Shown here piece after piece: positions 1 to 64,000 of a stretch of 64,000 nucleotides of DNA. Source of the DNA: [Phialemoniopsis] sp. UDSM-2020 (taxonomy: Eukaryota; Ascomycota; Sordariomycetes; Thyridiales; Thyridiaceae); assembly GCA_018873225.1 (NCBI GenBank), contig JAEILZ010000007.1, forward strand, positions 434,001 through 498,000, written 5' to 3'. The notes beneath the pieces are model-generated. The model worked only from the letters and a program-made list of their open reading frames with translations. It was not told the origin of the DNA and searched no databases. A program made the position numbers and the translations under genes. Within the stretch, counting starts at the first letter, position 1. The number at the start of each line of letters is the position of its first letter.

Positions 1-1414
1 TCTCTGCTTCAGCCTTTGTCATAGACATCGTAGCTCGCTCAAATAATCATGCATATAAAATCAAGTCTGATTTCAGACCGTACTTTTGCAATGCTCGGTG
101 AAGTCTTCGATGTATCTCCGCAATTGTGGCAATATCACGGTCGGACACAATGATCATATCGAAAATGGCCTGCTTACAAGTAGCTATTTAGCGACCTCGG
201 CCTGCCCGCCATCACGCACATCTCGTGTAACCTGCCATAACCATGACGTGCCACGGAGCTTCCCTCCTTGGATCTGCAGCAGGAGATCGACGGTCTCCCC
301 TTTACAATGTACCGGGAAAACGCATCGATGCCTCAATCATCACAATGCTCAAGCACTCAAGAGCTTGCTGATCTGCCTCAATTCACTAGTGAAAATTTGA
401 AACTCGCCATGTCTTACTCGCCCCAAGTCTTAGCATGAATTCCTAGGTTAGGGACGGAATAAACCGTGAGAATTGAAGCAGAACGTGTGTGTCTTCAATC
501 GGTTCCGGTGAACAAAGACGGCAGCTACGATCAGTGGCGCGCGGGGGAATGAGCTGAAGTGTCTTACAGCATCCGGCGTTGCACAACTTTCCTCCAACAA
601 CGCCTCTCCCCTCACTCGAACTTGACGTCCGGGAAACGTCAATCCCGAAGGTGGAGCGCTTTACCGCTCGTAAGTTTCGTTCACCATGCTCAGACAAGTG
701 TTTTCTTCTCCATACACCCATAGTACACGGTAAGCATTTCGGGCCGTTCATTCCTGTTCCTTCATGGCTGAGTTGAAGAAAACAGTTGGCTCTGGCTCAT
801 GGGGACCACATCTTGAAATCGGCGATACCGGACCACCCCCACCCGGCCACTCCTGCGTGCCCCGGAACGCGACAATGGCTATCGAATGAGGCTTGCAGCG
901 TGCATCATGAGGACAAGCCATCACACGGCTGACAACGGCAAGTGGGCAGCTGTCTGTACTACGCTCGAGTCGATCCACTGGATTGCTATTACGCAAGCAC
1001 GCACCTTGTATACTAGCGCTACACGTCAAGAGACAAGCTGATGGCTGCGAGCAATATGTCCACGATATCGCGATGCAGCTACACTATGGACACAATAGCA
1101 CTCCTCGACTGCAGTTCAGTGAGACACGACCATGGGCCGAGTATGTGTGGCTGGCTGAGCGGTGAGGGAAACGGAGTACTGTTGTCGATCTCTGATGAGG
1201 CGATCGCGATGTCGTCGAGCTCCTGAAGAATCACGCTAGAATCGAGGGGAACACGTTTCATTGCGATGTCTATATAAGGGTGGACGAAGAGTGCCTTCAG
1301 ACATTGGATCATCATCCTCCAACATCAGGCATTCACACCATTCATACAGACCTCCAAACACAACCAAATTCGCTTTACAGATCCACCAAGATCTCAACTC
1401 CACAAACAACCATC
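1..1414. other. No gene recognised; upstream region of the first gene
   Basis: I see no convincing gene here. The open frames are short, overlap in several frames and resemble no family I know. The right end holds the promoter and 5' leader of the gene starting at 1415. Confidence 0.5.
1271..1278 (+). promoter_or_regulatory. TATA box of the 1415 gene
   Basis: A clean TATATAAG lies about 137 nt upstream of the ATG at 1415, followed by a CA-rich, pyrimidine-poor leader typical of fungal 5' UTRs. It is read from sequence only. Confidence 0.5.
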
Positions 1415-1955
1415 ATGTCTGAGCAAGAGCTAGCCCTTGGTACGTCACCCACAACTAGAAAGGCAGGACCCCGGGATAGTACGAGTCAAGCTAACATGAG
1501 TGACCAGGCGCCGTGGTCGAACTCGTCCAGAACGATGTTGGACAGTATAAAGCCGTCCAGAAACAGATAGTCAAGGGTACGCCGCCCGCCAATGTCGAGG
1601 GACGCAAGGAGATCGGTTGGGGTCTCGGACCGATCAAGGTAAGCAGAATCTAGCCTCCAGTCAAGCCATATCAGCGCGCGACATCTGACTGATTCCCCAA
1701 CCCCGGCCATAGGTGGACGGCTACGTCGACCTCAGCTCGCTCGAGATTGGCGTCAGCGTTTCGGTCGTCGGCATCAGTCTCGGCAACATCTACGGAAACC
1801 TGAATGACGGCGTCGGCGTCAAGATCGATCTGCTCGTCGCCAAGGGCGAGATCAAGTTCTACCTCAAGAACGGCAACGAGCTCTGGATCCATGTCGCCGT
1901 TGAGATCAGCTTTGACGGCTCGTATGAGGGCGACTACAAGATTGTGTCTCTCTAG
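1415..1955 (+). CDS. Small conserved fungal protein, function unknown
   Basis: The model joins 1415-1439, 1508-1638 and 1713-1955, all with GT-AG introns and consistent phase, giving 132 aa. The first exon is only 25 nt and the ATG sits after a TATA box. The protein has no signal peptide or membrane segment. The first 50 residues are polar and helical. After a K-E-I-G-W-G-L-G-P stretch the rest alternates hydrophobic and polar residues with many Gly and Val, as in a beta-sandwich or barrel. I do not recognise a named domain. The good codon content and the tidy splicing argue that it is real, and I assign no function. The next gene is convergent and encodes a DUF2264 protein. Confidence 0.75.
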
Positions 1956-2411
1956 GTTATGCGGCTCCGAGGTTTGGGGTGCGGGATTGGCAAGTCCGAT
2001 AAGTAAATGGCGGATGACACCCCATTGAGACCACATACCTTTAGCCACAATCTAGTATACCAGAGACTTTCCTGTCTTCTAGGAAGTCACCCGTAAACAC
2101 CCATGACTTATTCTCGAGAATGCTGCTATGAGCTTTGGCCCGGTCATAGTTCGTGAGTGATTCTACATGTATGCTGATCCATCTTGTCTAATTGTAGCAT
2201 TGCAGGAGGAAAAATCGAAATGTTCTCCTGCAGTGAAGCTAGTGAACCTTGTTCAAATCGCAGCGACCATACCAGTGAAGTAGGTCTTCGATTAAAGCTG
2301 CTTGATAAGTGCGAAATCCGAGAAGAGAACGCGTGTCAACAGGCTATGCGTGCAATTGTAGTGTCGCTACGTTCTCAAGGAGGAAGATCTTTGATAAAAT
2401 CCACACGACCC

Positions 2412-4727
2412 TCAGCGCCCAAGTTCCTGAATAACCCATGTGGGGACGTTTGGGGGGTCTGTCCAACCATCAAGATAAGCCTCCTTGCCAATGTTTGTTC
2501 CCTCTGGCTTCGCGTAGATCGCGGTCACATACCCGGCCATCTCACCTTTCCGCATGGTACCTTGCAAGGTAGGTATCACCGTCCTACTCTCCAAGAGGTT
2601 CGTGTTCGGGTCGGCGTTCACGAGCATGGCCGTACGATTGCAGCGCAGTTCGAGTGCTTTGATGCCCACTGCGCCCCTGGAAACGGCGAATGCCCCTTGA
2701 TGGCCTATTGCAGAAGCCTGTGCGGTTTTATCGTCGTAATCCTCGAGGAGCAAAGGAAATGTCCCTTCGCGCAGCTGTTCATTGTACAGCTTGAGACACT
2801 TGCCGTCCGACCGTCGTACGTTAGCAATGGCGAAAGATCCGTCGGCAGTAATAATGTCACTTCCGGCCTCAATAATATGAATACGAAGATGCCAGTTAGG
2901 CGTGGCTGCCATTGGAGGCACCAAGATGGTCTTCACCTTGGTGTCCTCGAATGGTGCCCACACCGATATCAGCACTGGTGTTCCCTCCCTGTCATCTATA
3001 AATGAAGTTTCGCAAAGCCTCCGAGTTTTCCAGGTTTCGCCGTTGTCGTTCGAAAATCCCAGCTGAGACGCCAGTGCATATTGACTCAAGGTAAAGCAGC
3101 CTGCGGGCACAGAAAACCCAAAAGCACTGCTGTATGCAAATGCGCCATATTTTGCACTAGTGCCTTTCATCGGGTAGCCACAAGCTTGGCCGGATGATAG
3201 AAGCATGGTATGGCCTCCATGCCGGCTACTCAAAGAGCTCGGATTAGTTCTAGGCCAATGATATATATGTGTCTCGGGACGCGAATCTTCACGTCGAAGA
3301 CTTACCTGGTGATGTGCTTCGGCTGCCCAATCGCCTTGACAACCGGCAAAACTTCACTGATATCCTCTTCGGTCGAAGTCCAGAAAGGGTGTTCATCTGG
3401 CACTGCCAAGCACAGGAATGCTATGCAAGACCAATACTATTGAGTTCAGCTGTTAGCGGCTGTCCGTCAGAGACGGGGTTGTCCCAAAACTTTACCGGGC
3501 TTCCAGGGCTATTGTACTTTTCGGCCATGTACATATTAGGATAGGAGAAACCAATAGTGAGGGTACCACTCGAAGACCAGATATGTGACTGTGTCTGCCA
3601 CCAGCGCAGGTGTCGCAGAACAATTCCCTGGACCATTCCCCAGGTCAATGGAGGAGGCAAATCAACGTCTGCAAGCGCCAGGGCACACCAGAACGCTACC
3701 ATAGCAAATCTGTAGATTGTGCTCCTGCCGAATGGGATGGCACGCCCTGGAGATGAGTAGTCAGCACCATGGTCTTTCGTACGAGTCTCATTATAATTGA
3801 GAATTCCAGTCACCTTCACGATCAAAGTAGTGTATCATGTCCAATGCCATGATCTGTGCGCGACGTCGAAATTCTTTCGCGCGCACTGGGTCGTCTTCAC
3901 CTTCAACTTTGACGTATATCAATTGTAAGGTTTGAATAGCGAAGCTTGTTGAATAATAGTCCATTTCTGCAAGCCAGGTCAGATCAAATGGGCATAGGAA
4001 AAGAAAAGGGCGAGGAGCATTGGCAGGTGATGCTTACGGTGAATGTTGTCCGGACCATCATTTGACCAGCCATCCCCTCTGTAGAACGTCTCCAAGCGTT
4101 CCATATCTCGCTCTAGGCGTTCCTGGGAATAATTTGCACCATTCTTTTTCAAGCCCAAATTGGCAAACACTCTGAACCAAAGCCAATTGGTATCGGGCAT
4201 GCTAAACAGTGTTCAGGTGTCAAAACTTGCAAGATGGACGGTGATTCGTGCTGGATCTCGTACCTTTTCGAATTAATGGAGTTTCCAAGCCATTGTTCCA
4301 TGTTATACTTGTCAATGTCGTTGAATTGCTTCCATATCTCCGGTGCCAGAGCCAATGCCACCCCAAGCGGGCACATCTCGACCATTCTCTGATCGTTATC
4401 AGAAGGAAACCCCCAGAACTCTGCGCTTTTCGGATCGACTCCTGCCTTGAGGCCCTGGATCCAGAGATCTGCACGCTCATACTTGCCGCCGCCGGCGATG
4501 AAAAAAGCCAGACCCCATAGTGGCCGGCAGAGGCCCTCAATCTCTGAGGCAGTTTCCTCAAACCTGACACCGGTGCCGCCCGGTATGCGCACGCGTGCCT
4601 TTTGTGGTGAGAAGAATGGCTCTAGGGGATCCAAAACCGTTTTCAGGAGAGCCTGAACACTTGCTCGATCCACCAACCGAACCTTGCAGAATGGATGATC
4701 GTCGTCATATCCAAGTGTCAATACCAT
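2412..4727 (-). CDS. DUF2264 family protein
   Basis: The six-exon model is the complement of 2412-3225, 3306-3436, 3496-3746, 3814-3966, 4038-4201 and 4264-4727, giving 658 aa. All junctions are GT-AG and in phase. The start is the ATG at 4727, because the frame upstream of it opens only with GTG. Recognisable DUF2264 blocks run in order: DPLEPFFS, the [16 protein letters not shown] stretch, a conserved R-M-V-E-M helix, [25 protein letters not shown], an HQMDYYS block, [17 protein letters not shown], and HLRWWQ followed by [17 protein letters not shown]. The N-terminal half looks like an alpha/alpha barrel, as in enzymes acting on polysaccharide fragments, and the C-terminal half is beta-rich. 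The enzymatic role is unproven. Its neighbour is a GH115 glucuronidase, which fits a part in plant polysaccharide or oligosaccharide use. It has no obvious signal peptide. Confidence 0.88.
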
Positions 4728-5401
4728 GATGAAAGAATGCGTTGGCGCTCTCAAAGACACCAGTCGTAACCAGGGAAGGTGATTGGGGGACCAAAAGAGT
4801 CGATGAAGTGGATGGCCGGTTCGGGAAAGCTGGTAGCCGGCTGGATCAGCTAACGTGGAAACGGTCCCCTTTTAAAGTACTCTCAATACGTAGCCGTGTG
4901 CTGGAGTAAAGACAATTGTGTTTTCATTGGTGGAAAAACTATGTACTATCCATAATGGACTCTTCAAACTGCCATAATCTGGGTCCGCTGCAGCCTAGTC
5001 GAGGCTTGACCTGCTTGACCGCGGAACACAAAGCCTCTGTCGTGGTAGGAACCAGATTTGAGTGATCAGCGCGTGGCTCACAATCATTTTTTCTCAGAAG
5101 AGTCTACGCGTGTGAAGAGTCTCGATGTGAAGCTCACGTAGAGCGAGTTAAATATGAACTACGACTTTCAGCGACAAGCGGTAGAGAGGCCTTTCGCTAG
5201 AAGACTTAATGAAAGTAGTCTACATCGCTAGCTTTGAAAATCTATATTGTTTGAAGACCCCTGAGTACTCTTAGTCTCGTCAATTCACGTCTAGTATGGG
5301 CGGGAGTCGCAGACGGTCATCTGTTTATAAGGTGCAAAGCAACGTTACTCAAAAGCCAAACATACATCCACCACTGCGGCCGAGCCCGACAATGAGTCGC
5401 C
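4728..5401. other. Intergenic, no gene seen
   Basis: About 670 nt lie between the 5' end of the DUF2264 gene and the 3' end of the GH115 gene. I see promoter-like AT-rich sequence and no coding frame worth reporting. Confidence 0.5.
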
Positions 5402-8400
5402 TCAGACAAAGCTGCTTCGCGATGGACCCAGATAGCTTTGTCGAACCCCACCGAGATCAACAACGATTTTCTCGATGCTGATTCCGGGACTCACTGGCCT
5501 AAACCTCAACTGATGAGCACCTTTTGTTATGGTGCCTACAAAAGTATGCCCCCTGGTCCACACAAGATCCTGCACAGAGGACGCCCAGCCAACCGGTAAG
5601 TCCCCTTTGTTGGCTGTCTCCATGAGAGACGCTTTCTGAAACGAGTCATCGATTGAAAGCTCGTATGCAAGTCTCTCGTCAGGGTATGCGTCGAGTGCCA
5701 TTGTAAAGTATAAGCGTATCGTGATGCTTGACGGCGTTGAGAAGAGAAAGATCGGATACTCGAGCCAAGGAACAGCTTCGGGAGAAGGCATCTTGAGAGA
5801 TATGGAGCCAGAGAGTGTGCGACCGAGTGATGAACGATGTTCATAACATCTTTGTTGCAGCTCACCGAGAGGTACGGCCCCAGGCTCAATGGAAACATGA
5901 CCGTCAGCCTCCACGAAACCGGAAAAGCATCGAGGTACACTGCGATTTGTGACGGGCAAGTGTACCTGCTCAACGCTGCCGTCACTGGCCTTTATATCGA
6001 TCAGCAGGACGTCGTTGAAGTCACATGGGACCTTCTGCCAGTCAACCTCAAGCTCGACTCGGTGGTCTTCGCTTTCTGGAGACAACCGACCAGATTGCCT
6101 CGAGAGCGACAGCCAAGCTTGACTGGTCTTGGGACCAGCAGACCACTCTATCTCTATGCTTCCTCTGGAAAAGATCTCAAAGTACCGCTTCTGATCTCCA
6201 TAAGGCGATAGTGGGGGAAGTGTCAAGCCTGCTACTAATTCTCCACGAGAGGGCTGCATACGGTCGCTCTCCTCATTGATGAGACCTGGACGGATGCCCA
6301 TATGCCCTTCCACAGTAACCCCCATCTGACCAGTGATCAGACTGGAGTTCTGTCGGCGTTGTATATAGCTCAGACCGGTAATCAAGTCTCTTGAGGGGTC
6401 ATGCCATGTTGACGATATATAGCCGTAATGTGGTTGTTTCATGATATGATTCCACTTCGTACTTGACCATGGGTTATTGTGGTATGTCTGGGTGAGTTCC
6501 CAGTCTTCGTCAAATAACTTGAGGATACGCCCAGCCATAAGGTTTGTCGAGTTGCGACGTTGCTGTCCATAAAGCCGATTTTTCGCCTGTGTAATCCTCA
6601 ATTCGTTATAGATCCTTGAGGCCTTGATTGGGTATAGAATAAGCTGGAAAAATGTTGCTTTGTATTCTGCTGCCAAGATCTGGAACAATGTATTGGCTTG
6701 GCTTTCCAGACCACGATATGTCGCCAAGATCGTATCTGCTTCGCGGTAGTTGAGGATGGAGAATGTATCGTGTTCAATGTGCTCATGGCGTCGAAGAGCC
6801 ATCAATCGATCATATCCTAAGAGGAGACTGGCAATCTGATCGGTGTGATCTCTAAACTCCCTCGCCGTGTATCGGGCCAGATAGTCCTCCACTGTGGAAA
6901 CCTTGTCGATATTCCAGGCGAGGCTGAGAGCGAAACTGATAGGATTTTCCAGGGGCTTGATATCGCCCACGTTGAATATCCAAATCTTGCGGATCCCATT
7001 TCGATAAGCTGTCTGGAGTTGTTGCAGGATCTTGCCCTACGATTGTCCACGTTAGCCTTGATATCGGTCCGGCTGCGGTAGTAGTGAGGGTGCATACGCA
7101 AGAGTTGGTATTGATCCACTTATAACCACGCGGATGACCGACATATTCGAAGTGGTAGTAGACCTTATAAGATTATGTTAGATGTAGCTCCCAAATGCAT
7201 GGTGTCGCGACGTACCCCGCAGCCTCCAAGGCGTTTCCGTTCCTCCGCGGTTGGTAGCCGCCGAAGATTTCCAAAGTTATCGTCGGCGAAGAGAAGCGTC
7301 ACATCCTCAGGTATATCCAAACCCTGCTCATAATACTGCAACACCTCCTTGTAGAGGGCTATAACCTCTGAAAAGGGTTAGAAAGGTTGCACTAAGAGAC
7401 AAAGCGAGCGAGTACTTACGGCCAACTCCGTCTGGTTCCCCATATACATCCTGGATGATTCGCCTCTGCGTTTCGATTACATCTGCCAGCGTAACGTTGG
7501 GATTGGCCGAGTCCAACTCCATGTCTCCTTCGCCGCGCATTCCTAGGGTATACAGTGATTCGTACGGCTTTGAGCGCTGAGTCCCCACCTCGAAGAACTT
7601 TGTGATATTGTCCTTGTTGCTTTCCCAAGCCCAAGGACCCTCACCGCCTGTACGCCATTCGGTTGTTGACCGTTGCATGGGTTCGTGGTGTGAAGTAGAT
7701 GTGACGATTCCATATCGGTCCGCCGTACGCTGATTTTCGGGATCATCGGTGAAGAAGCTACTGCCAGGTTCCGGGAAACCAGACCACATCGCAGGCCAGA
7801 AAAAGTTTGCCTTGCGATTGGAGCTCAAATGGTCAGTCACAGAATACAGGAGACCATGATTAGTTTGGGGATAGTTTCGCATACCTTCATCCTCAATAGT
7901 AATTCAAAAAATCTTTTGTAGAACTCTGCGTTGAATACGGGTGCAAACTTCTCGTGTACCCAATCAGAGAGGCCCGGTGTCTCATCATTGATGAACAGTC
8001 CGCGATACTGGACGCTTGGTTCGCCCTGCCATGTTGAAACAGGCAATGCGTAGATATGGTCTCGATGTTGCACAGGAACATCTGCCCACCAGTACCACCT
8101 GCCCAAGAATCAGTAAAGTTTATAATGGGAAAGGGGTTAATGAGTTCCATACGGGGAGACACCAATTTGCTCGCAAAGATTGTATACCCCAAAGACTGTG
8201 CCTCGCTTATCGCTTCCGGCAATAACAAAGACACGTTTCGCACATGGCCAAGGGGAGCTCCTGAGGTCGGTGTAAAACGACTCCCATCTACCTCGGACGT
8301 GCTTGGCGATAGGAGCTTCTGGTACTTTGGAAAGAAACCTTGATTTGTTGAGAGATCCGACGAGTATCACTCCTTCAACGGGCGATTGACTGATCTCCGT

Positions 8401-8565
8401 CCATATCGGAGATTTTTGTCCTGTGACCTTTTCGAGATCACTGGCTAGATTCTGAACAGCGATGTGTATAGCTTCCGGCTCATCTGGGTCGACAAGTATA
8501 GGCAATTGTCGCAAGTCTAACCCCTGTGACGGCGGCTCAAAGCTGACAATTGGCTCATCATACAT
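5402..8565 (-). CDS. GH115 xylan alpha-1,2-glucuronidase
   Basis: The model is the complement of 5402-7036, 7098-7163, 7216-7367, 7420-7810, 7885-8098 and 8153-8565, about 956 aa, which is normal for GH115. Family blocks are clear: GTVFGVYNLCEQIGVSPWYWWADVP, PSVQYRGLFINDE, NFFWPAMW, TSHHEPM, a TLGMRGEGDMEL stretch, LLFADDNFGNLRRLP, a YYHFEYVGHPRGYKWI block, then IWIFNVGDIKP. The long C-terminal part is the beta-rich GH115 tail. GH115 enzymes remove (4-O-methyl)glucuronic acid from internal xyloses of glucuronoxylan. The start is uncertain. 8565 is the first in-frame ATG and gives no signal peptide, while the frame stays open, without Met, to a stop near 8691, so a short upstream exon with a signal peptide may be missing. 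The gene is divergent from the glycosidase at 9489. Confidence 0.93.
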
Positions 8566-9488
8566 TTTTCCGGTATGGAATCCAACGTACGGTGTAGGCA
8601 ACACTGACGAGCAGCGGCTCTTTGCAACTGAGACGAGGTGAATCTGGTAATATACACGAGACCAGGTTGGAGGAGTCAGGTTGACACGGCCTAGAGTCCA
8701 GTCCCAGATCGAAACAAATCAAGTAGCGAAGTCACACTCAAGGTATTGATAACATTGCTAAACTCGGAACCCGGACGTCACCGGTCGGAGAGTTGTCCTA
8801 GAGATTGCCTTGGTCCTTCCACAAGACGAGTGAAAAGACCTCGCGCTAATGCAGACCCCACGCCCACTTTGATGTACCCCAATACTGTGGAGAAACACTA
8901 ATGAAGGGGCATGGGGTCAGTGGTGATGCCCCCAAAAGGTCCACAAGATGACGCTGAAGGACCACGAGCTTCAACAAGTGGACAAAACCCATAAACAATG
9001 ATTGATGGGAAAATCCAAGTAGTGGATCTGCTCTGCCAAGGGTTGCTCTCATGTAGTTGGAGTAAGTAAAATTAGCGTTTGGCAACATTCGGGCGCAGGA
9101 CACGCTGCAAGGGACATCGGCACAACGAGTACTGATGTTGGAGGAGAGATCCGGGGTACGATGCCTATTGCTGCATCCAACAAGTGTTGGAGAGTCCGGG
9201 GTATGTTGCAGTTCACGACGCTACAGAAGTTTCCCCCGCGTTCTGCTCCCTTAGATCCTATCCGGAATATCTCAGATTTTCGTGAATCGTGATGCGATGC
9301 CAAGATCGCTCCTACGATTTGTTCCTCGGCAAATCCCACATGAATGCGCGATTCTTCGCATATTCATCTCTCACCACCACGATCTTATAATAAGCGGCGG
9401 CAACCCTTTGAAATCCATTATCGCTGACCAGTGCCACAGCTATCCATTCTTATGCCCCTCACGTTTGTTCAGGAAGAAGGCTTTCATC
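8566..9488. promoter_or_regulatory. Divergent promoter region of the two glycosidase genes
   Basis: This 0.9-kb stretch separates two divergent carbohydrate-active genes and should hold both promoters. Part of the GH115 5' end may lie at its left edge. I did not find a motif strong enough to name. Confidence 0.45.
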
Positions 9489-11726
9489 ATGGATGCTCGC
9501 AGTACCCGAAAGACCCAGTCGATTACTCAAACCTGGTCGCAGTCCTTCTTCAAAGGACTACTTGCGACGACATGCCTTTTTCTGAGTGTCCAGCAAGTCA
9601 GCGCAGCCTACATAGACCCGAACCTCAAGCCTTCCACTCCAACAGCAACACCAATCACATCTGTTGACACGAGCCTCAAAGACTACGACAAGCTGGTCCT
9701 CAAGGTCGATAATAACCCTTTCTTCTTCAATGGTATTCAGCTTCGTGCCGACAAGCTTCGAGACGTATACGGACAATCTGAATCGCAGATTAAAACCTCC
9801 TTCCAACAGGTCGCCGACGACGGTTTCACATGTGTGAATACTCAACTTTTCTGGTCGAACATACAGATCGACAAGGCGTACACCGCCAGCGAGTCGACCT
9901 ACATCCGTGGGGGTCAATACGCAAACAAGAATTATGCCTGTAGCACTTCGAATATGTTTGGTTACGAAAGAGGCGTGGAGGGAAATAAGATGTTGACCTA
10001 TGTCAAATTCAATTTTTCCGACTACAAGGACAGTATCGACGGCGCTAAAGTGCGTTTCTATGTTGATTCAGCTGCTACAAATGGAGTCTCATTCCCAGCC
10101 ACTCTTTACGGAATTGTAGACAACACCTGGTCCGCTTCAGCTATCACTTGGACCCATGCACCTCACCACGATGGTGTCAATATCGCTGGCACCGAGGGGA
10201 CGAACTACTTTGTTTCTTCAACGAGTCCGGCCTGGGATCCTATCTCTTCCGAAGCATTCTACGACTTTGATGCTACCGACTTCGTCAAGAACCACTGCCC
10301 AGACCGAGTGGCCAGCTTCATCTTACAGGCTTCTACCAACGTCACACAAGGCGCCATTGGAGCTACTGTATCGGGCGCGAGAGGGAGCAAGCCGCCCCAG
10401 CTGGTGCTGTCCGACCAAGACCGTTTCGATTGGAAGTATGTTGACACTCTGCTTGGATGGGCAGAGGCAGCCGGCATCAAGTTTGAATTTGTCTGGTTTG
10501 GATCCGATTCCACTGGCGTCACCATGGACAGCCGCGTTCCGTATTTCGCCATGCTCAACACCAAGATCGAGAAGGTGAACTCTGATGGATCGCACACTCC
10601 CGTCTTCAATAAGAACACCGACCCTGCCTACGGCACCTACTGGTACTTTCTAGATAAGAACGACTTGGCAACACGGGCACAGGAGAAACGCGCGATCAAG
10701 GCGCTGATGAACCACGTTGCTGACTACAATCGAGCGCACGGCGATAAGAAGACCGTAATCGGGGTCGATGTCGCCAATGAGCCCGCTATCCAAAAGTTCC
10801 ACGGCTCTTCCTTTACCGCGTGGCACAATCCCAAGACCTGGGGCGCTCTGGACAACTTCAACTCCGTCCAGGACTTCGTCGACCGCACGATGTGGGAGTA
10901 TTGCGTAAACCTCGCCAATGGTGTCAAGGAGTCCAACTATGTGGTCTGGACCAGGTCAAACGACGTTCGGGGTGTAGACGCGGCTCACTCGTCGTACAAC
11001 GAGGCCCAAAGAAAATCCGTTGGTACCAGCGTCGACTTCATCGGTATTGATCCCTACAGCAACGACACCAAAGCTGCATTCAACTTTGGGCATACCACAA
11101 GTTACGATGGAAAGTCATTCGCGATTGGAAAGAACCTTCCTATGATCATGGAGAATGGAGGCTCTTACAGCAACACCCCGGCGTTGATCCTGGCCACCTT
11201 GGCGGGTGGAGGACTCTACAACGTCTACGACTACATGAGCTCGGACAATCTCGGCATGTATGTGCCCATTGACCCGTCTGCCGGGAACTACAACCCGAAG
11301 GCACGAGGTTCGTATGTGCAGACTGTGAGGAGCACCAACAATATGCTCAAGAAGGCTTCCCTCGATCTCGCAAGCAAGAGTCCCAAAGGCTCAGGTGGTA
11401 CCAAGATCGAGTTCCTGAACGTCTTCCAGAACTCTACCACGGGTAGCTCTTCCTTTGGAGACGTTGGTGTTAGCTTCCAGAGTACCGACTCAACTGCAAT
11501 CGTCATTGCCATTAGCAGGAGCAACAAGGAATTCGCTGTACTCAGCACAGGCTCTGTTGTGGGCGCAGTATCAGGAGTCACTACAAGTGGCATTTCTTCC
11601 GTGGAGTCTGGTCACTACGAGGGTACTCAGTGGGTTCGAGACCGTTCGATCCAGTACGCGGATGGTGGAGGCAAGATCACGTTCAGCATCAGCGCATACG
11701 ATTGTATTCGGGTTGTGACCAAGTAG
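9489..11726 (+). CDS. Secreted clan-A glycoside hydrolase with inserted DNRLRE/CBM96-like domain
   Basis: This is a single exon of 745 aa. The ATG at 9489 is chosen because it is followed by a signal peptide (hydrophobic stretch around residues 22-42, ending near VSA). The (beta/alpha)8 barrel begins near residue 55 (FFFNGIQLR, then FTCVNTQLFWSNIQ). It is interrupted at about residue 136-307 by a beta-rich module with the marks of DNRLRE/CBM96 domains (STYIRGGQYANKNY, YVKFNFSDY, SAITWTHAP). It then resumes (YVDTLLGWAEAAGIKFEFVWFGS). The probable acid/base is Glu in DVANEPA near residue 431 and the probable nucleophile is Glu in IMENGG near residue 555, as in clan A (GH5/35/42-like, DUF4978-like). 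A C-terminal beta-sandwich follows. The substrate is unknown. The CBM-like insert suggests binding to a polysaccharide, in keeping with the GH115 neighbour. Confidence 0.85.
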   Translation: MDARSTRKTQSITQTWSQSFFKGLLATTCLFLSVQQVSAAYIDPNLKPSTPTATPITSVDTSLKDYDKLVLKVDNNPFFFNGIQLRADKLRDVYGQSESQIKTSFQQVADDGFTCVNTQLFWSNIQIDKAYTASESTYIRGGQYANKNYACSTSNMFGYERGVEGNKMLTYVKFNFSDYKDSIDGAKVRFYVDSAATNGVSFPATLYGIVDNTWSASAITWTHAPHHDGVNIAGTEGTNYFVSSTSPAWDPISSEAFYDFDATDFVKNHCPDRVASFILQASTNVTQGAIGATVSGARGSKPPQLVLSDQDRFDWKYVDTLLGWAEAAGIKFEFVWFGSDSTGVTMDSRVPYFAMLNTKIEKVNSDGSHTPVFNKNTDPAYGTYWYFLDKNDLATRAQEKRAIKALMNHVADYNRAHGDKKTVIGVDVANEPAIQKFHGSSFTAWHNPKTWGALDNFNSVQDFVDRTMWEYCVNLANGVKESNYVVWTRSNDVRGVDAAHSSYNEAQRKSVGTSVDFIGIDPYSNDTKAAFNFGHTTSYDGKSFAIGKNLPMIMENGGSYSNTPALILATLAGGGLYNVYDYMSSDNLGMYVPIDPSAGNYNPKARGSYVQTVRSTNNMLKKASLDLASKSPKGSGGTKIEFLNVFQNSTTGSSSFGDVGVSFQSTDSTAIVIAISRSNKEFAVLSTGSVVGAVSGVTTSGISSVESGHYEGTQWVRDRSIQYADGGGKITFSISAYDCIRVVTK

Positions 11727-12338
11727 GGCGCGTACAAAGGCAAGATGTGCTCAGAATTGAACTAAACCTGGGTTTGTAATTGTCACAATCCAACTCGACT
11801 TTAGCCTCTGGCAAAGAGACAACCGATTCTAATATAGTACATCCAAAATAATTCTCGGAACAACTTACCTGCAACATGCTTATCCCAAAGCAATAACAAG
11901 ACGGACCCAGAGCCATGTGAAAATTGTCTTATTCTCACGACCTCGTTATCACTTCAGTGCAGCTCGGCAATTCGGTGAGCACTAGTAATGTAAAAGTATA
12001 CCAAGTATCGTACTGAGTCGACTTATGTTCCTACATCGCATCGACGTTACCTGTCTGTTTGCTGTGCTAATTGCAAATTATACTTCTAAGCCCGTCCCTT
12101 GAATTTGATTCCCGACAACGTTTATTCGCATGGGAAACATTGAGTGGGATGATTGTGCTTAGGCTCTCTTCGACCTCGCAGACCCGGCATCTAGCCGATT
12201 TTAACACTCTTAGCCGAGGCAGTGATCCGCATGCCACACCGTGTTCCAGGAGAATAGGATCCTCTAGTCTCTGGTGTTTCCCTGCTTAGCTGATGACGCT
12301 AAGGGGATAGTGGTCTTACCAATACGACCAAGCGGGGA

Positions 12339-12492
12339 CTCTCGGGGAAGTCGGATCAAGAGATGGTGTCGACAAATCTTACCGCCCAGAACGCTACCCC
12401 ATCTACCCCATCTCCCTCTCCTTCTCGTAGATGGGGTAGCGTTCTGGGCTGTTAGCTTTGTCGACACCATCTCATGATCCGACTCCCAAGAG
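12339..12492. repeat. Near-perfect inverted repeat (68/66-nt arms, 20-nt loop)
   Basis: The left arm is 12339-12406 and the right arm 12427-12492. They are reverse complements over most of their length, including the blocks GAGATGGTGTCGACAAA and CCCAGAACGCTACCCCATCT. The 20-nt loop is C/T-rich. Weaker complementarity extends outward for about 30 nt. I see no terminal repeats, target-site duplication or transposase, so this could be a MITE relic, an inverted duplication, or a transcribed hairpin. Confidence 0.85.
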
Positions 12493-12731
12493 TTGGTCGA
12501 TATCCGTGGCGCTTCAGAGTTCCAGCGACCCCATGGATATTGTGGCCAAGAGTCTCTACTGATTCTACTGATCTGGGAAAAACAAAGGCCAATCTGCTCT
12601 CTTGACTTCCTGGCGTGATTGGAGGACTTTTAACGCCACATCCCTTTAGCTTCGACATCCTCCACAGTTGTGTTCATGGAGCCCCGGACCCGGCTGCCAT
12701 GCACGCGTGTCAACTCCGGCCGGGGAAAGAC

Positions 12732-12742
12732 CACGTGATTGG
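12732..12742. promoter_or_regulatory. E-box plus CCAAT box upstream of the sugar transporter
   Basis: CACGTG at 12732-12737 is directly followed by ATTGG (CCAAT on the minus strand), about 200 nt before the ATG at 12941. CCAAT boxes bind the HAP complex in fungi. Use of this site is inferred. Confidence 0.35.
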
Positions 12743-12940
12743 CTTGCAAAACTCCAACCGGGATCAGTGACGGTTGATAAATACTGAAGAAGTGCACCTA
12801 CGTTTCGTGGGGTAGTAGCAGCCAACTGTCATAACAGCTTCTTCACTTATTGGTTAAGACAGCTCATCTGTCTATGCTTGCAACCTTGACGCCTACACAA
12901 AGGACACTCCCAACAAGACTCTTTGTGGATCTCGACTATC

Positions 12941-14578
12941 ATGGCAAACCCTGAGAGCACAAACGAGCATCACGTCGAGGTGGCTCCAGCCTCGACACTC
13001 GAAGAAGCCCAGCATGGCAAAGGCGATCTTATGGGGATTGCCGAGAAAGCCCAGCTCGCTACTCTCGACGAGCACAGCATGACAGTCTGGGAAGCCTTCA
13101 GGCGCTACCGGAAAGCCTGCCTGTGGTCCATGGTCTTCTCCCTGAGCATCATCATGGACGGATACGACACGGCCATTCTCGGCTCCCTCCCCGCCTTTCC
13201 TGCCTTTAGGTATAGATTCGGTCACCAGGTGGGCAACACGGATGCGTACCAGCTCGACCCGCGCTGGCAAATGGCCATCGGCCTCTCCAACCCTCTCGGC
13301 AATCTGATAGGAGTCTACCTGAACTCGATCCTCACCGAAAAGTTCGGACACAAGAAGGCGCTCCTCGGCACGCTCGTCTACCTCATCGGCACTATCTTTA
13401 TCACTTTCTTCGCGCAGAGCATTGAGATGTTCTTTGCCGGTTCGCTGCTCAACGGCCTGGCCTGGGGCGTTTTCACCACCATGGCCCCGGCATACGCCTC
13501 CGAAGTCTGTCCTGTTGTGCTGCGGAGCTACCTCGAGACATGGGTGGTGATGTGCTGGGGTATAGGGCAATTCGTATCGTTTGGGTTGCTCAAGGCCTTC
13601 TCCTCAGAAGAGCGCGACTATTGGGCATGGCGCATACCCATTGCCGTGCAATGGGCTTGGCCGGCCATCATCATTCCATTGGCGCTCTTCGCCCCAGAGT
13701 CACCCTGGTGGCTTGTTCGCAAAGGACGCCTTGACGCGGCCGAGAAGTCGGTCATGAGGCTCTCCACGGCAGACCACATGGGCGCCAAGCAGGCGGTGGC
13801 CTTGATGATCGAGACCAACGAGCTCGAGAGGGCGATGGGCGAAGAGATTGGTATCCGGGAATGCTTCAAGGGCAACAACATCTGGCGGACCGAGATCGCC
13901 TGCGCCGCTTGGACTATCCAACAGCTTTCGGGATTCGTTGTCAGCGGTTATGGTACCTACTTCTTCCAGCAAGCCGGCCTGAAGACCTCCCAGTCTTTTA
14001 GCATGAGCGTCGGTCAGGCTGGCATTCACTTTGTTTGCAACCTCATCGGTATGCCTGTCAACGGCCGCTATGGAAGACGTCCTCTTTTTTTGGTGGGTGT
14101 CGCTCTCATGTCATTGACCTGGTTCATCATTGGCTTCACCGCTCTCGCCCCGGCCAGCGTCGCGCAGGGCTACGCAGAGTCCGCCATCTACCTGCTTTGG
14201 TACTGCGTCTATCAGATCACGATCGGCCCCGGAGCATACATTATTGTCAGCGAAGTATCCACAACTCGACTCCGCTCGCACACAATTGGTCTTGCTCGGA
14301 TGTGTTACAACGTTGCTTCGATTCTCAACAGCGTGGTTGGGCCCTACATTCTCAATCCTACGGCTGGAAACTGGAAGGGCAAGTGTGGCTTCCTGACCGG
14401 CGGCATCCTCATTGTGAGCTTTGTATGGGCCTGGTTCCGTTTGCCAGAGACTGCTGGTCGCACCTATGAGGAGCTAGACATTCTCTTCGGCATGGATCTT
14501 AAGGCTCGCCAGTTCAAGAAACAACCTGTCAACATCATTACTGGTGACGTGAAGGATGAACAACGCGCAGTGGAGTAA
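12941..14578 (+). CDS. MFS sugar transporter, MAL/alpha-glucoside:H+ symporter type
   Basis: This is a single exon of 545 aa. The start at 12941 is the first ATG, since the frame before it opens only with TTG. Twelve hydrophobic segments follow an acidic N-terminal tail of about 60 residues. Sugar-porter signatures are present: FSLSIIMDGYDTAILGSL at TM1, PESPWWLVRKGR at the end of TM6, and PETAGRTYEELDILF after TM12. The N-terminal style and the TM1 motif match maltose/general alpha-glucoside permeases rather than hexose transporters. It should act in the plasma membrane and import di- or oligosaccharides. It lies next to the secreted glycosidase and upstream of a C2H2 regulator, which fits a sugar-use neighbourhood. 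Confidence 0.9.
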   Translation: MANPESTNEHHVEVAPASTLEEAQHGKGDLMGIAEKAQLATLDEHSMTVWEAFRRYRKACLWSMVFSLSIIMDGYDTAILGSLPAFPAFRYRFGHQVGNTDAYQLDPRWQMAIGLSNPLGNLIGVYLNSILTEKFGHKKALLGTLVYLIGTIFITFFAQSIEMFFAGSLLNGLAWGVFTTMAPAYASEVCPVVLRSYLETWVVMCWGIGQFVSFGLLKAFSSEERDYWAWRIPIAVQWAWPAIIIPLALFAPESPWWLVRKGRLDAAEKSVMRLSTADHMGAKQAVALMIETNELERAMGEEIGIRECFKGNNIWRTEIACAAWTIQQLSGFVVSGYGTYFFQQAGLKTSQSFSMSVGQAGIHFVCNLIGMPVNGRYGRRPLFLVGVALMSLTWFIIGFTALAPASVAQGYAESAIYLLWYCVYQITIGPGAYIIVSEVSTTRLRSHTIGLARMCYNVASILNSVVGPYILNPTAGNWKGKCGFLTGGILIVSFVWAWFRLPETAGRTYEELDILFGMDLKARQFKKQPVNIITGDVKDEQRAVE

Positions 14579-15551
14579 GGATTGGATGGTTGGACTTCTG
14601 ACTTGAGTGTCTGGTGATATTGAAGGCTTGGGGTTTCCTTTCTTTGAATAGGCTTTGGGACGATTATTCATGAAAAAACACAGAAAAACACAAGGCTAGT
14701 TAGTGCAGGTATCTTTTCTGTAGCAAATGCCTCGAACGAGTGAGTTGCATAACAAGGACTTCCAGATACATCTTGCTTGACCTTTGGTGGTGCTATCATT
14801 TGATGTGCTCCGAGCGTGGCCGCACCCTGTTTGAAGCTCTACCGTGACACGTACTTTAGGCGCTCGCGGGTAACAAATTGGCTACAACCAGAGCACGCAC
14901 GCACGGAGTGCTGACCCCCATGATGTTCTGACTGAGTAAATTTTTTACAGTCTCGCAGAATACCCCACTGTCCTCCACGCTGTCGGTCGTGCCAGAGACC
15001 CTCGGCGACATGATTCAGTTTCAACTGGTCATGCTGGGCGAGTGTAATGTCTCGTATTTGATCGTCTTTGCCTGAGAGACTAAATAGAATGAAAATGTGA
15101 TCGTGGAATGGCGAGAGGGCATCCGTCTGCACTCAACGAGTGGCCCATTCTATCTAACCCCATCGCCATTGACCCCATTGACCCCAATGACCCCAATGAC
15201 CATCGGTCCCAGGCCGCCCCATATGACCCCACCGACCCCGTTGAGCGCAGCTACGTAGGATCATGACCTCATTCAGGTCGTCCAGGCTTCTGCTCGATCG
15301 ACATTCCCAAAGCCACTAGTCTCGTATCGTGGCCGGTTTAGTCGAAGACTTGACCTTTTGGAGAGAACGAACCGAATTTCGCTAGGCAGCGAGTGGACAT
15401 ACAAGGGAAAGATGGATCGCGCAAGCCTGTCACTACGAGTAGTAGAGCTTGATCAATACTGGCAGTGGGTGCTACTCTCTCATCAATGTTTGACCCACTG
15501 CGCGGCCGCCGCGAGTTTCGGGCGGTATGCAGTAAATTGCTGCCTTATGAC
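14579..15551. other. Intergenic, no gene seen; short GACCCCA tandem array
   Basis: I see no coding frame of substance. Around 15165-15240 the bases CATTGACCCC / AATGACCCC repeat imperfectly in tandem (about 9-10 nt unit, 6-7 copies). Confidence 0.5.
15165..15240. repeat. Imperfect 9-10-nt tandem repeat (TTGACCCCA-like)
   Basis: Successive units read CATTGACCCC, CATTGACCCC, AATGACCCC, AATGACC, then degenerate copies (ATATGACCCC, ACCGACCCC). It is a simple minisatellite in a gap and no function is inferred. Confidence 0.7.
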
Positions 15552-18132
15552 CTAACTACGAAAATCCGGTAAAAGCTGAAGCTCTTGATCACGACGCCCC
15601 AAATCCGAGTCGATACTGGATGCGTACGTACGAACTGCCTGCGTGAAGAGGGGGGTGACTCCGATCTGACCCGCGTCCTTGAACATAAAACACCACGCGT
15701 GGAGAAGCTGTATATGTGTCGGCTTGTGAAGAATGTCCGGTTCGAGATCAACTTCCGCGAGCATCGCTTGCACCCTCAACAAAATCTGCTCGTCATCCGA
15801 GGTTCTCCCCATAACGTCCACCATGCTGAGATTCTCGAGCCATTTGCTTAAGTAGAGACCTGTTCATGAAGGATTAGAGTAGAGAACTCGGAAAGAGGAG
15901 AGGTAGCATACAACAGTGTAGCCAGGATATGAGATGAAATTGCAGACTGCAGGTCCCCGTCATGACTTTGTTCGTCCACACCACTCCCGAGTTGAAGAGC
16001 ATGAGCAGAGCCTGGATGCTGTAAAAGGCAGCTCGTCGGCCCTGCGGCGATACTGGAACCTTTTCAACGAAAAGGCTCGTGAGCGAGGCCACGTGTTGCA
16101 AGTCGTGAACTAGAACCTCCGGCACCTTGCTGCATCTATCGGCGTAGATGCTGAAGTAGGCCATCTTGAGTAACGAGCTGCCATCGTACTCTATCGCCCG
16201 GGGCAGACTCTTGTTGGTGAGAGGCCCTTGTTGAAGCCCAACGTCTGACATAGCCTCCCATCGTTTTAATGCTCGCTCAAGCAATGAGATCTGCGAGGCA
16301 CTCAAGGTATTGAAGTGACATTGACGGAGATGCCAAATGTGTTGGAGAATAGCGTGTAGCATCACTATTCCACCGAGTGGGCTGCACCCAACTACCTCCA
16401 CTTCCTCTTGGGAAAGTAGTGTTGCCCAAGCGTCTGGAAAACGCGTAGTTCTGCCTCCCGACTGTGTTCTGAAATGTGACCAGGCCTCGACGGTCGCGGC
16501 ATGCCATTCTTCCTCACTCGAGGGGAGATCGTCATTCACCTCGGCGTTGGTTATCAAGAACGGAAGTCCTAGGCCCGAGTTGAGCTGGCCTAGGATTATA
16601 TAAGCTGCTGATTTCGTCCTGTCGCAAGTGATTCAGACAAGCAAGATTAGCTCCTAAGCATTCTGTGTATGCATGCGACTAAGCTGGGTACCTGACGTAC
16701 CTGATTACGGTTTCGACTCGGATCCATCTCTCCCAGGCAACCGCAGGGGTTTCTTGTTGACCCTGCCAAGCTTGTTCCGGTAACTTCGTGGATTGAATAA
16801 CCTAGCCGACTGGCAATCAGTGGACTCGAGTTCATAGATTAGACACAAGGGTTACTCACGCGGGCCAGAATAGAATGGTAAGCCAACACTTCCTTCACGA
16901 TCGTCGACTTGCCAGTGTATGTGCCAAATAGCACGACGAGAATGAGCGCTTGCGCGACCCAGATCGGCTGATTGTCAGTCGAGAATCGACAAGAATGTAA
17001 CTATAGAGACATCTTAGCGGTTTTAGAAATGGGGTCTAGTCCCAGAGGCGATGCTCACATAGTGCCAGAGACAATGTTGGGCAAAGCGATGGAGGGCGAT
17101 GCTCGTTGAACTCTTGCCGCAGGTACTAGCACCAACCGCTGTGATGGCAAGGAACAAGCTCGGGGGTTGCTCGTTGGGATGCCACGACGATCCATGGATG
17201 AACGGCAGACTCGTGACGAAGATCTCGAAGAATGCCGCAATGTAACGCTGAAGTGCGATGCACGAGGGTATGATGATCTCGGTGTCAGTCTGCACCTGTC
17301 GGAGCGTTTGTCAGTAATCAGCATGCTGAGTCGATTGCGATGAGCAGGGCTCTGAAAGGCTTACTGGCAGCAGCACTTGTTTTATCGCGTCAAGAACTTC
17401 CGACCTCTTCGCTTCCGACACTTCAAAACACGCCCTTCCGGGCGGGGGTGGCGCGGCTTGGAAGGAGTCTGACTGCGAGTTTGACTGCATTGTCATAGGT
17501 GCCACAGCTGGTAGGAGGCCTTCAGGCAGCATGGTTGATCCTGCAATGTCGCCTTCGGTCAGGCTGGACACTAAGCCCTCGTTGCTATCAATTGCGCCCT
17601 CTGACAACACAGGATAGTCGGTGCCAGGGTACTGAGCACCATAGTCATACGCCTGGCCGTAAGCGTCCCCCTGCGTCACGGTCATCCAGAGAAGAGACAG
17701 TTGCTCTTGGGAGAAGGCCTCGTTGAAGGGGGTGGCGGGAGAGTCATTCTGCTGGCGTTGGTGCTGCAGAGCTGATGCATGAGCAGCATTCATGTTATAC
17801 CCGTTGAGGACATCCTTGTGATGGCGATCGGTATGGGTCTTGACGAGGTCCTTGCGGGTGAAGCGTGCGTCACAGTGGCTGCACGAGAATGGCTTCTCGT
17901 TCCGATCTGTTCATGGTTAGCCTTTCAGGGGATTGCATTCGTCAGTGTGGATGATGTAGGGGACTTTACGCGAACGCTCGTGTCTTGTCAGGTGCTCAGT
18001 CCGTCGGAACTGGCGTTGACATAAAGAACACTGTAGTACCCGTCGTGGCTGACTGCTCATCTCTCCATATGCTTCATGGGCTCTTCTCGGGGTCGATGCT
18101 TGGTTTGGTTTGTCTTGGGTCGGCTCATGCAT
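15552..18132 (-). CDS. C2H2 zinc-finger transcription factor with fungal-trans domain
   Basis: The seven-exon model is the complement of 15552-15859, 15912-16618, 16701-16801, 16860-16967, 17059-17295, 17365-17906 and 17970-18132, giving 721 aa with all phases consistent. Two adjacent C2H2 fingers lie near the N-terminus: C-S-L-C ... H-L-T-R-H around residues 34-53, and C-S-H-C ... H-T-D-R-H around 62-82. The finger region is split by an intron after HERS. The middle homology region (FFEIFVTSLPFIHGSSW, then EWERWIRVE-type sequence) is the fungal-specific regulator domain found behind C2H2 pairs. The protein should bind DNA in the nucleus. The target is unknown. It is transcribed towards the sugar transporter, so a link to the CAZyme genes is possible and unproven. 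Confidence 0.9.
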
Positions 18133-19481
18133 GCAAGCTTGCCGATGATGGTGGAAGGTGAAATGTCCGTGGTCAAACTGCGGGGAAATCTCTGCCGTGC
18201 AGCGCGAGGCATTTCCACTTGTATCCGTTCTGGCCTAGTGTACCGAAGTGTGTCGAGCCAATAGGCACTACGGACCCAACTTCAGTCATCTCGAACTCTG
18301 AAGACTAAGAAAATGCCACGTCCAGCATGCAATACCATGCTTGCATGTTCTGAGAAGCGTCCCAACATAGAGGGCCAGGTTCCGTACGTCGCGAATCAAT
18401 GGCGAGCGCGATCTTGAGCCGAGCTCGATCCTGATTACCCCCAGCCTTCATAGGTTTTATTCTATCCCATAGGGCAACGGTGATCGCGTAAGTGACCGCT
18501 ACAGAAAGAAAAGACTTGTGCTAGGTTGTATAATAGTAAGTAGTAATAGCTAGCGCATAGCTTCATCGTGGGTATGATGGCCAGACTTTTTTCAAAAAAG
18601 GCTTCCGCCAAAACTCCCCATCTTTCTCGTTACCTTGGCTACCTTTCTCTAGATCCAGCCCTGGGAGGGCAAACTCAAAGTGTGGCTGCAATAACTCCAA
18701 GTGTCACTTCCTATGCTTGGTCCAGTATATCATGACTTCCTATCACAGCATGGTTTATACAGGTCGCAAGATCAAACACACAAAAGTGAACAAAAGACAA
18801 CCAAAGGAGCGAATACCTTCGGCGTACCTCTAGACGCTTTCCATCGGTAGCGCTCTCCGCTAAGCTTACGGTGCTGCACAACCCGTAGCAGGTGAGTATG
18901 TGGCTTGGCAATTGTGAATATTGAGAATGTGTTACGATAGCAGAAGAGTACGATGTAGCCTCATAGCTATTCTTTATCCGTCAAGTCCTGCCTTGGCGCT
19001 GTACAGGCTCACAGTTGCTCTTCAGTTAGTCTACACTATAACTAATCTAATTTGCAAGCTGATAGTAAGGGCTTTATTCAGGGCCGTTGCGTTTCGCAGC
19101 ACAAAGTAGGATCTGAATCTTAGCGGTAACACTATCAGGCTGGTCCGGTCTCTGTTGCTAGTAAGAGGGTACGAGTCGATAATATCACACAGCTCAATAC
19201 GAAAGCTATTTAAGAGACACATAAAAATAAGATAGAGCTTAATTGGTAAGGAAACATCTAGTGTAGATAGTATCAAGGAGACTTTTTAATAAAAGTAATG
19301 ATATATTTATACTTTTAATTATTATTCTTATTATGTATCAGTTTATCATGACTGCACTTTTCATATCATTGCTTCCTATCTTGTTCTGCTTTCATACACT
19401 CGATTACTAATTCTATGAGAGCAGTATCAGCAAAGCAAAAATGAAGATTGCTCCTCTATCGTGACAGAGAACTAAAAGCCA
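18133..19481. other. Intergenic, AT-rich to the right, no gene seen
   Basis: About 1.35 kb lie between the 5' end of the C2H2 gene and the 3' end of the DHA2 gene. The part from about 19260 to 19470 is notably AT-rich (runs of T, A and TATTATT). No transposon proteins or long terminal repeats are visible. Confidence 0.5.
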
Positions 19482-21363
19482 TTAAACAGCAGCGACAATC
19501 CCAGCCTCCTTGACCGCATCAGCGTTCTTAGGCTTTCCCCACCTCGCCATAAGCGTAATGAGGAAACCCAGACCGGCACCAGCGACCGCAATCGCAATCG
19601 CAACCTTGATGCCAGCCATGTACGCCGCCACGATGCCAGGGACCTGCTCCGCGGGGAACGCGGCGCGGATCTCGGTGGCGCCCGTGGCAACCACCTTGGC
19701 CGGGTCGACACCCGGGAGATCAGAAGCCAACGTCTGCGCGAGCTTGTTGACGAACGCCGACTGCGCGGCCGTGACGAAGACGGCGCCGCCGATGCACTGG
19801 AAGAAGAGCACCATGGCCGTCGTGGGCGCGACGTCCTCGGGCCGGTCGGCGACCCCCGCCTGCGCGGCGATGATGGGGATCTGGAAGGCGACGCCCCAGC
19901 CGACGCCGGCGAGGAGCTGGAAGCCGACCCAGCGGCCGATGTTGCTGTCGACGTCGAGCGTGTACAGCAGGCCCGCGGCGACGGTGGCGAGCATGGCGCC
20001 GCCGGACTGCAGCGGCGCCGCGAGGGCGCCGCCGGACGAGCTGATGGCAGCTCCCGAGGAGATCATGGCGATCGTGGTGGCGACGATGAGGGGCAGGTTG
20101 TAGACGCCCGACATGGTCGGGCTCGCGTCGCCGACGGACTGGAAGTAGATGGGCAGCTGGTAGATGATGAGGTAGTAGCCTCCCAGCAGGATCATGGCCG
20201 TCAGGCACGACACCATGACGGAGCGCTTGGCGAACAGGCGGGGCACGATCATGCTGCGCTCGCCTTGGCGCCACTCCCAGAGGCCGAAGACGATGGCGAG
20301 CAGGGCGAAGCCGACGAGCAGGCCGATGATGCGGGCGCTGCGCCAGGGGTGCATCTGACCGCCTTGCTGCAGGGCGAGCATGAAGCAGACGATGGAGCCC
20401 ATGACCAGGGCGATGCCGAGGGGGTCCATTTGCAGCAGTTTCTCGCGCCAGGTCGCCGTGACGGGCTTGGCGGCGGCGGGAGTCTGGAAGAGGAAGAGGA
20501 TGATCAGGGCGGCGAGGCCGCCGACTGGGAGGTTGATCCAGAAACTGTTTGTGCCGTTAGTGAAATGTTGTACTTTGAGAGACAGATTGAAGACTCACCA
20601 CCACCTCCACGAGACCTCATGGGCAAAAACACCTCCGATCAGGGGTCCAGCGACGCACGCAACGCCGAAGGACATGCCCACAAATCCCGTATACACTGCG
20701 CGCTTGGCAGGCGGCGCGATGAACGCGATGATGGTGTAGGCGCCGGTGCCGAGCCCAGCTGAGCCGAGGCCGTTTACGGCGCGGCCGACGATGAGGGTTG
20801 TCGAGTCCTGGGCGACGGCGCAGATGAGGCTGCCAAGCTCGAAGACGAAGACGGAGGTGAGAAAGGTAAGCTTGAGGTGGAAGTATCGGTAGGCCTTGCC
20901 CCAGGAGGACTGGAAGCCGCCGCCGGTCATAAAGAAGGCGGCGCCGTACCAGGAGACCTTGTCGAGGCCCTGGAACTCGTCGGTGATCTTGGGGATGGCG
21001 GTCGCGACGATTGTCTAGAGTTGGGGTGGGTCTCTGTCAGTTTTCCCATGTTCGGGCGCGCGTGTTGCAGGAGTTCAAAAGCCGACTTACCATATCGAGC
21101 GAGGCGAGGAAGATACCGAGAATGAGGGCGATGATGATGCAGACTAGGCGGAAGCCGGTCGGGTATTCGCTGTCGGCTTGGACTTTGTCCGCACCATCGT
21201 CACCCCGGTGCTTCTCGTCGGGCGTTCCGGGAACATCGTCTCCCACAACCGCGTCTTGCGGATCGTGCTCGGTGAGGGATTCAGAGTCGACAGAGGACGC
21301 CGTAGCGTTGGTTGCTGGAACAGAGCCAGTTACTACTGGCAGTGGTCCCGATTTAGTTGCCAT
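19482..21363 (-). CDS. DHA2-family (14-TM) MFS drug/toxin efflux transporter
   Basis: The model is the complement of 19482-20544, 20599-21014 and 21091-21363, giving 583 aa with consistent phases. A hydrophilic N-terminal tail of about 75 residues precedes TM1. Motif D1 of DHA transporters is split by the first intron (FLASLDM then [14 protein letters not shown]). The loop 2-3 region ([10 protein letters not shown]) and motif C in TM5 ([11 protein letters not shown], then [14 protein letters not shown]) are clear. These are marks of H+-driven efflux pumps such as TRI12 and aflT-like proteins. It probably exports a toxic compound across the plasma membrane. No biosynthetic genes lie directly beside it, so the substrate is unknown. 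Confidence 0.92.
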
Positions 21364-22008
21364 CGGAGGCTATTGCGATCAGGGACAAGTGGTGTTTTGG
21401 TGTGAGTTGTTCGGCTTTGCTTCGAAAATGAAAGCGATATTCTAGTTGTATCTCAGAATCGATTGTTACGAGTGGCAAGGTGAAAGGGTCGATTTAGTTC
21501 GGATTTCCCTTCATGTTCGGGCGATCTTGTTGTAAAGATCTATCGCAGTTGCTTGATGGTCCAAGCCAAACCATCTTTCCAATTCGACGTTCATCCTGCT
21601 CTTTTTATTCAATATAGGGGGCAGGCGCCCTGACGAGACAGTGCTTGGGCCGCCTGCGAAATGAAAAGAAAAACCATACGAAAGGGAGAAACCAGCAGAA
21701 ATTCATGGTGAACCCGAGTCGCATCAGAATGATTCATAATGAAATACGGCATGTCATTGGTCATACCGAGAGGATAAGTGGGGAACATTCCGCATTTGGC
21801 GTCCCAGGCCGTGTCTTTTCCGGATCTAAGCCTCCGTCAATTGAGCCATTGAAGAGTTTTTGAAGAGAATTTCATTGGAAATTGTTAAATTTACGAAGTT
21901 GAAGAGTCAAGATGATTATGTTGCAAGATGATTCACTGTGTCTTCAAAATGTGTGAAAACATCAACTTCGACTGGCTGGTGCCAACCTAGCATCCTACGA
22001 GATGACGG
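21364..22008. other. Intergenic, no gene seen
   Basis: This is the promoter side of the DHA2 transporter and the 3' flank of the CorA-like gene. No coding frame stands out. Confidence 0.5.
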
Positions 22009-23720
22009 CTAAAGCCTCCCTGGCTGGCTTCCCAAACTCACAGAACCGCCCATAGCTGTCCCCTGAATAACCTGTGCTCTCTTCCTCTTCGATACAACCG
22101 CCCAGCTGAGCTGAATCACAACAGTCAGAATCACTGTCACCAAGGCATATATCCAGCTCCATCGGGATACTCGTGGCTTTTCAGCATCAAGAAAGTTGAA
22201 GAAGGTCATTGAGAAGAACGTCTAGGATTATGAGTAGGCGCACTTGATCAGATGTAGCACCTTGAGATGACTTACCGCAGTAAATGTAGCAGGGAGAAAC
22301 AAGATTGTCACAGCAGCAATCACCTGCATAGATGCACTATCCTGTGCCGTGGCAATCGCGACTGCTCGCGAGTCCTTGGCCACCTGAATCATCAACTCGC
22401 TGTCACGCCGGCCGTGTTCAGCCAACGCCCGCATAGCCTCGCTCTCTCTACGAGACTCCTCTGCAATTCTTTGGGTTGCTCGAGCAATGTCCGTATTCGT
22501 CGAGAGATCTTGAGACGCGATGAGACAATAGACCTAGAACATCTTTGTAAGTATACACAGGATTGTTAACGAGGCAGAGCCCTTACAGTCTGAGTTTGGG
22601 CGCTGGTTCGTTCTGACAGATAACGACAACGGGCCGCCATTCCAAGATACCAGCTTTCGAGGTGTGTAAGCTTCGTCATCAACTCATCAGCATGCCCCGT
22701 TCCCATCACTGGAATCTGTGATTCGGCGCTTCGGGTCATCTTCTGCACGAGATAGACGCCAGTCTCCGCTTGCATCTTCAAGAACGCAAATCTGATCAGA
22801 AAACTGCTCAGATTCCGAGTAATGGTGATCAGGTCCAAAGTCTTCCAGTCCGCTGTACCTATATTTTCCCTCTCGTATAGACGGTTGAACTGTCTCATCC
22901 CAGTAGATATCTCGATGGAGTGGATTCGCTCCTGGCAATCTTTGATGGTCGCCGTAAGATTTCGAGCTTGTATTTCCAAAGCTGCGGCAGGGACCACCAT
23001 AGGGCCATAGACTTTCACTGGCTTGGATCTCAGGTATGTGAACAGTTCCGATAACAACGACCCTTCTACTCCGAAGATCAGGACGCGGGTCTTGCCACTT
23101 CTGAGCTCGTAAGTTAACGCCATTGAAATCGCCGAGTAGGCTTTATTCTGCTGGATGACAAGTTCTGAGCGGGTTGATCCGGTCAGTCCGCCCGTCTCTA
23201 TGAGGTTAATTATACTTACGCGCATGGTTGCGTTCTCCATCAATCGTGTTCTTGGCTAGCCCAACTTCGGTGTATGTTGCCAGACCCGTTGTCAGCGCCG
23301 TCAAAAACGTTGCGGGAAGGTTGAAGGTATTGTCGATGTATCCGAACAGATCCCCAGAGACTGGGATCGGTAACTTTCCATTGTTGTCTGGTGTGACATT
23401 GGTGAAGGCACTGTCCGTGTCAGTATACTTAGAGCCTGAGGGCGGTCGAGTGCAGAGGCATACAGTATGCACAAATCCGGTTGACTCTAAGCAGAAATCA
23501 GCTCACTATTTCGGCAAGAGTAATGGCCCTCATGTACCTCCCGTACCTCTTCGATGGCTTCAAGATACGAATATATCTCGTGTTCAGAGTGAAGCATCTT
23601 GTCAACATAATACTTATCTCCTACCAAAACCGCAGAGTCAAACGCCAGACACTGGTTGAAGTTGCCAAAGATCTCTTCTTTGGCGTCAAGAGAATCGGAA
23701 ACCGGTGCAAGGTTTGGCAT
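22009..23720 (-). CDS. CorA-like divalent-cation-transporter-type membrane protein (5' end unsettled)
   Basis: Firm exons are the complement of 22009-22221, 22276-22533, 22587-23164 and 23220 to about 23427. A further coding exon, 23547-23720, joins in phase if an AAG acceptor at about 23428 is used, giving 476 aa from the ATG at 23720. Blocks include FGYIDNTFNLPATFLTALTT, YSAISMALTYELRSG, a long helical region with MRQFNRLYE, and the CorA-like C-terminus. TM1 there reads VIAAVTILFLPATFTATFFSM, with the usual FSM-FFN follow-up, and TM2 follows at WSWIYALVTVILTVVIQLSW. A GMN motif is absent, as in many fungal CorA-like proteins. Upstream to about 24170, protein-like pieces (LWLIFKADKAYTTL, LYWASDATLKPF, RLKILDHDAKPCTGF) occur in different frames, so either more introns or frameshifts exist there. 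It is divergent from the NLR gene at 24239. Confidence 0.72.
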
Positions 23721-24238
23721 CGTGGTCAAGAATCTTCAGTCGTGCCTGTCCACGCCAAAACTAAACGTCGCATGCTTCATCTGTCAGCTCAATTCTACCC
23801 CCCTTTTTGTATCTACGGAAATGAGGCTGAAATTCAGCCTCGTCATAAAGGACCCAGGCGCCTACCTGGCTGCAGCAGGGGGTGAGGGGCTCACCAATCA
23901 CGGCCTTTGCCAGGTAGTCAAATGGCTTCAGTGTTGCATCTGACGCCCAATACAGCCTAGCCACCCACATGCACTCACCAATGTTGTGTATGCCTTGTCT
24001 GCCTTGAAAATCAGCCACAATTTCTGATGTTCTGACACCACCTTCCCAATTGTCAGATCTTTCCCTCCGAGAGCTGTCGCTGTCGTGCTTGTGTATTCTT
24101 CGGGCTGACACGCAGCATCACTATTTCTCGACCGAGCAACATTCCGTTTTATCTCCATCATCACCACTGCACCGGCACGCGTGTAGTACGAATAAGACCT
24201 GCGGCCGATGGAGCGGGCTGAGCAAGGCACAGGCAAAT

Positions 24239-27200
24239 ATGGCGTCTGGCATCAGGATCCTAGTCGAACCAGAGGAGCATGGTGCGACAGACGCCGACAC
24301 GGTCGGACATGAGATCGAGTGAGTCTCGTTCTTACCAGACCCATTATCGACTGCTGACAAAACATAGCATCGTCGCAGTCCACGGGATCGGAGCTGACCC
24401 AGCCAAGACTTGGGCTGGGCGAGGACCCGATGACGAAGAAGTCAATTGGCTGACCCATCGCGACATGCTACCCAAGGCAGTGCCGACTGCTCGAATCATG
24501 CGCTTCGGTTACAAGTCGAGCTGGTACGGCCATGAAAAGGATGAGCCAAAGAAGACATATGTTGGCGATGTAGCCGAGTCGCTACTTAAGGAGCTGGAAC
24601 TGCACCGCCGCGTACGTGCTGTTCCCACTCCATGGACCATGACCCAACCTTGCTAAAACAGGCTCAAGGACATCACTTGCCCCATCGTGTTCATTGCGCA
24701 CAGCTACGGCGGCCTGGTTCTCATGCAGGCTCTTCGACGTTCCTTCGAAAACCCCGATAGATGGGCAAACATTTTCCGATTCACGGCTGGCCTCATTTTC
24801 TTCGGCACACCCTTCCGAGGGCGGAAAGGTCTTTCGTTGGAACAAATCGTCGACGCTGTTGCGGAACACAACCCGGAGTTTGAGATTTACGCAGAGACGA
24901 TGTCCCTTTCTGTCGAGGAGAACCCATACTTGCAGGATATCGTGAAACGGTTCACGGAAATACGTCGCGTAGATCATCCAGTGCCTGTTTGCTGTTTCTA
25001 CGAGACTTTGCCAAGCCCAATAAAAAAAGTTCTTCGAAATCATAGCTTGGAAGATGTAAGTGGTGCACACCCAGCAGCGAACAGCTGTCTCAGAGACACT
25101 GACTCGCCATCTAGAGCTACTTGATACCGGAAGGCTCGGCATGTTTAGATATGTCGAAAGGGGTGGAGAGGCATCCTCTGGAACGACATCACTATAACCT
25201 CCAGAAGTTCCCGGGACCTTCAGATGTTGGTTATCGAGCTGTCCAGGATGCGCTCTTACGGTTGGCGACTGGTGCTAGACAATATCTTGACCAATCCTCC
25301 TCTGGTGAGTCAGCCCGACATCCGCCTTAGTTGATCTGTGTTGACTCAAAGCATGCTAGTTTCGAAGCCAACACGACACTGGACAGTGCCGTTCGGGCGG
25401 AATGAGAGCTTCGTTGGACGAGAAGATATCATGAACCGCCTCCTGGAGAGAATCCCTCCCTGCGCAAATAGCAATGACTGCCAACATACCGTGCTTCATG
25501 GCCTTGGTGGCATCGGCAAAACGCAGATAGCTTTGGAAGCCGCGTTCCGGATTCGAGAGCAGTACACCGATTGCTCCGTCTTTTGGGTCCCAGTGATCAA
25601 TACAACAACCTTTGAGAACGCGTATCGCGATATTGGTCGGCGTCTTCGTATCCCAGGCATTGAAAATGATAAGGCCAATGTCAAGAATCTCGTCAAACAG
25701 GTCTTGAGTCATGAGGATTCAGGCAAGTGGCTCTTGGTCATTGATAATGTCGATGATACCGATACCTTCTTTGGCCCGACCGGACTGTCTGAGTATCTCC
25801 CATTCAGTATGACTGGCTCCGTCCTCTTTACGACACGCAATCTACAAGTTGCAGTGAATTTGGACATTCCAGAGCGAGCCACGATCAGTGTAACCGAGAT
25901 GGCTCGAGAAGATTCAACAAGATTGCTGCAAAAGAATTTGAGAGGGTCTCAGATGCGCGACGAACACTCTACATCGACTCTACTTGAATTCTTGGCAGAT
26001 CTACCCCTTGCGATTAAACAGGCATCGGCTTTCATGACCAAGACAGGCACATCGACTCAGAAATATCTTCAACACTGTCAGTCAAGCGACAAGTCCATGA
26101 TCAAGCTGCTCAGTAAAGACTTTCAGGACAAAGGTCGTTATAAAAGTGCTGAGAATCCAATCGCGACAACCTGGTTGGTTTCCTTCAAACAATTATCTGA
26201 CAATCCCCTTGCCGTGAAGTTTTTGAAATGTTCAAGTCTACTCGCGGAGAAGGGAATTCCAAGAACTCTTCTTCCACCCAGTCCCGACAGTGACGAGCTG
26301 GCCGCGGATGAGGCTATCGGAGCTTTGAAGGCCTTTGCATTCATTACTGAACGGGAAGATCATGGCACGTTTGATGTTCATCGGCTCGTTCATCTCGTCA
26401 TGCGCAATTGGCTGTATGAGAATGGAGAATACCAAGAATGCGCAGCAGAGGTTATAAATCATGTCGCTCGTTCATATCCTCGAGCAAGGCATTGTCACAA
26501 ACACATATGGATGGCATATTTACCTCATGCGCAAGCCATTTTGAATAGGGGAGTTTGTGTAAACAATCCAGACCTACTCTTCAAGGTAGGAAAAAGCTTG
26601 GATCGTTTGGGAAATTATCGACTCGCCCTGAAGTTTCATCGACAAGCATATGAAATAAGAAAGCAGATCATGGGTCAAGGAGACTATGACGCCTTTGAAA
26701 GCATGAAACACATCGGTGGAATACTTCGAGAACTTGGAAAATACGCCGAATGCGAAGAGATAGTTCAGCAGTCACTCCAGCTCAGTGTACAAACTTTTGG
26801 CCCAGAGCATCCTCGAACACTTCATCGCATGAGTGAACTTAGCGCCACATACCGGAAACTGGCACGATACGACGAGTCCGAAAAGTTATGTCGGCGGGTA
26901 CTTGAAATACAACTCAGGATTCACGGCCGAGACCATGAAGAGTCTATCGGAGCTATGTGCAGTCTTGTTCGAGCACTTCGGCACCTACGAACGTATGATG
27001 AAGCTGTGGGAATTGCCCAAGAAGTATACGAAGCCCGTGTTCAACTTCACGGACGGGAGCATCCTTCGACTCTAGACTCGATGTATGAGCTAGCTGTAAC
27101 TCTTGGTGATATGGGAAGAACCGAAGAGGCTGAAAAGATGTACCGGGAGGAAATTGAACTTGAGGCGAAGCTCAGAGGCCGAGAACACCCAAAGTCGATT

Positions 27201-27506
27201 ATGCCAATAGCTGGTCTTGCCACAGTGCTTCACTACCAGGAGAGATACGAGGAGGCTGAAATCCTATGTCGTAATGCCCTTGAGCTTCGCATTAAAGTGC
27301 TTGGTCGAGAACACCCTCGGACGATGAATTCTCTGGATGCACTTGCTCAATTGCTTCACGACCAGGGGGAACATGCAGAATCTATACGGATAGCAGAGGA
27401 GTGCCTAAGACTGAGAATCAAGGTCTTGGGAAAGAACGATAGACGGACTCTGTCCGTAGAGAAACGGTTGAAAAGATGGGTACAAGACATGTCAGAGCGG
27501 AATTGA
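24239..27506 (+). CDS. Fungal NLR: alpha/beta hydrolase - NB-ARC - TPR
   Basis: The model joins 24239-24318, 24368-24611, 24669-25055, 25115-25304 and 25360-27506, giving 1015 aa. The second intron must end at AAG (24666-24668) to keep frame, because the CAG seven bases before breaks it. Residues 1-300 are a SesB-like serine hydrolase: VHGIGAD near 31-37, nucleophile Ser120 in AHSYGGLV, an IFFGTPFRG block, and HHYNLQKF with the family's usual acid/His end. NB-ARC follows: FVGRED, P-loop GLGGIGKT at 348-355, Walker B LLVIDNVDD near 425-433, VLFTTRN, a DLPLAIKQAS block, and FDVHRLVHLVMRNWL. From about 700 to 1000 there are roughly seven 42-residue TPRs of the GREHPxT kind. Such proteins are cytosolic NOD-like receptors tied to non-self recognition and cell death in fungi. 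The ligand and the effector substrate are unknown. Confidence 0.9.
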
Positions 27507-29427
27507 TATTTAGACGGTGGAACCTAGCCATCAGATTCGTTATAGTTCGGGACTAGCGACATATACTATAGGCTGTATAACATTAATAGTAGAAGTGTAA
27601 AAAGGCACAGCTTTGCTCTCAGTCCCCATCGAGTTTTGGCGAATGAGCACCACGGGTGCCACAAAGAGTCCAAAACGCACATTGGTCATTTTTTCCCGAA
27701 GAAATTCATACATTGAGCAAGCTTGGCATGACCCGAATATTGCTCTACAACGTAGTACGGACCTTTGGACAAGGACAACTTTCCGCCGGCCCTGAACCAG
27801 TCGATTCGACTGTTAACTTCCAGCAAAGCGCAGCACAGGTCCATAGCCATTCCTGTCTTCGACTTTCACAACGCCCAGTGTGACCTCAACACCACCCATC
27901 TTGCTAACTGGAACAATGCACATTTCCACGCAGCATGAACCGATAAAAGCGGTGAAATCAAAGTCACGATAAAACATCTACAGCACAACATCAGCAAGAG
28001 ACTCGCGAGGTCTACCGTATGCATGGCGACGCGAAGACCCTTTTAGATTCTTGACTTTCCAAGCATCAAAGCGCCAAGATACTACAATCCCCGAAGATGG
28101 AATTGGGCGTGACATGGTGAGTAGCCTAAGCTAGCACAGAGAGCTGTCTACTTCCCCAATGCCGGAATTTTTCACTTAACGGCGGTTATCAGAACCAAGT
28201 GTCGGATAGTTGCAGGCGTGGCGCCTGAAGTATAGGCAGATGGCCACTGTGGAGCCATCGGAGTAGACCGGACGGTGGCCGGCGCTGCATGGGAAGCGTC
28301 CCAGCCCTAGCTCGTTTCCGCAGCCCATGCACCGGTAACGGATCCAGTGGCACATCTTCGATGCAGTGATCATTGGCCTGGTACAACGGGGTTGGCTTCT
28401 GGGCCTTGAAGGGTTGTGTGTAGTGAAATCAGTGTTTGTTGAGCGAATTATATGATGTTTGGTCAATGTAGTCGGAAAGGACTCGCTGCGCAGAGGACTC
28501 CCTCATATGTCACGGCATCCAAGCTTAGTTCTGAGAACGGTTACCAGTGAATCTGAGCAATGTGATTCAGTGTCTTGCTTCAACAAGGGCATTGTGGGCA
28601 TGCAAGTTGAAACCCTGATTAGCAAGACCTTTCTAGTAAGACTGAACAACACTTCGACAATGGAATTGTACGTAGAGGACGAAGAGAGTGTGAGCATTAA
28701 AGGGGTTGCTAGCTGGCAAAGGCTTTAGAAATAACCTAAACTTTAGGATCACGGTAGATTTGCATATGACCGGCGAATTACAACATGCTTTGCTGTTTAG
28801 CGAATCTTGGTTTGGTCCGAGAAGAGTCTGTCAAATATTTCGAAAAAAATGCAACGAATGACCATGTCAGTAATTAGACTAGAACTATCTCAAAATATTA
28901 TCACTAAGTACCGCTAGATCTTCATGTACGCAGTAGATATCGATTCTTGGAATCATTTACACGGTTTTGAAGCGGATGAGGTTGCATGGCTAATACTTCA
29001 TTCACCCCTCAAACCAACGTAGTCCGTCGCGCTTTCGGTAGAGTGGACCCCAGTAGACAGATGCAGTGTCCTGTAGCTTCAGCCTGACTTAGTGGAGGTT
29101 TGAAAGGTGTCTAGAGAGATTTGAAGTCTGCAAAGAAGTACGATGGAGGTGGATTGATACTGTTCCCTTGACGGTGGAGAGTAGGTGGACATCTATATCC
29201 AGGTCAGTGTTGTTCCGGCATTGACTTGAGCTTACATGAGCTACGCCTACCGACTGTCCTTGTTCCATGCGGGGCACTGGGCCGCACGATCAGTTGCTTG
29301 CGTAGTCAACCTTGACAACTAAGAAAAGGCTCAACACACTCTCATCATCACGCCAGGCTCGAGTTTTTTGGCCTGAATTACTGTCATACTTGAGCTCTCG
29401 GCCCTTTAGTGTATAGCAAGGCTCGCA
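27507..29427. other. Intergenic, mostly no gene seen
   Basis: Apart from a possible 59-aa cysteine-rich ORF (28176-28355, minus), I see only short overlapping frames. There is no transposon signal and no RNA gene I can support. Confidence 0.45.
28176..28355 (-). CDS. Possible small Cys/His-rich protein (59 aa)
   Basis: The frame starts at an ATG at 28355 and reads MCHWIRYRCMGCGNELG, with further Cys at FPCS, AICL and HACN, so it has a spacing that could bind zinc. It lacks a signal peptide. Fungal genomes hold many small MCH-type orphan proteins, but with no intron, no neighbour logic and no family match this could be chance. Confidence 0.3.
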   Translation of the reverse strand: MCHWIRYRCMGCGNELGLGRFPCSAGHRPVYSDGSTVAICLYFRRHACNYPTLGSDNRR

Positions 29428-30426
29428 ATGCCGACCCCACACGAACAGGATGAGCTCGGCCTGGACAATGAGTTTATCGGCGTCTCGCCACGGGGTAACG
29501 TGCTGGCTCCTACGGCAGCCGAGCTCCTGCAAATCTGTCCCAAAGGCGTTCCTCTACGAGGTATTGCTTTCCCCTCAGAGTCGCCGGTCTTCTGGATAAA
29601 GTATGGCGAGGCGGTTTTCTGGAATGAAGTGGTGGCCCAGGACATGGCTCATCACGAATTGCGACGCCGCGCATCTCCGGTGCGGGCCCCGGCTGTCTTT
29701 TACGCATTTGAACACGACTATAGGGTCCACATAGTCATGGAGTACATCCAAGGACGCACTGTTAATAAGTGTCTGGAGGAATCAAAAGATCAGACGGAAA
29801 AGGACAATGTCATCGACCAGGTCGCCCTGGCCCTGAGCGAGCTTCACCGCATCCCGGTCGCTGCAGGTTCCCGCCCGGCCGCAGTGGATGGCGGATGCAT
29901 TCGGCATGCAGTCTTTGACGAGCAACAAGCACCGAGACATTATGAGAATGTTGATCAACTGGAGCTTCATCTCAACGAAGTAAGTCTCCCCTCATCGGTT
30001 CAACATCTGCGACGATGTTGGGAGTGAAGAACATAATGAACTAAAACGCGCCCCTAGTTTTTAAAAGGAACGAAAAGCAATTGCAGAATCACAGATCTCG
30101 CACTTGAACCTACAATTTTCTGTCAATCAGATCTATTTCCCGACAACTTCATCATCGATTCAAAGGGCAACATTGTCGTCATCGATTTTGCGGACGTGAG
30201 CATTCTTCCGTCCAGCTTTGCTAGATACTCACTGCAGGACAACAGGCTTGGCTTCGATATTCGAGAGCGAGTATGGGTTCCCATGACGGAGGGTGTAGAT
30301 AATACTCAAGCATTGTCAGCCGTTGCTGGGCGGATGGCGATAGCCTCGGGGTTTCTTGCTCGCCTTGGTCGAAAACTGCCGGGTGGGGATGAAGAAACCC
30401 AATATAGGATTGCGAACGCTACCTAG
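29428..30426 (+). CDS. Aminoglycoside-phosphotransferase-like (protein-kinase-fold) protein
   Basis: The model joins 29428-29979 and 30058-30426, giving 306 aa. The N-lobe includes WIKYGEAVFWNEVVAQDMA, with the probable ATP-binding Lys followed by a Glu helix, then a hinge VHIVMEYIQGRTV, and ALSELHRIP as in fungal APH proteins. The catalytic loop reads CQSDLFPDN (residues 206-214): the Asp209 and Asn214 expected of HxDxxxxN are kept, but the usual His or Gly before Asp is Gln-Ser. The metal-binding VVIDFAD (225-230) follows. Proteins of this type in fungi phosphorylate small molecules or have no known substrate. It is the first gene downstream of the NLR, transcribed the same way, 1.9 kb away. 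A functional link is not shown. Confidence 0.82.
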
Positions 30427-31176
30427 GGGCTTCACAGCAGCGACTTGCTGAAGATCGTTGTCTTTGGTTGCCCTGTCTAATGCCAAGCTGAGTCTAGGAG
30501 GAGCACAAAGCAGACACGCTTCCTCTTCTGTTCTCGTCAAGTTTGTGCACAACGCAAAGGACCCCATCCTCAACCCCCCTTGGGGCGGGGATGGCTAGCT
30601 TGGCAAACCGTGTTGTCGAGAGGCATTACACATCACTCGAGCTGATCAGCCTTAGTCCGGCCTGGGCGTTGATCACCTTGATCTCCAGCTCGCAGGAGAG
30701 CACACCCAAGGCGAAAATCGGACATATTGGCTGGCGCCCCATTAACTCTCTACCAGCAGGGTGCGACTGCCGTACTCCGGGGGATGGCACGGGTGATTAG
30801 TTCGGGTGTCATCCATTCCCCTCAAGCCCCAGCATGCCAAGAAAGAGGAGTGGTATCAGGAGTGTGCCCTGCTAGAGTCTCGGAGAATGACCATTGCACA
30901 ATCCATTTCTTGGGATCTGAATGCTTTCAAAACCTCTGGAAGCCCTGCTGCAAACATAGATATCTTAGATTTAACAGTCAAGCCGAACCCTGTCGCCCGC
31001 AACATGTGTCCAAAGCTCATCAATCCGAGATGACGGTCCCTTCGTCTTGTGTTCAATGCTCCTCAATTCAACAGTCTAGGTAATATGTACACAGGCAGGC
31101 TCATCCGTCCGTACCGACCACACCACAACAAAGCCTCCCTTGGCTGTTCTGCTTCCCACTCCCAGTCTTCTTTTTC
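30427..31176. other. Intergenic, no gene seen
   Basis: This is 3' flank on both sides (convergent genes). Short open frames are present, none with family features. Confidence 0.45.
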
Positions 31177-32011
31177 TTAAGCCTTGCCTGCCCGCTCCGA
31201 CTCCAATTCCCGCTCGGCCTGCTGGTAGTACTTGGCCGTGTCGACGCCGTGCTGGTTGTGGTTGACAAAGTTGAACCAGGGCATGACGCCCATGAAGAGG
31301 GACGAGTATCTTGACTGCCGCGCGGCGACGCCCTGCATGTTGGGGGTGAGCCTGCTCTCGCCGTAGAGGGTCTCGCCGGCCTTGACCTTGGCCACCATCT
31401 CCTTCATGTCCATCTCGACCTCGCGGGCGTTCTCCGACATGCCGTAGAATCGTACTATAGTAAGCATACAGCGGTTAGCGTCTTCGATTGCTGAGATAAC
31501 CAATGCCAGTTGTCATCTCCAGGATTGACTTCTGCCGAGGTTATGGGGGACGGGTCAATTGTTGTTCTGGGACAACATGGGATCGAGACGTACGGGCTGA
31601 ACGCTGGTAGAAGTAGATGAAACCGCCGGCGAGGCCGATGAAGCCTCCTAACCTCATTGCCTGGGCGAAACCACCCTTGCCGACATGTGAGGGCGCGAAC
31701 TTCTCCATCGCGAGGAGCATACCCGGGCCAGCGGCGGCAGCGACGGCGCCGTGGATGTAGTCCGAGGGCCGCGCATAGCCGACTACTCGCCTGAAGTGCC
31801 TATGTACCCGATTGAGTCAGTGTCATGCGTCGTGGATCGCTTGTGTTCTATCGTAGTCGCGCGGATTGGAAACGTACGGGTCATTGTCGATAAGCTGGAA
31901 CACGATGGGTCAGTCAGGGTAACGGAATGGTCAATTGGACGGTATACATACGGGGTAGTCGGTCTTGACGACCTTGCTGGGGATATACGTTTGCGTGGAA
32001 GGGTTCGACAT
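31177..32011 (-). CDS. NADH:ubiquinone oxidoreductase 21 kDa subunit (complex I)
   Basis: The model is the complement of 31177-31454, 31594-31799, 31878-31894 and 32011-31952 (written from the 5' side), giving 186 aa. The second exon is only 17 nt (LIDNDP). The protein begins MSNPSTQTYIPSKVVKTDYP, then HFRRVVGYARPSDY, a Gly/Ala-rich hydrophobic stretch (AMRLGGFIGLAGGFIYFYQRS, one membrane segment around residues 68-90), and RFYGMSENAREVEMDMKEMV, MQGVAARQSRYSSLF, and PWFNFVNHNQHGVDTAKYY. This matches the fungal 21 kDa complex I accessory subunit known from Neurospora. It acts in the mitochondrial inner membrane. It shares a 434-nt promoter region with the divergent csm3 gene. Confidence 0.88.
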
Positions 32012-32445
32012 CGTGCACGAGGCGATACCGGCTGACAGATCTCGACGCTTTCCAAGGGACTCGGGCAAAGGTCGAGATGCGGTTGAAGCTCAGGAATTGG
32101 AGCTTGAAATTTTGGGTGCCTGAGGCGCGAATGCCGAAACAGGGGCCTAGGATTTCAGGCGGTAAGATTTGGAGCCAATGGCCACCGCATGATTGATAAA
32201 CCTCGATAAGCACCTCGATAAGCCCATCAATTAATTGTTAGCGATAAACCGAGCACGCGTCTGGTGTCGAGGGACGCGTTCTGGTGGGCAATACTGGCAG
32301 CCGACACCCACATCAGCAAAGAGTCTCTCAATACTTTCCTACGAAACTCAGTCATTGACTGCCCCGAAAGCTGTCACGAGCGTCCTGGAAGTGTGCGGAT
32401 CATCTAAATAACCTTCTTCTACTTAACCAAACTACATCGCCCAGC
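32012..32445. promoter_or_regulatory. Divergent promoter between complex I subunit and csm3
   Basis: This 434-nt gap separates divergently transcribed housekeeping genes. It has no strong TATA box. It carries a small direct repeat, CCTCGATAAGC, at about 32202-32222. Confidence 0.4.
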
Positions 32446-33655
32446 ATGGCGCCCAAGACCAGTGCGCAAAGGCGCGCTCGATCCCCGCAGCAGGAGCGCA
32501 TCGACAACTACTTGTTCGACGACGACTTGGACCCGTTCGCCTCGCCAGAGCCCGAGACGCAAGCAAGCAAACCCAAAGATTCACAGGGTTTGGGTATCGA
32601 AGAGGAGGTCACAGTTGCGAAGAAGGCGCGCGTCCCCAGAGTCAAGCTTGACGAGACGAGGTAGGCCTTAACAGCCTCGGGACCGTCCACTTCACTCAGA
32701 ATACTCACAGTCATGTAGATTATTATCAGACGCCGGAATCCCGAAGCTAAGGAAGAAGGCAAAGGATTTAAGGCTGAAGGGCAAGGGGCACGAGGTAGGG
32801 ATTCATCACAACTCCAAGTTAATTCGAAACAATATCTGACAGTCACGACAGTTCTCAGATGCAGCTCGGCTGCTCTCCTTCTACCAGGTATGGCTCGACG
32901 ACCTATTCCCGAAAGCCAAATTCCTCGACGCGCTGGCGATGGTTGAGAAGGCCGGACACAAGACAATGATGCACAAGGAACGCATGGATTGGATCAACGA
33001 GGGCAAGCCAAAGGCTTCAGACGACTTGACTTACGAGGTAGACGAATCTGCCGCTGCAGACCCCGAGCCGACCAGGATTGCACCGATATTCGAAAAGACG
33101 AGCAGCAGCAGGCCCAAGACACCTGCCATGGACGACCTATTCGATGACGACGACCTGTACGCTGCGACACCAGGCGCGCGACGTCTTGGAACGGTTCCAA
33201 TAACGAATGGTAGAGGACCTGGAGGTGGGGAGCCGGATGAAGACGATCTGGATGCTCTCATGGCAGAGGCGGAGGCGCACCAGAGTACTTCTGCGACCGG
33301 CCCATCAAACAGCATTTTCGGCTCCGGGAGAACTGGGCCCTCAGCGCAGAAGCAGACTTCCGAAGACGACGATCTGGACGCACTGATGGCGGAGGCGGAG
33401 GCACAAGGCGAAGAGCAGAGCTCCAAACCCAAGAGCACGGCACCGCAGAGCATATTTGGTTCTGGTCGACCGCAACAAACAGCGCCCCCAGCGGGCGACG
33501 ATCCAGACGACTTGGATGCTCTAATGGCCGAGGCAGAGGCTCACACAGGTGAAGCAAAAAGCAATGGTCACACCAACCAAGAGAAGGCGGTTGGCAGTAA
33601 AGAGAGTTTCGCAGACGAGGAAGAAGCCATGGCCGAGATGGACGGATTGTGGTAA
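32446..33655 (+). CDS. csm3: Csm3/Swi3, replication fork protection complex subunit
   Basis: The model joins 32446-32660, 32719-32794 and 32852-33655, giving 364 aa with consistent phases. The Swi3 domain spans about residues 72-160: [19 protein letters not shown], then [18 protein letters not shown], then [18 protein letters not shown]. With Tof1/Swi1 the protein stabilises stalled replication forks in the nucleus (TIPIN in animals). The C-terminal half is acidic and low-complexity, with three copies of [12 protein letters not shown], two of them followed by SIFGSGR. This repeat is not needed for the core domain and looks like a tandem expansion. The next gene, Ski2, starts only 365 nt after the stop on the same strand. 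Confidence 0.92.
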
Positions 33656-34019
33656 AGGTCGAACAAGGTTCGGAGTACCATTGGTAGCAGAGATGATTTA
33701 TGAAACAACCCGAAGTAATATAATGATCAGAAATCGCAAATGCCCTCAAGTCAAGTAAAGGCCATTCTTGAAAATGGTGATTGTTTGCGCATGGTTCCCA
33801 CAAGTCTTGCAATCATCGTTGATTGCGTCAATGACCAAAAATAAGCACAACAGAGCTGGCCAGGCCAGTCCCCCACACTTTTCTCGCTTTGGTGGGGCTC
33901 GCAGTGCAATTGCTGCCACCAAGGACCACCTCACAGACAGCTCAAGCTCCGGTCACCTTACCATCACTCCCTCCTCACTTCACTCGCAAGATGCGACATT
34001 GGTCCCGTGTGCCTCCAAT

Positions 34020-37000
34020 ATGACGACACACGACCTCGCAGAAGCCATGGACCGGCTGCATCTAGCCGAGTCCCCCACGATAGACGACATCCTCTTTAAC
34101 CAAGCCCCGCGCAAGCGCCGCAAGCAGGATCCCGCCGTGCTCAAGGCCCAGCTCGAGCAGAAGCACCTCGCGCCCTCGACGACCTTCTCGGCCGACTGGC
34201 TCAACAAGCTGCAGCAGCGCTGGGACTGCCGCACCGACCAGACCGCCCTCTTCAAGATCGCGCCGACCCAGACGCGCACCGTCACCCGCTTCCTGCGCCA
34301 GGGCCTCGAGGGCAGGGTCACGGGCTACAAGAACGTCACGGTGCCCGCGACGAGCGCGACGGCCAAGAACTCTACTTCCCTCCTGCGAAAGCCGGCGAAC
34401 CGGGCGGACTTTGTGCGTGGCGCGGCTGGGTACTTTCCCTTTGCGCCTGGTGGGCTGGAGGGCATTGAGGCTGCGGCGGCATTTGAGGATCAAGTTCTGC
34501 GTTCGAGCAGCGCTGAGGCTGCTGGTAGCACCAACAAGCTCGAGCGAGTGATCAAATTGGGCGCTGAGGGAGGATTACTAGAAGCCCCACCGGGTCTGAA
34601 GCTCGGCATTGACTTTACAAAGAAAAAGACTGGCGGCGATGAGGCGGAAGCCAAGGCAATTGAGAAAGAGTTGGACCAAGAGCCGGAACAAATCTCAGAG
34701 AGCCAGGCGCCGCAACAAGATGGAGAAGAAGAAGTGGACGGCGTCACGCCAGAGACGGAGTCAGGAGAAGAAGACGGAGAGGACATTGACGCCTTGCTGC
34801 CCGTCGAGTTCCCCGCTCTCGAGCCCCGAGGCACCCTCGCCGCATCGAGTGCTAGAAAGGCCGGTCGCGAGTGGGCACACATGGTGGACATCCAAAAGGG
34901 CATACCGAACTTCCGCGAGCTGGTCCCCGACATGGCCAGAGACTGGCCTTTCGAGCTCGACAATTTCCAGAAGGAGGCCATCTACCACCTTGAGAACGGC
35001 GATTCGGTATTTGTGGCCGCACATACGTCAGCAGGCAAGACTGTCGTTGCCGAATATGCCATTGCCCTAGCTGCCCGACACATGACCAAGGCCATCTACA
35101 CCTCACCCATCAAGGCGCTCAGCAACCAAAAGTTCCGCGATTTTAGAAACACATTCGACGAGGTTGGCATTCTCACCGGAGATGTCCAGATCAACCCCGA
35201 GGCTAGTTGCCTCATCATGACCACGGAAATTCTGCGTAGCATGCTATATCGTGGCGCTGATCTCATCCGAGATGTCGAGTATGTCATCTTCGACGAGGTC
35301 CACTACGTCAACGACTACGAGCGTGGTGTTGTCTGGGAGGAAGTCATCATCATGCTTCCTCAGCACGTGTCGCTCATCCTCCTGTCAGCCACCGTGCCCA
35401 ACACCCACGAATTTGCATCGTGGGTTGGCCGGACAAAGCAAAGGGATATCTATGTCATTTCCACTCCGAAGCGCCCTGTGCCTCTCGAGCACTACCTCTG
35501 GGGAGGCAAGAACATCCACAAGATTGTCGACTCGGACAAGAAGTTCATCGAGAAGGGCTGGAAGGATGCAAACAGCACCATTCAAGGCAACGACAAGCAA
35601 AAGACACCACAAGCAGCCCCTACAGGTCGCGGCGGTGCCAATCAGCGCGGAGGAGGCCGTGGAGGACCGCAACGAGGTGGCCAGCAACGAGGCGGTGGTC
35701 GGGGCGGTGGCCAGCAGCGAGGCCGCGGCGGGCCGCCTCGAGCCAGTCACACCCCTGGCCACATGGGCAGAACTGGTCGCCAAGGTGGTTTCACTTCTGC
35801 CGCTCAGGACAAGACTCTCTGGGTTGGCCTGGTGCAGTACCTCAAAAAGTCAACGCTCCTTCCAGCATGCATTTTCGTCTTCTCGAAGAAGCGATGTGAG
35901 GAAAACGCCGATGCTTTGAGCAACCAGGATTTCACCACCAAGGACGAGAAGGGAGCCATCTACCGCATCTTCCAGCAGTCGATCGCAAGGTTGAAAGAGG
36001 AAGACAGGAAACTGCCGCAAATTGAGCGTCTGCGGGACTTGACATCGCGGGGTATTGCCGTACATCACGGCGGGCTGCTGCCTATTGTCAAGGAGCTGGT
36101 CGAGATCCTCTTTGCCCAAACTTTGGTTAAGGTTCTGTTCGCTACCGAAACCTTCGCCATGGGGCTAAACTTACCCACAAGAACCGTCGTCTTCTCTGGG
36201 TATCGAAAACACGACGGTCATTCTTTCCGCAACCTACTTCCTGGAGAATACACTCAGATGGCTGGTCGTGCTGGTCGTCGTGGTCTAGATACCGTGGGCT
36301 CGGTCATCATCGTCCCTCCTGGTGGCGACGAGGCACCTCCCGTCGCAGACCTTCAAAAGATGATTCTGGGCGAGCCGTCGAAGCTGCGATCACAGTTCCG
36401 CCTGACGTACAACATGATCCTCAACCTGCTCAGAGTCGAAGCCCTCAAGATTGAGGAAATGATTAAGCGTAGTTTCTCTGAGCACGCGACACAGCAGCTA
36501 CTACCCGAGCACGAAAAGGCCGTCAAGGTATCCGAGGCTGACCTGGCCAAGGTCAAGAGGGATTCGTGCGACGTCTGCGACACGCACATGGACGAGTGCC
36601 ACCAGGCGGCGCAGGACTTTAAGCAGCTGACCCAGGAGCTGTACCGCGGGCTGCTGACGTTCCCTGTCGGCCGCAAGATGTTCACACCGGGACGCCTAAT
36701 CGTGTACAACAGAGACGGCGTCCGCCGAGCCGGTGTCTTGCTGTCGGAAGGCGCAAGCGTCAAGAGCCAGGCCGACGACCCCACCATCCACGTCAACGAG
36801 ATCCGGCTGGCCAGGGACACGAGGGATTCTACTGACATCCTGCCGTTCCTCCCGGCCTTCCGGACCTTCCTCACGCCCTTACCAAAGGCCAAAAAGCACA
36901 TACAGACTAAGACTCTGCATGTGTCGCTGAGCGACGTCGAGTGCCTGACCAAGTCGATCCCCAAAGGCATCATCCCGGAGATCTTCCAAGGAGGCGACGC

Positions 37001-37922
37001 GTACCAGCGGGCCAAGGAAAAGCTGCACAATCTGTGCAAGTCGTGGAACACGGACATTTGGGAGGAGATGGACATGTCCAAGATCCGCAGCCTCGCGCTG
37101 CAGGAGGTCATGGAGAAGCGGCGGGTGGCTGGGGCCACGGCGTGCAAGTCAGAGGCGCTGGGCTGTGGGCAGTTTGTCAAGCACGTGAGTATTTTCCAGT
37201 TCAATCTGTCTCGGAACTATGAAGCTAATCAATGCATATAGTTCGCCATGTGCCACGACCAGTGGCTCATCAAGGAGCACATCCAGCAGCTGCGCCAGTC
37301 CCTCGCCGACCAGAACCTGCAGCTGCTGCCCGACTACGAGCAGCGCATCCAGGTCCTCAAGGACCTGTCCTTCATCGACGACGCCTCGCGCATCCAGCTC
37401 AAGGGCAAGGTCGCCTGCGAGATCCACTCGGGCGACGAGCTCGTCCTCACCGAGCTCATCCTCGAGAACGTGCTCGCCGACTACGAGCCCGCCGAGATCG
37501 CCGCCCTGCTCTCGGCCTTTGTCTTCCAGGAGAAGACCGACAGCGTGCCCACGCTGACGGCCAACCTCGAGCGCGGGATGAAGACAATCGTCGAGATCAG
37601 CGAGAAGGTCAACAACGTGCAGACGCTGCACCAGGTGATCCAGTCGAGCGAGGAGAGCAACGACTTTGTGAGCAAGCCGCGCTTCGGGCTCGTCGAGGTC
37701 GTGCACGAGTGGGCGCGCGGCATGAGCTTCAAGAGCATCACGGACCTGACCGACGTGCTCGAGGGCACCATCGTGCGGACCATCACGCGGCTCGACGAGA
37801 CGTGCCGCGAGGTGAAAAACGCGGCGCGCATCATTGGCGACCCGGAGCTGTACGCCAAGATGCAGACGGCGCAGGAGATGATCAAGCGGGATATCACGGC
37901 TGTGGCGAGTCTTTATATGTAA
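34020..37922 (+). CDS. ski2: Ski2-like DExH RNA helicase (SKI complex)
   Basis: The model joins 34020-37184 and 37242-37922, giving 1281 aa. The frame is open further upstream, but the ATG at 34020 fits the family N-terminus (LAEAMDRLHL). Helicase motifs: Walker A AHTSAGKTVVAE near residues 333-344, DEVH near 424, SATVPN, then the second RecA domain with VHHGGLLPI, FATETFAMGLNLP and QMAGRAGRRGLD. The C-terminal part (rRNA-processing arch / DSHCT) ends near 1281 with IKRDITAVASLY. Ski2 with Ski3 and Ski8 feeds mRNA to the cytosolic exosome. A Gly/Arg/Gln-rich RGG-type insert (about residues 537-590) separates the RecA domains. The family length matches yeast Ski2 (about 1290 aa). Confidence 0.95.
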
Positions 37923-38344
37923 AGGGGGCAATGGGATGTGATGAATGGGAAGGAAAAGTAAGATGGGTAGGCCATACGATTGAGGCTTGTCGTTTGCATA
38001 TCCCATCTGCATCAGCGTAGAATCCACTGTGTATCTCGAATTAAAAGGAAGCCTTTCTTTGGAGGAAAAGGAAAAGAACGCCGCGGTCATTGAGTGAGTG
38101 CCCTGTGTCCGAGGTGAAGCAATACTGCAACCCGGTCCGACTTCTCTCCCTCTATCTTATCAGCGGCTCACGATCGACCCTTGTCAGGCACACGAAAAGG
38201 GACATCCACATCGCCCATGCAAGAGGGCAATCACAGGCGTTGATGAGCTCGAGAAGCGGGCGGAGAAGTACGTGTTCGATCGCCATAATTATATTTCGCA
38301 AATTAGTATTCAATGGAAATCCCAGCACCAGTCCATTGAGTCAA
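37923..38344. other. Intergenic between convergent genes
   Basis: This stretch holds 3' flanks of the Ski2 and RCC1-type genes. I see no gene. Confidence 0.5.
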
Positions 38345-39997
38345 TCAATCCAACCTACCTAGGTAGTTAGTCACCGGCGCGGCGATCATACTGAACTGGC
38401 CTCCAGTGCCAGCCCAAATCAGCCTCCTCCCCGAGACTGCTCTGCCGACAATCTCTCCGGCACTGTCCAACTCGTCGATCTCGCCGAGCCCAAGCTGGCC
38501 CTGGGGCCCGAACCCGGCGCTAAAGGCGCCGCCCCGCTCATTGACAAAGATCGTGTTCTCGGTGCCGCAGCTGACAAAGGCGGCGCGCCCGATACCAGGG
38601 ACCAAGACGGGCCGGAGGCAGATCCGGGGGCGCCCACGTTCGTCTCGGCGAATCAAGGTCGGATCGTCCACTTGCTGGGCGCTGAACTTGACGCCAAGCT
38701 GCCCGGCGTCGAGGCGTCCCCAGACAAGAAACGCGCCCTCGACCGTGATGGCTACAGAGTGGTACGCGCCGCCATCTATGGCCGCGATGCGCCTTCCTCG
38801 AAGGCTGGTGGCCTTCATCGGGTGAGGGAGGAAACTGGGCCCACCGTCATCTGCCAGCCGCTCCGTGCAACCGCTCTGGCCGTAGCTATTCAAACCCCAC
38901 TGCCATCGAAGGAACGAGTCAGCTGTGCTCGCGCAACGAAGGAATAGGTGCGCAGGACAGGAAGAGATGATGTGTGTGGGGGGGAGAGGAAACTCGGGCT
39001 CGCTTACCGACCAGACCACGCCTCGGGTGTCAATCGCAAAGGAATGATAAGGGCCCGACGCGATATACCGAGCACCTCCGGGGCAGGCCTCGACGCGATG
39101 GGGCACCAGGGGGTCCTTGCTGGGGCGCCGAGAGCCGGACCGTTCCGACCGTCCCAGCTGCTTTTGCTCGTCGACCCCCCAGGCCCAGACACCTCCGCGT
39201 TTGTCGAGAGCGATGGCATGATTAGCCCCGCATGCGATCTGCCGCACGTCCTTGAGCCCCGGGACGAGGACGGGCACAGGCTGGATTTCGACAATCGTCC
39301 TTTCTTCTTCGTCGATGTAACCAAAGCTCTTGTCGCCTTTGGAACTCGCAAAAGTACCCCATCCGTATACGAGTCCTGTGTCGGTGACGGCAAAGCTGCA
39401 GCTATCCCCGGCCGCGACCTGGACGAAGCGGGTCTCGGGGGGGAGGTGGTCGAACGAGATCTCGGCAGGAGAGGATTCGCGTGGGTTTAGGTCGTCGGCT
39501 TCTTCGGAATGGTCATCGGATTCGTCCGCGCCCACATCACGGACCCCGCCGTCCCAGCTCGTGTCTCGCCCGAGAGCCCCGTTATCGTTGACGCCCCAGG
39601 ATATAATCTTGTTGTCCGCGGTCAAGGCGAGGGTGTGCATGCCGCCGCAGTCGAGCTGGACGACATGAAATGCCGTTTCGGCGCCAGGGTCGAGGGAGGA
39701 GATCAGTCGGGGACGCTTGACCTCGGTCGCCTTGGGTCCCAAGCCGAGTTCCCCCATCTCATGAGAGCCGAACCCCATGACGGCGAGAAGTTGGGCGGGT
39801 GTCTGGCTGGAGCTAGGAAGCCGCGGAGCATTCCCAGACCCTGCAGAGCCGGCCTTGTGTGACCTCCTCGGTCGGCGAGTGGCTAGAGGAGCGACGGCAC
39901 CATCCGCCCTGGCACGGGACGCCCGAGAAGCCTCGCTCTTCTCGTCCCTTATACTACCAGCCTTTCGCTTAACACCACGAGAGGCAGACGCCGCCAT
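38345..39997 (-). CDS. RCC1-repeat protein (probable Ran guanine-nucleotide exchange factor)
   Basis: The model is the complement of 38345-38899 and 39008-39997, giving 514 aa. The intron is 108 nt with no stop, so an unspliced frame also stays open. It is recognised by GTAAGC at its 5' end and by the repair of the RCC1 repeat across it (GVVWSWGLNSYGQSG). The start is the ATG at 39997, since the upstream Met is GTG. The N-terminus (about 75 residues) is basic with KRK and RRPRR, a likely nuclear signal. About seven RCC1 repeats follow (MGFGSHEMGELGLG; IISWGVNDNGALG; VYGWGTF; VWAWGVDEQKQLG; FLVWGRLDAGQLG; FSAGFGPQGQLGLG), forming a seven-blade propeller. This layout is that of fungal RCC1 (Pim1/Srm1) acting on chromatin. 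Confidence 0.88.
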   Translation of the reverse strand: MAASASRGVKRKAGSIRDEKSEASRASRARADGAVAPLATRRPRRSHKAGSAGSGNAPRLPSSSQTPAQLLAVMGFGSHEMGELGLGPKATEVKRPRLISSLDPGAETAFHVVQLDCGGMHTLALTADNKIISWGVNDNGALGRDTSWDGGVRDVGADESDDHSEEADDLNPRESSPAEISFDHLPPETRFVQVAAGDSCSFAVTDTGLVYGWGTFASSKGDKSFGYIDEEERTIVEIQPVPVLVPGLKDVRQIACGANHAIALDKRGGVWAWGVDEQKQLGRSERSGSRRPSKDPLVPHRVEACPGGARYIASGPYHSFAIDTRGVVWSVSEPEFPLPPTHIISSCPAHLFLRCASTADSFLRWQWGLNSYGQSGCTERLADDGGPSFLPHPMKATSLRGRRIAAIDGGAYHSVAITVEGAFLVWGRLDAGQLGVKFSAQQVDDPTLIRRDERGRPRICLRPVLVPGIGRAAFVSCGTENTIFVNERGGAFSAGFGPQGQLGLGEIDELDSAGEIVGRAVSGRRLIWAGTGGQFSMIAAPVTNYLGRLD

Positions 39998-40881
39998 TGT
40001 GACCGCTGTGGCAATGCGACCCGATGCCACGCTCGGCGTGAGCGCCTAGGTACCCGAGTTAGCCGCTGTCAAGAAGGAAAAACGTGCCCCAAGGTGCTCC
40101 TCTGTTCTTGGCCCAAGAAGGATCGCTGGCCTTGTCATCTCGATGCCCATGGACGACTTTACCTTTGAAAGCGTTTTCTCGTGCGAGCTTTCTGGGCCCA
40201 GGCTACGACCAAAGATTTGGTGTTGAGGTGTGGTACAGCGATTTGCGACAGAACCCTCGTATTTGCCTGAGGCTGAAATGACACACCATCTAGCAGACGC
40301 CTCAGGACAGCCAGGACGCATCCAAAATGAGCGATGTTGAGTGGGAGCCCTGGTTTTGTCAAGATAGAGACTGTTTGAAGTGTAAAAGGGCTACAGCAGG
40401 TCGGGTAGGAACGGCAATGGCGGGGAATCAATCTGGAATTCGCTGTAGTTATCTCATGTATGGCTACACGAGAGACAAAGACTGAAATTTGAGCAGACAA
40501 CTTTCGTCAGTCAAGCCAGATCGAGTTAGGCGGGGTTAGACAGCACAAAGAAAAGTAGTTTAGGGGCCTTTGAGAATTGCCCGTAACGAATCCTTCCCCT
40601 TCCATGCAGAATCCGTCCCTGGTCTGCAGAGCCTTGCCGGGAGTGCGCCGCCAAACATTGAAGTCGGCGCCGTCGATTCGTGTCTCTCCATGCTGCTCAT
40701 GAAGACCCAGATTTGGTCTGCCCGACCACCGCAGACACAGCCATATGAGCCGACAGAGGCTTTTCATGGGCAAAGACACACTTATGAAGTGAGCGTATGT
40801 TGGTGTACCACCCTCGCATCGTACCATTTCCTTTATCCCGTCAACCAGTTCTGTATATTGATCTAGGTAGATCGTGGGGGA
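39998..40881. other. Intergenic, no gene seen
   Basis: This is the promoter side of the RCC1 gene and the 3' flank of the Snf7-family gene. Short frames only. Confidence 0.5.
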
Positions 40882-41692
40882 TCAAGCCCGCAGGGCCCGC
40901 AGGCGTTGCTGCAGCGCATCCTCCTCTTCGGCCGTGGGCTCAGCGCTCGCGGCCGCCTGTTCCCGCACGGGCTCGTTCTTGCTGACCTGCGCCGTGTTGA
41001 ACTCCTGCGACAGCTCGACGCCCGCGTCGTCGGCCAGCTTGCCCAGCAGCTCGTGCACGGCGTCGTCCGACACCTGGACGCTCGTGTTCTGCGTCATGGC
41101 GTCGGTGTAGATCGAGTTGGACATGGCGTACTCCTCGTTCTGCGTCTTGTACTGCTCGAGCGTGACGAGCGTCTTCTCCGGGTTGACGCTCTTCTGGGCG
41201 CGGCCCATGGTGCGCGACGACTGCGCCATCATGTGCGTCATGCGGTTCATGGCGTTGTTGGCCTGGATCTGCGCCACGGAGAGCTCGGCCATGTCGGCGG
41301 CCTGGTCCATCTGCGCGGCGATGGCCTGCTTGGCGAGGAGCATGCGGGCCTTTTGGGCGGCCTGTTGGTTCTCGCCCTTTTTGAGGAGCTGTTGGGTGAT
41401 GGGATGTTAGCAAGGCGAGTTTCGTGTCTCGTGTGCTCGTTGGGGAAAAACTGGTTCCGTTGGGAGGCGGTGTGTGTGTGTGTCTTTCTACGTACGCCTT
41501 GGATCTGCTTCTTGAGTTCGTTGTCCTGCTTCGCGGCCTTCTGGGCTTCGCGGCGGGCCTGTTTTGCGTTGAACTGTGGTGGAGTAGGGGGTTAGCACCC
41601 CAGGCCTATCTGGGTTTGGGAGGTAGGGTTTGATGGCTTACGCGAGCCTGGAACTCGGTCTGCATGTCCCGTGCGAGCTGTCGTTGCGACAT
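40882..41692 (-). CDS. ESCRT-III Snf7-family protein (Did2/CHMP1-like)
   Basis: The model is the complement of 40882-41388, 41496-41573 and 41642-41692, giving 211 aa with consistent phases. The protein is almost wholly helical: a basic N-terminal helix rich in Lys/Arg/Gln (QARREAQKAAKQDNELKKQ), a long second helix (QAAQKARMLLAKQAIAAQM), and a C-terminal LADDAGVELSQEF block. It ends with QQRLRALRA, which fits the MIM1 motif (LxxRLxxLR) read by Vps4. The family works on endosomal membranes in sorting and membrane scission. The MIM1 end and length favour Did2/CHMP1. CHMP2-like assignment is less likely. A GT dinucleotide run lies in the second intron. Confidence 0.78.
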
Positions 41693-42550
41693 GGTGTCTG
41701 GTAATCTGGGTGATCTGGAGGTGGTGGGAGGTGGCGGGGAAGATGGGTTTCGGGATCGCCGACGACTGTCAGTTCTTGCGCGGTGTTCGTCGATAGGGGT
41801 TTGCGAGATATCTCGGGGTAGGAGGAAGAGTCGTAGAGCCTGGCAGCTATATGTATAGGAATCCGATGGAGGGTTTTCGCGATGTCAAAGTCGTCGTCGT
41901 TGACCAGAGGTGCATCCAGATCTTGAAGTCTGGACCGGTTCCTGAATGGCAGGCTAAAGTGGGACCAGACTCCCCGCACCCGATTCGATAAGGGACGCGC
42001 CCACATGATGACACACCTCCAGTCGGGGGATAAGGATGCATATCTGTCACGTAATCATATTGGGTTGGTAGGGGACCGGAAGCGCGTTCGACTCCAGTCT
42101 TCAGGACATCGAAAGGTTATCGGTTCAAATCCAGTCCGGGTCAATTTTTTTTCGTATTGGTGATTATTTGCATACCAATCAATGCAAACCGTCACAGACA
42201 TCACACGCTCAAATGCAGACGTTCACTCTTTCCTATCGCCTTTTTGGCTCTCTGGCACTTCAAGATCCAGAGCTTTAGGGAGACGCCCAACCACTTCAGC
42301 GGTTGAGGTCGATTGAATAATCACTGTGAGAACTTGACCAAAGACAAATGCATGCAGTCAGCAGTACGTCATTTACTAAGCTTGAAGTCCTTCGCTTTTA
42401 TAACAATGGGTTATTGATCGTCCAATCTCAAGCATGGGATTATAACAAAGCCTTCACCAAGGCAGTCAGTCATGAAGGTCGGAAAGAGGAATCCAAGTCC
42501 TTTTTCTCATCGCAGGAGCTGGGCTTTAGCTATTCCATATTTTACACCAC
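41693..42550. other. Intergenic with a tRNA-like element
   Basis: No protein gene is seen. It holds the tRNA-Trp-like element at 42062-42143 and the promoters of the two flanking divergent genes. Confidence 0.5.
42062..42143 (+). pseudogene. tRNA-Trp(CCA)-like element with intron, probably decayed
   Basis: The 3' half is good: anticodon stem TTCGA/TCGAA, loop with anticodon CCA at 42094-42096 and a probable 10-nt intron (42098-42107), the B-box GGTTCAAATCC, acceptor strand ending in GGGTCA, then a run of eight T (42145-42152) as a Pol III terminator. The 5' half is poor: the acceptor pairs only through G-U and has a G-G mismatch, the D stem (GGGG against GCGC) has two mismatches, and the T stem has one. 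It is either a relic or a divergent active copy. Confidence 0.5.
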
Positions 42551-43144
42551 ATGAATACATTTTTCAAAGCCGCAGCAACCGGGGCCATGTCAGCGAGACC
42601 AAAGCTCAACGTCCAGTCCTTCCCGCGCCCTCCGCGCCTGGAAAAGATATCACGGCATATCCTTATCAAATGGGCAGGACAGCCCATCGCCGAGACCACA
42701 GAGGCATACTGGGTTCTAGAAACCCATCATCCGCCGAGTACGTTCTCAACCCTACAAACCACTTCATATCAAGCGGCCCCAGGACTAATATCTGCCCGCT
42801 ACAAAAAAGCATACTACCTCCCGGCCAGCGCCGTCAAGATCCCCCTGACCAAGACACGACGCAGCACCTACTGCGAGTGGAAGGGCATGGCGACCTACTT
42901 CTCCGCAACGGATGAGTCGTCGGGCCAGACGGTCTCCAACCGGATTTGGTGCTACGAGCGGCCCTCGCGCGGGTTCGAGGAAATCCGGGGTTACCTCTCG
43001 TTCTACGCGGGCGAGCCGTGGGAGTGCTTCGTCGACGGCGAGGCGGTGGAGGCGCAGCCGGGCGATTTTTACGGCGGGTGGGTGACGAGCGAGATCGAGG
43101 GCATTGTCAAGGGGAGGAATGGCAATTGGGACCCTAAGGTCTAG
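42551..43144 (+). CDS. DUF427 domain protein
   Basis: The model joins 42551-42737 and 42810-43144, giving 173 aa. The intron is 72 nt without a stop, but splicing restores the family block HHPPTYYLPASAVKIPL. DUF427 features follow: STYCEWKG, YFSA, NRIWCYERPSRGFEEIRGYLSFYAG and a C-terminal FYGGWVTSEIEG. The fold is a small beta-tent, and the function is unknown, although the family is widespread in fungi and bacteria. There is no signal peptide. Confidence 0.85.
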   Translation: MNTFFKAAATGAMSARPKLNVQSFPRPPRLEKISRHILIKWAGQPIAETTEAYWVLETHHPPSTFSTLQTTSYQAAPGLISARYKKAYYLPASAVKIPLTKTRRSTYCEWKGMATYFSATDESSGQTVSNRIWCYERPSRGFEEIRGYLSFYAGEPWECFVDGEAVEAQPGDFYGGWVTSEIEGIVKGRNGNWDPKV

Positions 43145-46100
43145 GCTCTTCCATCCTTCTGTCTATTCTGCCTTGGGTGATACATGAGGATGGCATTCAG
43201 GTAAGTCGCGCAGGAGGGAAGCTCTGCATCATGGGAGATCAGAGCTGTGTTGAGGCAGGACTTCATCTGTTCCATGGTCTAAAAACTATCTTGGACCCAA
43301 CTGCTCGCTCTGGGCAAGGTGCTTGGAGCTTGCAAGAATTGAAAACTCCGAGATCGCTTCTCTCCTCGGGTCTTGTCTGCTCGGTTCTACGAGGACCTTG
43401 TTCGGGGGATCAGATGAAAACGCTCAAATGTGCTATGATGTCGCGATGGGTCCTTCGTTTTGGTTCCTTGGCTGTAGACCGCAATGGTGCGTTGTCAAAG
43501 CTATCCACCTTGCTCGATTTAAGCTCGCCGCCTGATCTACTTCCGGCTGCCTAGTCCTCCCTCCTGGGTCAAGAGAGCGAGCTGGTGCCAGTTCGTGTTA
43601 TCCACTTCAGACAGACGGTGGCTCAATAGTGTAGGTGATGGGTCATAGTTATGACGCCCGCCCTGGGCTCGAAGAGTCCGAGCTGAGATGGATCTTGGCT
43701 TTTGATCATGCCTAGAATCTCGCTCAAAGCAGTTTCCATTGCGCAATATGTTTCGAGAATAGCGATGGACGCAACACAGTCAGACAGACAGAAATCAGGT
43801 AGCCTTTTTCTCAATGTAGCATTGTCCTGCGCAGAGAGCATGATAGTAAGCGAGCTCGCACAAGCCCAGAGTAGTTTCCCGAATCTGTTGCGGCTCCGTC
43901 GGCGCAATTACTGATCTGCGGGGATTGCCCGCCAGACGGTTTCATCAGCATCAACACCTTCCCTTTGCGTACAAATTCTTCCAGGTCTCGCCTCGATCCC
44001 CGAATTCCAGAAGATCAAATTGATCTTAGCAGCAGAAATTAGGGGTCCATCGGGGCGCCGGGGCAAAGAACGGCGGGAGATGCGCTCCTTTTCTATTGCG
44101 GAGTGTGGTATTTTATCTCAAGGGCTGTCCAATTCAGGGGTGCTCAGAGACGGAAGCCAGGGGGAGGCGACAGTTACGTGAGGGGAGCTAAGAGCCCCAT
44201 TCAGGGGGATCGATCATTTACGGGTTCATCCCTTTCTCCACGTCCCTGACTGCCCGTAGGTATTTGCTTTTCAGCCAGTGCGGGTCAGGACATTCAAGTA
44301 GAAAGGAATGTGATTGTTTCCCGCTGTCTTTCGAGTCTCCTTACCTCAGGCCCATCTTATCGGCGATCGACATGAGCAAAGGGATAATAAGCACACAAAG
44401 ACTGGGAATGAACATGCAACACAAGGTCCCAGCAAACAGTCAGCTCTGCATGTCGACATGCCAGCCGCACCCGAGAGGGCCGCACGGTACCTCGAGCAAA
44501 TGTTCCTGCGGCCCGCCGTGTTGCTGTCTGGCGATTGGTCTTCTGGCGGGTGCCAATGCAGTGAGACTCGGGGGCTGAGCTGAGCCCATCTCAGCACCAC
44601 CGTAAGCACAAAAACACCCCATACGTAGTACGCTGTAGACGAATCGCTGGCCTGTGTGGGAATGCGAGACGGTGAGAAATGTCAGATCACACTCGTACTG
44701 TGCAGACTAGATTAAGTCATCGCTGGATGATATGCGAAGGCCGGTCTGGGCAGATCGTAGCATGGTCACCAAGACGGCGTGCGTGCTAAACGTCCAAAGA
44801 GTCTGGAGTAGAGTGCAAATCGAAGATCTGGAGTTTTGAGCTCGTCCCAAGTGCCGCATTACCACATTCGGTATATGGGGGTTGGGAAGTGCTTGCCGGC
44901 AAGGAAAATGCAGACGGCTGAAATTCACAGACTGCCGCATGCATGCACTGTAAAATTCTTAATGGAATTGTTAATATTTTCCCGGAAAAGGTTGGGAAAA
45001 GTGCCCGGAACGTGTCGAGGTAGCAGCCGACCAGAGAATTGATGCATCTCGAAGGCATCGGAAAGGTTGGCGAGGCGGGTAGACGGGAAGTTTAATATCG
45101 AGGGGGGGGATGCGCCCCCAGATTTTCCCCGGCATCAATGAAAGCTTTGCTCAAGTTCGTGATGCGTGCGAGGGACTACCGACTACGAGATCCTGATACG
45201 GCATTGCATTGTGATACACGCACTCTATCCTGGACGTTGCTTCTCACGACAGCCGGTTCAGAGACACGGGCGGCGAGTGTGTACATGGTCTCGGTCGAGC
45301 AAGACCTTGATTAGACAGTCGCTGCCATGTCTCGGCTCGTGTCTGAGGCAACGCCAGATGCGCGTCGCTCCTCGTCGCGAACGTGCAACATGTAGAGGCG
45401 ATATCTCGTGTGAACGATTGCTTCAGTTCGATGTTCCGGTCACAAACAATCACGGGATAGACCAAGGAATACCTCCGGAAAAGTCCCACATGCGTGCTTG
45501 AATGCATTTGACAGCCCCGACGGGCAGCACGTTTTGGTTCGTATTAGGGGCTTATTTCAGGCTAATCCACCGCAGTGGCACCAGCAGTTAATGATCGTAT
45601 TAAGTGAAAATTGCCACCATAGGAGGTGGAGGCAGAATGAGTATTGGCTTTCCCTAATCCAGCCAGCCGTGAGAAATGCTGGCTGTAGCAAGAGGAATTG
45701 CACCTCGCAAAGCATTTACATCTTTTGACTTCCATCAGAATCGGTCCATCAGGGTAATTATCCTTCGTTTCGAGAATTGGAACGGAGATGAGGAATGTTG
45801 TGCGAGGAGCCCGTCCCACCAAGAGCGACATCGAGATACAACCCAGAACAGGGCCCCACCTGTGGCATTCCTCGAAGCCGTTTGAAACAAACCTTTGAAG
45901 TCATTAACACCTTGAAATAGCTGTTGGAAAAGAACAATACTATCTTGGGCATCTAGAGTGCTACTGTCCATCATCGCGACTAAAATAACAAGAAGGATTT
46001 GAAGCCATCGCAACTTTGGCACCAACAACAGACCATTGCCTGCACGGTGACTTCACAGCTGTTGGTGATCGCAGGTGGTCCGGTGGCACAGGGGGTCGCA

Positions 46101-47324
46101 GATCTCGAGAGAGCTGGAGATCCTCCACACTTTGGCTCGTACTTAAGTACCTAAGTTTAGAACAGCCACCAAAGTCTGTTGTGTGGCTGCCTGCGCCTGG
46201 CCACAGGTCCAGCCCTAAGCCAACAAACCCAAAATAATAATAATGAAGCCTAGGTAGGCAAATACACGTACCTATCTACAGTAGACTTGGCAGGGCACGT
46301 TGTTGCAGAGATTTCGAGACTCGAAAAAGAATGGTCCACTGGAACAGGAACAGTCCACCTGCAAGAGGCACGCCCGGAAGAGCATCCTCCTCAGTGGTGC
46401 AAATGTCGCCTTTTCGCCTCCGGGACAAAGTAGACTCGTAGGCAGAGCGGGAAGCATTCCAATAGTGCGCCCATTCCGTGGCTCCCCTTTCGCTCTCTCC
46501 TGTCTCCTGTCTCCCTGCAGTAGGGAGAAACAACAGAGTGGGACCCTCTGTTGGCTTTCTGACGGATTCATCCTGTTTCCCCTTTGTTCTCCACTGTGGG
46601 CTTTTTGCAGGCGTATGCAGCAGTGCGTGTATGCGTGGGTTTCACCCCTGTCCGAGCCGGATGGCACAGCTACCTTCCGTGCTTTTCTCCTTTGGGACGA
46701 CCTCTGCCTCCGTGGCCCCGCCCATCCACCAATCGCAGGCCGTAGCCGCACCTCCTGGCCAAGAGCGAGGCCAATGCAACCAGCGAGCACGGCACCATGG
46801 ACACCATGGGGCGGGCACGGGTACCTTGATTGATGTACCTGTGGTGCCTGAGGCTTCAAAGTCTCACCCCCTTTGAACACAACGTGTCCTCAATACAAAA
46901 GAAGCCAGACCTCCCAGACCTTCCCACCACTGCCTACCCTACCCTACTGTTGTTGCCTACACCAGACCAAAACGAAAGACGACACTCTGTCCTCTTCTCG
47001 TGTCCCTCATCTCCGAACGATCCTCAGCCACAGGCTGTCACATTCTTTGACAACCCACCGGGCCGTTGACTCATCAATCCACCCACACAGGGGCGACGTT
47101 GTCACACTCTTTCCCATGATGAACCGCCATTAGTGGGGTTTTGACTTGCTATTAGAGGCTTTAGGACGGCACCTCGATAACCCAGCGTCATCACCCCCGA
47201 TTTCTGCTTTGCTCACACCAGTTTTTTTTTTTGTCTGCAGTATCCATTTCCCGCCGCAGACAAAACATCACGCAAACAGCAAAATCACCAACACATACAC
47301 AAGTCCTCCTCGAAACATTTCAAG
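43145..47324. other. Long gene-poor stretch; right end is the hac1 promoter and leader
   Basis: In 4.2 kb I find no frame with family features. The 202-aa minus frame at 46272-46880 has a composition unlike a folded protein and lies where the hac1 promoter and leader would be. Sequence from about 46900 is C/T/A-rich as in long fungal leaders, and a T-run at about 47221 is followed by CTGCAG. Confidence 0.45.
47116..47133 (+). promoter_or_regulatory. Five-codon upstream ORF in the hac1 leader
   Basis: Two consecutive ATGs are followed by three sense codons and TAG (MMNRH), 192 nt before the hac1 ATG. Leader uORFs that hold back translation of the uninduced message are known for hacA/hac1 of Aspergillus and Trichoderma. 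Action here is inferred. Confidence 0.5.
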
Positions 47325-48640
47325 ATGGAGTCCTGGGATAGCTTTACGCCATCCCCCGACATGAAGCTCGAGGCCTCACCGGCCGAGTCCTTCCTCTCCG
47401 TCCCTGGCGACATGTACCCATCCCTCTTCTCGGCGTCAAACACGCTGAACCCCCTCGAGATCATGTCGCCCTCGTCCGACATGAAGGCCGAGGCCGAGAC
47501 CCCCTCCGCCCTCGCCACCGTTCCTGAGGAGGAGGATGAGTCGACCGAGTCACCGGCGGCCGCCGGCGACAAGAAGCCCACCAAGAAGAGGAAATCATGG
47601 GGCCAGGTCCTCCCAGAGCCCAAGACCAACCTCCCTCCCAGGAAACGGGCCAAGACCGAAGACGAAAAGGAGCAGCGCCGCGTCGAGCGTGTCCTCCGCA
47701 ACCGGAGAGCCGCACAGTCATCGCGCGAGCGCAAGAGGCAAGAGGTCGAGGCCCTCGAGAAGCGGAACAAGGAGCTCGAGAACCACCTCGAAGACGCCCG
47801 CCGCACCAACATGCTGCTCCTCCAGCAGCTGAAGGCGGTCTCCGGTGGCTCGGCCATCGTTAGCCGGCCCACCTCGATCGACTCCCTCCACCCCAACGCC
47901 GTCACATTCTCCCAGCCTCTCTTCGCCTCCCAAGGCGGCCACGGCTCATCACTCGTCGAGCAGGGCAACCCCTCTCTCGACAGCCTCTTCACCATGTCTT
48001 CCGAGTCCAACAAGACGGTGAACCCGGCATCCCTGTCACCGGCCCTCACCCCAGTTCCCGACCAGACCGAGACGACGGAGCCAGCGACGACGGCAGCCCC
48101 GGCTGCGGAGGCCACCACAAACGAGCAGACTTCTCCCGACCTGACACAACATCCTGCAGAGGTGTTGTGCCCCGACCTGCAGTGTCAGTCGGCGGAAGTG
48201 CCTCGGTCGTGGACGGCCTCCCAGCAGCCCCTCTCGCCGGCGCTAGCTCTGTACTGTCAGCTCACCCTTTTGCTGGCATCGACCTCGACCATGATCTCGA
48301 TATGCAGGCGGCCCTTGACGCAGATCGCTATGTCCTTGAAAGCGGGCTTCTCTCTTCCCCCAACTCAGTCGATTCTGAATACGATTATATGGTTGGTAAC
48401 GCAGAGTTCCCGGGCTTCTCGACGGCAAACCCGTTCGACTTCGACATCAACGAGTACCTCCACGACGAGACGGCAAACCAGCAGTCCAGCAACGCCCTCG
48501 CCGGCTTCGCAGCTGCCTCGGACCCGTCGCCCCTCGACCCTGAGACTCAGGCTTCTCCGGAAGATCCTAACCTGCAGCCCCATCTTGGCGCGTCCTCTTT
48601 TGGATGCGACGATGGAGGTCTTGCGGTTGGTGCGTTCTGA
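47325..48640 (+). CDS. hac1: bZIP unfolded-protein-response regulator Hac1/HacA
   Basis: The induced product joins 47325-48156 and 48180-48640 by removal of a 23-nt unconventional intron, giving 430 aa. The bZIP region is at residues 112-170: basic part ERVLRNRRAAQSSRERKR, then a leucine zipper. The N-terminus is acidic with KKPTKKRKSWGQVLP, typical of HacA. After splicing the frame shifts to an acidic Ser/Asp-rich activation end (DLDMQAALDADRYVLESG, then ANPFDFDINEYL). Unspliced, the first frame stays open to 49046 and would give a 573-aa protein with a Ser/Thr/Arg-rich tail. Hac1 activates ER chaperone and secretion genes in the nucleus. Splicing is done by Ire1, at the loops annotated separately. 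Confidence 0.95.
48145..48190 (+). promoter_or_regulatory. Ire1 cleavage stem-loops flanking the 23-nt hac1 intron
   Basis: Two 7-nt loops fit the Ire1 consensus CNG/CNGN. The first is CTG/CAGA at 48154-48160, on a 9-bp stem (CACAACATC with GGTGTTGTG). The second is CTG/CAGT at 48177-48183, closed by GAC/GTC. Cuts after 48156 and 48179 remove 23 nt and shift the frame, as required. Confidence 0.88.
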
Positions 48641-49763
48641 GGAGACACTTGCAGGCCTCGACCGGGTCGGTAGGGACGACGGATCCAACGCGGCGGCGGA
48701 GCCCGGATCTACGGGCGATGTCGAGCTGGACGGCCGGTGGCTCCCCGGAGCCGCTTTACCGTCGATGGAGGTCCTGCTCACGCTCGCGTGGGCGCTCAAG
48801 GTCGAAATACGGCGCATGAGCACTCGAGAAGGACCCGATGGAACCATCAACACTACCAAAACTATGACCGCGTCACCACCACGGCCCGGCGTGTCATCAA
48901 GTGTCGTTGTACCAATGACCACCACCACCACAAGCAAAGAATTGTATTCATTAAAGACGAGGAAGAGGGTGCGCGTTGACTTTGAAGAGGTGGCTGTCGC
49001 TGGCGCTGGGAAGCGCCGGTGTCGTCGCCGCTTGGGACAGGACTGAATTGGTCTATTACGAGTTTCCTTTTATCATCAAAGCTTTGAAAATCATCATGAA
49101 GCATTTTGGCGGGGACCAAAACAACCTTTGAAAACACCAGAGACACTTGATCTGGGTAGGCGTCATGGGAGGGTTATGGGATGAGGCTAGCGATTGTGCT
49201 GCTTCTCTCCCCAAATGGAGTCGGGCTGAGCGAAACTTCGTGTACAAGTAGTGTACTGCAAATGAAGAGGACTCTTTTGTTCTTTATATGACTTGTATTG
49301 TTCTTGATATTTGTGCCTTTGTGATTTGTGCCTTGTCCATGTAAAGGAGTGACGCCGTTGATGAGGGGTTGTGTTGAACGATGGAGGGTATCTCGGCATG
49401 TAGCATGTAGCTTTAGATAGACATAGATTGACCCTTGTCACTACGCTACAATTTGGTGCTTCGTCTTCGCTGCCGTACCTTGTCGCATGTCATGCACAAG
49501 AGCCGTGACTGATCACTAGCAGAGTAGACGGCGGTGACTGGGGAGGGCGGCGTTTTTGGACGTCTAGGCCGAAAGTGGGGACCGAGATGTGTGAGTAATG
49601 TACCCCCGTCTCGGCGTCCTGACGACAAACGCCGAACCGAATCCCACTCCGACGTCAAGCGGGTTTGACAGCCACCCTCGGCCATCTTGCACAAACCACC
49701 GAAGTTGTAATCAAGAGGTGCAGAAACCTGCTAGCAACACAGTGTTGTTCTTGGTCAGCAGAT
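48641..49763. other. hac1 3' region and promoter of the Zn2Cys6 gene
   Basis: The left 400 nt are the tail of the unspliced hac1 frame (to 49046) and should be 3' UTR of the spliced form. The rest holds no gene I can support. Confidence 0.5.
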
Positions 49764-52029
49764 ATGAGCAGGCGCGGCGCATCTAGGAGACCGAGCACAC
49801 CGCTGGACGATGACAGCCCGGGGACAAGTACACCGAGGGCGAAGTTGACTGCGTATGTTCCGGCGAGAGCGATCCTGTCTTCCGAGTATGCGGTGTGTCT
49901 GACACTGGATAGATGTCAACGATGCCACGCGCGAAAAGTCAAGTGTGATGGCCGTACTCCGTGCATCGCTTGTGTGCGCGCCGAGCGTGGTGCGGAGTGC
50001 ACCTACACGAAGCGGGATCGGCAGGTCAAGGTTAAGCAGAGGTCTGTACTTTCAAAAGCTTCGTAGAGGATCAGTACTAATATTTGTGCACCTCTTGTAG
50101 CTATATCGACCGGTTACTCGCCGAGAATGCCCAGTTGCGTCAAAGCAAGCAGTTGAGCAGGATTGCAGAGCAACCTACTGCTCATGCTGCAACCTCTTCG
50201 AGCGCCGGGCAAAGTGAAGGACCCGTGCACAACCCTCTGTTCGATGACCGTCCATGGTTCCTCCGCATCAGCGCCTCCGATGCCCCGGTGCTCATAGGCG
50301 AGGCCGCAGACGCCGCCTTCGCCACCCGCTTCCGCCAGGTCCTCTCGGACACCCCGGCCGGGCATATCCCGCGCCTGCATTACCCGTCCGACGACACGAT
50401 CCTGTCCCTTGCAAATTCACACGTCCCCATTCCCAGTGCCGGTCGTACGAGATTGTTGCTCAGGTCTGCCTTGAATGCATTGAACGGACGATATCACATG
50501 GTGCTGAAGAGCGCCGTGATCGAAGGCCTGGAAAGGTTTCTGCAGAACCCTTCTAGTTGCGGGCTTTTGCTTACGTGTAAGCTTTGGGCGCTGTTTGCGC
50601 TCGGGGAGCTGTTCTCCGCGAGGTCTGCGTCTTCTGGCCTGGAGTTTCCGGGTCTGCCCTACTTTGCTCAGGCGTCCAAGGTTATGCAGGCTCTTCAGGA
50701 GCGGCCGTGTATCGATTCCATTGAAGTGTTGCTTCTTCTCGTATGCCACCTCTCTCCACTCTGGATGCATATCGTGCTGACACTTGGAGTAGTCTTTGTA
50801 CGCGCTGTGCTCCAACAGACGGCACTCGGCATCTTGTCTCTCCAGCTCCGCGGTACGCCTGGGCATCGTGATGGGTCTGCATCTAAATGTGGCCGAGGCA
50901 CACCTCAGCGGCAGGGCCAAGAGAGAACACCGAAACCGCGTATGGTGGACGGCCTACGAGTTCGACCGCCTGATTACCTCGAGCTTGGGACAGCCCGCAT
51001 CGGTCAACGACTGCGATATACAGGTCGATCTGCCCAGCAGCGCGGGCTTGCCCGACGATCCCCAAGGAGACTTTGCCAATGCGGACTTCTTCGTCGCGCA
51101 CATCCAGCTGGCCGAGATCGCGGGGCATATAGCTTCGTCTCTGTACGGGCGCCGCACGCACAATGACCATTTTGCGCACCGGGTACAGCAGGCGCTCAAG
51201 AAGCTGCAGGGCTGGGTGAAGAATCTACCAGAGGGGCTGCAGATCGAAAAGTTTCAGTCCTCGCAGGCGGTGCCCCCTCGGGTTCGGACATTGCATCTTT
51301 CTTTTAATCAGGTATGTGTACACTATATCTACCAGAACTCGGTCTGAAGCTGATAGTCAACAGCGAATGATCTTTGCAACACGGCCCGTCCTTCTCTACA
51401 CCCTCTCCCTACGACGGCAAAACGAGCGCAGTCCCGATCCCCCGTCCCAAGTCGACATACCAGAGGAAGTGCAAGGGATCGCGCAAGCCTGCATCCGGTG
51501 CGCCCGGCACTCGCTGTCCATGCTCATGGAGTGCTGGGTCGACGGCTCCTTCACCACTTTTGACTACTCCCCCATCCAGTGGCTCTTCTCGGCCACCACC
51601 GTGCTGTCCATATCGGCTCTGCTCGGCGGCGGCGGCGACGCCCAGAAGGACGAGGAGGATTTCGAGCTGATGGTGCAGTTCCTCGCGGACCTCGAGCGCA
51701 ATGGGAACCTCGCTGCTACGGAGTTCTGTCAGCATATCGCGGCTGCAAAGGCGATCATTGCTGCGCAACCTTCACGGAGCAGAGAGGATAATCACGATGG
51801 AGTGCAGACCATGTCGACAACAAGCGCTGCGCTACCAGACATCGCTGACATTGCTTACCCGGTGCCTACGTTTGGCCCCTCAGTATCGCTCATGACTGCC
51901 GAGATGGCGCTGGCTCAGCCTTCGGTGCAGGCTTTTCTCTCTCAGGCGGATCCTAGTCTGCAGGATATCGACATGTCGATGCTTGATGCTGGACTGGAAA
52001 ACTTTTACTGGCCCGAGGATATTGTGTAG
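49764..52029 (+). CDS. Zn2Cys6 transcription factor, candidate cluster regulator
   Basis: The model joins 49764-49852, 49913-50041, 50101-50740, 50793-51311 and 51364-52029, giving 680 aa. The first intron (60 nt, no stop) splits the zinc cluster, and splicing gives ACQRCHARKVKCDGRTPC with Cys at 31, 34, 41, 47, 50 and 59, which is CX2CX6CX5CX2CX8C. A short linker and coiled coil (YIDRLLAENAQLRQ) follow. The fungal-trans domain shows SLYALCSNRRHSA, VRLGIVMGLHLN and RNRVWWTAYEFDRL (about residues 300-370). The C-terminus is acidic (DIDMSMLDAGLENFYWPEDIV), a likely activation region. It is the first gene of the candidate RiPP cluster and ends 130 nt from the convergent aminotransferase gene. 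Confidence 0.9.
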
Positions 52030-52158
52030 ATGGGACTTGACCCGTGTGTTCGTTGTATTATTAATAGTTGAACTATGATACCACAGGCATGAACGCGGGC
52101 ACGTAACTCCTATAGCTATCTCCTGTGTAATGCTGAGGTACACCCCTATCGATATATC

Positions 52159-53615
52159 CTAATGATCACTGTTTCTCCTCGTCCAAAGAACCTGTTGAAA
52201 CGCGTCGGCCACATAATCAACATTATTCTCTGTCACTACCCACCCAGCCGATGGTCAGCATTACCCAGGTAAGGGGAACATCCTACTTACAACCCGTCAC
52301 AGAAAGCCTCCCGGACGGTAGGAGATATACGTGATACTTTGCCCGCAGTTCCATAACCTGTGTCGCAGACAAGCCGGTCATGGAGAACATGCCGATCTGT
52401 CTGCCGTCAGCCAAATAATTCATTCCACTTCGGCTCTTGTCCAACTTACGTCGGAGAGCAAGTGTTCCCAAGAGCCAGGAACACATCTGCTCTGCAGACC
52501 ATCGTACAGCCTCCTCCGCATCCTCTTCATGCGCTCGCTCATGAATGTCAAGTCCTTGAGCCACTGCTTATAAAGCTCTGCATCCCCAAAGATCTCGGAG
52601 ACTATCCGCGCGCCGTAAGATGGGCAGGACGTGATCTCCGCTCGCGATATGCGCGCCAGATCCGGCATCACCTTGGCAGCAATGTCTCGCCCGGCCGTGA
52701 CGACGTGTAGTGCTCCTACGCGCTCTCCGTACAGACCAAAGTTCTTGGAAAAGGATTGCGCTACTGCGAACTCTAGATCCGGCTGGTCGAAGAAGTGCCT
52801 GATGGCCCAGGCGTCGTTGTCTAGGTCGCCTGAGGCGAAGCCTTGGCTGCATGAAAGTATCAGCGTTTCGTGCTAGATCGTGTTGGCGAATCGGGAGAGG
52901 AGACTTACTACGCCATGTCAAACAATGCAAACAGGCCTTTCTCCCTGCAAATCTTCGCGACCTGCTCCCATTGACTCCGGTTCAAGTCAAGCCCCGTCGG
53001 GTTGTGCGCACAGGCGTGGAGAAGGACTACATCTCCAGGCGTCGTGCACTTGCTCAGCGTGTGGATCATCCGGTCAAAGTCTAAAGTCTGATTCTCCCGG
53101 TTCAAGTAAGGGTAGAATCTCCGAGCAACACTTGCATCGGCCTGCTCCCATATCTCGACGTGGTTGATCCAGCTCGGGTCGGAGATCCACACCACCCTCG
53201 GCTTGAGTCTGGTGGAAAGAAATTTGGCCGCGATGTGGTTGGCGCCCGTGCCGGAGACGGTCTGTATCGTGACGACGCGGGATAGGTCCCTGTCTCGCCC
53301 AAACACAAGCTTTCGTGAGCCGGACAGGAGTCCGAGGTGGCCGATCAGTGGCAGATGTTCGTGGTCGAGGTCTGGGTTTGCGTGGATGCGTTCCTTAGCC
53401 TGCGAACCATATCTTCAGCAACCATGGTCCTGGATTGTAAGTTTCGTAAACCGTACCTTGGCAACGGAGGGCAGAACCCATGGCTTCGCGTTTTCATCTC
53501 GATAGAAGCCAGGGCAAAGGTCAACCTTGTGTTCGTCCTTGTCGGCCGCAAACGCAGCCACTAGGGAGAACGCCGGGTCAGGTTGCGATGGGGGAAGATT
53601 GGCAAAGTACGACAT
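52159..53615 (-). CDS. Aspartate-type aminotransferase (PLP, fold type I)
   Basis: The model is the complement of 52159-52235, 52291-52396, 52450-52846, 52909-53399 and 53457-53615, giving 409 aa with consistent phases. It starts MSYFANLPPSQPDPAF, then VDLCPGFYRDE, VQTVSGTGANHI-type sequence (TIQTVSGTGANHIAAKF), SDPSWINH, HACAHNPTGLDL, FALFDMAYQGFASGDLD, and the PLP lysine Lys251 in QSFSKNFGLYGERVG. The family normally moves amino groups between aspartate or aromatic amino acids and 2-oxoglutarate. The length (about 410 aa) is that of a cytosolic enzyme, and no targeting peptide is visible. Set between a Zn2Cys6 regulator and an MFS exporter, it is probably a cluster enzyme and not the housekeeping copy. 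The substrate is unknown. Confidence 0.92.
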
Positions 53616-54104
53616 GACGGTCAATCAACTCTTGCTCGCTGCACATCGAGAAATGCATATACTTATGGACCAAGTCTATTCGGCTTTGTGGTCTTTGGTT
53701 ATATATCTACTCCATGAACAGGTCTTCAATGCATCCACCATCCCTCTCGAAGAAAAGGACCCTCTCGGCGCATCATCACACTTCGCCGACAACAACAGCG
53801 CGGCAGAGGCACATCTTCACATGGAAGCCCAACAGCCGCGACCCATGCCTCATGATGACAATTCGAGAGACGCGATTGCAAGGGCGGGCGCCGAAACCGG
53901 GACCACTCTTCTCCACTTTGGCCCATCCAAGGTTCGGCGCGTGCGCCAAAACCGCCGAGAGTACGGACATACCCGAGCTGTTTCCGGCCGGGTACGTCCT
54001 GTAAAAACACTTCCGTTTCCAATCCTTGATTCATTCAGAATCGCAATCCCTCCTCTCCTCTTGGCACTGTCTTCTGGAAATGAGCCGGCAAGCCTCGAGA
54101 GACA
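53616..54104. promoter_or_regulatory. Divergent promoter of aminotransferase and MFS exporter
   Basis: This 489-nt stretch lies between two divergent start codons. Shared control by the cluster regulator is likely here. I see CGG triplets but no clear paired site. Confidence 0.4.
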
Positions 54105-55853
54105 ATGCAGGCCACCACCACGGACAAGCCGGCCTCGGAGCAGCCGCCGCCTCCCACCGAGCTCCTTACGACGACACCGCTCCCGCCGCTGCCCGCCAGC
54201 AATGACGTGCCCAAGTACGAGCTGCCCACCTGGCGGCGGTACATGGTGCTCTTCGTCATCAGCTGGATGACCTTTGTCATCACCTGGTCGAGCACGTCGC
54301 TCTTCATCGCGACCAACGAGATCGCGCGCGAGTTCGGCACGACGCCGGCCACGCTCAACGTCATGAACGCCGCCGTCTTTGTGCTCATGGGCCTGTCGTC
54401 GCTCTTCTGGGTGCCGCTCGGCCGCATCTGGGGCCGCCGGGCGAGCTACATCGCCGCCACGGTCATCGTGCTCGGCGCGTCGGTCGGCATGGCGCTGGCG
54501 CCGAATATTGCGGCGTTTACGGCGATGCGTCTATTGAGTGGGCTGCCGGGGACGTACTTTATGGTGGCTGGGCAGACTATTCTGACTGACATTTTTGCTC
54601 CGGTGCGTTTGGCCTCGTGCTTGGTTTTTTTCTTGAGGACGGTAGACCCGGGAATACAAGGTCGCTGACTACCCTGTGACATAGACTGAACGAGGTCGAG
54701 CAAATGGTTTCTTCATGACTGGCTCTGTTTCCGGTCCAGCCATTGGTATTGCGCCCTCTGTCGAATGAGCCCAGCATTCTCAGACTGTGCACTGACAAGC
54801 TGTGATATAGGACCCTGCATATCCGGCGTTATCGTGACGTTCACGAACTGGAGGTTCATATATTGGGTGCAGACTGGGATGGTCGTTCTTGGCTTGGTAT
54901 TTTCAGTACTCTTCGTCGCAACTATGCCGAATAAGCACGACGAATATGTGGCTGTCAAGACACCGGGCTCTGACCTGGGCGATCAATTGCTGAATCTGGC
55001 CTCCATATTCGATCCGCGCGGAACCTTCAGGCAGTTCTTGGTGGTTAAGATCCTCCTAGCGGTATGTTTGATCGTTGTCACTTGAATACGCGGTGAGAAT
55101 ACTGACATCTCTGTCTCCACAGCATCTTGTTTGTGGCTTCCTCGCAGTAACCCAGTACGGCCTCCTTGCCTCGATCCGATACATTATCAACCCGCGCTTC
55201 AACCTCTCCACTCCGCTCGTCGCAGGTCTATTCTACATCGCGCCGGGTGTAGGCTTTATAGCCGGCAGCATCATCGGCGGGCAGCTGTCTGACCGCACGG
55301 TCAAGCGGTACATCGCCAAGCGAGATGGTCTGCGCATCCCGCAGGACCGCCTTAACAGCGGGCTGATCGGACTGTTGGTGATACTGCCGATCTGGATGCT
55401 CATCTTTGGCTGGACCTTACAGAAGGAAGTGGGAAGCCTGGCACTGCCCGTTGTGAGTGCCTTTTGGATCGGGGCTGGCCTGATGGGGACGTTCAATGGA
55501 TTGAACACATATGCTGCAGGTAATGATGAACTCTTCTTCCCTACATTGTTACTGCTCCGCCTTGCTAAATACCAACGTTGCACAGAAGTGTTACCGTCTC
55601 AACGGCTAGAGGTTATTGGGGCCAAGTACATGATGCAATACGCATTTGGTGCAACCAGCACGGCAGCCGTGATACCCCTCATCCAAGCGATTGGAGTGGG
55701 AGCAGCCTTTACGATATGTAAGTCATTTTTCGTCTAGATTTGACAGTCACCTAAAGTAGTCACTGACTTCTCACAGTTGTGCTCCTGGACATCGCTGGTG
55801 GAGTATGCGTATTGTTCATTGCAAGATTCATGAAAGTAGAGAAGGGCGACTGA
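54105..55853 (+). CDS. MFS transporter (DHA1-like), candidate product exporter
   Basis: The model joins 54105-54602, 54685-54745, 54811-55061, 55123-55519, 55586-55717 and 55777-55853, giving 471 aa with phases consistent throughout. A proline-rich N-terminal tail (about 40 residues) precedes TM1 (YMVLFVISWMTFVITWSS). The loop 2-3 motif reads VPLGRIWGRR, TM4-5 carries RLLSGLPGTYFMVAGQTILTDIF then TERGRANGFFMTGSVSGPAIGP (motif C region), and WRFIYWVQTG follows. The second half has IIGGQLSDRTVKR. This is the 12-TM drug:H+ antiporter type. It is divergent from the aminotransferase and convergent with the precursor gene, and so is the natural exporter of the cluster. Confidence 0.9.
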
Positions 55854-56113
55854 TCTACAGCTTTTCTTCTTTACGTCAAGCTAGGACTATGAATGCAATG
55901 ACTATGTTCTCTTGACGGGCCATCATTCCCGATGATTTCAAAACTCTTCGGAGACTGGGCCTGAGAATTTCACAAAACGATTGTCGAAGTGAATCCAGCA
56001 GCATCTACAGCCTGGCATAAGCTCTCACTCGAACGCCGAACTCAACTACTCCCGGCTTCACGAGCTTGCGGTCGCCTTTGAGTGAACCCGCTTGGCAGTC
56101 TCATACCAGCCCT

Positions 56114-56717
56114 CTACTTCTTCTCGGGAGCAACAGAAGGAGGAATGGGGTAGATGTAGTCGGCAGCCTCAGCTCGCTTCTCGGGAGCGTCAGAAGCAGG
56201 GATGGGGTAGATGTAATCAGCCGCCTTCTCACGCTTCTCGGGGGAGACCGAGGGCGGAATGGGGTAGATGTAGTCTGCGGCCTCGGCTCGCTTCTCAGGG
56301 GCATCGGAAGCGGGAATGGGGTAGATATAATCCGCAGCCTCAGCTCGCTTCTCGGGAGCATCGGAGGCAGGGATAGGGTAGATGTAGTCTGCAGCCTTCT
56401 CACGCTTCTCAGGAGCAACGGAGGGAGGAATCGGGTAGATATAGTCGGCAGCCTCAGCTCGCTTTTCGGGAGCGTCAGAAGCGGGGATGGGGTAGATGTA
56501 GTCCGCTGCCTCCGCGCGCTTCTCGGGGGAGACTGAAGGCGGGATGGGATAGATGTAGTCGGCGGCTTCAGCCCGAGCGGCGTTCTTGTCCTGCGAAGCG
56601 TATTAGCGGTCGAAGGGGTCTAGAGCAGAAGTTTGCCTTTTCTTTACTCACGCCGAGAGGAGCAGCGCTGGCCAGGATGGCCAGGGAGCAGGTCGAAATC
56701 AGGACGGAGACCCTCAT
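56114..56717 (-). CDS. Kex2-processed repeat precursor, candidate dikaritin-type RiPP precursor
   Basis: The model is the complement of 56114-56590 and 56652-56717, giving 180 aa. Exon 1 encodes a signal peptide (MRVSVLISTCSLAILASAA/PLG) and a 61-nt GT-AG intron follows. Exon 2 encodes a short spacer and eight 19-residue repeats. Each has AEA or EKA, then ADYIYPIP, then PSVSPE, PSVAPE or ASDAPE, then KR (KK in the last). DYIYPIP is identical in all eight, and variation is confined to the linker and the leading dipeptide. A secretory leader, repeated cores and dibasic Kex2 sites are the layout of ustiloxin (UstA), phomopsin (PhomA) and asperipin precursors, and YIYPIP resembles the phomopsin core YVIPID. 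Absence of Trp/Cys argues against an alpha-pheromone. Two UstY-type genes lie within 3.5 kb. Confidence 0.9.
56120..56575 (-). repeat. Eight 57-nt tandem repeats inside the precursor gene
   Basis: The repeat unit is 57 nt (19 codons), repeated eight times without frame loss. Silent changes are many (GAC/GAT, TAC/TAT, CCC/CCT/CCG), while the encoded core is unchanged, which points to selection on the peptide. Confidence 0.93.
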
Positions 56718-58110
56718 GTTGATCAGAAACGGACGTGCTTGGTAACGGCGATAGAGAACCCAAAGTGGTATGATTGATTGTTTCAAGGTCCTTTTCACCG
56801 TGTTACCAGCCCGTTGGGGCGGGTGGACAGCACCGCAACACTTATATGTATGCTTCACTACGGTGCCTCCCGTTGTAAGCCGACTTGACGCAAGGTTACG
56901 ACTTCACCCCACCACAACCTGCACAGAGACTTGAGAGATCCAGCGGCGGTAGCCTTGGAGATCGTCATTGTCACTAAGTCACGCACCATAGTCACCTTCC
57001 GGTTTCATCGTTGGGCTCACTGCAGCGGCGAGAGGCACAGGGGTTCCTTGGTCGACTAGCCTCCTTCGCTGTCCTACGACTTGCGCAGTATGTGCACCCA
57101 CACCGGGACCGGGCGCCGAAGAGACCCTTCTTGCGGCGCACAGTCCTCCATCCCCGCGCCAGAGTCTATACCGTTGCGGGATAAAGAGCACCGGTTGTGT
57201 AGCGGAGGCAATTTTGCAAGATACGCTGACATGGTGGGATAATCCTCGTACTTCGTATAACCACTGGTGGACACTATCTTGGCGAAGACGGAGTTGAGCA
57301 GAACCTCGCGAATGTTCCAGTTTCCGCGGGGTTTGTCTGATAGGCCCTCTGTCCCGCCAAGCTCTTTTCGAGGATTAGCTATCAAATAGACTTAGCCGTG
57401 ATAAGCTTTCGCCTCCTTCGGCTGGTGAATAAGCATATCGATCGGGTCGACTGAAGGATTACGACACGTCTTGGGAAGGCAAAATAGGTTGCAACAAGCA
57501 CAGCAAGCAAGGTGGGGTTGTCGCCATGCCAAGAGCAAGGGATCATTGGCCCTTAAATGTCGAGACAACCAGAGACCACTTTTCTTCTCGCATGATAACC
57601 CATGGAACGGGACATGTCGTGCAAGGGATCGCCTACTCAAACAGGAAGCTTGGAGCCAACAAAGCGAATAAGCGCCGCCCGGGGTCTGGGCATGCCCCGC
57701 ATCGCGATACACGCAGACTTGCCGGATAAACCGATACGTATCTGCACTTCGCCGCAAACCATCAAGGGCCTGGCTGACACCTTCTAGATTCGTGTTGAAC
57801 ATCTGGATACCGGGAGGGGCTTTTGGCAGTAGAGCCTGCTTGTGGGGAAGACTGAGCCGCTTCATGGTGACGACATGAGGGGACAGTCTTTCCGCCATCC
57901 CGACAAGTTGACTCGTGGCAATCGCGATTATGTTTCTGAGGTGATACTGCACAGTAGGATTCCGCTTGCTGACCGCAACGGCGCTGATACGCCCCGGCAG
58001 ATACCGTGCCGTTTCGCAGACAGATCGTTGTCCCATTGCTTGTAGAGACACGCTGTTGCATCTGCGCATTGAACTTTGGACACTCTCAAAATATTGCCTG
58101 GCTGCTAGAC
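56718..58110. other. 1.4-kb gap between precursor and first UstY gene
   Basis: The gap holds the divergent promoters of the precursor and the UstY gene. A minus-strand frame of 291 codons (57392-58267) and another at 57074-57385 are open but show no family motif, signal peptide or HxxHC. They could be chance, a decayed gene, or an orphan gene. I do not call a CDS. Confidence 0.4.
56841..56850 (-). promoter_or_regulatory. TATA-like element of the precursor gene
   Basis: TACATATAAG on the minus strand lies about 125 nt upstream of the precursor ATG at 56717, a normal distance for a strong fungal promoter. Confidence 0.45.
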
Positions 58111-59089
58111 ATGGACAGCCCGGAACGAGATCTGGAGAAGACGGAGGGTGCTGAGGATGGGGAAGACGCAGGCTTCCTACATCACCATGCGCATAAACAG
58201 CAGCCTCAATCTCGACGCTTCCGGCGGTGGGCAGAGGGCGGCGTATTGGTCCTTCTCTGCCTCTCAATCTTCCTCAATGTCTTGACGTACATGGCGAACA
58301 AGAGGAGGGATCTCGATGACATTTGTTCCGTGTACACATCACAAAGTAGTAAGGAACTTTCACTGCAAAGATCCTCATAGTGGAGAAAAGGGCAGCTAAC
58401 AGTCCTCTAGTATCTCCGATTCAGCAAGACGTCAAGATCAAATACTCGACCGTGCAGTTCGAAGGTTCATTTTCAAAGCCCAATAGCTCCGTTTTCAGGC
58501 TACCGCCGGGCAAAGAGGTAGACGATGCTTGGTTTTCTCTGGGAGTGCAGAGTAAGTGAGACCCTTCACAAACGATCCGGGTCAATATCGGGTGCTCAAC
58601 TAACTTGCAGTCCACCCAGATCACCACTATGTAGTCCCTGAGCACCTCGCCGACAAGTTTGGTCTCAACCCAGGCCTCGCAAAGGTGACTCCGGACCTGG
58701 GAGGTGGGTTCCCAGTCTTGTTCGAGTTTGAGCACCATCTCCACTGTCTCAATCTCCTGCGACAGAGTAGTTATTGGGCATACCAGCACTACAAAGACGA
58801 AGGAAAGGGTGTCTTTGGACATCCGGAGGAGGGCATACGTGATCACGTAAACCACTGTACCGACATCCTGCGACAGCAACTCATGTGTCAGCCGGATACT
58901 GGAGTGTTTGGTCAGTACTGGGTCAAAGGAGAGAACGAACTATTCGTCGACTTCAACACCAAGCACAAATGTAAGAACTTCTGGGAGCTTAAGGACTGGG
59001 CCGTGAGCCACCAGGTCGATCCCAAGAAGTTTCGGGGCTTGGAGGTCAAGCAAAGACCAGGGGACATTGTACTAGACGAAATACCTTAG
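58111..59089 (+). CDS. UstYa-like (DUF3328) membrane protein, candidate peptide oxidase
   Basis: The model joins 58111-58348, 58411-58551 and 58611-59089, giving 285 aa with consistent phases. A cytosolic tail (His/Gln/Arg-rich) is followed by one membrane segment (about residues 43-61, GGVLVLLCLSIFLNVLTYM) and a lumenal domain. The two HxxHC motifs that mark UstYa/DUF3328 are present: HHLHC (168-172) and HVNHC (205-209), the second followed by TDILRQQLMC as in the family. UstYa and UstYb are needed for oxidative macrocyclisation of ustiloxin and act in the secretory pathway. Next to a KEP-type precursor this is the best evidence for the cluster. It converges with a second UstY-type gene 121 nt away. 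Confidence 0.93.
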
Positions 59090-59210
59090 AGTTCGATCTG
59101 TTAAAATTGTAGGTCGTGTCGAAGACAGTCGCTGCTGTATGCTCTTTTATGTATATTGGTGAATAATTAATGGTAAATGACACAACTTGACTTGACCTCT
59201 CGGTCATGAT

Positions 59211-60074
59211 CTACGAGACTCTTTTGCACCAGCCCATACCAAACTCCAAAGCCACAACTCCGTGCTTCCACTTCTCGTAATTCATCAAGACATTTTGGCA
59301 GTGATTGGCATGCGGCCGGCCCATGGCCTCCTCGTGCGCATAGACGTGCTTCTCGCCGGCCGCGACCCTCTCCATGCTCCGCAGCGCGGCGCGGAACATG
59401 TACAGGCAGTGCGCGACGTGGAAATTCTCGATCGAGTACGCGATCAGGCGCTCCCCCTTGTCGAACTTGTCGATAAAGAACTGCTCGAGGTCCTCGAGCG
59501 GGATGTAGCTCTCGGGCGACAGCGACTCGTCCGAGTGCCACGTAAAGTTGGACATGGACACGGCGCGCTTGGGGGAGTAGTCGAGCGTCACGTTGGACGC
59601 GTGGTGCATGGAGGCAGCCTCCTTGGCAAAGTCCTCGTGGTAGCAAGGGCGTGGGATCCAGACGGCCGACATGATGTCGAAGACGCAGCCGCGCTCTCTG
59701 GCCTGGTGCGGCGAGTGGCCGCACGAAGTCCACTCGCCCGACGGGGTCTTCCAGCGACTCTTCTGGTCACGGTAGTTGTCTTGCGATGCCAGGTCCGACG
59801 AGTAGCGGAAGTTGAAGTAAGGGTCCGCATCTTTGGATGAGGCTGTGGGGAGTTGGCTGTTTTGCGAGCGGATGAATTGGATGGATGCTGCGAGGAAGGA
59901 GATGCAGCTGAGAATGACTGCAAACACCACTGCGAAGGTCAAGAGTCTTGATCTTGACGGTCGGTACCAGGGAGTCGCAGCCACAAGTGTATCCTGGCTA
60001 TCAGCTTCACTCTTGAAGGAGTCGCTGGAATCGTCGAGGCCGACGGTAGTATAATGATATTGATTTGGAGCCAT
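59211..60074 (-). CDS. Second UstY-type membrane protein (DUF3328-related)
   Basis: This is a single exon of 287 aa. The start is the ATG at 60074 (MAPNQYHYTTVGL), the first Met that gives the usual short acidic cytosolic tail. One membrane segment lies at about residues 45-66 (LTFAVVFAVILSCISFLAAS). The lumenal part has a Cys-containing block (EWTSCG then ERGCVFDIMSAVW, CYHEDF) and two HxxHC motifs, HVAHC (219-223) and HANHC (255-259), the same pair as in UstYa. It differs from the first UstY protein in its Cys-rich N-terminal half, so it is likely a distinct branch of the family. In phomopsin and ustiloxin clusters several UstY proteins work on the same peptide. The gene has no intron, unlike its neighbour. 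Confidence 0.85.
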   Translation of the reverse strand: MAPNQYHYTTVGLDDSSDSFKSEADSQDTLVAATPWYRPSRSRLLTFAVVFAVILSCISFLAASIQFIRSQNSQLPTASSKDADPYFNFRYSSDLASQDNYRDQKSRWKTPSGEWTSCGHSPHQARERGCVFDIMSAVWIPRPCYHEDFAKEAASMHHASNVTLDYSPKRAVSMSNFTWHSDESLSPESYIPLEDLEQFFIDKFDKGERLIAYSIENFHVAHCLYMFRAALRSMERVAAGEKHVYAHEEAMGRPHANHCQNVLMNYEKWKHGVVALEFGMGWCKRVS

Positions 60075-61061
60075 CGCGATGCCGAAATTCTTTAGCTTCT
60101 TGGTGTTGTCGTTACCAAGTCGACACGCGGTGCTCTCAGGACGTGCAACTATACCTCGCACTATCAAAGAAAAGTAGCAAGTCAAGACAATTTGGTGGGT
60201 AGCATATCACCGTTCCAGTCGCCTGGCAGGCGGGACAGAGGGAGTGCTCACAATCGGGTCAGTGCTTAGCGACCTCCCGCTGCCTGGTTGGTTTCACGAT
60301 CCACAGATATCACGACATCCATGGCACAACGTGGATCAAGATGATCTGGAGGTAACCTTCCCGAAGAATACAGACTAATCGAAGGACCCAGGCGTGCCAG
60401 GGTCGTGCTTGAGTGGCGGCCACTCCACCTGCCTTCTCCGGACTAAGACAAGCTGCACATAAGCGGCGCACGTATGCCGCCACCAGCAAGTCCTCTCATC
60501 GCGAGCACGGCAGTGGCAATGAAGTGTATACGACTTTTCAACGGAGAATTGTTTCCTTGCCATTGTCGGTCACTTACGAGGGCGGTGTTCTTGTCACTTG
60601 TCTCAACTCCGAAAGTGCAGCACTATAGGCTTGGCGACAGTGGATGCAGATTCCTACGCGGAACAACGGCCGCCCGCGGCTATGATTACCTCATTCCTCG
60701 TCTCAAGACGAGAAAAAACAGTCATCTACTGAGGTATCCGAGATACGGACAGCAGGTGGATGTAGGTTTCTGGACTGATGGTCCAAAACTCTGCATGATT
60801 ACTCGCTCTCCTCACTAGCATGTGCATCTCGAAAGTATTACATGTGACGATATGAAATCACAAGCGTGTGGACTGACCAGTTTGTTCTTCTCTCTCTCAA
60901 TGCGTCTATTGTGAATATGTGAGAAATCACGAATTGAGCATCAGTGCCAGGATGTCAATTTTCACTGCTGCTCAGCCGCAATCATGTCCGTCGTGTGCGG
61001 GGTTGGTTGAGATGTCAGCGCGGGGCATGGCGTTCATCTCCTCGCTCCAAACATCCACGCC
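60075..61061. other. Intergenic, probable right edge of the RiPP cluster
   Basis: No gene is seen. Short frames only. Confidence 0.5.
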
Positions 61062-62456
61062 ATGGATGAGCCGTCGCGGGAACAGCCTCGCACGCACGAG
61101 GTACCAACGCAAGCACACTTGCAGAAGTCGTTGCAGCTAGAGTCTCTACCCAATGAGGTCCTGGTAGCTATCCTGTCCGCCGTGCGCTCGACGGCTGATC
61201 TCGATGCCGTCATTCGAGCATCACCTGTGGCATACCGTGCCTTTGTATCTGCCAAGCAGACCATACTCCTGTCGATCGCAGTAGACAACCTCGGCCTTGC
61301 GACCCGCGACGCTGTTGCTGCCATAGTCATCGTTCCCAAGGTGCTCCAAACGTACGAGACGTACCTGGACGATGTCGACAGCGCGGTGCGGCGGTATGAG
61401 GCCTTGCCTCGCGAGCTAGGCGTCAACGAGCTGAAACGGGTGCTATCTTCCGCAGACATGGTGACCGAGCTTTTTCTCCTGAATCGCAGCGTGCAGTTCT
61501 TCATCGACGAGTTCGCGGCATCGCGACATCCGGCCCTGCGGGGTGTCCACCCAGACGGGGCGGTCCCCTTGACCATCAGCGAGCGCCGGCGCCTCGCCGC
61601 GGCGCTCCTCCGCTGGCAGATCCTGCTACGCGTCGAGGTCGACACGTTCCCATATTTCGTTCCAGACATGCCGGCCCGAGCCCCGAATTTCGACAAGCGC
61701 GAGCAGTGGGCAGCGGGCCGGTTCCTGCAGATGTTTGCCGGCTGGGAGGTGCAGCAGCTAGTCGAGATAGACCGATACATGAGCTCGCTATTTCGCCGTG
61801 AGTTCCCAACCTGGAGTTTTGAAGGTGACCTCGCCTCGAAGCCCGATCGCGATCTGAACGGGGAGGACTGGGAGCAGGTTGAGAACATGCTGAATACATG
61901 GGATGTCGAAAGGTTCGTTTCGCTGCGGGACTTCGTGCAATTCCGAGACAAGATCATCAGGAGGCGCGCCCAGATCGAGCCCTCTGAGCACGAGCGTTCC
62001 ACTAAAGAAAGGATTCCGACGCCCAGGAGTGTCCTGGCCTCGCTCACCGGAGGTCCGCCGCGACTGGATCATGTGGCTGGTACTCTGGCCGAAGAGTATG
62101 CAGTCACCTGCGAGGACACGTTTCAGTATGAGGACGAAGCTCGGCGCTTGGTATTCGTGAGCGACGAGGATGAGGCTGGACCGCCATTCGGGTGGGTAGA
62201 CGGGCACAATGGGGTGGACTGCCGGCGCTGGGGACAGTGCTTGGACCGGGAAGTCATGATCACGGGCTGGTTTTCCCCTCTGGTGCGAGGGCTATGGGAT
62301 CCACTGGAGCAGTCCCGACGGTTGGGATTGTTATTCTGGGACAAAAGCCGGGTCGAGCTCATCAAAGAAAAAATACCTCGGTACTCTACAGGCTGGCTTG
62401 ACAGGCTGGCAGATGAGAGGCGTAGAGATAGAGAAGAGTCGCGAGTACACTACTGA
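61062..62456 (+). CDS. F-box-like protein of unknown target
   Basis: This is a single exon of 464 aa. Residues 25-60 (LESLPNEVLVAILSAVRSTADLDAVIRASPVAYRAF) match the F-box-like start common in large fungal families. The rest is a helical, acidic, fungal-specific region with FVSLRDFVQFRDKI and a C-terminal WFSPLVRGLWDPLEQSRRLGLLFWDKSR, without LRR or WD repeats. Such proteins may be SCF ligase adaptors. It sits between the UstY genes and an NRPS-like gene and is probably not part of either pathway. Confidence 0.75.
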   Translation: MDEPSREQPRTHEVPTQAHLQKSLQLESLPNEVLVAILSAVRSTADLDAVIRASPVAYRAFVSAKQTILLSIAVDNLGLATRDAVAAIVIVPKVLQTYETYLDDVDSAVRRYEALPRELGVNELKRVLSSADMVTELFLLNRSVQFFIDEFAASRHPALRGVHPDGAVPLTISERRRLAAALLRWQILLRVEVDTFPYFVPDMPARAPNFDKREQWAAGRFLQMFAGWEVQQLVEIDRYMSSLFRREFPTWSFEGDLASKPDRDLNGEDWEQVENMLNTWDVERFVSLRDFVQFRDKIIRRRAQIEPSEHERSTKERIPTPRSVLASLTGGPPRLDHVAGTLAEEYAVTCEDTFQYEDEARRLVFVSDEDEAGPPFGWVDGHNGVDCRRWGQCLDREVMITGWFSPLVRGLWDPLEQSRRLGLLFWDKSRVELIKEKIPRYSTGWLDRLADERRRDREESRVHY

Positions 62457-62501
62457 GATGTTATCTGTTCTGATCTATCCTAGAAATCAAAAGCTGAAAA
62501 T

Positions 62502-64000
62502 CTATATATCTTTTTCACCTGCAGTCCAACACTCCCCTGTCCAGTACCGCACCATCTTATCCACAAGCCCCTGGTCCACCACCGGCGCGGCGCGGAAACT
62601 CTCCGAGTTGCCGCCCGTCCTCGCCGTCTCCCACTCGGGCATAGTCTTCTTCCCCTCCGCGCCGTATCTCGTTGCGAAGAACTCGACCAGCTTATACGGA
62701 GGATTCGCCGCCACATCCGGGTCCGAGTCCCGCAGACGCCGCACCCATTTCGCCGGCGACACCTCTTCAAACTCCAGGCCAGCCCGCCGCAGCATCGGCA
62801 AGAGGTCGCGCGTCCAGTGGAACGTCCGCGGGTTGATCACGTTGAACACCTCGCCCGCCGGCACCTCCGCGGGCAAGGCAAGCTCGACCACCGTGCGCGC
62901 CACCGTGTCGGCGGGCAGCCAGCGCGGCGTCTCGTCGATGGCCGGCAGCGCGCCCGTGCTCAGCGCCGAGCGTACGATGAGCGGGTGCGCCTCGGTGGCG
63001 GGCCACACGCCCCCGCGCGAGTCGCCGCACACCTGCCCGATGCGCAGGACGCGCGCGCGGAGGCCCGTCTGCGCCGCGGCGTTGGTCGTGACGTGCTCGG
63101 TGACGAGCTTGGCCTGCGCGTAGCCTATGTTCTGGGCGTAGCTGAACTTCTCGGGCAGGGCCTCGGGGATCGGCGCCGTGGCCGGGGAGCCTGTGGCCGT
63201 GGACACGGAGGAGCAGAAGCTGAAGGAGGCGCGGTGGGCTGAACGGAGGCACAGGTCGATGAGGTGCCGCGTGCCGCTGATGCAGTCTGTGAAGGACTGG
63301 AGGCGGAGGTTGAAGTTGACTGACCATGCGCTGTGGATGACTGCTGTGATGGCTCCGGTGATCTCGTCGTAGGTGGCGGTGTCGAGTCCGAGGGTGGGGC
63401 TTGTCAGGTCACTTGGCAGCGAGGTGATCTTGGCGAACTGGTCGGGAGTCAGGGATGACAATACTTTGCGGTCTTGCATGCTCTTATGAACTCTTTCCTG
63501 AGCGTTCTGTGGTGATGAGGCTCGGACGAGGCAGTAGATCCTGTCGACGCCATCGTCTTGTGCAAGAATAGAGGCTATGTGAGCACCCAGGGAGCCTGTT
63601 GATCCTGTGACCAGTACGGAGTGCTTGCTTGGTTGCTCTGGTGCCTTTGCCTGTAGTTCTGAGTCTGTTGAGAAAGTCCCATACTTGGCAATGAGGCTGC
63701 TCATCTCTTCCTCGACAGACACTGCCTTCTCCTCTTCACCCTTGGCTACGGCTTCTAGTTTTGCTGCCAGAGCGCGGATACTAGGGCTGTCAAATGCTAT
63801 GTTGAGGCCGAGCTTAGCACCGTTTAGCTTTATCCTCTTGAGAATTACCGAACGAAGTTGCGACGCTTGCAACGAGTCCATGCCGAGTTCGAAGAAGTCG
63901 GCATCCAATGTCAAGCGATCTTCGGGGATGTCGAGGATCTCTTTGACCTGCTGCCTCAGGAACGTCTGCAACTCTTCGCCAGAGATATCGAGGTCGCCCT
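62502..64000 (-). CDS. NRPS-like carboxylate reductase, C-terminal part (runs off window)
   Basis: The frame is open from the right edge of the window to the stop at 62502, so the N-terminal part, presumably an adenylation domain, lies outside. What is seen is one exon. First comes a phosphopantetheine carrier domain (DFFELGMDSLQASQLR, Ser in GMDSL). Then a thioester reductase of the Lys2/CAR type: Rossmann motif VLVTGSTGSLGAHIA, IYCLVRA, VIHSAWSVNFN, FCSSVSTA, a YAQAKLVTEHV active-site Tyr-Lys pair, and RIGQVCGD. Such enzymes load a carboxylic acid and release it as aldehyde or alcohol. It is separated from the RiPP genes by an F-box gene, so shared use is not implied. No start codon is visible in the window. 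Confidence 0.9.
   Translation of the reverse strand, partial: GDLDISGEELQTFLRQQVKEILDIPEDRLTLDADFFELGMDSLQASQLRSVILKRIKLNGAKLGLNIAFDSPSIRALAAKLEAVAKGEEEKAVSVEEEMSSLIAKYGTFSTDSELQAKAPEQPSKHSVLVTGSTGSLGAHIASILAQDDGVDRIYCLVRASSPQNAQERVHKSMQDRKVLSSLTPDQFAKITSLPSDLTSPTLGLDTATYDEITGAITAVIHSAWSVNFNLRLQSFTDCISGTRHLIDLCLRSAHRASFSFCSSVSTATGSPATAPIPEALPEKFSYAQNIGYAQAKLVTEHVTTNAAAQTGLRARVLRIGQVCGDSRGGVWPATEAHPLIVRSALSTGALPAIDETPRWLPADTVARTVVELALPAEVPAGEVFNVINPRTFHWTRDLLPMLRRAGLEFEEVSPAKWVRRLRDSDPDVAANPPYKLVEFFATRYGAEGKKTMPEWETARTGGNSESFRAAPVVDQGLVDKMVRYWTGECWTAGEKDI

Follow-up and report, generated by a model that had tools for sequence, protein, structure and literature searches.

A candidate dikaritin-type RiPP gene cluster with a Kex2-type repeat precursor and two UstY-type proteins

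The ustiloxin B cluster comprises ustA, ustYa, ustYb, ustQ, ustM, ustF1/F2, ustD, and a P450, with YAIG as the core peptide, and dikaritins as first proposed were characterized by a precursor, a tyrosinase, a methyltransferase, several UstY proteins, and a transporter or peptidase. They are derived from Kex2-processed repeat proteins that UstYa homologues cyclize (PMC10512285), and a later definition does not require the tyrosinase (PMC12048977). Asperipin-2a, a bicyclic peptide formed from FYYTGY in which ethers link Tyr side chains and β-carbons, has been assigned to four genes (aprA, aprY, aprT, and aprR), with no tyrosinase, methyltransferase, or P450 in the account of that cluster (PMC6514808). 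Two HxxHC motifs have been proposed as a sign of RiPP-related UstY proteins, UstY proteins being found also in non-RiPP clusters, and in lichen fungi aminotransferases are described among the less conserved genes around a UstY gene (PMC12048977). As the dikaritins reported by 2022 numbered only five (PMC10512285), compared with 1,758 predicted precursors with UstY neighbors (PMC7329392), any cluster that is well defined and has a clear core makes a usable target.

The locus considered here lies in a 64,000-nucleotide stretch of DNA (the window) and is most likely responsible for a small cyclic peptide derived from a repeated protein precursor. Its assignment to the dikaritin type, on the basis of a Kex2-type repeat precursor together with UstY proteins, is well supported. 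The best overall explanation, to which we give a probability of about 0.8, is a dikaritin-type RiPP cluster whose precursor would be cleaved by Kex2 and cross-linked by UstY proteins, with export by an MFS transporter and control by a Zn2Cys6 regulator.

Gene content, repeat structure, and UstY homology

Six genes occupy positions 49,764–60,074, encoding a Zn2Cys6 regulator, an aspartate aminotransferase, an MFS transporter, the repeat precursor, and two UstY-type proteins (Table 1). A first-pass annotation had placed six genes in this interval, and all were found there, with the outermost start codons (the ATG of the regulator at 49,764 and that of UstYa2 at 60,074) agreeing exactly. Its regulator, aminotransferase, and MFS gene are borne out by matches to PF00172/PF04082, PF00155, and PF07690, respectively, these three being candidate cluster members by proximity. 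The dikaritin-type assignment that it made is also well supported, given the signal-like start of the repeat precursor, the full-length PF11807 match of UstYa1, and the paired HxxHC motifs. No promoter word common to the cluster genes was found beyond chance.

Table 1. Positions of the cluster features in the window
Feature	Position	Strand	Remarks
Zn2Cys6 transcription factor, 700 aa	49764..52029	+	three introns; PF00172 32.6 bits, PF04082 75.9 bits; candidate regulator by proximity
Aspartate aminotransferase, 409 aa	52159..53615	-	four introns; PF00155 242.3 bits; doubtful pathway member
MFS transporter, 471 aa	54105..55853	+	five introns; PF07690 140.7 bits; candidate exporter by proximity
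Kex2-type repeat precursor (KEP), 180 aa	56114..56717	-	spliced translation; one 61-bp intron, 56651-56591
Candidate bidirectional promoter, 1.39 kb, between head-to-head precursor and UstYa1	56718..58110		coordinates; divergent layout
UstYa1, canonical UstY oxidase-like, 282 aa	58111..59089	+	introns 58349-58410, 58552-58619; motifs HHLHC, HVNHC
UstYa2, divergent Cys-rich UstY-like, 287 aa	59211..60074	-	intronless; HVAHC, HANHC, CGHSPHQARERGC, WIPRPC

The precursor opens with a hydrophobic N terminus, MRVSVLISTCSLAILASA, called signal-like on the basis of its hydrophobicity, and continues with eight units; no Pfam family was found in it at E ≤ 0.01. Within the gene, Tandem Repeats Finder reports a 57-bp unit (7.9 copies, score 458) and a 171-bp period equal to three units (2.6 copies, score 593). 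The initial description of eight Kex2-flanked repeats stands for the number of units and for the seven that end in EKR, but not for the outer flanks, as NAAR precedes the first unit and the last ends in EKK. All eight units carry an identical core, DYIYPIP, and the DNA differences among its copies fall at six third-position sites only, all of them synonymous. Over all unit pairs, synonymous and nonsynonymous differences per site are 0.66 (pS) and 0.00 (pN) in the seven core residues and 0.65 and 0.117 outside the core, so that conservation of the core exceeds what chance would give. The sole relative of the precursor that was found, P0001, is diverged and has four units, each of which keeps DYIYPIP and only one of which ends in KR. 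A full-text literature search, with supplementary tables outside its reach, gave no match to DYIYPIP and, for YIYPIP, only a match unrelated by title; the core is likely, if not proven, to be uncharacterized.

The UstYa1 gene, 1.4 kb from the precursor, encodes a protein that matches PF11807 (DUF3328, the UstY family) at 160.8 bits (profile positions 2–220 of 220) and is 78% identical over 282 columns to a protein from Aaosphaeria arxii. Among the matches listed, its closest relatives are from Aaosphaeria and Rhinocladiella, and two or more HxxHC motifs are present in 113 of 120 homologues. UstYa2 scores 30.2 bits with the same profile (positions 102–175 of 220), narrowly above the cut-off of 25, and its predicted structure is poor (pLDDT 56). 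It is a member of a divergent, Cys-rich class of UstY proteins with four genes in the genome, all four adjoining ordinary UstYa genes, and with the motif CGx[ST]x3Ax4Cx8WxPx2C on the N-terminal side of the HxxHC pair. In profile comparisons with the UstYa1 relatives, UstYa2 alone gives a probability of 61.1, and a profile of the four class members (UstYa2 and three paralogues) gives 93.9, with an E value of 1.6e-7 over the HxxHC pair. UstYa1 and UstYa2 each contain a single strongly hydrophobic stretch, picked up by 19-residue windows that begin at residues 40–46 and 40–52, respectively, together with two HxxHC motifs, consistent with the membrane anchor and paired motifs first ascribed to them.

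The cluster is one of nine precursor-UstYa loci in the genome, and at all nine the precursor and the nearest UstYa gene stand head-to-head. This layout and the Cys-rich second class of UstY protein are new observations, and as simple rules that can be checked in other genomes they could improve cluster finding. A broader proposal, which we consider unlikely, is that the Cys-rich class is a dedicated partner of canonical UstYa with a reaction of its own, here a second cross-link in Tyr-Ile-Tyr-Pro-Ile-Pro, and that such clusters are generally built around a head-to-head precursor/UstYa pair sharing one promoter.

Proposed pathway and competing explanations

In the proposed pathway, the putative signal peptide would take the precursor into the secretory pathway, where Kex2 would cleave after the dibasic EKR to release peptides such as AEAADYIYPIPASDAPEKR for trimming by additional peptidases. 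The core would be cross-linked by UstYa1, and probably by UstYa2 as well, acting as membrane-anchored oxidases. By analogy with known members, the likeliest bond would run from a Tyr phenol oxygen to the β-carbon of the residue at +2, making Tyr1 to Tyr3, or Tyr3 to Ile5, the candidate rings in Y-I-Y-P-I-P. Calculated [M+H]+ values for the linear, singly cross-linked, and doubly cross-linked forms are 765.418, 763.403, and 761.387 for YIYPIP, 880.445, 878.429, and 876.414 for DYIYPIP, and 1022.519, 1020.504, and 1018.488 for AADYIYPIP. The MFS protein is probably the exporter of the product, and the Zn2Cys6 protein its probable regulator. Counted against the pathway are the Tyr found at +2 from Tyr1, a position held by Ile in ustiloxin and phomopsin, the incomplete dibasic flanks of both the precursor and P0001, and the small margin by which UstYa2 exceeds the Pfam cut-off. 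The Y-x-I mark of the phomopsin/ustiloxin subgroup occurs in the core only as Tyr3-Pro4-Ile5, and YIYPIP does not start with it.

Pfam searches of the six genes returned no methyltransferase, no reductase, and no counterpart of ustQ, ustM, or the P450. No tyrosinase lies in the cluster, the nearest tyrosinase-family match being 225 kb away. An S41 peptidase is missing as well, since PF03572 matches the genome at a single place, on contig 11; of the transporter or peptidase expected for dikaritins as first proposed, the MFS gene supplies the former. The first-pass annotation noted the absence of tyrosinase, methyltransferase, and P450 and the presence of an aminotransferase, but its conclusion that the chemistry should differ from that of known members is unsupported. 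First, the four-gene asperipin-2a cluster also lacks the three enzymes, and no tyrosinase match falls within 100 kb of any of the nine precursor-UstYa loci of this genome. Second, the aminotransferase belongs to the canonical aspartate type, and its listed relatives do not track those of UstYa1. Third, this cluster is one of nine such loci in the genome.

If the aminotransferase were nonetheless a true pathway enzyme, for example by turning the exposed N-terminal amine of the trimmed peptide into a keto group or by providing an altered amino acid, the product would be unlike known dikaritins. N-terminal deamination is known in the family, in asperipin-2a and victorin, and was counted for this explanation, as were the position of the gene between regulator and transporter, the 489-bp divergent region that it has in common with the MFS gene, and its character as a divergent paralogue, with relatives at seven other places in the genome whose main matches are 40–49% identical. 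Its best solved relatives, however, are aspartate aminotransferases (1yaa, E 5.1e-101), and it aligns over nearly its full length with the cytosolic enzymes 1yaa (residues 3–401) and 6jpk (residues 4–400), retaining the active-site segments that hold the PLP lysine and two substrate-binding arginines. Its closest listed relatives, up to 70% identical, come from Fusarium, Botrytis, Plectosphaerella, and others, with neither Aaosphaeria nor Rhinocladiella named among the best 120 of 7,569 (six of them unnamed, and each 90%-identity cluster represented by a single name), and no homologue lies near any of the eight other precursor loci (tblastn, E ≤ 1e-4). Involvement in the pathway is thereby unlikely, and the enzyme is more likely a neighbor or supply enzyme than a peptide modifier. 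The same search found no MFS homologue near those eight loci; the nearest other genome places are 39% identical to the transporter (90 of 192 candidates scored).

It is improbable that the precursor instead yields secreted linear signaling or surface peptides, with the UstY proteins serving some other nearby role. Many Kex2-type repeat peptides seemingly remain linear (PMC9769878), and 78% of Kex2-type repeat proteins are reported without accompanying UstY genes, but precursors of the mating-factor or pheromone type are likewise almost all without UstY neighbors (PMC7329392), whereas this precursor stands head-to-head with UstYa1, as at all nine loci of its kind found in the genome, and its core holds two Tyr, the residue through which the known members described in PMC6514808 are cross-linked. 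Very unlikely is a larger cluster that extends to the neighboring minus-strand gene for an NRPS-like adenylation-carrier-reductase (start beyond the window, end at about 62.5 kb; AMP-binding, PP-binding, and NAD_binding_4 domains), whose 3′ end lies about 2.4 kb past the UstYa2 start but is separated from UstYa2 by a 461-aa ORF with no Pfam match (E ≤ 0.01), no NRPS-like enzyme being named for any dikaritin in the literature examined.

Comparison with described clusters

The locus is a real and apparently uncharacterized member of a family that is known and widespread; its core sequence is new, but there is no clear sign of new chemistry. Compact, tyrosinase-free, and intermediate in its core between the phomopsin and asperipin patterns, it would help in learning what UstY proteins do alone.

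Like the ustiloxin B cluster, it combines a Kex2 repeat precursor with two UstY genes and a nearby PLP enzyme, which is here a class I/II aminotransferase of the aspartate type; the ustiloxin cluster differs further in its YAIG core and in having ustQ, ustM, and a P450, none of which has a counterpart here. In lichen RiPP clan R2 a UstY gene is likewise accompanied by aminotransferases among its less conserved neighbors, although the clan is described with a single UstY gene, with acetyltransferases, and without a repeated precursor (PMC12048977).

The phomopsin cluster (phomA and five UstY genes) resembles this one in a precursor that carries KR sites and eight copies of the core (PMC6514808, PMC7329392) and in the Y-x-x-P-I form of that core, YVIPID aligning in register with YIYPIP through a common Tyr1, Pro4, and Ile5 (PMC7099791). 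The two diverge at core position 3 (Tyr here, Ile there) and position 6 (Pro here, Asp there), and the tyrosinase, methyltransferase, and S41 peptidase of phomopsin are missing from the six genes. Asperipin-2a differs in its FYYTGY core, its one UstY gene rather than two, and an isoflavone-reductase-type gene that has no equivalent here, where a regulator and an aminotransferase lie nearby. What the two have in common is a repeat precursor, a UstY oxidase, and a transporter, joined to a multi-Tyr core in a cluster free of tyrosinase, methyltransferase, and P450 as described for asperipin-2a (PMC6514808).

Precursor, UstYa1 and a proposed route to a cyclic peptide

The window forms part of contig 9 of a 44.2-Mb, 11-contig fungal genome, and spliced models made for the six genes of the cluster were scanned against Pfam. 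Three of the six proteins (precursor, UstYa1 and aminotransferase) were compared with public proteins and two with solved structures; five were searched against the remainder of the genome. The first-pass annotation had described a repeat precursor grouped with two UstY proteins and had placed the cluster in the dikaritin-type family. The observation is sound and the family assignment right: the precursor carries eight DYIYPIP units, both UstY proteins have paired HxxHC motifs, and the PF11807 match of UstYa1 scores 160.8 bits and spans profile positions 2-220 of 220 (153.3 bits before intron 2 was refined against an orthologue).

The seven-residue core is identical in all eight precursor units, and the unit flanks vary (PSVSP, PSVAP or ASDAP; AEAA or EKAA). 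The six variable sites in the core DNA are all third-position and synonymous, and over all pairs of units pS and pN are 0.66 and 0.00 within the core and 0.65 and 0.117 outside it. Because silent sites have changed and the core has not, the repeats are old enough to have diverged while the core was kept, which points to selection on a peptide and not to fresh duplication. The core appears to be uncharacterised. A protein search, scored for the 8,000 candidates with the most shared words, gave a single precursor relative at E <= 0.001; this protein, P0001, comes from a 1,001-base contig and has DYIYPIP in all four of its units. One unit ends in KR, two in ER and the last in EE, so that cleavage of P0001 may use a single Arg or be partly lost.

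The precursor would be secreted by way of its signal and cut by Kex2 after EKR, with trimming to follow; the membrane-anchored UstY proteins would then cross-link the peptide oxidatively, and the product would be exported. Cleavage and cyclisation are proposed here because both are known for the family, as described in PMC9769878 and PMC10512285. Tyr1-Ile2-Tyr3-Pro4-Ile5-Pro6 offers two pairs of a Tyr with the residue at plus 2, and the cross-link may accordingly join Tyr1-Tyr3 or Tyr3-Ile5. Set in register with YIYPIP, the phomopsin core, YVIPID (PMC7099791), has its Tyr1, Pro4 and Ile5 kept in the window core.

UstYa1 shares 78% identity with an Aaosphaeria arxii protein (Dothideomycetes). 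With 85 homologues of 255-310 residues (from 120 listed of 139 matched), FastTree joins UstYa1 to this protein (support 0.989) and then to one of Rhinocladiella mackenziei (Eurotiomycetes; support 0.999), a mixture of classes that would be compatible with transfer between fungi. Two or more HxxHC motifs occur in 113 of the 120 listed homologues.

Precursor-UstYa loci and Cys-rich UstY proteins across the genome

Joining stretches less than 15 kb apart reduces 34 exon-level PF11807 matches to 18 loci, at nine of which the surrounding DNA contains a repeat precursor (10 kb was read at fifteen loci, 20 kb on contig C1, 30 kb on C8 and 18 kb in the window), the precursor survey having covered the surroundings of UstYa loci only. 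One of the nine precursors is visible only by a looser repeat test, and two (C11 and C5:1296k) are less regular. Nine distinct cores are found: DYIYPIP, PYKITTF, QVYGAHQ, LYNNAAGWG, AYVWASP, HHQGKGKK, RNGAWG, VWLW and YDGHQLAF. At every one of the nine loci the precursor and the nearest UstYa stretch are divergent, 0.9-3.0 kb apart exon to exon, for which the chance is about 4e-6, assuming one quarter per layout and independent loci. Such a number of clusters is not exceptional, as nine are also reported for Venturia inaequalis (PMC9632046). Three of the six further pairs in the table have repeats without Tyr (HHQGKGKK, RNGAWG and VWLW), and there the modification would have to fall on some other residue.

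Features in the window and elsewhere in the genome (G000; C, contig; L, locus)
Feature	Location	Strand	Remarks
bZIP protein	window 47181-49046		left border of cluster; PF07716, 27.4 bits
Precursor gene	window 56,717-56,114	minus	one intron just after signal-like segment; eight units
NRPS-like protein	window 62480 to L009:1818	minus	adenylation, carrier and NAD_binding_4 reductase; adjoins cluster
Larger precursor-UstY cluster	G000:C8:1879767-1888747 (L025, L026)		nine units with AYVWASPGKR; four PF11807 stretches; one Cys-rich UstY protein; P450 match and Zn2Cys6 motif about 5-7 kb beyond precursor
Precursor with two canonical UstYa genes	G000:C1:511783-516560 (L027, L028)		five units, SPDILYNNAAGWGRKR, flanked by the UstYa genes; Cys-rich UstY protein
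UstYa stretches with Cys-rich UstY protein	G000:C5:4617346-4621233 (L029)		ordinary UstYa stretches; no repeat precursor detected in 10 kb read
Six further precursor-UstYa pairs	C9:2657383, C4:4051857, C11:573352, C5:1880444, C5:1296280, C6:3864377		all head-to-head; unrelated cores

UstYa2 has two HxxHC motifs and a PF11807 match confined to the motif region (30.2 bits). When the surroundings of every UstYa locus were scanned for HxxHC motifs paired in the same frame, three further open frames like it came up; their starts and possible introns are provisional. Common to the four sequences, from which it was read, is CGx[ST]x3Ax4Cx8WxPx2C, N-terminal of the HxxHC pair. As a whole-genome query at E <= 0.001, UstYa2 retrieves nothing but itself; two class members used as queries each retrieve exactly the same four at E <= 0.01 (5 and 6 candidates scored), with UstYa2 at E 0.001 and 0.006. 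A whole-protein scan at E <= 1 gives a PF11807 match for two of the four, and a four-member profile can be aligned to UstYa1 relatives across the motif pair at probability 93.9 (61.1 for UstYa2 alone). An ordinary UstYa stretch lies no more than about 1.1 kb from each of the four, and three of them have a precursor at most 8 kb away. The four constitute a second UstY class, which together with the head-to-head layout adds somewhat to the interest of the cluster.

The aminotransferase and the flanking genes

The aminotransferase had been taken as a sign of different chemistry, a reading that its sequence does not support. It is of the canonical aspartate type, with a near full-length alignment to cytosolic enzymes of this kind (1yaa, E 5.1e-101) and their usual active-site segments, and relatives lie at seven other places in the genome (main matches 40-49% identity, short exon pieces 38-55%, its own exons excluded). 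The best 120 of 7,569 public relatives, at no more than 70% identity, come from Fusarium, Botrytis, Plectosphaerella, Neofusicoccum and others; none of those named (six are nameless, with one name per cluster) is from Aaosphaeria or Rhinocladiella, the sources of the closest UstYa1 relatives among the matches listed. Near the eight other precursor loci, tblastn at E <= 1e-4 finds no aminotransferase or MFS homologue and one weak regulator match, at C8. Given these differing relatives and the lack of a homologue near the other loci, the aminotransferase is an unproven and, on balance, improbable member of the pathway; the position of its gene between those of the regulator and the transporter still speaks for membership. 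At the left border, the bZIP protein presumably resembles the unfolded-protein-response factor Hac1, and chance may account for finding a secretory stress regulator next to a cluster for a secretory peptide.

Missing enzymes and the comparison with asperipin-2a

The tyrosinase-family match nearest to any of the nine precursor loci is 115 kb away and that nearest to the window cluster 225 kb, with none on the same contig for three of the nine. No S41 peptidase is found at the cluster, the genome's only match being on contig 11, and no P450 in the window or the next 20 kb among the matches listed (92 of 280 candidates scored). The proposal that the missing tyrosinase, methyltransferase and P450 imply different chemistry is not supported: these missing enzymes do not set the window cluster apart, because asperipin-2a is assigned in PMC6514808 to a precursor, UstY, a transporter and a reductase, likewise without tyrosinase, methyltransferase or P450 among the assigned genes.
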